Assembly: GCA_003222535.1 (NCBI GenBank) | Contig: QHWJ01000298.1 | Coordinates: 1 to 40,517, forward strand | Origin: Acidobacteriota bacterium | Lineage (GTDB): Bacteria; Acidobacteriota; Vicinamibacteria; Vicinamibacterales; CAVVIG01 | Direction: 5' to 3' | Length of the DNA stretch: 40,517 nucleotides | Translations under genes and position numbers: made by a program | Part shown: positions 1 to 40,517 of the stretch, piece after piece | Position numbering within the stretch: the stretch's first letter is position 1 | How the letters are laid out: each line of letters begins with the position of its first letter | The notes under the pieces: model-generated | Told to the model about the DNA's origin: nothing | Databases searched by the model: none | Seen by the model: only the letters and a program-made list of their open reading frames with translations

Positions 1-417
1 CAATCCGAACGGGGAAATCAATGCCCATGAGCACGAGTGGGAATCGAGCACCAAGGTCTCCGGGGTCTACCAGTTCCCGTTCCAGATCCTGGTCTCGGGC
101 ACCTCGAGGAGCGAAGCGGGTATTTCTGGGCGCGTTCCGTCCGTTTCACCGGCGGGAGGACGATCCCGAATATTACGGTGAACGTCGAGCCCATCGGGGC
201 GCGTCAGCTGCCCGATAGTACGCAGCTCGATCTCCGCGTCGAGAAGACGTTCAGTCTGCCGAAGCAGCAGCGGTTCGCGGTTCGCGCGAACGTCTTCAAC
301 ACGCTCAATGCCAACACCACTCTGGACGTGACGCGCCTCTCCGGGCCGAACTTCCTGAAGCCGACCGTCATCATGGAGCCGCGCATCATGGAGTTCAGCA
401 TGACGTACAGCTTCTAA
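1..417 (+). pseudogene. TonB-dependent receptor, C-terminal part, frameshifted
   Basis: C-terminal end of an Oar-like TonB-dependent outer-membrane receptor; the rest lies outside the window. Bases 2 to about 110 in frame 2 read a barrel-like segment containing KVSGVYQFPFQ and ILVSG. The homologous continuation, SGYFWARSVRF through the LDLRVEKTF and FNTLNANTT motifs to the terminal MTYSF, is in frame 1 and ends at TAA 415-417. The last residue is Phe, as is usual for the beta-signal of outer-membrane barrels. Frame 2 itself stops at 178-180 and frame 1 has a stop at 28-30, so no single frame covers the domain. One missing base near 105-115 would explain it. It could be a true decay event or an assembly error; the intact motifs on both sides argue for a recent change. 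Confidence 0.75.
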
Positions 418-623
418 TGTCCCGTAACAGTGATTCGTTGCATAAGTCCCGGAGCGCGGCGCCCGGATGGCAAGGCGCGAGGAGCGCGCATGCCGGGAGT
501 ATTCGGGAGTATGTAAGCGACGAGCAACGCAGCCAGCCCCGGCGTCCCCAACGCGGCAGCCGCGTTGGGGTGGAGGAGGATGCCCCGCCCGGGAATTATG
601 TGACGAATCACTGTTACGGGACA
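418..623. repeat. palindromic element copy 1
   Basis: Element of about 206 bp bounded by a perfect 20-bp inverted repeat (418-437 and 604-623). It starts one base after the stop codon of the receptor. The inside holds a nested hairpin at 546-570 (CCCCAACGCGG and its complement) and, read on the minus strand, the family core: GCGTTGCTCGTCGC, ATACTCCCG and CTCGCGCCTTGC. The same core occurs at 9331, 14637 and 38393, but the terminal repeats differ there. Confidence 0.85.
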
Positions 624-680
624 CTAGCTTGGCTTGGCCAGGCCAGGCGCTGGTCTGCCGAGATCAACGGTTCTGTCCAC

Positions 681-750
681 CGCTCGTCCTGAGCTTGTCG
701 AAGGACGAGCCACCAGCCGGGCTCGTGGTTCGACAAGCTCACCACGAGCG
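681..750. terminator. long palindrome, possible terminator of the minus-strand gene
   Basis: GAGCTTGTCGAA pairs with TTCGACAAGCTC, and each arm has its own small hairpin (CTCGTCCT with AGGACGAG, CTCGTGGT with ACCACGAG). It lies about 28 bases past the stop codon of the minus-strand gene ending at 778. The GAGCTTGTCGAA/TTCGACAAGCTC word pair is a common dispersed palindrome in high-GC bacteria. There is no clear U tract, so termination is inferred. Confidence 0.55.
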
Positions 751-777
751 TGTAAAGACATCGAGCTCGACACTGCG

Positions 778-2814
778 CTAACGGTCGCGGAACGGTTTCT
801 TCCGCCGATACAGCTCCAGCCGCGAGCGGATCGGTGCAGCGGCCGCTGTCGCCCCGGCGGCCTGGACCAGATCGAGCGCGAACTGCTCCGACGCGACGGC
901 GTCCACGAACCGGCCGGCGGAGGCGTACGCCGCCGCCAGCGCGTCGAGCACGGTGACGTCGCGCCGATTGGTCAATGTGGCCGCGCGCTCTGCGAGCCGG
1001 ACGGCTTCCGCGGGCTGTCGGAGCCCGGCATCAGGGGATGTCGCCAGCGTCCACGCGAGAGCCGCCAGCGGCTCCAGCAGATCGGGATTGGCGTCGAGCG
1101 CCAGCCGGTACTCCGCGATCGCCTCGCGCGGCCGGCCTTCGGCCGAAAATATGCCTCCAAGGTTGGCGTGCGCGACGGCATTCCCGCGTTGGAGCTGCAG
1201 CGCGAGACGAAGCTCGGTGGTCGCCTCGTCGTAACGCTTCAGGAGGCGAAGACTCGCGCCAAGATTGACGCGGGCGGCGACGAAGTCGGGCCGAAGCTGG
1301 ACCGCCCGCCGAAGGTGCTCGACCGCCTCGTTCGGCCGGTCGAGCCGCACGAGCGCCGTCGCAAGGTTGTAATGCGCCGACACAAAGTCAGGGTCCACGC
1401 GGAGCGCTTCAGTCAAGTGCGCCACCGCCCGATTGGTGTTCTGCAGCCGCAGAAAGATCGCCGCGGCGGCGTCGTGCAACCGGGCATTCCCCGGATTTGC
1501 GTCGAGCAGCTTCTCGTAGCCGCTCGCGTCTTCCGCCAGAACTTTCGGTCCGAAGTCGGCAATGAGCCGCCGGCGGTCGTCGGGGGATCGAGTGAGCACC
1601 TGGATCCACAGGTCGCCCATTTCATCAGTGCTGTTCTGCCCCCAGCGAATCCGCTTCGGCGGATGATCCGGGTTCCGCCGGTTGCCGGCCGAGTTGTCGT
1701 AGGTGTAGTGCATGGAGATCGTCGTCCCTTTCGGAAGGGCCAACGGGTCAGCGAAGCGATAAAGGTCCTGCCAATTGAAGTCCCAATCCTTGATGTAGAT
1801 GAGCCATCTGGCCGTGCCATCGGGCAGGGTCGCAAGGCCCTTGATCTCCCTCGCCCGGAAATGCGCGTGCGGCTGGAGCGCGGAGACGTCCACATCGACC
1901 GGCAGCGTGTAGTGATCCTCGACCGTGTAACCGGAAATGCCGGGCTGGATGTCGATGTTCTGGCGGCCGAGCCTGAGCATCAGCGGGGTGCGAGCCGCCG
2001 GTCGGTCGGTGAAGAAGAAACCCACGCTGGGCTGAACGACTTCTGACGAGTCGCCCGGGTGCATGTGCAGTTGCAGCACGAGATCGCTGTTCGGCTGGAG
2101 TCGCCACGACATGCCGTCGGGGAGAAGCGGGGGAAGCTGGCCTGGCGTCCAGCCGAGAAAGTAGCCGTCGGGAAAGCTCCCCGACATGACGAGACCATCG
2201 AAGCCGGGCCCGGGATCGGCCTCGTCCAGCAGGCGCGAGGCCGGCGTTTCGTCGATGCGCATGTTGGCGTGGTGCACGACGCGCGCGTTGCCGGGACGAA
2301 ACTCGATGCCGCGCACGTATCGCGTGCTGGTCACGGGGATGGGAATCACGAAGTTCCGCAGCACGTCTGATCCGCCGCCGTTCAGCGTGTAGGCATCGGC
2401 CAGCCTGATCACGAGGTCCGGTTGTCCCAGCCGCCAGCCTTCGGTGAGCTGCGGCACCGGGGGAAGATCGGACCGGTCGCCTTCAATGGCGCCTTCCTCG
2501 ACCCACTGCCGGATGGTTTCGATCTGCCGTTCGGTCAGCCGCCGGGCACCGACGAATTCCGCGGAGCCAGGTTCCGGCTTCCACGGTGGCATGGCGCGAG
2601 TGCGTGTCGCCAGGGCGATGGCCCTCGCGCGCGGCCGCGCGTCTTCATAGGTCAGCAGGCTGAACGGCCCGATCTCGCCGGCACGGTGGCAGGGAGCACA
2701 CTTTTCGAAAATGATCGGCGCGACGTCCTTCGAAAACGTGACGCGTGACTGTGCGGAGGCAGGAGTGGCCGCCGGGGACGCGACCAGGACGGCGATCAGC
2801 CACGCCTTTCCCAC
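778..2814 (-). CDS. exported cytochrome-like / copper monooxygenase-like / TPR fusion protein
   Basis: Protein of 678 residues from the GTG at 2814. A signal peptide ends near ASAQ (residue 22). A c-type haem motif CAPCH follows at about residues 39-43 with a possible Met ligand in RAMPPW. A central region resembles the copper type II ascorbate-dependent monooxygenase fold: HHANM, LQLHMHPG, QPHAHF, MHYTYDN and DEMGD carry the His and Met residues expected of copper sites. The last roughly 230 residues are TPR repeats (VDPDFVSAHYNLA, LRPDFVAARVNLG). It likely acts in the periplasm in redox chemistry; the substrate is unknown. The start is uncertain: the frame stays open to a GTG at 2961, which would add a 49-residue leader made largely of AAPYN/AAPYD repeats. 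I chose 2814 because it puts the signal peptide at the N-terminus. Neither start has a good ribosome-binding site. Confidence 0.8.
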   Translation of the reverse strand: MGKAWLIAVLVASPAATPASAQSRVTFSKDVAPIIFEKCAPCHRAGEIGPFSLLTYEDARPRARAIALATRTRAMPPWKPEPGSAEFVGARRLTERQIETIRQWVEEGAIEGDRSDLPPVPQLTEGWRLGQPDLVIRLADAYTLNGGGSDVLRNFVIPIPVTSTRYVRGIEFRPGNARVVHHANMRIDETPASRLLDEADPGPGFDGLVMSGSFPDGYFLGWTPGQLPPLLPDGMSWRLQPNSDLVLQLHMHPGDSSEVVQPSVGFFFTDRPAARTPLMLRLGRQNIDIQPGISGYTVEDHYTLPVDVDVSALQPHAHFRAREIKGLATLPDGTARWLIYIKDWDFNWQDLYRFADPLALPKGTTISMHYTYDNSAGNRRNPDHPPKRIRWGQNSTDEMGDLWIQVLTRSPDDRRRLIADFGPKVLAEDASGYEKLLDANPGNARLHDAAAAIFLRLQNTNRAVAHLTEALRVDPDFVSAHYNLATALVRLDRPNEAVEHLRRAVQLRPDFVAARVNLGASLRLLKRYDEATTELRLALQLQRGNAVAHANLGGIFSAEGRPREAIAEYRLALDANPDLLEPLAALAWTLATSPDAGLRQPAEAVRLAERAATLTNRRDVTVLDALAAAYASAGRFVDAVASEQFALDLVQAAGATAAAAPIRSRLELYRRKKPFRDR

Positions 2815-2830
2815 AGAGACACCGAAGGGT

Positions 2831-2905
2831 GCCGCGTTGTAGGGCGCCGCGTCGTAGGGCGCCGCGTTGTAGGGCGCCGCGTTGTAGGGCGCCGCGTCGT
2901 AGGGC
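2831..2905. repeat. five tandem 15-bp repeats
   Basis: Five head-to-tail copies of GCCGCGTYGTAGGGC, differing only at one T/C position (order T, C, T, T, C). They lie just upstream of, or inside, the 5' end of the haem/TPR fusion gene. The unit is a multiple of three, so copy-number change would not shift the frame; read on the minus strand in that frame it encodes AAPYN or AAPYD. Confidence 0.95.
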
Positions 2906-3232
2906 GCGGGCCGCAGATGCCTTTGCCACGGCCCGCCACTGTGTCCACGAAACGTGAACACGCTCCTGGAGGAGGCGGCAAGTACAATCGACGGGGCGCG
3001 GGCTCCCCCATGCGGCAGGATACTCCCGGGTACTGCTGTCTGCCAGAGCCGTTCTCACTTCGGCGTAGCAGCAAAGGCTCTCGTCTCTTCGACGTCGGCG
3101 CAATCGGGCAGGCTCGGCCACCACACCACGGTGAGCAGGGCTCCACTGTTCGGTGGCCGACGCTTCGCGATTTGTTTCGGATCGTCTGCCATGCGTCGGG
3201 TCGTCGCCGACTCATGGGACTTGGAGCGCGGC

Positions 3233-5464
3233 GTGAAACTGAAACCAGGTATAGCCGGAATATGTGCAGCTGCCTGCCTGCTCCGGGGAACGGCGGCTCG
3301 AGCCGATCCGGGCACCATGCAGCGCGCGCCTGGCGACGCCGCCGCAATCGCGACAAACCCCATCGACTACGCGACTGCCCGGTTCGAGCGGGTGGTTCAC
3401 GCGCTGCGCATCGACGAACCCATCACCATTGACGGGAAGCTCACCGAGGCCGCCTGGCAGCGCGCGGAGCCGGCGAACCACTTCATCCAGTGGAATCCGC
3501 ACCCGGGCCTCCCCGCGTCCGAAGACACCGACGTGAGGTTCGTGTACGACGCGCAGAACCTGTATGTTGGCGTCCGCTGCTGGGACTCGGATTCGCGCCA
3601 TCTGACCGTCAACGGGCTCGAGCGCGATTTCGCGAGCGGGAACCAGGACGGCGTGGGCATCTTCATCGACAGCCTCCATGACGGTCAGTCGGGCTTCTAC
3701 TTCGCGACGAACCCCGTCGGCGCGCACCACGACGTTCAGTACTCGGGCGACGAAACCTATCGCAACGTGGACTGGGAAGGCGTGTGGGACGTCAAGGTCA
3801 CGGTGGACGACTCGGGGTGGACGGCCGAATTCATCGTGCCGTTCAAGACGCTCCGATTCTCGAACGCCGCACATCAGGAGTGGGGCGTCAACATGATGCG
3901 TCGCATCCGGCGCGCCAACGAGGACAGCCATTGGTCGCCGCTGCCGCGCCGCTACCGTGTCGGGCGCGCCTCGATGGCGGGAACGCTCACCGGCCTGGAC
4001 GACATTCACCAGGGACGTAACCTCAAGATCAAACCCTTTGCGATCGCGAAGACGCTGGACACGGGCCTGCCGGCAGGCACTGAACACGTCGATGGCGGGC
4101 TCGACGTCAAGTACGGGCTGACCGAGTCGATGACGCTCGACCTCGGCTACCGGACGGACTTCTCGCAAGTCGAAGCCGATCAGCAGCAGGTCAACCTCAC
4201 GCGCTTCAATCTGTTCTTCCCGGAGAAGCGCGAGCTGTTCCTGGAGAACGCGGGCATCTTCGGCATCGCGACCGCCGCGGGACCATCCGGCAGCACGAGC
4301 GACAACGTCATCCCGTTCTTCAGCCGCCGGATCGGGCTGAGCTCGAGCGGCTCGCCAATTCCCATCGTGGGCGGCGCCCGGTTGTCGGGCAGGACGGGAC
4401 CCTATGAGGTCGGGATGCTCGGCATGATGACCGGCCGCCAGGGCACGATCCGCTCGACCGATTTCCTGGTGGGCCGCGTCCGCCGGACATTCAGGGGCCA
4501 ATCCACCATTGGAGCGCTGCTGACATCGCGCACCTCGGCGTCACCGGATGACAACCGGCTGTACGGCGTCGATACCTTCCTGCGGTTTTTTGAAAAGCTC
4601 GAGGTGTCTTCCTACCTGATGAAGACGGACACGACGTCGAGGAAGGGGCAGGATCAGGCGCGGCGCCTGGGCGTCGCGTGGCGTGAGGACGACTGGACCC
4701 TCGGCGGCCAGTACGAAGCGGTGCAGCCCAATTTCAATCCCGAAGTCGGGTTTGTCCGGCGGACCGACATGGGCCACTACTCAACCGATCTGTCCTGGCG
4801 CCCGCGGCCGCAGAACAGCCCGCGAATTCGAAACTACACGCTCGGAACGACCGCCGACTTTTATGCGGCGAGCAGCACCGGCGCCCTACAGACCCGCCAG
4901 CAAAGCGTCAACACGGGGCTGTCGTTTCAGAGCGGCGCGAGCCTCGGAGCCACCGTCTCGAACACGTTCGATCGACTCGTCGTGCCGTTCGCCATTTACC
5001 CGGGCGTGAACATTCCGGCCGGCGACTATCAGTACGCGAGCATGGCCCTCAACTACACGAGCGACCAGAGCCGGCAGATCGAGGGCGGCGCGACCCTCAA
5101 CACGGGCGCGTTCTGGGACGGCCACGCCACGTCCATCACGGGCACGTTGAACATGAAGCCGAACTATCACGTCAACGTGGCGCTCAACCTGAGCCAAAGC
5201 GACGTCCGGCTGCCTCAGGGGGATTTCGCGACGACCGTGGTCGGGGCGCGCGTGCTGTACGGGTTTTCGACGCGGGCGTTTCTGTATTCGTTCCTGCAGT
5301 ACAACGCGACCACGAATCAGTTCAGCGCCAACACGCGATTCAACCTCATTCATCGGCCGCTGAGCGATTTGTTCGTCGTCTACAACGAGCGGCGCGAGAC
5401 CACCTCGGGCGCGCTCCTCGAGCGCGGGTTGATCGTGAAGTTCACCAACATGTTCGACTTCTGA
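3233..5464 (+). CDS. CBM9-like and DUF5916 domain outer-membrane protein
   Basis: Protein of 743 residues. A signal peptide covers about residues 1-25 (AAACLLRGTAARA). A carbohydrate-binding-module-9-like domain follows (ITIDGKLTEAAWQRAE, DVRFVYDAQNLYVGVRCWD), then the long DUF5916 region with the family's NLFFPEKRELFLENAGIF stretch and alternating beta strands ending in NMFDF, consistent with a membrane barrel with terminal Phe. Function is not established; in this family the CBM9-like domain suggests sugar or polymer binding at the outer membrane. The GTG at 3233 was chosen because GGAG lies 6 bases upstream and the signal peptide starts there; the frame is open further upstream without such support. 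It is transcribed away from the haem/TPR gene, leaving about 270-420 bp between them, depending on which start that gene uses. Confidence 0.85.
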   Translation: MKLKPGIAGICAAACLLRGTAARADPGTMQRAPGDAAAIATNPIDYATARFERVVHALRIDEPITIDGKLTEAAWQRAEPANHFIQWNPHPGLPASEDTDVRFVYDAQNLYVGVRCWDSDSRHLTVNGLERDFASGNQDGVGIFIDSLHDGQSGFYFATNPVGAHHDVQYSGDETYRNVDWEGVWDVKVTVDDSGWTAEFIVPFKTLRFSNAAHQEWGVNMMRRIRRANEDSHWSPLPRRYRVGRASMAGTLTGLDDIHQGRNLKIKPFAIAKTLDTGLPAGTEHVDGGLDVKYGLTESMTLDLGYRTDFSQVEADQQQVNLTRFNLFFPEKRELFLENAGIFGIATAAGPSGSTSDNVIPFFSRRIGLSSSGSPIPIVGGARLSGRTGPYEVGMLGMMTGRQGTIRSTDFLVGRVRRTFRGQSTIGALLTSRTSASPDDNRLYGVDTFLRFFEKLEVSSYLMKTDTTSRKGQDQARRLGVAWREDDWTLGGQYEAVQPNFNPEVGFVRRTDMGHYSTDLSWRPRPQNSPRIRNYTLGTTADFYAASSTGALQTRQQSVNTGLSFQSGASLGATVSNTFDRLVVPFAIYPGVNIPAGDYQYASMALNYTSDQSRQIEGGATLNTGAFWDGHATSITGTLNMKPNYHVNVALNLSQSDVRLPQGDFATTVVGARVLYGFSTRAFLYSFLQYNATTNQFSANTRFNLIHRPLSDLFVVYNERRETTSGALLERGLIVKFTNMFDF

Positions 5465-5601
5465 CTGGACAGTCCGACGTAAAGGGTCCCCGGGCCGCGA
5501 GCGCCTGGAGGAAATCAGCCACTTTGTGCCTCGCAGGCCGCAGATCTTTTTGTCATGGCCCGGTAGGCCTTCGTTACCGACAGCAGCCTGCTTTCAGCGG
5601 C

Positions 5602-5730
5602 GACGTTGCAAACGCGCAACGTCTTCAACCACGAAAGCACGAAGATCTCGAAGACTCACGAAGCAGTCTTGTACAAAACCTCCGTCCTGCGTTCTTCGTG
5701 TTCTTCTTGTTCTTCGTGTTTTCGTGGTTG
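5602..5730. repeat. hairpins in the 5465-5761 gap
   Basis: Two structures fill this gap. GACGTTGC at 5602-5609 pairs with GCAACGTC at 5616-5623. Right after it, a longer imperfect hairpin begins with CAACCACGAAAGCACGAAG (5626) and ends with CTTCGTG-TTTTCGTGGTTG (5730), with CACGAAG/CTTCGTG words along both arms. The genes on both sides converge here, so a bidirectional terminator is possible. I see no gene in the gap. Confidence 0.75.
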
Positions 5731-5761
5731 CATGTTGTTTTGGCTAACGAACGCCGGCGGC

Positions 5762-7018
5762 TCAATACAACGCCTGATACACCAGCGTGGGGAACCTGTT
5801 GCCGATGTCGCTGCGGCTGGGCACAAGCTGAATCATCAACGTGATCACCAACCGGGCCTTCGGGTCGACGCGGTAGAGGCTCCCGTATGCACCGCTCCAG
5901 CCGAAGGCACCGGCCGAGTCCAGGCCGTTCGCCCCGAAGCGATCGGTTGTTTCGAATCCAAGGCCGTAGCCGAGCCCGGTCGGCGAATGGAGCGACCCGA
6001 CCTGGTTGGTCGTCATCAACTCCACCGTGCGAGGCGCCAGGATGCGCACGCCGTCCAGCGCGCCGCCGTTGCGGATCATCTCGAGGAATCGGGAGTAGTC
6101 GCGCGCCGTCGACAGGAGCCCCGCTCCACCGGAGAAGCTGCGCCGCGGACCGTCGACGTAATTGCCCTGCCCTTTCGGTCCATCCGGAGCGCGCGTAATC
6201 CGTCCGTCGCTCCCGCTTGCGTACACGGCAGCGAGCCGATCGCGTTGCGCCGGCGGCAGGAAGAACTGCGTGTCTTTCATGCCGAGCGGGCCGGTGATCC
6301 GCGTGCGAATGAATTCGTCGAGCGGCACACGGGAGGCGCGCTCGACGATGCAGCCGAGGATGTCGGTGTTGTAGCCGTAGACCCACGCCTCGCCGGGCTG
6401 CGCCACGAACGGCAGCGTGGCGAGCCGCTCCATCGTGTCGCAGACGGGTTCGCTCTTGTCCGCGGTGTACCAGCCGAATCCGGCCGCCGGCCCCAGACCT
6501 TTCTTTTCGTACAACGATGCGACCGATGCGTTGGTGCCGTACGAGACGCCCGCGGTGTGCGTCAGCAGGTCGCGGATGGTGATCTGGCGCTTGGCAGGGA
6601 CCACCGAAACGTCCGAACCGTTCCGCTCGGCGACCGTCGTCTTTTCGAAACCTGGAATGAAGCGGCCCGCCGGATCGTTGAGACCGACCTTGCCTTCCTC
6701 CATCAGCGAGAGGATCGCGACGCTGGTGATCGCTTTCGTCTGGGACGCAATACGGAAGATCGTGTCCGGCGTCATGCGCCGGCCCGCTTCCTTGTCGCTC
6801 CATCCGACCGCGCGCTCGTAGACCGGCTTTCCGTCCTGCAGCACGAGCGCGACCGCGCCGCCGATGCGGCTCTCGTCGACATATTCCTGGAGCGCACGGT
6901 CGATGCGCGCGAGCCGGTCCGGCGCGAAGGTCGCCTGCGCGGCGGGCTTCGCGACCTGGCCGGACGGGGCGATGGTGCACAGTACGACCACAATCGGGAG
7001 AAGTGCGATTTTCTTCAT
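5762..7018 (-). CDS. exported serine hydrolase, beta-lactamase / class C esterase family
   Basis: 418 residues. An N-terminal signal peptide (MKKIALLPIVVVLCTIAPSG) precedes a PBP-type transpeptidase-fold domain. The nucleophile motif SxxK is S92-Q-T-K95 in IFRIASQTKAITS; the second motif YxN is in WVYGYNTD; and a HSPTGLGYGLGF segment occupies the usual third-motif region. This architecture belongs to the beta-lactamase-related serine hydrolases (EstB-like esterases, D-aminopeptidases), so a periplasmic esterase or peptidase is as likely as a true beta-lactamase. The ATG at 7018 overlaps the TGA of the upstream propeller gene (ATGA, 7015-7018), which indicates a co-transcribed, translationally coupled pair. 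Confidence 0.9.
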   Translation of the reverse strand: MKKIALLPIVVVLCTIAPSGQVAKPAAQATFAPDRLARIDRALQEYVDESRIGGAVALVLQDGKPVYERAVGWSDKEAGRRMTPDTIFRIASQTKAITSVAILSLMEEGKVGLNDPAGRFIPGFEKTTVAERNGSDVSVVPAKRQITIRDLLTHTAGVSYGTNASVASLYEKKGLGPAAGFGWYTADKSEPVCDTMERLATLPFVAQPGEAWVYGYNTDILGCIVERASRVPLDEFIRTRITGPLGMKDTQFFLPPAQRDRLAAVYASGSDGRITRAPDGPKGQGNYVDGPRRSFSGGAGLLSTARDYSRFLEMIRNGGALDGVRILAPRTVELMTTNQVGSLHSPTGLGYGLGFETTDRFGANGLDSAGAFGWSGAYGSLYRVDPKARLVITLMIQLVPSRSDIGNRFPTLVYQALY

Positions 7019-8826
7019 CGTGACACCTGCGGCCGCGACGGCTGCCACGCCGGCGTGCCGTCTTCCCACTGATTATCGGTGAGCTGCTGCACATCGGTCC
7101 CGTCGTACTTCATGACGAACAACTCGCCATACGGCTGCGGCGCGTCGGTGTACAACACCTCGTCTTTGAACCCCATGCGCGAGCTGGCGAACACGATGCG
7201 CTCGCCATCCGGGGACCAGGCCATGTGCGCGTCGTTCCCATGCGAAAACGTCAGACGACGGACGCCGGTGCCGTCCGGTTTGATCGTATAGATCTCGTAG
7301 TCGCCCTTCTCCTGCCGCGAAAACATGATCAGATCGCCGCGCGGCGACCACACCGGAAAGTTGTCGTAGCCCCGGGTCAGCGTCGTGACGGATTTCGTCT
7401 CCATGTTCATGATGCGCAGACCGTCCCCCTCCGGTCCGAACGAGCGGTAGACGAAACGGTTGCCATCCGGCGCCATCGATGGGAAGCCGTTGTTGTTCGG
7501 TCCCGTGGTGACTTCGCGGAACCCGGTTCCGTCCGGGGCGATGACCGCAATCTGCGCGCCGCCGTCGACACGATCCGCCGGCTTCAGGAACAGGTCGTGG
7601 AAGCCGTTGAAGAACGCCCCGAACCTGCCGATGCCGAAGATGATCGCGTCGCCGCGCGCCGACCACTGGGGCCCAAGCACGCTGCGCCCGTCCTGGTGGA
7701 ACACGACGGTCGATTTGTCGCTGTCGGACTCGACGACCAGGAGGTTGTTGCTCCCCGGAGGCGGCACGTACGTCGTCATGGCGTAGCGGTCGCCGGACGG
7801 ATGGAACGACGGCTGAACCCCGCCGAGCCTCAGCTCGAAGTCCGGCCGGCGGCTCCACATCCTGTGGCCCACGCCGGGACCCGCGGCCAGACGCTTGTGA
7901 AACGCGACGCGGGTGCCGTCGGGTGACCACGCCGCACTTCGCAGATCGCCTTTCGGTCCAGCCTTGCCGCTCGAGTAGTGAATGCCGGCGCCCGCCACGT
8001 CCTTGCGGATGAATCCGATCTCGTTCGTCGTCTGGAACGCCGGCGCAAGCTTCACGCCCGGGCCCGCGGCCACGTCCGCCGTCGTTCCCTTTGCGATGTC
8101 GATCGAGACAATCCTCGTGTCGCCGCCGTCGAGCCTCGGCTGTCGATAGGTCAACGTCTCTTCCGCGGACATGCAGTACGCGACGATGCGCAGGCTGTCG
8201 GAGGACCATTTCGGGCTGCCGCAGAAGTTCCCGTGTTCCGTGACGCGCTTGAGCCCGGAGCCGTCCGGCCGAATGACATAGATGTCGACGAGGTGCAGAT
8301 GTTCCCATCGGCCGTGCGCGAATGGCAGACCGCTGCCGCGATCCGACGAGAACGCGATCCACCTGCCGTCGGGTGACCACGCGGGACGAAAGTCGCCGCC
8401 GGCGCCCGAGGTGAGCGGCTTCGCGCGACGGGTCTGCAGATCGAGCGTCCAGAGATCGGCGGTGCCGCCGGCCCGCGACGTGACGAAGACGAGCTGGCGT
8501 CCATCCGGTGAGAAGGCGGCCTGATCGTCGAATGCCGGGCTGTCCGTGAGCCGCTCGAGATCTGCGCCGTTCGGCCGGGCGCGATACAGGTCAGCCGAGC
8601 CTGCACGCTCCGACGTGAACACGATCCACGCCGCGTCCGGCGACCACGCGGGGTTGTAGTCGATGTCGGGCGAGGCAAGCAGCGGACGCTCGTCGCTGCC
8701 GTCCGCGGCGGCGACAAACAGACCGACCTGTCCCGGAACCGGAAACACGCGGCTGAAAAACAGCTTTTGCGGTGCCGGACTCGCAATCGCACCCACCGCG
8801 ACGAGCATCACGAACACGGCTTTCAT
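7015..8826 (-). CDS. TolB-like PD40 beta-propeller protein, exported
   Basis: 603 residues. A signal peptide (MKAVFVMLVAVGAIASPAP) is followed by many PD40/TolB-type blades, recognisable by repeated WSPDG or FSPDG cores (YNPAWSPDAAW, AAFSPDGRQL, PAWSPDGRWIAF, MAWSPDGERIVFAS). Such propellers bind peptides or oligosaccharides or act as scaffolds; no catalytic motif is visible. The start at 8826 has AGGAG five bases upstream. It is the first gene of the two-gene operon with the serine hydrolase, which suggests the propeller helps the hydrolase recognise or hold a substrate; that link is inference. Confidence 0.85.
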   Translation of the reverse strand: MKAVFVMLVAVGAIASPAPQKLFFSRVFPVPGQVGLFVAAADGSDERPLLASPDIDYNPAWSPDAAWIVFTSERAGSADLYRARPNGADLERLTDSPAFDDQAAFSPDGRQLVFVTSRAGGTADLWTLDLQTRRAKPLTSGAGGDFRPAWSPDGRWIAFSSDRGSGLPFAHGRWEHLHLVDIYVIRPDGSGLKRVTEHGNFCGSPKWSSDSLRIVAYCMSAEETLTYRQPRLDGGDTRIVSIDIAKGTTADVAAGPGVKLAPAFQTTNEIGFIRKDVAGAGIHYSSGKAGPKGDLRSAAWSPDGTRVAFHKRLAAGPGVGHRMWSRRPDFELRLGGVQPSFHPSGDRYAMTTYVPPPGSNNLLVVESDSDKSTVVFHQDGRSVLGPQWSARGDAIIFGIGRFGAFFNGFHDLFLKPADRVDGGAQIAVIAPDGTGFREVTTGPNNNGFPSMAPDGNRFVYRSFGPEGDGLRIMNMETKSVTTLTRGYDNFPVWSPRGDLIMFSRQEKGDYEIYTIKPDGTGVRRLTFSHGNDAHMAWSPDGERIVFASSRMGFKDEVLYTDAPQPYGELFVMKYDGTDVQQLTDNQWEDGTPAWQPSRPQVSR

Positions 8827-8923
8827 CGTCTCCTGCTTTCCTGAGCGTGCTCAACCGAGCGTTCCGAGTGCGGCGCATGGGAGCCTCCACGACGCTCGAT
8901 ATCATGACCCATCTGCACTCTCT

Positions 8924-9234
8924 ACCACGAAGATCACGAAACACACGAAACACACGAAAAAAGACGACGGTTTAAACGCAGAGAACCGCAAAGCCCGCAG
9001 AAGCAGCGCGTGCGACGGGCGGCCGGCGTAGCCGGCCGCTCAGCGATGGCGACAACGGCGTCGCAATCACAAACGTTCCATCGCGGTCGTTTGTGTTGGG
9101 TGCCGTTGGCGCCATCGCGGCCCGCGAGCCGGGCCGGTCGCACGCTCGGTCTTTTCGTGTCCTTCGTGGCCTTCGTGTGCTTCGTGGTTACGTTCCTCGC
9201 TCTGCGAGCTCCGCGCTCTCAGCGGTTAAAACGT
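8924..9234. repeat. interleaved inverted repeats in the 8827-9330 gap
   Basis: Three inverted repeat pairs occur. Arm A (ACCACGAAGATCACGAAACA, from 8924) matches A' ending CTTCGTGTGCTTCGTGGTT (to 9189). Arm B (TTTAAACGCAGAG, about 8971) matches B' (CTCTCAGCGGTTAAAA, to about 9232). Between them GCGATGGCGACAACGGC at 9043-9059 pairs with GCCGTTGGCGCCATCGC at 9102-9118. A and B are crossed (A B A' B'), not nested. No gene is seen here. Confidence 0.75.
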
Positions 9235-9330
9235 GGCCACGTGGGCCACAATTGCAGCGTGACGCCGTTCATGCGGGAATGTGAGAGCGGTTGCTTTTCT
9301 TCGTTGCTTCGTTGCTCTGTGTAGTCAAGC

Positions 9331-9512
9331 TAGCAGCCCGTGGTGAAAGTCTGGCTGCATTCGACGAGCGATGCATCCCCGCCGGCTGCGTTGCTCCTCG
9401 CTCAACTACTCCCGGTATTCTCGGTCGTCGCGCCTTGCCCGCGGGGCGCCTCGGGACGACACGGTCCACCGCCTCGGGACGCCCGGCGCTCACGTGCATC
9501 CGTAATGCGACG
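9331..9512. repeat. palindromic element copy 2, right arm degraded
   Basis: The left 60 bases (TAGCAGCCCGTGGTGAAAG, TGCATTCGACGAGCGATGCAT) are nearly identical to copy 3 at 14637. The core GCGTTGCTCCTCGC, TACTCCCGGTATTCTC, TCGTCGCGCCTTGC and GGGCGCCTCGG is present. The expected matching right arm is missing; the sequence instead runs on to a CCGTAATGCGACG end like that of copy 4. The stop codon of the MBL-fold gene is about 20 bases further on. The right boundary is approximate. Confidence 0.8.
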
Positions 9513-9534
9513 ATCGGCCGAGCTCTTCGGTCCC

Positions 9535-10992
9535 TTACTGCGTCGACGGGGTCCGGCCTACCCAGCGCGTCAGCTCCGCCATCGTCACGACGCGGTTGTC
9601 CGCCGGATAGTGAACCGGAACGATGCGTTGCACGTCGAGCTTCAGTCGACGGATGTTGTCGAGGAGGCTCACGGTAAACGGGCTCGGCGGACTCGGCGGC
9701 GGCGCAGTGGTAGCCTGTGGGTTGTAGCCGTCGGCTTCGAGCAGCACCTTCTCCTTCGGGAGATACACGATGAGCATCCCGTCGTGGTGACCGAAATTCT
9801 GCAGGTGATGCAGCTCGACGACATGCGTGCCGTCGGTCAGCACTTTCTTCTCGCCAACCGCCTCGACCACCGGCTTCTTCCCGAGCTGCTGCGCTTTGTC
9901 CGGATTCAGCGTGTGCGGCGTGCTCAGGATTTTCTCCAGATAGGCTTTGTTTACCTGATGGGTGAGGATGGTCGACCCTTCGGCGACGAACCCGCGCAGG
10001 CCGCTCGAGTGATCGATGTGGCTGTGCGTGTTGATCAGGTATTTGATCGGCTTCCCGGGAATCAGGCGCTTGGCTTCCGCGATGACGGCCAGCGCGCGGG
10101 GCTCGTTCTGCCCGCTCTCGACGATCGCGATGTAGTCCTTGAAATCGATCGCGATCACGGCGTAGCCGCCGGTGATCAGGTAGACGCCGTCGCCCAGCTT
10201 CTCCGATTGCGCGGGCGGGTTGGCCGGCGCCGCGGCCGCGGCGGGCGCGCCGCCCCTCCCCTGCTGCGGCTGGATGTTGACGGCCGCGTTCACCTTCACA
10301 TCGGTGACATTCAGATCGAAGATCGGAAACCCACCCTGTTTCTGGACGATGTGCATGGGGAACTGCGCGCCGCCGGCGTCCTTGTAGTCGCTGTAGATCG
10401 CCTCGAAGGGCATGTCGCCGAGGAACGGGTTGTCGATCCACGTCTCGACGCGCTCGACCATGTTCTGCGGGTTGATGTAGCCGTTGACCTTGGCCTTGTT
10501 GTCCCCGAGGAATGTGACCACGTTGTATTTCTTCCCGCCCATTGTCCTGGCTTCGACCGTGGCGTTCCTCTTCATCGCCGCGCGCAGAAAGCCGTGCGGC
10601 GTCATCAGGATTTCCAGCTGCTGCACCCACGGGGTGTCGGCGCTGACGATGATCGTCTGGTTCTGCGGCTGTTCGCCGACGAGCGGTTGCTGACCGCCGC
10701 CGTGCGGCGGGTTTTCTCCCTGCACGCGCACGCGTTCCACGCGCGAGGCCGGCGTGTCGAAGTTGATCATCCGCGTGTAGCTCTTGTTGATGAACTTCGG
10801 CCACGGCGAGGCGGGATTCGGCGCCTGGCCGAGGGCGAAATCCAACCCCGTCGCCGAGTACTGCACGGTCTTCAGGGCGTCGACACCCATGGCCCTGGAC
10901 GCGTCGCCGATGACCGCCCGGGCGTCCTGCGCCGAGGAGGACCAGGCCAGCACAGCCGTCACTGCACACACGGCCAAACATTTCCTGAACAT
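9535..10992 (-). CDS. exported MBL-fold metallo-hydrolase
   Basis: 485 residues with a signal peptide (MFRKCLAVCAVTAVLAWSSSAQ). The N-terminal half (to about residue 260) is a beta-rich domain of unknown role with an Ala/Pro-rich linker (GRGGAPAAAAAPANPP). The C-terminal half is a metallo-beta-lactamase fold: HSHIDH at about residue 323 is the HxHxDH zinc motif, and FGHHDGM and LLEADGYN give the further His and Asp ligands. The family includes lactamases, thioesterases, lactonases and quinoprotein-relay hydrolases; the sequence does not settle the substrate. AGGGG lies upstream of the ATG at 10992, and a TACAAT box at 11028-11033 could be its -10 element. It stands alone as a transcription unit on the minus strand. 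Confidence 0.9.
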   Translation of the reverse strand: MFRKCLAVCAVTAVLAWSSSAQDARAVIGDASRAMGVDALKTVQYSATGLDFALGQAPNPASPWPKFINKSYTRMINFDTPASRVERVRVQGENPPHGGGQQPLVGEQPQNQTIIVSADTPWVQQLEILMTPHGFLRAAMKRNATVEARTMGGKKYNVVTFLGDNKAKVNGYINPQNMVERVETWIDNPFLGDMPFEAIYSDYKDAGGAQFPMHIVQKQGGFPIFDLNVTDVKVNAAVNIQPQQGRGGAPAAAAAPANPPAQSEKLGDGVYLITGGYAVIAIDFKDYIAIVESGQNEPRALAVIAEAKRLIPGKPIKYLINTHSHIDHSSGLRGFVAEGSTILTHQVNKAYLEKILSTPHTLNPDKAQQLGKKPVVEAVGEKKVLTDGTHVVELHHLQNFGHHDGMLIVYLPKEKVLLEADGYNPQATTAPPPSPPSPFTVSLLDNIRRLKLDVQRIVPVHYPADNRVVTMAELTRWVGRTPSTQ

Positions 10993-11051
10993 GTTGCCAC
11001 CCCTTTCAACAAGCGTTTCGTCCGCCGATTGTAGATCGGTGTGCTCAGTAG

Positions 11052-11072
11052 GGCGACCCTTTTAGGGTCGCC
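11052..11072 (-). terminator. stem-loop after the selenoprotein gene
   Basis: GGCGACCCT and AGGGTCGCC form a perfect 9-bp stem with a TTT loop, 24 bases past the stop codon of the minus-strand gene ending at 11096. No long U run follows. Confidence 0.55.
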
Positions 11073-11095
11073 GCTGGCGGACCTGAAAGGCGCGC

Positions 11096-11698
11096 CTACG
11101 ACTGACCGCGGACGTAGCCTTGCGCCGCCATGCGCTTCCCGCTCATGCGATAGGCGCTCGCGGGCAAATCGTGGACGCCGGTGGCGTCGATCCAGGCGTT
11201 GTAGAACCGGAAAAGCGCGCACACCGTGATGGCGTCATAGACCGCCTCGTCGCTCCACCCTGCCGCTTTCACCCGGTCGACGTCTTCGCACCGGATGAGG
11301 TTCGACTGCTCGTTCATCTTCTCGATGAACGCGAACAACGCCTTTTCTCGATCGTCGATCGGTGCCGAGCGGTAGTCCTCGATCACCGCATCCACGAGCG
11401 CTCTATCCCCGAGGAGCTCCGCCGCGACCGCGGCGTGTGAGCCGATTCAAAACGGGCACGCGTTCCGCCGGGACGTAAACGCGGCGATCAACTCCCGCTG
11501 CCCGGCCGAGAGAGGCGACGACCCGCGCATGACCCCCTGGGTGAAGTGCGCCAGGTGTTCCGTGCGATCGGGCTTGAACGCGAACAGATGCATGATCTGC
11601 GGAACCGGAAGCCCTGCTCCGCGCATCTGGCGAATAGCTTCCGCCCACGGTCCGCCGCCCTCATGCTGTTCGACTTCCGGCAAGTACATTTGTTCCAT
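11096..11698 (-). CDS. AhpD-like peroxidase-related selenoprotein (UGA read as selenocysteine)
   Basis: A 200-residue carboxymuconolactone decarboxylase/AhpD-fold protein, complete only if the UGA at 11449-11447 is read as selenocysteine. Upstream of it the frame runs from ATG 11698 (AGGA 6 bases ahead) as MEQMYLPEVEQHEGG through GQRELIAAFTSRRNACPF; downstream the same frame continues IGSHAAVAAELLGDRALVDAV to YNAWIDATGVHDL and stops at 11096. The joined active site is C81-P-F-U84 with H88, where this family normally has CxxC and His (CPFC or CPYC). The frame never shifts and homology covers both sides, so a chance stop is unlikely. A hairpin fitting a bacterial SECIS starts 3 bases after the UGA. 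The role is expected to be peroxide or thiol redox defence in the cytoplasm (no signal peptide). Standard gene calling would split it into two fragments. Confidence 0.85.
11415..11443 (-). promoter_or_regulatory. candidate bacterial SECIS hairpin
   Basis: In the mRNA, after UGA-AUC comes GGCUC (lower stem), ACA (5' bulge), CGCCGC (upper stem), GGUC (apical loop), GCGGCG, GAGCU. Both stems pair fully (6 bp upper; 5 bp lower with one G-U). Counting the UGA as 1-3, the loop G-U is at positions 22-23, very close to the GU of the Escherichia coli fdhF SECIS loop, which is known to contact SelB. A bulge on the 5' side of the stem is also typical. All of it lies inside the coding frame, as bacterial SECIS elements do. 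Confidence 0.75.
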
Positions 11699-11895
11699 CG
11701 GCGTCCTACCGCGTTTCTGCCGGAACGAGCCGGGCACTCATTCGCGGCGTCGCTTCGTAGATCGACTGATCGATGCCAACACGTCAAGGCTCTCCGATGC
11801 AGCCGCGCGTTGGTTTCATGCGGTATCGGGGCAGCGCGGCGGTCAGCTGCAACCGCAACGCCAGGACCCCGCCGACGGCCAGGACCAGCCCGGCC

Positions 11896-11933
11896 CTCAC
11901 ACCTGTGAGCGCGGTCACCACGGGCTGCTAACG
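11896..11933. repeat. small hairpin and terminal fragment of the palindromic element
   Basis: CTCACA-CC-TGTGAG (11896-11909) forms a small hairpin. TCACCACGGGCTGCTAACG at 11915-11933 is identical over 19 bases to the right end of element copy 3 (14785-14803). Read on the minus strand it supplies the TAG stop of the SMP-30 gene at 11928-11930. No element core is visible in the rest of the 11699-11927 gap, where I see no gene. Confidence 0.7.
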
Positions 11934-12875
11934 GGGCAGGCCGGCGATTTCTGTTCGTACCTTGTACAGAGTTTTGCCGGCGGTCACGTAGAGGGTTTTC
12001 ATATCTGCGCCTCCAAACGCATTGTTCGTGATGAAGTCCTCCGGAATGGGAATGAACTTGAGAAGCTTGCCCTGAGGGGAAATAACGTAGACGCCGGTCC
12101 TGGTAGCGAGAGTTTCCGAAGTGCCGCGAAGCTGGTTCATTCCAGCGGAGGCGTACAGGTTGCCCTGCGTATCGATGCTCATGCCGTCCGCGCTTCGGCC
12201 AGGATAGAAGTTGTAGTGGATCCGCATGTTGCCAACCCTTCCGTCGGCGCCGAGGTCATACGCGCGGATCATGCGGGCGCCGCCTTCCGCGCCATTCGCT
12301 TCGATCAGATACAGCTGCTTGTCATCAGGTGAGATCTGAATCCCATTCGGCCGCTGGACGTCCGGAGCCGCAAGAATACGCGCCAGATGACCGGGCCCGT
12401 CGATCCGATAGACGGCGCCGCCGGTCAGATCCGTGAAGTACAACCGACCCTTGCCGTCGATCGTGACGTCATTTGGACCCACGAACGGCTTGCCTTGATA
12501 GTTGTCGGCGAGCACTTCCATTTTGCCTGTGCGCAAGTCCGTCCGCGTGACTTGTGGCTTGAATTTCACCAGCACGCCCGTTCGCTGCGATTCCGCGCCC
12601 TCGCACGCAACCAGTCGGCCCTGAGGATCGATGAGCAGGCCGTTCGCATTGTTGCTGCGCTCGCGAAACGTCGACAACACGCCTTGCGCGGTCAGCTTCA
12701 TGATCCGCAACGACACCATCTCGGTGAAATACACGTTGCCGTCCCGATCGACCGCGGGACCTTCCGTGAACGCGACGGTTGTCGCGATCTCGGGCTGCTG
12801 CGCGGCCAGAAGCCTCGGGACCACCCCGATGAGGGCTATCGCCAACGCAAAACCTTCCAGTCGACGACGCGTCAA
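11928..12875 (-). CDS. SMP-30/gluconolactonase-like exported beta-propeller
   Basis: 315 residues with a signal peptide (ALAIALIGVVPRLLAAQ). It is a six-bladed SMP-30/LRE-type propeller. The divalent-metal ligands of the family are recognisable: Glu in FTEGPAVD, Asn in GPNDVTID and Asp in SADGMSID. It is expected to open sugar lactones or related esters in the periplasm; the exact substrate cannot be read from sequence. Translation starts at a TTG (12875), chosen because GGAGG sits 6-7 bases upstream and the signal peptide follows at once. The gene stops at a TAG that belongs to a fragment of the dispersed palindromic element, so the present C-terminus (AGLPR) may have been set by that insertion. 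Confidence 0.85.
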   Translation of the reverse strand: MTRRRLEGFALAIALIGVVPRLLAAQQPEIATTVAFTEGPAVDRDGNVYFTEMVSLRIMKLTAQGVLSTFRERSNNANGLLIDPQGRLVACEGAESQRTGVLVKFKPQVTRTDLRTGKMEVLADNYQGKPFVGPNDVTIDGKGRLYFTDLTGGAVYRIDGPGHLARILAAPDVQRPNGIQISPDDKQLYLIEANGAEGGARMIRAYDLGADGRVGNMRIHYNFYPGRSADGMSIDTQGNLYASAGMNQLRGTSETLATRTGVYVISPQGKLLKFIPIPEDFITNNAFGGADMKTLYVTAGKTLYKVRTEIAGLPR

Positions 12876-13140
12876 GGCAGCCTCCAGTCTTCGAGCTTCG
12901 CCCGAACATTGCCGCCCGCAACGGCGGCGTTTTCGGCCGCATTACACCTGCGACCGCCGCGCGTCCTCGCTGCGCGTCCAGCCGCATCTAAGGGCCCTAA
13001 GCGCCGAGTGTAGCCCAAGGTCCGCCCGGTTCAAACGCATGGAATCCGATGGAGCGTCCGGGCGGCCGCGTCAGGCAGCAAGCAACGGTCACGCAGCGTC
13101 CCGGGCGCGACGTCGGCCCAAGCGGGCGCACGCGGGAGCG

Positions 13141-13282
13141 GAGGTGACGGAGATATCGGTTGTACACGAAGGAACGAAGCAACGGAGACGAACAGAGAAG
13201 AAGTTTGATCTTCTCCGTTTGTGTCTCCGTTGCTCTGCTTCTCTGTGTTTTGCCGTTTTCTCCGTCCCCTCCGTTATCTCCG
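13141..13282. repeat. hairpin repeat of CGGAGA/TCTCCG words
   Basis: The left arm (GAACGAAGCAACGGAGACGA, CAGAGAAGAAG) pairs imperfectly with the right arm (CTTCTCCGTTTGTGTCTCCG, TTGCTCTGCTTC), and the outer GGTGACGGAGATATC pairs with CCGTTATCTCC. It belongs to the same simple-word hairpin class as 5626, 8924 and 36727. The rest of the 12876-13288 gap shows nothing recognisable. Confidence 0.7.
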
Positions 13283-13288
13283 CCCGAT

Positions 13289-13456
13289 CTAGCGCGAACG
13301 AAGCGAGATCATCAGCGGAAGGATCCATGCGAGGAAGGCGATCGTGAGCGCGAGGTAGACCCAATCTCGCCGGGTCTTCGGCCCGACACCCAGGATGTAG
13401 GGCCCAACGATGCAGGCGCCCGCGAGCAGGAGAAACCAGGTGTCCACCGAACGCAT
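13289..13456 (-). CDS. small two-helix membrane protein
   Basis: 55 residues, MRSVDTWFLLLAGACIVGPY ending in MISLRSR. Two hydrophobic segments (about 7-23 and 33-50) are separated by a short charged loop (GPKTRRDWV), so both ends should be on the same side of the membrane. A strong AGGGGGA lies 4 bases before the ATG at 13456, which is the best evidence that it is real. It is divergent from the ATP-grasp gene. I do not recognise a family. Confidence 0.65.
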   Translation of the reverse strand: MRSVDTWFLLLAGACIVGPYILGVGPKTRRDWVYLALTIAFLAWILPLMISLRSR

Positions 13457-13553
13457 CTCGTCCCCCTGTCCCAGGATTTGGACGACAAGACGGGTGCTCA
13501 GGTCTTCCCGAGTGCTGTCGACTCGGATGTGACACGATAGTCGTCTCCGACTC

Positions 13554-14543
13554 ATGACGACATCGACTCCGGACCTGATCGTGCTGCACGAGCATCCCGA
13601 GTGGCAGAAGCCGCTCTTCGCCGCGCTGCAGCGGCGCGGCGTGCCGTTCGCGCCGTTCGACGTCACCCGGGCGGCGTTCAGCAACGTCGAGCCGCCTCGC
13701 GCGCGGCTGTATTTCAACCAGGCCAGCCCGAGCGCGTACATTCGTGGCAACACGCGCGCTGTACCGCTGGCGCTGGCCTACATGCGGTCGCTGGAGCTGC
13801 TCGGCGCGCGCGTCCTGAACGGCGCGGAGGTCTTCGCGCTCGAGTTGAGCAAGAGCGCGCAGGCGACGCTGCTCCGGAGGCTGGGCATCGACTGCCCGCG
13901 CTCCATTACGTTCAACGACGTCGCCGCCCTGCGCCGGTACGAGCACGACGTGCGCTGGCCGGCTCTGCTGAAGCCGGATCAGGGCGGCAGCGGCGCCCGC
14001 ATCCAGGTCGTCAACTCGCTCGCGGAGGTCGAGGCGATCTTCGCCGCCGATCCGAACGTGTGGCTGCCCGACAATCTGTTCCTGCTGCAGGAGTACCTGC
14101 CGCACGATCCCGGCCGCGGCATCGTCCGCCTGGAGTTCCTTGACGGCGAGCTGCTGTACGCGATGCGGGTCGTCACGCACGGACACTTCAACCTGTGCCC
14201 GTCACCCGTCTGCAATCCTGAGGAAGACGCCGGCGCGTGTGACACGCCGCCGCATCAGAAGGTCGAGGCGCCGCCGGTGGAGTTTCATCCGTTCCCTGAG
14301 GTGCCGCGAGACGCGGTGGAGATGGCGAAGCGGATCGTGCGCGCGGCCAGGCTCGATGTCGGCGGCATCGAGTATCTCGAAACAGACGGTGGCCGGCGCG
14401 TGTTCTACGACGTCAATGCCAACTCGAACCTGCGCGCGTCAGTGGCTGCGGCCTTCGGCTTCGATCCCTTCGAGCGCGTGGTCGACTTTCTCGCAGGTGA
14501 GCTGGCGAAGCGCGGTAAGAGGCGACGCTGCCGGGTCGAGTGA
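13554..14543 (+). CDS. ATP-grasp ligase, RimK-like
   Basis: 329 residues, no signal peptide, so cytoplasmic. The ATP-grasp fold shows the Lys of PALLKPDQGGSGARIQVV, the hinge LLQEYLPH, and the Mg-binding EYLETDGGRRVFYDVNANSN near the C-terminus, as in RimK/glutathione-synthetase-type ligases that join a carboxylate to an amine by way of an acyl phosphate. An inserted CNPEEDAGACDTPPH segment near residue 225 holds two Cys and a His. The amine and acid partners are unknown; no peptide-precursor gene is beside it. The ATG at 13554 lies only about 10 bases after a GATAGT box with no clear ribosome-binding site, so a very short leader is possible. Confidence 0.85.
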   Translation: MTTSTPDLIVLHEHPEWQKPLFAALQRRGVPFAPFDVTRAAFSNVEPPRARLYFNQASPSAYIRGNTRAVPLALAYMRSLELLGARVLNGAEVFALELSKSAQATLLRRLGIDCPRSITFNDVAALRRYEHDVRWPALLKPDQGGSGARIQVVNSLAEVEAIFAADPNVWLPDNLFLLQEYLPHDPGRGIVRLEFLDGELLYAMRVVTHGHFNLCPSPVCNPEEDAGACDTPPHQKVEAPPVEFHPFPEVPRDAVEMAKRIVRAARLDVGGIEYLETDGGRRVFYDVNANSNLRASVAAAFGFDPFERVVDFLAGELAKRGKRRRCRVE

Positions 14544-14636
14544 TTTCGAGAAGTCGATGCGCTCAGTGCCCATGCGTTTCAGCCAGAGCGCCGCGACGGC
14601 TTCGGCCAGAACGCGCCATGTCAGCCACGTTATGCC

Positions 14637-14800
14637 TAACAGCCCGTGGTGAAAGTCTGGCTGCATTCGACGAGCGATGCATCCCCGCCAGCGGCGTTGC
14701 TCCTCCTTCAAATACTCCCGGTATTCTCAGTCGTCGCGCCTTGCCGGCGGGGCGCCTCACTCGTCTCGGTGCGACGCCAGACTTTCACCACGGGCTGCTA
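14637..14800. repeat. palindromic element copy 3 (best preserved)
   Basis: A 20-bp perfect terminal inverted repeat: AGCCCGTGGTGAAAGTCTGG at 14641-14660 and its complement at 14777-14796, with TAAC/GCTA tips. The centre carries the family core GCGTTGCTCCTCC, AATACTCCCGGTATTCTC, GTCGTCGCGCCTTGCC and GGGGCGCCTC. The right tip gives the TAG stop codon of the small gene on the minus strand (14798-14800). About 90 bases separate the left tip from the stop of the ATP-grasp gene. Confidence 0.9.
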
Positions 14801-15037
14801 ACGTTGGAGCGAGTCGAGCTTCATGCTGACGGTGGCGAATTCCTCGGCGAGTATTCGGATGTCGTCGCGAAGGGTCTCGAAGAGGACCTGGGCATGCCGG
14901 CGATTCTCGGCAAGCCCCTCGCGGAACTCTCCACGCAACTCGGCTCCGAGCTTGACCATCTCACCACGCAGCGACACATCGAGCGCGTCGATCCGCTCGC
15001 TCAACCGCTCGATTGCCGCCGACGCTTCGACGTCCAT
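14798..15037 (-). CDS. small coiled-coil protein
   Basis: 79 residues from MDVEASAAIERLSERIDALD to MKLDSLQR. Leu, Ile and Val recur in a heptad-like pattern over almost the whole length (IERLSERIDALDVSLRGEMV, LGAELRGEF, LFETLRDDIRILAEEF), predicting one long amphipathic helix or coiled coil. No signal peptide and no recognised family; short proteins of this kind are often structural or adaptor-like. No clear ribosome-binding site precedes the ATG at 15037. Its stop codon is contributed by the palindromic element. The 15038-15248 stretch upstream holds nothing else that I can identify. Confidence 0.6.
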   Translation of the reverse strand: MDVEASAAIERLSERIDALDVSLRGEMVKLGAELRGEFREGLAENRRHAQVLFETLRDDIRILAEEFATVSMKLDSLQR

Positions 15038-15248
15038 GTGTGAGACGCGTCGATCCTACCATCGTCGGCGGATCGCCGAGCCGGCCCGCAACGTTCGTGT
15101 GCAAACGCATCGATCTGCGGACTGCGCCTGCCGGGCCGAAGCTCGCCAACGTCGTGGCGAGCGAAGGCCCAGACGCGTGCTTTCGCGTGCCACGCGTCCC
15201 ATTGCGTCACGGCTGACTTCTTCTCTTGGTGTGGTGCATGATACCGCC

Positions 15249-16718
15249 ATGCCATCGAACGACATGAGCCGCCGCAGCATGCTGCGCGGCGCGGCGCTCG
15301 GCACGCTCGCTCTGGCGTCTGGCCTCGAACACGTGTTCGGTCAGCCCGCATCGAGGCCGAACATCGTCTTCATCATGGCGGACGATCTCGGGTACGCCGA
15401 CGTCGCGTGCTACGGACGTCCCGATCTCAACACGCCGAACATCGATCGCATCGCCGCCAACGGCGTCCGTTTTCTGCAGGCGTACGCGAACTCCGCGGTC
15501 TGCTCCGCGACGCGCCTGGCGCTGATCACGGGCCGCTATCAGTACCGGCTCCCGCTGGGGCTGGAAGAGCCGCTGGCAACGCCCAACACGACTGTCGGCC
15601 TGCCGCCCGAACATCCCACCCTGCCCTCGCTGCTCAAGAGGATCGGGTACGGGACGACGCTCGTCGGCAAATGGCATCTGGGCGCTCTGCCGAAGTTCGG
15701 TCCGCTTCAGAGCGGCTACGATCATTTCTACGGCTTCCGCACGGGCGCGCTGGATTACTACGCGCACACCAACACCGCGCAAAAGGACGATCTCTGGGAC
15801 GGCGACGTCGCGATCCACGAAACGGGATACCTCACCGGACTGCTCGGCCATCGCGCGGTCGACGTCGTCAACGGCTACGCGCGATCGCGCCAGCCGTTTC
15901 TGCTCAGCCTGCACTTCAACGCGCCGCACTGGCCGTGGGAAGCGCCCGGTGACGAATCGGAGTCAAACCGCGTGCGGTCAACCGGTTTGACCGACTACGA
16001 CGGCGGGTCGCAGAAGACCTATCAGCGCATGATCGAGGCAATGGACACGCAGATCGGCCGCGTCCTCCAGTCGCTTGACGCGAACGGCCTGACGTCGAAC
16101 ACGATCGTCATCTTCACGAGCGACAACGGCGGCGAGCGCTTCGCCGACACGTGGCCGTTCACCGGCCGGAAGACCGAGCTGCTCGAAGGCGGACTGCGGA
16201 TTCCGTCCATCGTCTCGTGGCAAGATCGGATCCCGAAGGGCCGTACGACAGATCAGGTGAGCATGACAATGGATTGGCATCCGACGCTGCTGGCGGCGGC
16301 CGGCGGCGCCCCGGATCCGGCGTTCGCGCCGGACGGTATCAGCCTGCTGCCGCAGCTGGTGCGGAACGCGGCGGTCGTACCGCGCCGGATCTTCTGGCGC
16401 TACAAGGCGAACGCGCAGCGGGCCATCCGCGACGGCGACTTCAAGTACCTCAAGATTCTCGACAGCACATTCCTCTTCAACGTCCCCGACGATCCGATGG
16501 AACGCGCGAACCTGAAGGATCGGCGCAAGGAGGTGTACGACCGGCTGGTCGCGGAGTGGCTCGACTGGAACGCGACGATGCTTCCCGAGATCGACGACAG
16601 CAACACGAACAGCTTTACGGCCGATCAGCTGGCCGACCACATCGGCGCCCGGAAAACGAGCACCAAGGCAGACAACCCCATCCCTCCGAAAAAACCGGGC
16701 GGCCCGCGCTTTAGATGA
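15249..16718 (+). CDS. Tat-exported type I sulfatase
   Basis: 489 residues. A twin-arginine signal (SRRSMLRGAALGTLALASG) sends the folded protein to the periplasm. The alkaline-phosphatase-superfamily core follows: NIVFIMADDLGYADV gives the metal-binding Asp pair, and C85-S-A-T-R89 is the sulfatase signature with Cys to be converted to formylglycine (CxAxR form instead of the more common CxPxR). GKWHLG supplies the Lys and His, and FTSDNGG the further Asp and Asn ligands. It should release sulfate from sulfated sugars or other sulfate esters. No formylglycine-generating enzyme gene is nearby. The ATG at 15249 is 3 bases after TGATACC, so the leader may be very short; an in-frame ATG at 15264 would keep the Tat motif. 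Confidence 0.92.
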   Translation: MPSNDMSRRSMLRGAALGTLALASGLEHVFGQPASRPNIVFIMADDLGYADVACYGRPDLNTPNIDRIAANGVRFLQAYANSAVCSATRLALITGRYQYRLPLGLEEPLATPNTTVGLPPEHPTLPSLLKRIGYGTTLVGKWHLGALPKFGPLQSGYDHFYGFRTGALDYYAHTNTAQKDDLWDGDVAIHETGYLTGLLGHRAVDVVNGYARSRQPFLLSLHFNAPHWPWEAPGDESESNRVRSTGLTDYDGGSQKTYQRMIEAMDTQIGRVLQSLDANGLTSNTIVIFTSDNGGERFADTWPFTGRKTELLEGGLRIPSIVSWQDRIPKGRTTDQVSMTMDWHPTLLAAAGGAPDPAFAPDGISLLPQLVRNAAVVPRRIFWRYKANAQRAIRDGDFKYLKILDSTFLFNVPDDPMERANLKDRRKEVYDRLVAEWLDWNATMLPEIDDSNTNSFTADQLADHIGARKTSTKADNPIPPKKPGGPRFR

Positions 16719-16786
16719 TGAGGCTCAAACTGAAATAGCCGACCCGCACCGTGGAAGTGTGCGCGTCGCGTTGTGCCAGCACCGCC

Positions 16787-18352
16787 TCATTGCACATTGG
16801 CGGCGATTGTGGCCGCGCCGGTCAGTGTGAACGTGCACGTCTTCGTCTTGTTCCCGCCGCTCGAACAGGCGCCGGACCAAATGGCGTCGCGGCCGTTCGT
16901 GACGCTGAGGGTAATCTGCGTGCTGGTGTCGAACGACGCCGATCCACTGCTGCCGACGGCGATGTTGATCCCTGCCGGGCTCGACGTGACCCGCTCCCCA
17001 CTGCGGCCCGTCGCCGTCACCGTCAACGTTGCGTTCGTCGTCGGCGGCGGCGGCGAGGGCGCGGCGGGCGGAGTGACGGTGAGGACCGCCGACTGGTTTG
17101 TGGCGTTATAGGTTGCCAGGATCGACAACTGGGTCACCACGCTCACGACGGGAGTCGTGGCCGTGAAGGTTGCGGTCGTAGCTCCTGGGAGCACCATGAC
17201 ACTGGCTGGGACGCTGGCAGCCCCTGGGTTCAGGCTCATGAGTGAAACAACCGCGCCACCTTGAGGGGCACCGCTCGACAAGGCGATGGTGCCTTGCGAA
17301 TTCGAGCCACCCGCGACGCTTGTCGGATTGAGCACCAGACTCTGCACGCTCGGCAGCGGTATGTCGGGCGCCGGGGGTGTAACCGGGGGTGTAACCGTCA
17401 ACCAGCCTTGGCGAAAAATCGTGGTCACCGTACTCGAGCTGGGGTCCGAGACGACAATCCTCGCCTGGAACTCGGCAAACACCGGCCCCGGGCTGCTCAC
17501 TGAGTTGGTCACGGTGTACGTTGCACGCGATTGCCCGGCGGGAATCGTCACAAACCCATACGTGCTGAGGAGGATGTCGGAACGGTCACTTCTCAACTCC
17601 ACATTGCGCCCTCCCGAAGGAGCTGGCGCGGTGAGCTCGATGATGCCAGTTGTCGATTGGCCCGGCAGAACGACGGGCGGGTCGAAGAACAGCGTCGCCA
17701 CCGGAGGAGAGGAGGCGCAGACGTCGGAACCCGCCTGGTAGACGCAGCCGAAGGGGCATCCCCTGTTGAAAGTAAAGGTTCTGGTAGAGCCGCTGCAACT
17801 GCTCGTCCAGACCGCATCGGCCACGGCCTTGCTGCCCCCAGCGCCGCAAACGGCAGGCAAGGATCCGCAGTTATTGGTGCCGATGCTCCAAGAAGCCGGC
17901 GGCGGCGCGGCGGACACGGACAAAGTCGCGGACGCGGTCCCCGCCGTGATGGTCACCGGGTTCATGCGGCCGTAGGCACGATCGAACAATGCGTTAGTGA
18001 CCACGGAGAACGTGGCCCATGTGGAACCCGCTGGAACCACGACGCTGACCGGGACGGCCGCCAACGCAGGATTACTCGACGACAGGTTCACCGTGGTGTC
18101 CGACGGGGCTGGGCTACTGAGCGTGATTGTGCCGACGACGATCGTGCCGCTGCCCCCGCTGATACTCGACGGTGACAAATTGAGTGACGCGACTGCCGCC
18201 AACGCTTCTACGAAATAACCGCCGGATGCAACCCGCACCAGATGAAGTCTCGCCTGGGCCGGCGGCAGTTTCGGCGGCTTGGGAAGTTCGGCGTGGAAGA
18301 GGAGCATTTGACCGGTCATGCAAAGAACCGTTGTTGCGATAGCGTGATACAC
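16787..18352 (-). CDS. exported Ig-like repeat protein with a Cys-rich insert
   Basis: 521 residues from GTG 18352, chosen because GTGGAGGTG lies just upstream. After an N-terminal hydrophobic segment (IATTVLCMTGQMLLFHA) come about three beta-sandwich repeats of 85-100 residues, each with a pattern like LSPSSISGGSGTIVVGTITL, SVPASVMVLPGATTATFT and SATLSV endings, then a fourth, more divergent C-terminal repeat with two Cys (SGACSS, KTCTFTL). Between repeats one and two is a Cys-rich stretch (NNCGSLPAVCG, SSCSGS, RGCPFGCVYQAGSDVCASS) with eight Cys, likely disulfide-bonded. Pro-rich linkers separate the domains. Most likely a surface or secreted adhesion or matrix protein; no catalytic motif is seen. 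It is convergent with the sulfatase gene, 68 bases apart. Confidence 0.8.
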   Translation of the reverse strand: MYHAIATTVLCMTGQMLLFHAELPKPPKLPPAQARLHLVRVASGGYFVEALAAVASLNLSPSSISGGSGTIVVGTITLSSPAPSDTTVNLSSSNPALAAVPVSVVVPAGSTWATFSVVTNALFDRAYGRMNPVTITAGTASATLSVSAAPPPASWSIGTNNCGSLPAVCGAGGSKAVADAVWTSSCSGSTRTFTFNRGCPFGCVYQAGSDVCASSPPVATLFFDPPVVLPGQSTTGIIELTAPAPSGGRNVELRSDRSDILLSTYGFVTIPAGQSRATYTVTNSVSSPGPVFAEFQARIVVSDPSSSTVTTIFRQGWLTVTPPVTPPAPDIPLPSVQSLVLNPTSVAGGSNSQGTIALSSGAPQGGAVVSLMSLNPGAASVPASVMVLPGATTATFTATTPVVSVVTQLSILATYNATNQSAVLTVTPPAAPSPPPPTTNATLTVTATGRSGERVTSSPAGINIAVGSSGSASFDTSTQITLSVTNGRDAIWSGACSSGGNKTKTCTFTLTGAATIAANVQ

Positions 18353-18880
18353 GATGACACCTCCACCTAACGCGCAGGCCCCACGTTTTTCGATTTTGAT
18401 CGTACTACTACTGACCGCCCAAAATTGGTAAAGCGGCACGTTCGGTTCCCACCTGAGCCGTGCGCCCACTTTCAACTGGTTTACGGCGTGGGCAGGACCG
18501 CCCGCCATGGGTTCCACGCGAGCAAGCGGAAGACGAGCCGGCGACTCGTGCGCACGACCAGCACCGGGATCCCAATGAACGCGTTGAGAAGCGCTTTGAA
18601 TTCCATGCGCAGGACTCGTATGAGTCCCGGTGGATCCGAAACTTCTGGGACGGATTCGATCGTTCGTTCGATAGCGGCACTTCCTCGTCGCGGCGAGCCG
18701 ACGCCTCGTTTTTCCGTTCACGCCTGCGACACGTTGCGATAGACTCGTCGCGCGGGAGCCGCTGTATCCTGCGGTTACGATCCGACCAGTCTGTTCGTGT
18801 CGCTTCGGCTCCGTGCAGACTCAGCCGCGAGCTCAGGGAGTCACCCGGTATGGTCTTGTCGCAGGACCGGGGAGGCCAGC
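18353..18880. other. divergent intergenic region
   Basis: This 528-bp gap separates the divergent Ig-repeat and TonB-receptor genes and must hold both promoters. The only coding-like feature is a 39-codon minus-strand frame at about 18483-18602 (MEFKALLNAFIGIPVLVVRT, RRLVFRLLAWNP); it could be a remnant of a larger gene, but I cannot name it. No convincing promoter or repeat was found. Confidence 0.4.
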
Positions 18881-21742
18881 ATGCCGAGCGTAAGCCGTTT
18901 TGCATACGTGAGAACGCCGGTCGTTCGGACCTTCGTCGCGCCGCTCGCCGTTCTCATCGTCTGTAGCGCATCTGTATGGGCGCAGGGCGGCGCGAGCGTT
19001 GGAGGCGTCGTCAAAGATCAGAGCGGCGCCGCGCTGCCGGGAACCACAGTCACCGTGCTCAACACCGGCACAGGCGCGGCGCAAACGCTCGTCGCCGGGC
19101 CGTCAGGTAACTACCTCGCGGTGAACTTGCAGCCCGGTCAGTACCAAGTGACCGCGGAGCTGAGCGGATTTGGCGCCGGCAAGAAAACGGTGACGCTTAA
19201 CGTCGGCGTCGAGTCGACGGTCGACTTCTCGCTTGGCGTCGCGGCCCTGAGTGAGAGCGTCACGGTCACCGGGGAGAGCCCCCTCGTTGAGGTGACGACG
19301 GCGACGCCCTTGTCGGTCGTCAACGGTGAACAGCTCGCGAGCCTGCCGGTGCTCGATCGCAACTTCCTCGTCGTCGCGCAGATTCTCCCGAGCGCGGCGC
19401 CGATGTCCAACCTTGCGGTGTCGACCCGCTTTGCGGTGACGAAGTTCGGCGGCGTCGCCGACCAGCGAAACGGCTACACCACAATCATCGACGGCACCAC
19501 GGTGGATGACGCGACGTGGGGCTCGCCCGTTATCAACATGACGCAGGACGCGGTGCAGGAATTCAAGGTGTTCCGCAATCAGTTCGACGCGCAGTTCGGC
19601 TCGGCGTTGAACGCGGTGGTCAACGTCGTGTCGAAGTCGGGCACGAACCAGTTCGGCGGCACCGGGTACTACTTCGGCCGCGACAAGAACCTGAACGCGA
19701 AGAACGCGCTGGCGACCTCCGTGCCACCGTTCCAGCAGTATCGCCTGGGCGGCACCTTCAGCGGTCCGATTGCGATGAACAAGACGCACCTGTTCGCGGC
19801 AGTCGAGTACCTCAACATCGACAAGGCGAACATCGTGGCGCTGCCCGCCACCAACCCGTTCGCCGCGCAGCAGAACGGCAACTATCCGTTCACCGTCACG
19901 GAAAAGATCTTCGACACGAAGCTCGATCACCGCTTCAACGGCAAGAACTCGCTGATGGTGCGCTACGCGTACGACAACCAGCTCACGCCGAGCGGCGGCC
20001 CGGTGAACGCGAGCGGCACCATCACGGACTACAGCCGGTCGCACAGCGTGGTGGCGGAAGACAACTGGATCGTCTCGCAGAACAAGGTCAACACGTTTCG
20101 CTACGCGCTGCTGTACCACAACTTGTACACGCTGCCGGCGAACTTCGATCTCGCGATCGGCCGGCCGTCCTATAGCGTTGGGCAGAACGGCGTCGCTCCC
20201 CAGTACTTTCCGCGCACGAATAACAGTTTCTTCGACACGTTCTACATCAACACGGCGAAGCACGACATCAAGATCGGCGGCGAGCTGACGCTCGCGTCGA
20301 GCAACTTCGAGGCGCACTTCACCGAGCACGGCAGCTTCAGCTTCACCACCGACCTGCCGTTCAACGTCAGCGACTCGAGGACCTGGCCCCAGAGCTTCAC
20401 GATGCAGACGCCGGGGTTCTACAACTACAAGTCGAAGCAGATCGCGGGCTTCATCCAGGACGACTGGAGGCTTCACGACCGCGTCCGCCTGAATCTCGGC
20501 CTGCGCTACGATATCGACACGAACCTGCGAAACAACGACTTCTACACCTTGCTGCTCGCGAACCCGTTGTACAAGGGTCTGGATTACTTCGTCAGCAGCG
20601 ATCGCGGCAATGACACGAACAACGTCCAGCCGCGCGTCGGGCTGACGTGGGACCCGAGGGGCAACGGCAAGCTGGTCGTGCGCGGCGGGTTCGGCCACTA
20701 CGTAACGCGGAACCGGCCGTGGTTCGACGAGACGGCCATGGACAAGGCGCTCGGATCGGCCGTGCGCATCACGGACCCAGTCGCGCTCAGCCGCTTCCCA
20801 GACATCAACGGCGTGCTGAATGGAAAGAGCCTCGCGGACTACGTCGCCCAGGGCGGCGTTCGATCGCTCTACCTGATCGACAACAGCTATCAGCTGCCTT
20901 TCGCTCTGAACACGACCGGCGGATTCGGCCTGCAGCTGAACAACGTGACGTCACTCGACGTGGACGTCGTGCACGGCTATGCCGGCGATCAGCTCGGGAC
21001 TACCGACAAGAACCTGCCGGCGAGCGGTCCCGTCACGGCCGCCAACCTGCGCCCGCGGCCGCAGTTCAGTCAGGTTGGCGTGATGGTCAACAACGGCCGC
21101 TCCTGGTACGACGCGGTCGAGATCCAGTTGCGCACGCGCGTGAGAGGCACCGACAGCCTGCAGATCTCGTACACGTACTCGAAGAGCATCCTCGACGGCG
21201 TGACGTTCTACAGCACCTACAGCGGCACCGACCGGACGCCGGACAACTATTCCTACAATGCGACCGATACGCCCCACAACCTGAGCATCGCGGCGTCGAC
21301 GTCCCTGCCTCTCAAGTTTCAGTTGAGCGGCGTCTTCCGGGCCATCAGCGGCGGGCCGCGGCCGGTGTCGGCCGGGGTCGATCTGGACGGCGACCTGAAC
21401 ACGTCGAACGATCGGCCTGCGGGCCTCCCGCAGACCGTGGGCCGCGGCGACGTCCCATCCCAGCTCGCGATCATCAACGCCTTCCGCACGTCGCGTGGTC
21501 TGGGCGCCGTCGATATGAGCCTGCTGAACATCGACCCGGTCATCGACCTCGACCTTCGCCTGACAAAGGTGATTTCGCTGCCGCACAACCGCCGGTTCGA
21601 GATCTTCCTCGAGGGCTACAACCTCACGAACCACACGACGCTGTACGGCGGCGCCTCCGCCATGACCTCCTCGTCATTCCTCATCCGGACCAGCGCGCTC
21701 GACGCCCGTCAGACGCAGTGGGGTGGTCGGTTCGTCTTCTGA
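18881..21742 (+). CDS. TonB-dependent receptor, Oar-like
   Basis: 953 residues. After a signal peptide (VAPLAVLIVCSASVWAQ) comes a carboxypeptidase-regulatory-like Ig domain (ASVGGVVKDQSGAALPGTTV, PGQYQVTAELSGF). The plug follows (ESVTVTGESPLVEV, NAVVNVVSKSGTNQFGGTGYY), then a large beta-barrel with FIQDDWRLHDRVRLNLGLRYD and a final ...WGGRFVF strand ending in Phe. It imports a large or scarce ligand across the outer membrane using TonB energy; the ligand is unknown. The ATG at 18881 has GGGGAGG 5 bases upstream; the frame is open to 18797 without a better signal. It stands as its own transcription unit, followed by the deacetylase gene on the other strand. Confidence 0.92.
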   Translation: MPSVSRFAYVRTPVVRTFVAPLAVLIVCSASVWAQGGASVGGVVKDQSGAALPGTTVTVLNTGTGAAQTLVAGPSGNYLAVNLQPGQYQVTAELSGFGAGKKTVTLNVGVESTVDFSLGVAALSESVTVTGESPLVEVTTATPLSVVNGEQLASLPVLDRNFLVVAQILPSAAPMSNLAVSTRFAVTKFGGVADQRNGYTTIIDGTTVDDATWGSPVINMTQDAVQEFKVFRNQFDAQFGSALNAVVNVVSKSGTNQFGGTGYYFGRDKNLNAKNALATSVPPFQQYRLGGTFSGPIAMNKTHLFAAVEYLNIDKANIVALPATNPFAAQQNGNYPFTVTEKIFDTKLDHRFNGKNSLMVRYAYDNQLTPSGGPVNASGTITDYSRSHSVVAEDNWIVSQNKVNTFRYALLYHNLYTLPANFDLAIGRPSYSVGQNGVAPQYFPRTNNSFFDTFYINTAKHDIKIGGELTLASSNFEAHFTEHGSFSFTTDLPFNVSDSRTWPQSFTMQTPGFYNYKSKQIAGFIQDDWRLHDRVRLNLGLRYDIDTNLRNNDFYTLLLANPLYKGLDYFVSSDRGNDTNNVQPRVGLTWDPRGNGKLVVRGGFGHYVTRNRPWFDETAMDKALGSAVRITDPVALSRFPDINGVLNGKSLADYVAQGGVRSLYLIDNSYQLPFALNTTGGFGLQLNNVTSLDVDVVHGYAGDQLGTTDKNLPASGPVTAANLRPRPQFSQVGVMVNNGRSWYDAVEIQLRTRVRGTDSLQISYTYSKSILDGVTFYSTYSGTDRTPDNYSYNATDTPHNLSIAASTSLPLKFQLSGVFRAISGGPRPVSAGVDLDGDLNTSNDRPAGLPQTVGRGDVPSQLAIINAFRTSRGLGAVDMSLLNIDPVIDLDLRLTKVISLPHNRRFEIFLEGYNLTNHTTLYGGASAMTSSSFLIRTSALDARQTQWGGRFVF

Positions 21743-21819
21743 TCGACGAACGCCTTGGCCTCGCGCCACAGCGCGGCGGTGTGGAAACTGAGCGGCGTCC
21801 TCCGGGTCCGCGACGCTCG

Positions 21820-21888
21820 TCAGTGCGTCTTCGCGCTCTGCTGCTTCACGTAGGTCGCGATCTGTTCCGCGGTCGCGAACCAGACACG
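21820..21888 (-). pseudogene. C-terminal remnant of a second polysaccharide deacetylase
   Basis: Minus-strand codons ending at TGA 21822-21820 read RVWFATAEQIATYVKQQSAKTH. This matches the C-terminus of the intact neighbour, GVWFATEEEIARYLKNQGTTKS. Homology stops abruptly upstream (higher coordinates), so only about 22 codons remain. It most likely marks a former tandem duplicate that was deleted. The rest of the 21743-22062 gap shows nothing I can assign. Confidence 0.7.
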
Positions 21889-22062
21889 TGATTCTTCAGT
21901 CCAGCAAACATGACCAGCTCCATATGAAAAGCGATCGGCTCGCCCTCTAACGCTGCCCTGTGCTCAGCGTCGCCGCCGGTTGCAGCATCAGACGAGCGTT
22001 CCAAGGCGCCGCGATGTCAGCATGTTCTCTTCGTCTTTGTCTGCTCCCGGCCGGTCACGCGA

Positions 22063-23049
22063 CTATGACTTGGTCGTGCCCTGGTTCTTCAAGTATCGCG
22101 CGATCTCTTCTTCCGTGGCGAACCAGACGCCCGCCTTGGATTTCATGTGCGCGATCAGCTTTTCGAGCCAGGCCACGCGCGAGCGATGGCCGCTGATGTG
22201 CGGGTGCATCGTCAGGACGAAGAGCCCGTGCTCGTCATAGGCGACGTCGAATTCCGACTCCCAGATTTTCTCGACCAGCTCCGGCGACGGCAACGATCCG
22301 CTCGCGGCCCCATAATACGGCGCATCGTCCACGATGCGCTCGATTGGCAGCTCGATGACGCCGCTCGGTTGACCGCCCATGTTGATCTCGTAGGCGTCGT
22401 CGCTCGCCATCAGGCTGCTGTCGTACAAGAAGCCCGCGGCTTTAATTTGCTTCATCGTGTACTGGCTGAAGTGCCACGACGGGGCGCGGTAGCCGACCGG
22501 TTTCTTGCCGATCGCCTTGGTCAGCGCGTCGATGGCCTGATTGAGCATCCGCTGTTCTTCGGCTTCGTTGTTGAGCGCGGGCAAATCCTCGTGAATCCAG
22601 CCATGGATGCCGATCTCGTGCTTGCCGGCGGCCACGATGTCCTTGACCATCTGCGGATGCAGAAGCGAGCTGACGGCGGGGATGTAGAACGAGGCGGGGA
22701 CGTTCTGTTTCGCCAGCAGACGCAGGATCCGCGGCACGCCGTCCACCGCGCCGTACTCGCCGCGCGAGAGCGGCTCCGATCCGAGGTCGCCGCTTCGAAG
22801 CGACGTGGTCGCGTTGTCGACGTCGAAGCTGAGCGCGACGGCGACGCGAGCGCCGTTCGGCCACGAGACGGGCTTCAGGCGCCGCCCCGCACTGACGCGA
22901 AACATCTGCCTCTTTAGCTCGTCGAGCGATAACGTCGTCCCGGGCTGCCGGGACGCACTCGCCGCCGGCTGCTGCCCTTTCACGAGCACGTTCGAGTAGA
23001 CGATCGAGCACGCCGCGGCAAGTATCACGCCGATAGCTGTATGTTTCAT
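22063..23049 (-). CDS. exported polysaccharide deacetylase (NodB/CE4-like)
   Basis: 328 residues from ATG 23049, with AGGAGA upstream. A signal peptide (IGVILAAACSIVYSNVLVKG) precedes a NodB-homology fold. Conserved motifs: SFDVDN (catalytic Asp and metal Asp), HGWIHED (HxxxH metal ligands), YRAPSWHFS, and the C-terminal TMHPHISGHRSR with the final His. It removes acetyl or related groups from a polysaccharide, or hydrolyses amides as in PuuE-like members. A 36-base leader follows a strong repeated-type promoter. A remnant of a near-identical gene lies just downstream. The gene is divergent from the TonB receptor at 23390, so the two may be functionally linked. Confidence 0.9.
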   Translation of the reverse strand: MKHTAIGVILAAACSIVYSNVLVKGQQPAASASRQPGTTLSLDELKRQMFRVSAGRRLKPVSWPNGARVAVALSFDVDNATTSLRSGDLGSEPLSRGEYGAVDGVPRILRLLAKQNVPASFYIPAVSSLLHPQMVKDIVAAGKHEIGIHGWIHEDLPALNNEAEEQRMLNQAIDALTKAIGKKPVGYRAPSWHFSQYTMKQIKAAGFLYDSSLMASDDAYEINMGGQPSGVIELPIERIVDDAPYYGAASGSLPSPELVEKIWESEFDVAYDEHGLFVLTMHPHISGHRSRVAWLEKLIAHMKSKAGVWFATEEEIARYLKNQGTTKS

Positions 23050-23091
23050 CGGGAATTCTCCTTGCAATTGCCAGATAAGACGTCAGCGCGG

Positions 23092-23119
23092 ATTATCGCC
23101 GGGGCGGAGAAGGAGTCAA
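23092..23119 (-). promoter_or_regulatory. sigma-70 type promoter of the deacetylase gene
   Basis: On the minus strand TTGACT (23119-23114), a 16-base spacer and GATAAT (23097-23092). Transcription would begin near 23085, giving a leader of about 36 bases. The whole block is repeated upstream of the PQQ-like gene at 38631. Confidence 0.7.
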
Positions 23120-23151
23120 GGACGAAAGGGTAGGACGGCTCACGAAACGCG

Positions 23152-23180
23152 TTGACAACGGCAGCCGACGAGCGTATTTA
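23152..23180 (+). promoter_or_regulatory. possible promoter for the TonB receptor operon
   Basis: A perfect TTGACA at 23152-23157 is followed after 17 bases by a weak -10 match, TATTTA (23175-23180). It points to the receptor gene at 23390 and would give a leader of about 200 bases. The -10 box is poor, so this is tentative. Confidence 0.35.
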
Positions 23181-23389
23181 TCAGGGCCACCGATGCGCTG
23201 TTTGTCGCCTGCGCGCGGCATCCGCCGCATCTCGCGATAGCCAGCCGCCAACCGCCGCAGTTGGTCGGCGGCGTCGAGCGCGAGTCGGTTGTGTCTCCCA
23301 AGATTAGGCGAACGCCCGCCGTAAGAGGTGCAGCACTCACCCATCTCAGGTTCTGACGTTAACAGGCCCCTTGAAAGGGAGTAAGGGCG

Positions 23390-26314
23390 ATGAACGCTCA
23401 TCAATTCGTGCGAGTCGTCGTCGTATCGGGGTGGATGGTGTTCCTGCCGGCCACCGCATGGACGCAGGCAGAAACCGGCAGCATTGCCGGAGTGGTCAGG
23501 GACACGTCGGGGGCCGTGATGCCGGGCGTCACGGTGGAAGCCGCCAGCCCCGCCTTGATCGAAAGGGTCCGCGCGTCCGCCACGGATAACCAGGGACTCT
23601 ACCGCCTCGTCGACCTCCGGCCTGGTCTGTACACCGTCACCTTCACCTTGCCCGGCTTCAGCACGCTCAGGCGGGATGGGATCGAATTGACGACCGGGTT
23701 CACCGCAACTGTGAACGCGGAACTGCGAGTGGGCGCGGTCGAGGAGACGGTCACCGTCTCGGGAGCGTCTCCAGTGGTGGACGTCCAGAACGTTCAACAG
23801 CAAACCACCATTCCGCGCAACACGCTGGATGCGCTTCCGATCGCCGGACGTCCCTCCCAATTCGTCACGCTCATTCCTGCGGCCAACGCCGGAAGCACGA
23901 CCTCCCACGATGTCGGCGGCGTTGGAACGGACCGCGGGTTCTTTGGGGTCCACGGCCAGCGCGCCGACGACATGACCTTCAATTTTTCCGGCATGGATTC
24001 GAGAGTGTTCAGTGGCGGGAGCTTCCAATACAACAAAGCCACCTTCGAGGAAGTAGTCGTCGAGACGGGCGCCGGCTCCGCTGAAGCGACAACCGGCGGC
24101 GTCCAGATCAACATCATCCCCAAGGACGGCGGCAACCGGCTTTCGGGAACCTTGAGTGCCGAGTACACCGGTCCCGGCTTGTCGAGTGACAACGCGACCG
24201 ACGAGCTGCGCGCCCGTGGCCTGAGCGGGGCGCCGTCAATCAAGAGTTACTACGACGTCGGGGGAGGGCTGGGCGGCCCGGTGAAGCGGGACAAGCTGTG
24301 GTTCTTCGGCGCCGGCCGGGTGGAAGACAGAGCCATCTATCAGGCTGGCAATTACTACAACAAGCGACAAGGTACGCTGTTCTACGAGCCAGACTTGAGC
24401 CGGCGCGCCTACAACCATGATTACTCCAAGGACGCCTCGCTCCGCCTCACGTGGCAGGCCGCGGAGAAGCACAAGATTGTCGCCTCCGACACCCAGCACC
24501 CATCCTGCCAGTGTGTGTTTGCCATTCTGGAAACAACTGGTGCGACTAATCAACTCCGTGCGCCCGAAGCTGCCGCGGAGCATCATTACGACCCTCAGTA
24601 CATGCCGGTTCTCACCTACACCTACACTGCGACCAACAAGCTGCTGGTTGAGGTGAACGCTTCGATGAACAGTTATCAACGCAGTCAAAAACGGCTACCG
24701 GAAACAGGGGTCGACGCCGTCTCGGTCGTGGACCAGGCGCTGAACCTCGAGTACGGCTCGCGGCGCACTGGCTACCAGATACTGCATGACTATCGCTATC
24801 ACGAACGGTTCGCGGTGTCTTACATTACCGGGTCGCACAACTTCAAGGTCGGCGTGGACCTGAACCACTTCGAGCAAGGCAGCAAGGACTACACCGACGC
24901 GAACGTAATCAACCTGGCCAGGTCGTACCGGTTCCGAAACCAGGTACCAAATCAGGTGACGATCTACAACACGCCAAACGGACCCTATGACACCGCCACG
25001 GAGAATGGGGTCTACTTGCAGGACCAGTGGACCGCCCGGAAGCTGACCCTGAACCTGGGCCTGCGGTACACTGTGTATGACGCGTTTATCCCCGCACAAC
25101 GCTTGCCGGCGGGCCCGTTCGAGCCCGTGCGTGATTTCCCGGCGGTGGAGCACTCGCCGCAGTGGCAGAATCTCAGCCCGCGCCTGGGGGTCGCTCACGA
25201 CCTGTTTGGCACCGGCAAAACCGCACTCAAAGCGTCACTAGGTCGCTATCCGATTCGCAACGTGGGCGCCGCGGTGGATTATCCATCTGCACGGCTGGCC
25301 GCGAGCACAGCGCGGACCTGGAACGACTCCAACGGGAATTACGTCCCCGACTGCGATCTCCTCAATTCCGCCCCCAACCGCGAGTGCGGGGTATGGGACG
25401 ACCTCAGCTTCGGACGCCCCGGCACGTACCGCGCGGCCGATGCGCTGACAGGCTTCAACCAGCAGAGCTACAACTGGCAGGGCTCGATCTCCGCCCAGCA
25501 CGAACTGCGGCAGAACGTGGGGCTCAATATCGCCTATTACCGCACCTGGTACGGCGGCTTCCTGGCCAGCGACAATCTGGCGACGGCGGCGGCTAGTTAC
25601 AATTCCCTGGTCACTCAGGCGACGCACTACGGGAAGCAGACCGAGGTCTTCCAAGGCGTCGATGTCACGGTGACCGGGCGCTTCGCACGGGGTGCGCGGA
25701 CCCAGGCGAGTCTGAGCACGGGGCAGACGGTGAACGACACCTGCGATTTCAATAGTCTTCCGCAAGTGCAAACGCTCCTGATCCAAGGGGTCTCGGCGCC
25801 AAATCAAGCGCTCCCATCGTCAGTCGTGACGCCGAGAACGCCCGCGTTCTGCCACATCAGCTCGCCATGGTCCGGCGGGACGGCGTTCGGTTTCAATGTC
25901 GTCTACCCCCTGCCCTGGAACCTCCAGGCCAGCGCGATCTACCAGAACAAGCCGGGGTTCCCGATCACGGCGACCTACGTGGCCACCAATGCTGAAATCA
26001 AGTCGTCGCTCGGCCGGAACCTGTCGGAGTGCAATCAAGCGGCCGCTACGTGTTCCGCCAACCGCACGATCTCGCTGATTCCGCCCAACACGATCTTCGA
26101 CGATCGGATCATGCAGCTGGATCTCCGTTTCAGCCGGACCTTCCCGATAGGAAAGGCCAAGTTGCAGGGGAATTTCGACCTCTATAACATCTTCAACGGG
26201 AGCACCATCCTCAACGAGCAAACGCGCTACAGCAACACGAATAACCAGTTCATGAACGCGATACAAATCATGGGCGGGCGCCTGCTCAAATTCAGCGCCC
26301 AGCTTGTTTTCTAG
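23390..26314 (+). CDS. TonB-dependent receptor, Oar-like
   Basis: 974 residues. Signal peptide (VVVVSGWMVFLPATAWTQ), regulatory-like Ig domain (GSIAGVVRDTSGAVMPGVTV, RPGLYTVTFTLPGFSTL), plug (ETVTVSGASPVVDV, GVQINIIPKDGGNRLSGTL) and a 22-strand-type barrel with VYLQDQWTARKLTLNLGLRY and a terminal FSAQLVF. It carries a longer N-terminal plug variant with HGQRADDMTFNFSGMDSR, different from the receptor at 18881. AGGGAG lies upstream of the ATG at 23390. The next gene starts 42 bases after the stop, on the same strand, so the receptor is probably co-transcribed with the exported amidohydrolase, which may process its cargo. Confidence 0.93.
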   Translation: MNAHQFVRVVVVSGWMVFLPATAWTQAETGSIAGVVRDTSGAVMPGVTVEAASPALIERVRASATDNQGLYRLVDLRPGLYTVTFTLPGFSTLRRDGIELTTGFTATVNAELRVGAVEETVTVSGASPVVDVQNVQQQTTIPRNTLDALPIAGRPSQFVTLIPAANAGSTTSHDVGGVGTDRGFFGVHGQRADDMTFNFSGMDSRVFSGGSFQYNKATFEEVVVETGAGSAEATTGGVQINIIPKDGGNRLSGTLSAEYTGPGLSSDNATDELRARGLSGAPSIKSYYDVGGGLGGPVKRDKLWFFGAGRVEDRAIYQAGNYYNKRQGTLFYEPDLSRRAYNHDYSKDASLRLTWQAAEKHKIVASDTQHPSCQCVFAILETTGATNQLRAPEAAAEHHYDPQYMPVLTYTYTATNKLLVEVNASMNSYQRSQKRLPETGVDAVSVVDQALNLEYGSRRTGYQILHDYRYHERFAVSYITGSHNFKVGVDLNHFEQGSKDYTDANVINLARSYRFRNQVPNQVTIYNTPNGPYDTATENGVYLQDQWTARKLTLNLGLRYTVYDAFIPAQRLPAGPFEPVRDFPAVEHSPQWQNLSPRLGVAHDLFGTGKTALKASLGRYPIRNVGAAVDYPSARLAASTARTWNDSNGNYVPDCDLLNSAPNRECGVWDDLSFGRPGTYRAADALTGFNQQSYNWQGSISAQHELRQNVGLNIAYYRTWYGGFLASDNLATAAASYNSLVTQATHYGKQTEVFQGVDVTVTGRFARGARTQASLSTGQTVNDTCDFNSLPQVQTLLIQGVSAPNQALPSSVVTPRTPAFCHISSPWSGGTAFGFNVVYPLPWNLQASAIYQNKPGFPITATYVATNAEIKSSLGRNLSECNQAAATCSANRTISLIPPNTIFDDRIMQLDLRFSRTFPIGKAKLQGNFDLYNIFNGSTILNEQTRYSNTNNQFMNAIQIMGGRLLKFSAQLVF

Positions 26315-26356
26315 AAGCGCAGCGAGCCTGCGACACCAAGTAACGAAGGAGAAGAC

Positions 26357-27466
26357 GTGCCAAAGCGCAGAGACTTCCTCAAGGGCGTCGCCGGTGTTTC
26401 CGCGGCGTTGTTCAGCGGCGGACGTGGTGTCGCGGACGCCGGTATGCCGTCCGGCCAGATCGGCGCCCCCGCGGGCAAGCGCCGTGAGGTGTTCATCGGC
26501 GGCCGCCGTGTGAAGACCGTCGACATTCACGCCCACTGTTTCGTCCCGGAGGTCTGGGACCTCGTGAAGGACTCCAATCTGGCGGCAGCAGCGAGGACCG
26601 GCCTCACCGGCCCCATAGCGCTCGGTAACCCGCAACGGCTGCAGGATATGGATGCCCAGGGCGTCGACTATCAGGTCATCAACATCAACGCCTGGGGATA
26701 CTCGGCAGAGCGCAGCCTGGCGCGCGACATCGTCAAGCTGCAGAACGAAAAAATCTCGCAGTGGTGCGCGGCGCATCGGGACCGATTTGTGGGCATGGCG
26801 TCGGTTGCGTTGCAGTATCCCGATCTGGCGGCCGATCAGTTGGATGAAGCGGTCAGGAGGCTGGGCCTTCGTGGGGCCGCGATCGGAGGCAGCTGCGAGG
26901 GCCAGGAACTGTCGGATCGCAAGTTCGATCCATTCTGGGCAAAGGCGGAAGAGCTCGGGATCATGGTTTTCATGCATCCGCAGCCCGCGCCGGGCACCAC
27001 GCAGAACACTCGACTGCAGGGAAAAGGTGGCCTGGGCAATACCATCGGGAATCCGCTGGAAACCACGGTCTTCCTCTCCCACTTGATTTTCGAGGGAACG
27101 CTGGACCGTTTTCCCGGGCTGAAAATCTGCGGAGCCCATGCGGGTGGGTACCTGCCGTCCTACAGTGGCCGGTCGGATGCGTTCTGCGGGCGAGGAGCCG
27201 GCGCCGCCGATTGCAAGAGCCTCAAGAAACGCCCGAGTGAGTATTTCAAGCGTGAGCTCTTCGTGGACACGATGGTCTTTCACGAAGACGGCCTGCGGCA
27301 TCTGGTCGCCGAGGTCGGCGTCAGCCAGATCTTTTACGGAACGGATTACCCCTTTGACTGGCCCGTCGGCGTGGATTTCGTCTTGAACGCACCGTTCTTG
27401 AGCGACGCCGAAAAGGAAGCGATCCTCGGAGGGAACCTGATCAAACTGCTTCGAATCGCCGCGTGA
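26357..27466 (+). CDS. Tat-exported ACMSD-like amidohydrolase
   Basis: 369 residues from GTG 26357 with AAGGAGA 4 bases upstream. The N-terminus has a twin-arginine-like signal (PKRRDFLKGVAGVSAALFSGG). The amidohydrolase-2 (aminocarboxymuconate-semialdehyde decarboxylase-type) TIM barrel shows the HxH motif in VDIHAHCF, later metal or acid-base His residues in VFMHPQPAPG and CGAHAGGYLP, and the catalytic Asp in FYGTDYPFDWP. Family members hydrolyse or decarboxylate aromatic acids and related compounds. Typical ACMSD proteins are cytoplasmic, so the export signal is unusual. Position right after a TonB receptor suggests a role on the imported compound in the periplasm. Confidence 0.88.
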   Translation: MPKRRDFLKGVAGVSAALFSGGRGVADAGMPSGQIGAPAGKRREVFIGGRRVKTVDIHAHCFVPEVWDLVKDSNLAAAARTGLTGPIALGNPQRLQDMDAQGVDYQVININAWGYSAERSLARDIVKLQNEKISQWCAAHRDRFVGMASVALQYPDLAADQLDEAVRRLGLRGAAIGGSCEGQELSDRKFDPFWAKAEELGIMVFMHPQPAPGTTQNTRLQGKGGLGNTIGNPLETTVFLSHLIFEGTLDRFPGLKICGAHAGGYLPSYSGRSDAFCGRGAGAADCKSLKKRPSEYFKRELFVDTMVFHEDGLRHLVAEVGVSQIFYGTDYPFDWPVGVDFVLNAPFLSDAEKEAILGGNLIKLLRIAA

Positions 27467-27529
27467 AGCCGGTTAGATCGGTCTGCGGCTGAACGGACGC
27501 AGTCGCCCTCCCCGCTCGGCTGAAGCCTT

Positions 27530-27828
27530 CCGCCTTCGCTCGGTAGTTCCCACGAGCTACGGCGGACAAGTCGCGCTACGTTCAACCACTCGCCTGCCTG
27601 CATCCCCGACAGTCGGCGGATGAAAGGCTCGCGCGCTTCAACCGATCCGGCAATCCCAATCTGGCAATCCAATTACTCGATTACCAGATTACCCGATTAC
27701 CAGATTCCGTCTCCAAGCCTCGCGCTCCTTCCACCTGGTTCGCGCTTCAACCGATCCGGCAATCCAATCCGGCAATCCAATCCGGCAATCCAATTACCAG
27801 ATCACCAGATTACCCGATTACTAGATTC
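27530..27828. repeat. palindrome and duplicated low-complexity repeat
   Basis: In the 27467-28154 gap, CCGCC...GTAG...CTAC...GGCGG at 27530-27565 forms an imperfect palindrome. Then a block starting GCGCTTCAACCGATCCGGCAA and ending in GATTACCAGATT words occurs twice, at about 27631 and 27743, 112 bases apart. Inside, AATCCGGC and GATTACC/CCAGATT words repeat several times. No gene is seen up to the PEP-CTERM gene. Confidence 0.75.
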
Positions 27829-27977
27829 AGTGTCTGATTTGTGCGAGCGATCGAGAAGTCAGCCAGAATTGTGTGCCAGTTCGATTCTGAGACGTCTAAA
27901 GTCACCCGGGAATCGGACTCTAGTCGCCGCCCGGATGGATAAAGGGTTTCGTGTGAGCGACTTTTCTCCGCCTTTTC

Positions 27978-27999
27978 GTTTCCCAGCGATCAGGGAAAC
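27978..27999. promoter_or_regulatory. dyad upstream of the PEP-CTERM promoter
   Basis: GTTTCCC and GGGAAAC, 7-bp perfect arms separated by 8 bases, about 70 bases upstream of the candidate sigma-54 promoter. The spacing would fit an activator site; this is inference. Confidence 0.35.
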
Positions 28000-28069
28000 A
28001 TCGCGTCAGAGCCGCGTCAGTCAGCGAAAACGGGATCGGGGCCGGCACGTCCACTCCCCGAGGCCGCTT

Positions 28070-28085
28070 GTGCACAGAACTTGCT
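28070..28085 (+). promoter_or_regulatory. candidate sigma-54 promoter
   Basis: GTGCACAGAACTTGCT matches the sigma-54 consensus TGGCAC-N5-TTGCW in the CAC and TTGCT parts, with exactly 10 bases between the -24 dinucleotide (here TG in place of GG) and the -12 GC. Transcription would start near 28096, about 60 bases before the gene. PEP-CTERM genes are known to be under sigma-54 control in some bacteria. One -24 base is off, so confidence is limited. Confidence 0.35.
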
Positions 28086-28154
28086 CTTCCATCGCTCAAA
28101 GCACGCTTTTGGGCTGAAGGATTCGACGACGACAGATTACGAGGCTATTTGAAG

Positions 28155-28871
28155 ATGCGTCAGCTTACAGTTCTGTTCGCGCTCCTGACGGCGCTGTTCA
28201 TGCCGGCTCCGGCCGCGGCAAGCACGGTGACCCTCACGGATTACAACCTGGGCAATTCAAACTTCTTCAACAACGCAGCCGGAGGCGGTGGACCCTTCGA
28301 GGCGAAGACGACGGGCGCGGCGCTGGGCGATGCGGAATTCATCACCTTCTGCATCGAGTTCAACGAACACTTCTCATACGGCGGCACGTACGGCTTCACA
28401 TTGTCCGACAACGCCGTCAACGGTGGCGTGGCCGGGGGCAATCCCGACCCCGTCTCCGACGCGACCAAGTGGCTTTACTATGAGGTCGTGTCAGGCGGCT
28501 ACACATCGATGTACACCGACGCGACGGGCCTTGGGCTGTCCAACAACGTGGGCGCCGACTTCCAGAACGCGATTTGGTACCTCGAGCAGGAACGCACGGA
28601 GGCCGAGATCGGCGGCCCCACGAGCGCGGGCCGCCTCCTGGCTCAGCGCGCGCTGGATAATCAGGCGGCCTGGATTCCCCTCTATGCAGCCGGCAACAGG
28701 GTTTACGCAATGAATCTGACGGACGCTGCGGGCGGCCTCCATCAGGATCAGTTGGCGTATGAGTCCGCGCCCGAGCCTGGGAGCCTCATGCTGCTTGGAA
28801 CCGGCCTGTTGGTGCTGTCCCGCAAGCTCCTCATCAGAAGATGGAGAAGCCAGGCACCGGTCCGCGCCTGA
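28155..28871 (+). CDS. PEP-CTERM sorting-domain protein
   Basis: 238 residues. A signal peptide (MRQLTVLFALLTALFMPAPAAA) is followed by a 180-residue beta-rich domain with many Gly, Asn and Asp (TVTLTDYNLGNSNFFNNAAG, AEFITFCIEFNEHFSYGGTY, FQNAIWYLEQERTE). The C-terminus has the full PEP-CTERM tripartite signal: APEPGS, a hydrophobic helix LMLLGTGLLVL, and basic SRKLLIRRWR. Such proteins are processed by exosortase and anchored or released with exopolysaccharide. No exosortase gene is in the window. The ATG at 28155 is preceded only by a weak GAAG; the frame is open to 28068 but the signal peptide fixes this start. A candidate sigma-54 promoter lies upstream. Confidence 0.88.
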   Translation: MRQLTVLFALLTALFMPAPAAASTVTLTDYNLGNSNFFNNAAGGGGPFEAKTTGAALGDAEFITFCIEFNEHFSYGGTYGFTLSDNAVNGGVAGGNPDPVSDATKWLYYEVVSGGYTSMYTDATGLGLSNNVGADFQNAIWYLEQERTEAEIGGPTSAGRLLAQRALDNQAAWIPLYAAGNRVYAMNLTDAAGGLHQDQLAYESAPEPGSLMLLGTGLLVLSRKLLIRRWRSQAPVRA

Positions 28872-28895
28872 GGGCACGGCCGACCCGATCCATCG

Positions 28896-30974
28896 CTACC
28901 AGATGCGCACGCGATCTGACGGCGCGAGATACAAACGTTCACCCGGGCTGACCTGGAACGCCGCGTACCACGGATCGAGATTCCTCACGGTGTCGGCACG
29001 ATACTGCGACGGCGAATGTCCATCCGTGAGCAGCAGCTGGCGCAGAAGCGGCTCGCGGAACTTGTCGCGCCAGCTTTGCGCGAAGCTGATGAAGAACTGC
29101 TGATCGCCCGTGAAGCTGGCCTGCACCGGCGCCGTCTGACCTTTGAGCGACAGGCGATACGCGTCGTATGCCGCCGCAAGGCCGGCGACGTCGGCGATGT
29201 TTTCGCCGAGCGTCTGTTGTCCGTTGACGGCCGCGTCAGGCAGCGGCCGATAGGCGCTGTATTGCTGGACGAGCCGGGCGGAGGCCGCCTTGAAATGGGT
29301 GAAGTCCTCCGGCGTCCACCAGTTCACGAGACGGCCGGACGCATCGAACTGACTGCCCTGATCGTCGAAGCTGTGGCTCACCTCGTGACCGATCACCGCG
29401 CCGATCGACCCGTAATTGTTGGCGTTGGTCGCCTCGGCATCGAAGAACGGCGGCTGCAGGATCGCCGCGGGGAAGTTCAGCGCGTTCTGAATCGGCAGGT
29501 TGACGGCGTTGACCGTCTGCGGCGTCATCCACCACTCGTCGCGATCGATCGGCTGGCCGAGCTCCTTCAAGCGCAGCTTGTAATCGTAGTCCTCCGCTCG
29601 CATCGCGTTCCCAAGCGCGTCGTCCTTTGAAATCTCCAGGCCGGAATAGTCCCGCCAGGTGTCTGGATACCCGACGCCGACGATGAGCGTTTCCACTTTG
29701 TGTTTGGCCTGCGATTTGGTGGCGGGTGACATCCAGTCCAGCCGATCGATGCGCGCCACGAACGCCGCTTTGATGTCAGCGACCATCGCCTGCGCGGCCT
29801 GTTTGGAGGCGGGCGGGAAATAACGCGCCGAGTACATCTGTCCGACGGCGTCGCCGATCGCGGCGTTGGCCGATGCGACCGCGCGCTTCCAGCGATCGGG
29901 GATCTCGGGCGTGCCCGAGAGCGTTCGGCCGTAGAAGTCGAAGCGCGCGACAGCAAACGCTTTCGGAAGGAGGCTGGACCACCGGTCCAGCGTGATGTAG
30001 GTCAGGTAGTCCTTCCAGACATCGATCGGCTCGGACCTAACGAGCGCCGACTCGCCCGCGACCGCGCCAGGATGCCAGGCAACGAACGCGGCCTGGCGAT
30101 CGAGACCCGCAGCCGCGAAGTAGCTGGCCCAGTCGAGACCGCGCGCTTTCGTACTGAACGCGTCGCGCGTCCACGGATTGTTCGCCTTGTTCACGTCGCC
30201 GGATTCCTCGCGCGTGGCGTGCGTGCGCGCGATCTTCGTTTCGAGCGCCACGATCCGCTGCGCCTTCGCCTGCACGTCGCCGATCTTCGCGAGATCGAGC
30301 ACCGTGGCGACGTGCGCCGCGTATTTCTCGCGGATGTCCTTCATGTGCGGGCTGTCGGCCAGGTAGTAGTCGCGGTCGGGCATGGCGAGCCCGCCTTGCA
30401 GGAGATACGCCGTATTGCGCGTCGGATCGTTGACATCCTGCGCGACCCAGAGGCCGAACAGGCGATCGGTATGGAAGTTCGTCGCGTTCAGCGGATCGAC
30501 GTCCGCCCGAAGCGCCGAGCCGAGCTCCCGAGCGAGCGCGCGGCGGTCGGCGATCGCGGCGATTCGATCCAGCTGCGGCTTCAACGCCGTAATGCCGCGC
30601 GCCTCGATCGCCGCGTCGTTCATGTACGCGGCGTAGTAGTCGCCTGCTTTCCGCTCGTCCGGTCTCGTCGTCGCGCGGCCGGCGGCTGCCCCTTCCAGCA
30701 ATGCGCGGGTGTGTTCGGTCGCCTCTTCGTCGAGCCTCGCGCCGACTCCCCACGATGCACGGTCCGGCGGGATTTGCGCGTGGCGATCCCACGCGCCGTT
30801 CGCATAGGCGAAAAAGTCGTCGCCCGGTTTGACGGAACGATCCATGCCGGTGATGTCGACGCCATGCGCGGCCGGAGCGAGAGCCGGCGGGGCGCCTCGG
30901 GAGCAATCCGCAGCGGCGATCGCCAGCGCGATGAGCGTCGACGACGGAATGAGCGAATGGAGAAGGCGCGGCAT
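28896..30974 (-). CDS. M13-family (neprilysin-like) zinc endopeptidase
   Basis: 692 residues. The N-terminus (MPRLLHSLIPSSTLIALAIA) is a signal peptide that may be lipoprotein-like, because a Cys follows in AAADCSRG. The M13_N domain begins VDITGMDRSVKPGDDFFAYANGAW. The C-terminal catalytic domain has VIGHEVSHSFDD (HExxH zinc motif), then GENIADVAG with the third zinc ligand Glu and the Asp that orients the His, and the NLPIQNALNFPAA substrate-binding region. It cleaves small peptides in the periplasm or at the cell surface. The start at 30974 was chosen by the signal peptide; the frame is open upstream to 31169 but runs back over the oppositely directed next gene. Strong match to the whole family. 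Confidence 0.93.
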   Translation of the reverse strand: MPRLLHSLIPSSTLIALAIAAADCSRGAPPALAPAAHGVDITGMDRSVKPGDDFFAYANGAWDRHAQIPPDRASWGVGARLDEEATEHTRALLEGAAAGRATTRPDERKAGDYYAAYMNDAAIEARGITALKPQLDRIAAIADRRALARELGSALRADVDPLNATNFHTDRLFGLWVAQDVNDPTRNTAYLLQGGLAMPDRDYYLADSPHMKDIREKYAAHVATVLDLAKIGDVQAKAQRIVALETKIARTHATREESGDVNKANNPWTRDAFSTKARGLDWASYFAAAGLDRQAAFVAWHPGAVAGESALVRSEPIDVWKDYLTYITLDRWSSLLPKAFAVARFDFYGRTLSGTPEIPDRWKRAVASANAAIGDAVGQMYSARYFPPASKQAAQAMVADIKAAFVARIDRLDWMSPATKSQAKHKVETLIVGVGYPDTWRDYSGLEISKDDALGNAMRAEDYDYKLRLKELGQPIDRDEWWMTPQTVNAVNLPIQNALNFPAAILQPPFFDAEATNANNYGSIGAVIGHEVSHSFDDQGSQFDASGRLVNWWTPEDFTHFKAASARLVQQYSAYRPLPDAAVNGQQTLGENIADVAGLAAAYDAYRLSLKGQTAPVQASFTGDQQFFISFAQSWRDKFREPLLRQLLLTDGHSPSQYRADTVRNLDPWYAAFQVSPGERLYLAPSDRVRIW

Positions 30975-31034
30975 GCCGCCTAGTCTACCCGCTCCCATTG
31001 ACATCGACCGCTTGTGCGGGAGACTCTGTCGTTG

Positions 31035-32648
31035 ATGCTCCGCGCGCTGACCCTGGCCGCGCTCTTTGCTGTCTTGCCCGGCGCCGCGTCGGGCCAGGTG
31101 CTTGGCGTGCTCCATGTCAAGGTCACGCTGACGGACGCGACCCGGGCGCCGATGCCCGTCCCACGCCATGCGCTGCTCATCAGCGACAATCCGGCCACCA
31201 GTTCACCCAGGCGGGTCGTCACGGCGCCGGACGGCACTGCGGAGGTCAGGCTTCGCCCTGGGAGCTACACCGTGGAATCGGACGAGCCCGTCACATTCAA
31301 CGGCAAGAGCTATCAATGGACGCAGACGTTGGAGATCACGGCCGGACGCGACGTGATCCTCGAACTGACCGCTGACAATGCGGAGGTCGGAGGCGCACCG
31401 GAGCCATCGGCGTCTCCCGCACCGGAGAACGATCCGTCGCTCCTCCTGCCCCAATGGAAGGACAGCGTTGTCGCCGTCTGGACGCCGCAGTCACGCGCGT
31501 CGGGATTCGTCGTCGACGGCGCGGGCCTCGTCGTGACGAACCAGCGCGTCATCGGCAGCGCCTCGGCGGTGGACGTGCAGCTCACGCCTTCCGTCAAAGT
31601 GGCGGCGCGCGTCCTCGTGGCCGATCGCGTGCGGGATGTCGCGGTCCTCTGGATCGATCCCGTGAACACCGCATCGGTGCGGCCGGTTCCCCTGGACTGC
31701 GCGGACGGATCGAAGCCGCCCTTCGTCCACGGGCAGAGGGTCGTCGCCATCGGCGCGCCGCTCCGCGGGCAGAAGGACGTGTCATTTGGAGAAGTGAGCC
31801 GCGTCGAGCCGCATGCCAGCGTGGCCGACTTCAGGCTTGCGCCCGGCAGCACTGGCGGACCGGTCTTCAACACCGGTGGCGGTGTCGTTGGACTTTCCTC
31901 GGTTGTGGACGACCAGGATGAGAGAAGGCGCAGGGACGCCCGCATTGTCCCCGTCGCCGATGCCTGCGAGGTTGTCAGGTCTGCAGAGAAGGCGATGCAG
32001 ACCGCCGAGCGGCCGGTCGCCACGCGTCTTCCCGTGGAGCCGCTGCGGCCGTTTCCCGTCGACGCGCTCGACGCGGCGGGGCAGCGCCGCCAGGGCAGCC
32101 TGAGCGCCTATCAGCTGTCATCGTCCGACTTCGACATCACCTTTCTCACGCCCGTGTTGGTCTCCGGCTCGCAGCACAGCGCACAGCAGGCGAACACGCG
32201 CGCGGGGAGCACGCGCGCTCCGGACGTGCAGCAAGGAAGGCAGGTCGCGCCCACGGACTTCGGCGGCTGGTCGGAGTACTTTGCGGACGTTCCGCCGGTC
32301 CTCGTGGTTCGCGTCACGCCGAAGTTGCCGCCGATCAAGCATTTCAAGCCGGGGTTTTCGCGGCTGCGCGCCCTTTGCGGGAATGTCCAGGTGACCCCCA
32401 TCCACCCGTTCACCCTCGAGCAGCGTGTGTCCGAGACCGACGCCATTCGCGAAGGCCTCTACGTCTTCGATCCCCAGTCGCTCGGGCCGCATTGCAAGTC
32501 CGTCAAACTCGTGCTGTATTCAGAGAAAGAGCCGGAGAAGCAAGAAACGCGGGCAGTCGATCGGCAATTGATTGAACGGATATGGCAGGACTTCGCCCCG
32601 TATCGGGCTCTCGTTGCTACCGGCAGCGGCGGCCAAGCGGATCGGTGA
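31035..32648 (+). CDS. exported trypsin-fold protein without catalytic His and Ser
   Basis: 537 residues from ATG 31035. A signal peptide (MLRALTLAALFAVLPGAASG) leads to a short beta-sandwich domain (to about residue 115) and an acidic/Pro-rich linker. An HtrA/trypsin-like domain follows: SGFVVDGAGLVVTNQRVIG, ADRVRDVAVLWID, VVAIGAPLRGQ, and LAPGSTGGPVFNTGGGVVGL. Where active proteases read TNxHV, this protein reads T-N-Q-R171-V, and the usual GNSGGP is G-S-T273-G-G-P; only the Asp (D201) is left. It is therefore probably a binding or scaffold protein. The C-terminal third is unrecognised. GGGAG lies 12 bases before the ATG; TTG 31032 and GTG 31014 are alternative starts. It diverges from the M13 peptidase gene. 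Confidence 0.8.
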   Translation: MLRALTLAALFAVLPGAASGQVLGVLHVKVTLTDATRAPMPVPRHALLISDNPATSSPRRVVTAPDGTAEVRLRPGSYTVESDEPVTFNGKSYQWTQTLEITAGRDVILELTADNAEVGGAPEPSASPAPENDPSLLLPQWKDSVVAVWTPQSRASGFVVDGAGLVVTNQRVIGSASAVDVQLTPSVKVAARVLVADRVRDVAVLWIDPVNTASVRPVPLDCADGSKPPFVHGQRVVAIGAPLRGQKDVSFGEVSRVEPHASVADFRLAPGSTGGPVFNTGGGVVGLSSVVDDQDERRRRDARIVPVADACEVVRSAEKAMQTAERPVATRLPVEPLRPFPVDALDAAGQRRQGSLSAYQLSSSDFDITFLTPVLVSGSQHSAQQANTRAGSTRAPDVQQGRQVAPTDFGGWSEYFADVPPVLVVRVTPKLPPIKHFKPGFSRLRALCGNVQVTPIHPFTLEQRVSETDAIREGLYVFDPQSLGPHCKSVKLVLYSEKEPEKQETRAVDRQLIERIWQDFAPYRALVATGSGGQADR

Positions 32649-32667
32649 CGCGGAAGTCATCCTGAGC

Positions 32668-32705
32668 TGCGAGGACGCGTCGGTGATGTGATACGCGTCT
32701 TCCTC
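32668..32705 (+). terminator. stem-loop after the trypsin-fold gene
   Basis: GAGGACGCGT (32671-32680) pairs with ACGCGTCTTCCTC (32693-32705) with a small bulge, about 22 bases past the stop codon. Part of the right arm is T-rich. Confidence 0.5.
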
Positions 32706-32771
32706 GTCATTGCCATCCGCGCGTGCGACGTACGGGAACCGCGCTCGCGTATTCTGATACCCTAGACCGCC

Positions 32772-33752
32772 GTGAAGTCCACGATTCGTTCAGCAGACCT
32801 GGCGCACCTCGCGCATGTCGAGCTGTTGTCGCCGAGGCCGGACGACAGCCTCCGGTTTTTCGTCGACGTCCTCGGCATGACGGAGAGCGGCCGCGGCGGC
32901 GATTCGGTGTACCTGCGCGCCTGGGACGATTACGAGCACCACACGCTCAAGCTCACCGCGTCGAGAGTGGCCGGCATGGGCCACGTCGCGTTTCGCGCAA
33001 CGAGTCCGGAAGCGCTCGAACGGCGTGCCGCGATCATCGACGCCGCCGGCTTCGGCACGGGATGGACAGACGGCGACCTCGGCCACGGGCGCACCTATTC
33101 ATTCAGGACGACCGATGGCCACAAGATGGAGATCTACTACGACACCGAATGGTACGCGCCGCCGCCGAATTTGAAGCCGGCGCTGAAGAATCAGGCCCAG
33201 CGCTTCCCGGCTCGCGGCGTGAATGTCCGACGGCTCGACCATCTCAACCTGCTGGCCGCCGACGTCCGCGCGCTCCGGCTCTTCTTCGAGGATGTACTCG
33301 GGATGCGTACGACTGAGATGATCGTCCTCGACAACGGCGACGAGGCTGGCGCGTGGGTGACGACGACGAACAAGAGCTACGATCTGGCGTTCACCTCCGA
33401 TCATTACGGCGCGCGCGGGCGATTTCACCATCTCACGTATGCGGTCGACTCCCGGGAGGACGTGCTTCGCGGCGCCGATATCTTTCTCGAGAACGGGATC
33501 TACATCGAGACCGGACCTCACAAGCATGCGATCCAGCAAACGTTCTTTCTGTATGTGTACGAGCCCGGGGGCAATCGCGTCGAAGTTGACAGCGCGGGCG
33601 CGCGGCTCGTCCTCGCGCCGGATTGGCAGCCGGTCGTCTGGACGGAGGGAGAGCGGAAGAAGGGCCAGGCGTGGGGCCTGAAGACGATTGAAAGCTTCCA
33701 TACCTACGGCACGCCGCCGATCGAGGAGTACACGGGCCCGCGCCGATCGTGA
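32772..33752 (+). CDS. VOC-superfamily extradiol (catechol 2,3-) dioxygenase
   Basis: 326 residues, no signal peptide. Two beta-alpha-beta-beta-beta modules form the type I extradiol dioxygenase fold. Fe(II) ligands are visible in the second half: His in VRRLDHLNLL, His in GRFHHLTYAVD and Glu in YVYEPGGNRVEVDSAG, the standard 2-His-1-carboxylate site. The first half keeps the non-catalytic module (HLAHVELLSPRPDDSLRFFV). Length is close to the usual 300-320 residues. It should cleave a catechol-type ring next to the two hydroxyl groups, in the cytoplasm. GTG 32772 starts the frame, with a TGATACC box a few bases upstream and no clear ribosome-binding site. No other ring-degradation gene is adjacent. 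Confidence 0.88.
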   Translation: MKSTIRSADLAHLAHVELLSPRPDDSLRFFVDVLGMTESGRGGDSVYLRAWDDYEHHTLKLTASRVAGMGHVAFRATSPEALERRAAIIDAAGFGTGWTDGDLGHGRTYSFRTTDGHKMEIYYDTEWYAPPPNLKPALKNQAQRFPARGVNVRRLDHLNLLAADVRALRLFFEDVLGMRTTEMIVLDNGDEAGAWVTTTNKSYDLAFTSDHYGARGRFHHLTYAVDSREDVLRGADIFLENGIYIETGPHKHAIQQTFFLYVYEPGGNRVEVDSAGARLVLAPDWQPVVWTEGERKKGQAWGLKTIESFHTYGTPPIEEYTGPRRS

Positions 33753-33898
33753 CCGCGCAGACGATCATCCGTTCTTCGCGGACTGCGTGACGTCAGGGGC
33801 ATCCGCGCCCGCAGCTCAGATCAATCAGATGAGTTGGCGAAAGCGCGCGCATTTCTTCGCGATGTCAGGCCGCCTGTGGCGATCAGCAGGGAGGTCGC

Positions 33899-34123
33899 AT
33901 GAAGAAGGTCGTTGGGATCGACCGGAAGATCACGAGGGCCCGCGTCGACACCGCACTCGATCACCTCGCTCGGACGGCCGACGACGTGGAACTGCGCACG
34001 TTCCTCGATAACCACCTGAAGGATGAACTACCGGGCAAGGAGTCCAGGGCGAAGACTACGGGGATTCCTGTGCCGCGTCCACGCATCGCAAGCGCAGGCG
34101 TTGACGCGACGCGGATGCCGTAA
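33899..34123 (+). CDS. small hypothetical protein
   Basis: 74 residues, MKKVVGIDRKITRARVDTAL to IASAGVDATRMP. The first 45 residues are predicted helical and charged (LARTADDVELRTFLDNHLKDELPGK); the C-terminal part is Pro/Arg-rich and probably unordered. No signal peptide or family match that I recognise. Evidence that it is real: AGGGAGG ends 4 bases before the ATG at 33899 and a strong GC hairpin begins right after the TAA. It lies between two VOC genes but its role is unknown. Confidence 0.6.
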   Translation: MKKVVGIDRKITRARVDTALDHLARTADDVELRTFLDNHLKDELPGKESRAKTTGIPVPRPRIASAGVDATRMP

Positions 34124-34143
34124 CGGCCGGCGGCTGCCGGCCG
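34124..34143 (+). terminator. GC stem-loop after the 74-residue gene
   Basis: CGGCCGGC-GGCT-GCCGGCCG, an 8-bp perfect stem starting at the base after the stop codon. No U tract follows, so it may act only as an RNA-stabilising hairpin. Confidence 0.5.
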
Positions 34144-34156
34144 CATGAGCGTTGGG

Positions 34157-34162
34157 TATAAT
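34157..34162 (+). promoter_or_regulatory. consensus -10 box ahead of the exported VOC gene
   Basis: A perfect TATAAT in GGGTATAATCC, about 130 bases before the ATG at 34291. No good -35 match is found at the expected distance. Confidence 0.35.
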
Positions 34163-34290
34163 CCTGGATGGCGCAAACGACGAAGCAACCTGGGTTCATC
34201 TCGTTCGAGAAGCCGAGCGCGCGAGCCGCGATCGCAAGCCCTCACTCGAACGGTATCAAACGCACCAAGGTGCTTCGGTAGGAGACCTGC

Positions 34291-35076
34291 ATGAACTTGC
34301 TCAAATCTGTGGTGGTGTGTTCGGTCCTCAGCCTTGCAGCGTTTGCGACGCCCGTCCGCGCGCAAACGGGATTCGTGAATATGGTCGATCACATCCACCT
34401 CGCCGCGCCCGATCAGGCCAAGGGCGCCGAGTGGTATCGCGCCCATTTTGGCGCGGAGCCGACTCCTGAAGGACCCGATCGCATGATGTTGGGAACGACG
34501 CGGCTGATCTTTCAAAAGACCGAGGTGCCGAAGCCCAGCGAGGAAAGCGTCCTCAACCTGATAGGCTTCTCAGTCGCCGATCTCGACGCGACCATCAAGA
34601 AGCTGCAGGCCGACGGCGTCAAGATGGTGATGCCACCCATGATCATGCAGGGCATGAAGATGGCCCAGGTCGTCGACCCTTGGGGCATGCTGATTGACGT
34701 GGTCCAGGATCCGCAAAGGCTCGGGCTGCATCACGTGTACCTGCGGTCGCCGAACCCGACGGCGTCGCTGGCGTGGTTCGCCGACATGTTCGGCGGCAAG
34801 GTCACGAAGTACAACGGGCAGGTCGAGGGCATCAATTACGGCGGCGTGTGGCTCCTCGCGAAGAAAGGTGACGCCACGCCGAGCGCAGGGCACGCGTTCG
34901 ACCACATCGGGTTCCGGCCGATCAACGTCGACAACGCGGTGGTCGCGATGAAGGCGAAGAACGTGAAGGTGACGACCGAGCCCAGGGACCTCGTGCTGGC
35001 GAGCGGGACGTCCATGCGCCTCGCCTTCATCGAAGGCCCCGACGGGGTGAGGATCGAGTTGGTGCAGCGCCGGTAG
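34291..35076 (+). CDS. exported VOC (glyoxalase-like) protein
   Basis: 261 residues. A clear signal peptide (LKSVVVCSVLSLAAFATPVRAQ) sends it to the periplasm, which is unusual for the glyoxalase/bleomycin-resistance/dioxygenase superfamily. Two VOC modules follow: NMVDHIHLAAPDQAKGAEWY with VVDPWGMLIDVVQ, then LHHVYLRSPNPTASLAWFAD with AFIEGPDGVRIELVQR. His and Glu residues at the usual metal positions (HIHL, HHVYL, DHIGF, IEL) suggest a metal site. Its reaction cannot be told from sequence. AGGAG lies before the ATG at 34291, and a terminator follows the stop codon. Confidence 0.85.
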   Translation: MNLLKSVVVCSVLSLAAFATPVRAQTGFVNMVDHIHLAAPDQAKGAEWYRAHFGAEPTPEGPDRMMLGTTRLIFQKTEVPKPSEESVLNLIGFSVADLDATIKKLQADGVKMVMPPMIMQGMKMAQVVDPWGMLIDVVQDPQRLGLHHVYLRSPNPTASLAWFADMFGGKVTKYNGQVEGINYGGVWLLAKKGDATPSAGHAFDHIGFRPINVDNAVVAMKAKNVKVTTEPRDLVLASGTSMRLAFIEGPDGVRIELVQRR

Positions 35077-35080
35077 TCGC

Positions 35081-35098
35081 GCCAGTCAATCGACTGGC
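35081..35098 (+). terminator. stem-loop after the exported VOC gene
   Basis: GCCAGTC-AATC-GACTGGC, a 7-bp perfect stem 4 bases after the stop codon, followed by TCTTGTTC. Confidence 0.65.
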
Positions 35099-35146
35099 TC
35101 TTGTTCAATCGCCGGCAGATATGGTCACTTTTGGCTCTCAAGGCAG

Positions 35147-36928
35147 CTACCGGCCGCATGCAGCCGCGATGGCCCAATCGCCCGTCGTCGACTGGCGCCA
35201 GTAACGCACGGCCGGAACCGGCGCGCCGCCCGTCGACTCAATCTGGACGAAGCTGTAGCAGGGCGCGAGATCTTCGGGTTGGAGTGACGCCAGCAATTCT
35301 TTTTCCGGCACGCCCCGGTCGCTCGCGAGCCGGTCCAACTGAACCGGCGTGATCGTGCGCTGCCATGCGCCGTCGTTGATCACAATCGGCGCGAGTGCTC
35401 CGCGGACAGGCGAGAAGCCCTCCATCGGAATCTTCAACAACCCGCCGCTGATCATGTTGGCGGCGGTCTGCGAGCGGTCCGGCAACTGCGTATGCCCGTG
35501 CACGAAGACCGACGGCCGCGCGCGACCGGACAGCCGCGTGGCGACCGTCTCGAGGTGGCGCGCGAAGGCGACGTCGCGCGATCGCCAGAAATAATCGAAG
35601 ACCGCGCCGCGCGACTCTGTCGTGCGCGGGCACTCGGCGACCACCGGTCCGCGCGGCTGGAACTGTGTGACGGCAGGCTCGAAACGGCGCCGCGCCCGGC
35701 GCATGGCCGCACGATAATCGCACACCGCGACGATCTCATCGTCGCCCAACTCCTCCATCGATTTTGCGAGCCGCCCGTCCGCCAGCGCTTTCGCCGCCAG
35801 AGGCTTGAGACGATCGTCATCGGGCAGGCTCGACACCAGGAAGGACGGCCCTTGCGCGCGAACCTGTGCCACGTCCCACGTCGGCGGCTGGACCTCGCCG
35901 TCGTCGAGCTCCATGCGGAACTGCTGCCACGACATCGTGAACAGCAGATAGCGCACCAGCGGCGCCGCGAGATCGCCGATATCGGCCGGGTCGGCGGCGA
36001 GCGCGTATTTGACGCCGATTCCCGAGGCGACGACGTTGTCGATCACTGGATAGCGGGGCTCGTATCGGTTGTACAGCTCCTGGATTACCGCTTCGCCCCA
36101 GGGACGCGCCAGCTGCTCACGGCCGCCGCGCCGCACGAAGGGCGACGGCCAGCTCTCGAACCGGTGCGCGCTCAGGCCGATCTGATGGCCGTGCTCGGCG
36201 TACACCTGATCGTCGGCCGAGGACCAGTAGCCCGACGCCGTCACTTCCACACGGCCTGCGGGCGCGGCGAGCGCGTGCTCGACCTGCCGGCTGACGCCGG
36301 GGAACAGCAGCGCCGCGTCGTGGTCGCCCGGCACGAACACCACGCGATTCGACCCTCGGCGGGCAAACTGTCCCAGTGCCTTGACGTCGGCCTCATGCGC
36401 TCGCAGCACGCGCTCGAGTCGCGCGAGTGCCTCGACTTCGGTGCAGCCAAGGCCCGCGGCGGCACCCGCGCAGTTGCCGTCGGTCGACTGCAGCAGCTCG
36501 AACGTGTCGCCGTTCAGAATCAGGTCGACGGCGCTTGCGCTTTGACGGTCGACCGCGGCAAGGAAGGCCGCGAATTCAGGCGACCACCGGAAGTCCTCGT
36601 ACGGATGCCACTTGCCTGACTGGTCGCGACCAGGGCCCATGTGAAGGTCGCTCAACACGACAATCGTGCGCGCGCCGACACTCTGTGGTACGTCGAATCC
36701 GGCTTTAGAGCTTGTGAAGAAATACGACGTTGAACGCAGAGCTCGCAGAACTCGCGGAAAAACCTCGAGCATTTTCTCTGCGGGTTCCGCGGTCTCTGCG
36801 TTGTACGTGGTTCCTTCACACGCCCTTTCAGCCGAACCGGCCAGTACGTCGTGCCTGGCTTCAGCCGGACCCATGGCGCCGACAGTAATCCCGGCCAGCA
36901 ACAACGCCTGAACGACCCGCGCACTCAC
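35147..36928 (-). CDS. exported calcineurin-like metallophosphoesterase
   Basis: 593 residues from GTG 36928. The signal peptide is at the start (VVQALLLAGITVGAMGPAEA). The calcineurin-like core gives the dinuclear-metal motifs in order: VLSDLHMG (about 93-98), ILNGDTFE, FVPGDHD, YAEHGHQ and VHGHTQLP. The large insert between the HGHQ and VHGHTQ motifs (over 200 residues) is longer than in typical phosphoesterases. Residues 41-68, between signal peptide and core, are encoded by a dispersed CGCAGAG-type hairpin repeat, which has inserted in frame. The GTG is 2 bases past the stop of the upstream PQQ-like gene, so the pair is likely co-transcribed. The substrate (phosphodiester, nucleotide or lipid phosphate) is not known. 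Confidence 0.82.
   Translation of the reverse strand: MSARVVQALLLAGITVGAMGPAEARHDVLAGSAERACEGTTYNAETAEPAEKMLEVFPRVLRALRSTSYFFTSSKAGFDVPQSVGARTIVVLSDLHMGPGRDQSGKWHPYEDFRWSPEFAAFLAAVDRQSASAVDLILNGDTFELLQSTDGNCAGAAAGLGCTEVEALARLERVLRAHEADVKALGQFARRGSNRVVFVPGDHDAALLFPGVSRQVEHALAAPAGRVEVTASGYWSSADDQVYAEHGHQIGLSAHRFESWPSPFVRRGGREQLARPWGEAVIQELYNRYEPRYPVIDNVVASGIGVKYALAADPADIGDLAAPLVRYLLFTMSWQQFRMELDDGEVQPPTWDVAQVRAQGPSFLVSSLPDDDRLKPLAAKALADGRLAKSMEELGDDEIVAVCDYRAAMRRARRRFEPAVTQFQPRGPVVAECPRTTESRGAVFDYFWRSRDVAFARHLETVATRLSGRARPSVFVHGHTQLPDRSQTAANMISGGLLKIPMEGFSPVRGALAPIVINDGAWQRTITPVQLDRLASDRGVPEKELLASLQPEDLAPCYSFVQIESTGGAPVPAVRYWRQSTTGDWAIAAACGR
36727..36808. repeat. hairpin repeat inside the phosphoesterase gene
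   Basis: The left arm (ACGTTGAACGCAGAGCTCGC) and right arm (GCGGTCTCTGCGTTGTACGT) pair imperfectly with a short central loop. Same class of simple-word hairpin as those at 5626, 8924 and 13141, but this one lies in a coding frame and keeps it open. Confidence 0.75.
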
Positions 36929-36929
36929 G

Positions 36930-38294
36930 TCACGACCCGCCGGCAAGCGAGAAGCGGGCGATCTCTTCGTCGTTCCTGATGACAATGTGGCGGTTGGCGT
37001 ACGCGGGATGGGACCAGAGCACGTTGGGCAACTGACGACGGCGGACGTACGGGTGAGTCGGCTCGACGAGCTTCGTGCGTCCGATCTCGTTGAACCCCTT
37101 GGGCGAGAGCGTCGCCATCACGAGCTCACCGCGGTCGTTGTTGATGAAGAACCGCTCGCCATTGCGGACAAAGAACGCCGTTCCGTACATGGCGTGCTCC
37201 TTGAGCAGCGCATCCGTTTTCCACATCAGCCTGCCGGTCGCGGCGTCGAGGCAGCGAAGCTGCCCGTCGTTGTCGATGCCGTACACGTAGCCGTCGGAAA
37301 TCACGGGTGTGCTGATCACGGAGTTGAGCGTGTTCGGCGTGTCGCGGGTCATCCCCCGATCCTGCTCGCCCGGCCCGGACCAGAGCAGCGAGGCGGCGGG
37401 CTTGACAGCGTCGAGCCTCAGCATCCGCGCGCCTCCGTATTGGGACGTGAAGAACAGATACGGACCGCTGCGCACGGGCGTCGCGACGACGATGCCCATC
37501 TGGGAGCGATGCTCGATCTCCCAGTACACCTTGCCGGTCGACGGATCGAGTGAGCTGAACCCGGCCGGATGGAAGATGATGAGCTGCCGGACGCCGCCGA
37601 CCTCAAAGATGATCGGCTGGTTGTAACCGGGCTCCGTGTCGGATGAGAGCGCGCGCCAGATTTCTTCGCCCGTGCGCTTGTCGAGCGCCATCACCTTGGC
37701 GTCGGGCTCGCCGCCGACCAGGCAGATCAGCCGATCGCCGTCAACGAGCGGCGCGCCGGTGATGCCCCACGACGGAATCGACGTGTTGAAATCCGTGACG
37801 TAGTCCTTCTGCCACAGCACACGGCCCGTGCTCACGTCGAGCGCAAGCAGATTGCCCATCGCGCCCAGCACGTACACGCGATCGCCGTCGACGGTCGGCG
37901 TCGCTCGCGGTCCGATCGCGTAGACCAGTTGCAGGCCGCTGTAGTTGGTCTGCCATTCCCGCGTCCACAGCACCTGTCCGGTGCGCTCGTCGAGCGCCAT
38001 GGCGCGCTCGATGGCCTGGTTCGCCTTGACGCGCCGCGAGTCGGTGACGAACACGCGACCGCCGGCGACGGCAGGTCCGGCGTAGCCGGCGTTGACCGGC
38101 GTCCGCCACGTCGCGGTCAGGCCGCGTTCAGGAAAGTTTTCGAGGATCCCGGTCTCGTTCCAGACGCCGAGACGGCCTTTCCCGCGCCACTCCGGCCAAT
38201 CGTCTCCACGCAGCGTGACACCGGCTGCCGCGACGGTGATCAACAACGAGAGCGAAATCGTTCCTATCGAGGAACCGCGCTCAGACGCTCCCAT
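36930..38294 (-). CDS. exported PQQ-like beta-propeller protein
   Basis: 454 residues. The signal peptide region (GTISLSLLITVAAAGVTLRG) is followed by DDWPEWRGKGR, a start seen in many exported PQQ-like quinoprotein-type propellers. Blades carry the GxVYxLD/W motifs of PQQ repeats: RVFVTDS, RTGQVLWTREW, RVYVLGAMGNLLALDVSTGRVLWQ, KRTGEEIWRA, STGKVYWEIE, YVYGIDNDGQLRCLDAATGR. No clear catalytic or cofactor residue pattern of alcohol or glucose dehydrogenases is seen, so it may be a scaffold such as BamB-like proteins. It is the first gene of a pair with the metallophosphoesterase. Its presumed promoter is at 38631 and the leader would include palindromic element copy 4. Confidence 0.85.
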   Translation of the reverse strand: MGASERGSSIGTISLSLLITVAAAGVTLRGDDWPEWRGKGRLGVWNETGILENFPERGLTATWRTPVNAGYAGPAVAGGRVFVTDSRRVKANQAIERAMALDERTGQVLWTREWQTNYSGLQLVYAIGPRATPTVDGDRVYVLGAMGNLLALDVSTGRVLWQKDYVTDFNTSIPSWGITGAPLVDGDRLICLVGGEPDAKVMALDKRTGEEIWRALSSDTEPGYNQPIIFEVGGVRQLIIFHPAGFSSLDPSTGKVYWEIEHRSQMGIVVATPVRSGPYLFFTSQYGGARMLRLDAVKPAASLLWSGPGEQDRGMTRDTPNTLNSVISTPVISDGYVYGIDNDGQLRCLDAATGRLMWKTDALLKEHAMYGTAFFVRNGERFFINNDRGELVMATLSPKGFNEIGRTKLVEPTHPYVRRRQLPNVLWSHPAYANRHIVIRNDEEIARFSLAGGS

Positions 38295-38392
38295 GTGATG
38301 TGCCCCGCACTTCCTGATCGTTGGTCTTGGCCGACGGCAGCTTCAATAAGAGACGGCGACCGGAGAACTCATATCAGACCTAAGTGGCCCGC

Positions 38393-38612
<220 letters not shown>

Positions 38613-38630
38613 ACGGACCACTCAGCGCGG

Positions 38631-38658
38631 ATTATCGCCGTGGGGCAGAAGGTGTCAA
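38631..38658 (-). promoter_or_regulatory. sigma-70 type promoter of the PQQ-like/phosphoesterase genes
   Basis: On the minus strand TTGACA (38658-38653), 16-base spacer, GATAAT (38636-38631): perfect -35 and a five-of-six -10. Over about 45 bases it is nearly the same as the deacetylase promoter block at 23086-23130. Transcription would start near 38624 and read through element copy 4 before reaching the gene at 38294. The 38659-38814 stretch beyond it shows nothing I can identify. Confidence 0.65.
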
Positions 38659-38814
38659 GGACGAAACGCGCGCGTGGCTCTGTTCAGGACGAGCTGAGCC
38701 GGCTGTTTGATCGGACCGTGGATCTCTGCACCGCAGCGTCGCTGAGCCGCTAAACCGAAGTTCCTCGGGCTTCGAGACAGTATCCCGCTGATACGGTTGA
38801 AGAAGCGCCAATAC

Positions 38815-40450
38815 TCACCTTCCGTGTACTGGCAACAATCCAAGCAGCTCGTACGCCCGTCGCTGGATGGGCGTCGGTGCCGGAACCTGTGTGAACGTCA
38901 GCTTCGAATCGTCAGACTTCAACCGGTACGTGTTCCGCGCGCGACTCGCCAACTCCGCGATCAGACTCTCAAAGCTGTGCACCGGGAGCCCATCCTGCGT
39001 CGTGTGCGTCGCCTTCTTCGCCTTCGCGGACGCGGTGGGTTGTGCCGGCAGGACGGGATCGCGACGCGGCCGGGCCGCGGGCAGGTCGTGGTCTTCGAAC
39101 AGCATCGGGGCCAAGGCGCGACGCATGTGCCACTCGACATAGTAGGCGAGCACACAGAGGAAGATATGCGCGGGGACACGCGCCTCGGTCCGGTGGCGAA
39201 TCGGCCGCACCAGCACATCGATCCCTTTCAGGCACCGGAACGCGCGTTCCACCTGCGACAGGCTCTTGTAGGTCCGCACGGTGTCGGCCGCCGAGAACCG
39301 CTCGGCCGGCTCGCTGGTTCGAATGACATAGATACCATCCAACTTCGCTTCAGCTGCGATCGCCTCTTCGCGCCGCATCCACTGAAAGGTGCCCTCACCG
39401 ATCGTCAGCTGATAGTGCTTGCCAACTTTGTGGCGCTCCAGAATCTTGCCCGCCTTCAGGCCGATCGCCGAGGCGGCCAACGGTTTCTTCGTGCGGCGCG
39501 CGACGTCCCGTGCGAGTTTCGTCAGGCCCTGCTCGGTCGCCTCCAGCAACGCCTGGCGCTTGCGGCTCCGCTCCTGGGCCAGCACCGGGTTGTAGCAGGC
39601 CATCAAACGTTCCCCAGGGAAGTCCGGGGAACTGATCTCCGCCAGATGCTGGTGGTCAAACAGCGAGAGTTGCAGCGCGCCCTGCGTCACGAGCTTGCGG
39701 ATGGCGACACTCGTCAGCGCGGTGATCCACCCGAGCCCCGGCGCCGCCTTGAGCGTGTCAATCTGCGGCTGCGTGAGCATCCCGCGATCACCGACCAGCG
39801 AGTGGGCGCCCGTCGCCATCGGTCAGGACGCCGTAGACAATGATCGGTCGGCCGGTGTGGCCGTCCCGATCATGGCCAAAGCGCGCCAGGGGACAGGTGC
39901 GCCCCTCGTAGTAACTGCTCGAGACGTCGTAGAGCACCACCGCCCCCTCGCGCAGATGCCGCGCCGCCAGCTTCTGTTCGATGCGGTCCTGCCGCGCCGC
40001 CAGCCAATCCATGGCCGCATACAAATCGTCTTCGTCGGCGTCCGCTACGGCCAGTTCCTCGGCGAGCGTGGTGGTATGCCACAGCCGCGTTGTCGCCAGT
40101 TTCGAACACGGATGCAGTAACCGCTCGGCAATCATGGCGACGACGAGATCGCGCTCGCGACTGCGCTTCGTCGCGATCACGGTCTCCAACCCGATTTTCC
40201 GGATCGTCCCTAAGACGGCTTCGACGTGCCCGTGCGGCAGCGTGCGCTCGGTGTCGAACAAGGCCGCCGGTGAGACCAGCATCTCGTCGCGCAACAGACG
40301 CCGAAACAGGTCGATCTTGTGCGGCGGCCACTCGGACAGATTGGCGAGGGTGCGCTTGCGGGTTTTCTTGCCGTCGCGCCAGCCTTCGCGGAGGAGAATC
40401 GCGGGCGGGGAGCTGCGGTTGGGCACCGACTCGATATACATGGGAGCCAT
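38815..40450 (-). pseudogene. IS1634-family transposase, internally deleted and frameshifted
   Basis: N-terminal part from ATG 40450 (MAPMYIESVPNRSSPPAILL, KTRKRTLANLSEWPPHKIDL) to IIVYGVLTDGDGRPLAGR, ending at 39788. The C-terminal part continues in another frame from about 39807 (SLVGDRGMLTQPQIDTL) through a DDE-type region with RTYKSLSQVERAFRCLKGI, including the final catalytic Glu, and ends at 38815. Intact relatives have about 35 residues between the LTDGDGRP and VLVGDRGM motifs; here they are almost adjoining, so roughly 105 bases were lost and the frame changed. It cannot make an active transposase. I found no matching inverted repeats at the two sides (near 40490 and below 38815), so the right end may be lost. 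Confidence 0.85.
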
Positions 40451-40517
40451 TATACATAGTACAGCTCGTCATGTCAACATTTACATGGGAACACATTGTC
40501 GATCGTCACATCGCCGA

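Follow-up and report, generated by a model that had tools for sequence, protein, structure and literature searches.

Selenocysteine (Sec) is encoded by UGA, a codon that automated annotation would read as a stop, and the locus considered here raises the question of which of these two meanings applies within the active site of a redox protein. The gene lies in a stretch of 40,517 nucleotides from an Acidobacteriota bacterium, referred to below as the window. Several lines of comparative evidence indicate that it is almost certainly an AhpD-like, peroxidase-related selenoprotein gene, whose UGA84 would be decoded as Sec through tRNA-Sec and SelB, together with an in-frame SECIS hairpin located downstream of the codon.

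A single reading frame containing one UGA

The gene occupies positions 11698-11096 of the minus strand and comprises 200 codons. Codon 84 (11447-11449) is its one in-frame TGA, and the frame closes with a TAG, whilst the plus-strand frame over 11096-11698 gives no meaningful reading. An earlier note on this DNA, which gave no strand, had reported a single frame broken only by a UGA at the second active-site Cys, in the motif CPF-U-IGSH; this description is accurate and its coordinates (11096-11698) are exact. In full, the active-site motif reads Cys81-Pro-Phe-Sec84-Ile-Gly-Ser-His88, with the UGA at the second active-site position. Cys81, the first residue of the CPFU active site, is encoded at 11456-11458 and His88 at 11435-11437, and Glu69 lies upstream at 11492-11494, all on the minus strand.

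An AGGA located just 5' of the ATG could act as a ribosome-binding site. Between the selenoprotein gene and the next gene downstream, a perfect inverted repeat, GGCGACCC-TTTTA-GGGTCGCC, is found at 11052-11072 of the window; it may serve as a terminator for either strand, and went unreported by the terminator scan. The promoter and terminator scans returned nothing.

Membership of the AhpD-like family and the predicted redox centre

With Cys placed at the UGA, the score of the protein is 107.7 bits against the TIGR01926 profile (curated cut-off 81.8) and 32.2 bits against Pfam CMD PF02627 (cut-off 23). The comparison of the joined 200-residue protein with the AhpD and carboxymuconolactone decarboxylase families that had been suggested earlier therefore places it above the cut-off of both models. 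Five proteins of solved structure, 2pfx, 3c1l (Mlr4105), 6k40, 2oyo and 2prr, are homologous to it (E 1e-16 to 1e-24) over 120-155 residues that take in the active site. These are of the same TIGR01926 type and Cys81 aligns with a Cys in them, but all carry Cys-x-x-Cys where the window protein has Sec in the second position.

The proton relay of Mycobacterium tuberculosis AhpD has been described and involves Glu118, Cys130, Cys133 and His137 (PMC3141380). Sequence matches of the window protein do not include M. tuberculosis AhpD itself. The two proteins, together with Pseudomonas aeruginosa PA0269, nevertheless have in common the spacing Glu-12-Cys-x-x-Cys/Sec-4-His on a conserved two-helix motif (PMC3141380). 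The window protein differs from both in having Sec for the second Cys and Phe where His132 (AhpD) or Tyr50 (PA0269) is found. As Glu69, Cys81, Sec84 and His88 are spaced in the same way as Glu118, Cys130, Cys133 and His137, Sec84 is taken to stand for the second catalytic Cys. Glu69 and Cys81 are invariant in 79/79 Sec forms, and His88 is placed by its spacing and by the family alignment; Glu69 and His88 are thus the residues expected to provide the proton relay.

AhpD-like selenoproteins with a CxxU motif have been described since 2005, in the Sargasso Sea and GOS surveys (PMC1088965, PMC2398784), and a 2026 review contains an entry for an AhpD-like protein of TIGR01926 with CxxU (PMC13188914). 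MCB9421940.1 serves as the reference for AhpD-like TIGR01926 selenoproteins. These published proteins (TIGR01926/COG2128) resemble the window protein in their family model, in having Sec second and in having a SECIS directly after the UGA, and the window gene therefore adds a member to a kind already described. The published CxxU entry nonetheless represents other sequences, likened here by family model and motif rather than residue by residue, whereas the present clade belongs mainly to Acidobacteriota, Gemmatimonadota and Myxococcota. Three (seleno)protein models, NF041238 (AhpD_rel_CFYUT), NF041047 and NF053654, describe an AhpD domain related to that of the window protein, and CxxU members are given for the first two of these (PMC13188914). 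The window protein is assigned to none of the three because its scores fall far below their cut-offs (37.3 against 175 bits for NF041238), and no selenoprotein model in NCBIfam 20.0 reaches its clade. A literature search on the annotation of selenoproteins by PGAP/NCBIfam yielded nothing useful.

Conservation of the UGA codon and selection on both sides of it

In the best 80 of 130 loci from a scan of named bacterial genomes, picked by similarity to the Sec query, the site codon is TGA in 77/80, Cys in 3/80 (CKFC in L090, TPFC in L099 and L120) and never TAA or TAG. As the same codon recurs in 77 of these 80 loci and the other three have Cys, the TGA is not a chance occurrence. An unrelated stop in relatives, proposed beforehand as grounds for rejecting a selenoprotein, is thus not found at this site. 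These best 80 of 130 loci span Acidobacteriota, Gemmatimonadota, Myxococcota, Planctomycetota, Chloroflexota and others. Cultured members of Myxococcus, Pyxidicoccus, Citreicoccus and Archangium are among the Myxococcota represented, e.g. L087, the homologue in Myxococcus xanthus AM003. Within the window's own family, a TGA orthologue is present in four further genomes (G009, G018, G022, G025) and a Cys orthologue in two (G004, G026). The three closest of the named loci, L046-L048, evidently come from the same genomes as G018, G009 and G022, judging from matching identity and selA results.

The nearest relative, L046, is 87% identical at the amino acid level, with an identity of 0.86 over the 83 codons upstream of the TGA and 0.88 over the 113 codons downstream, in agreement with the earlier observation that homology continues on both sides without a frameshift. 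Comparison with L046-L048 gives a dN of 0.08-0.12 and a dS of 0.8-1.2 on either side of the UGA (dN/dS about 0.1). Since dN and dS are alike on both sides, the stretch behind the UGA appears to be translated and under selection.

These results bear on the possibility that the gene is a recent pseudogene, in which a Cys codon (TGC or TGT) became a TGA stop, or that the TGA is a sequencing error. A single base change suffices to convert TGC to TGA, but a TGA fixed in 77/80 of the best 80 of 130 loci across several phyla refutes this explanation for the family, and purifying selection downstream of the codon speaks against it for the gene itself, leaving it very improbable.

Another AhpD-like frame, distinct from the first and likewise containing a TGA, was encountered in a relative belonging to the same family (L035, G013:C194:42549-42941). 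It is about 35% identical and has the motif CHY-U-IRHH, and no NCBIfam family matched over the stretch tested.

A SECIS-like hairpin downstream of the UGA

A bacterial SECIS-like hairpin is predicted at 11420-11435 of the minus strand, beginning 12 nt downstream of the UGA; it has a 6-bp stem (CGCCGC/GCGGCG) and the tetraloop GGUC (11429-11426). Published values for bSECIS elements comprise a loop of 3-9 nt, a stem of 4-16 bp, a G in the first two loop positions, a distance of 16-37 nt from the UGA and a minimum free energy of at most -7.5 (PMC13188914). The window hairpin lies within all of these, having a 4-nt loop, a 6-bp stem, 17 nt from UGA to loop and -17.7 kcal/mol for nucleotides +4 to +42. 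Taken singly it is unexceptional, as 16% of synonymous reshufflings are equally stable and 22% are able to form a 6-bp stem. Its folding energy, not being significant against synonymous reshuffling, was therefore dropped as evidence for a SECIS, and the case rests on comparison across the family. The Rfam families do not capture the element: all of them, run at gathering score over the whole window, gave no match, and the UGA region, scanned permissively, yielded chance matches only.

Over most of the gene the 79 UGA forms vary freely in their synonymous codons, whereas immediately behind the UGA (codons +4 to +9) these are nearly frozen; codon +5 is GCC in 74/77 and codon +8 is GCG in 78/79. 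Among rows with a GU loop, 58 close it with G-C and 15 with A-U, and mixed pairs are absent. Both versions are synonymous (GCG GTC versus GCA GTT), and the A-U rows are scattered across several parts of the tree. The Fisher value for this covariation is 7e-16 with relatedness ignored. In Cys orthologues the hairpin or its loop has been lost, and a conserved hairpin that disappears with the Sec codon is a further argument against a pseudogene.

The selenocysteine machinery

The window's own genome encodes a tRNA-Sec with anticodon TCA (L001, 58.5 bits), selA (L009, 531 bits) and selD (L020, 352 bits, C19:2733-3656), so that selA, selC and selD occur together. A second tRNA-Sec-like match on C301 (50.2 bits) was rejected as a tRNA-Ser. 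The selD gene likewise codes for a selenoprotein, its catalytic position being an in-frame TGA codon (SCAG-U-ASK).

A variant genetic code, in which UGA would be read as Trp or Gly, could likewise account for a frame that is open through the UGA. However, the gene contains only one UGA, at a site that holds Cys in homologues, and Trp or Gly in place of the catalytic Cys of AhpD would be expected to abolish its chemistry. Moreover, the genome has its own tRNA-Sec, selA and selD, and general use of UGA as a sense codon was not seen, the selA match containing none and the matched part of selD one, at its own known Sec site. Such a code is thus barely conceivable here.

The selB gene (L013/L014, C90:12378-14331) is present, but a deletion of about 113 nt relative to L127/L128 shifts its frame and splits it, and the genome yielded no second selB. 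The gene is intact in the relatives L126-L128. The search for sel genes that the earlier note had called for was therefore borne out for selA, selC and selD and in part for selB, which is present but interrupted in the assembly. If real, the deletion would mean that Sec can no longer be inserted in the window strain, and a broken selB in the same assembly would also suit a pseudogene. A narrower reading is that decay is confined to this strain: the gene would be a selenoprotein gene by descent, selB would have just been lost and the product would now be truncated. However, the remainder of selB is open (a 566-codon frame), selA, selC, selD and the SECIS are intact, and the assembly is a fragmented draft of 450 contigs, in which local misassembly is common; decay in the strain is accordingly given a small probability. 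Because the rest of the pathway is intact and the assembly is so fragmented, the selB deletion is most likely an assembly error.

Among the distinct genomes examined that carry the UGA form, selA is found in 21/22; in the remaining one, G045, selA is undetectable and tRNA-Sec is present. Two of the genomes with Cys orthologues (G004 and G026) have no selA, whilst the Cys loci L090 and L099 lie in genomes that have it.

A model for decoding and function

The proposal that this gene encodes a selenoprotein, made initially from the window alone, is upheld by the conservation of the UGA, by a SECIS-like hairpin at the correct distance with both constraint and covariation, and by the presence of tRNA-Sec, selA and selD. 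From these sequence data, insertion of Sec is predicted with high confidence. Ribosomes would arrive at UGA84 whilst the hairpin holds SelB with Sec-tRNA-Sec, and Sec would be inserted. Sec84 would then occupy the place of the second active-site Cys, which in M. tuberculosis AhpD is Cys133. The resulting redox centre, Cys81-Pro-Phe-Sec84, would probably relay protons through Glu69 and His88, and the enzyme so formed would be an AhpD-like oxidoreductase whose redox pair consists of Cys and Sec.

By analogy with its relatives, the protein probably works as a thiol/selenol-disulfide oxidoreductase or peroxidase, and perhaps as a peroxidase or as a reductase partner of a peroxiredoxin. Pfam identified no ahpC neighbour among the adjacent window ORFs tested. 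Apart from closely related pairs, e.g. L046/L047 and L072/L087, the orthologues have no conserved neighbours, and for this reason the gene context does not allow a functional partner to be inferred.

Evolution of selenocysteine and cysteine forms

Maximum-likelihood analysis groups the 79 Sec and 5 Cys rows in a single clade that excludes 3 outgroup Cys proteins; the Cys rows are nested within Sec-bearing groups and need three changes. Most simply, Sec would be old in this clade and Cys would have taken its place about three times, a reading limited by rooting and by sampling, as the loci were chosen via a Sec query (best 80 of 130). A broader proposal, advanced tentatively and held with somewhat less belief than doubt, is that these proteins may constitute an AhpD-like subfamily of their own, with Sec as the ancestral and prevailing residue across several phyla and with Cys arising later, about three times, along with loss of the SECIS loop. 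As the subfamily would be covered by none of the selenoprotein models of NCBIfam 20.0, annotation may present its cultured members, e.g. those of Myxococcus, as truncated proteins.

Two other arrangements of Cys forms were observed. One Bryobacteraceae MAG carries the paralogues L099 (1738-2331) and L120 (3588-4181), whose TPFC motif has Thr at the first active-site Cys and Cys at the Sec position. In the selA-less genomes, three AhpD-like Cys paralogues stand in tandem (L028/L038/L044 on C64 of G004; L029/L037/L045 on C22 of G026).

Implications

The gene adds a well-supported selenoprotein to the Acidobacteriota at a locus where automated annotation would give two fragments. The family as a whole represents a natural experiment, in which Sec is retained almost throughout and the few Cys converts have lost the SECIS loop, two genomes also being without selA. 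The same UGA form occurs in cultured myxobacteria, and both the insertion of Sec and the gain that it brings over Cys are therefore measurable.
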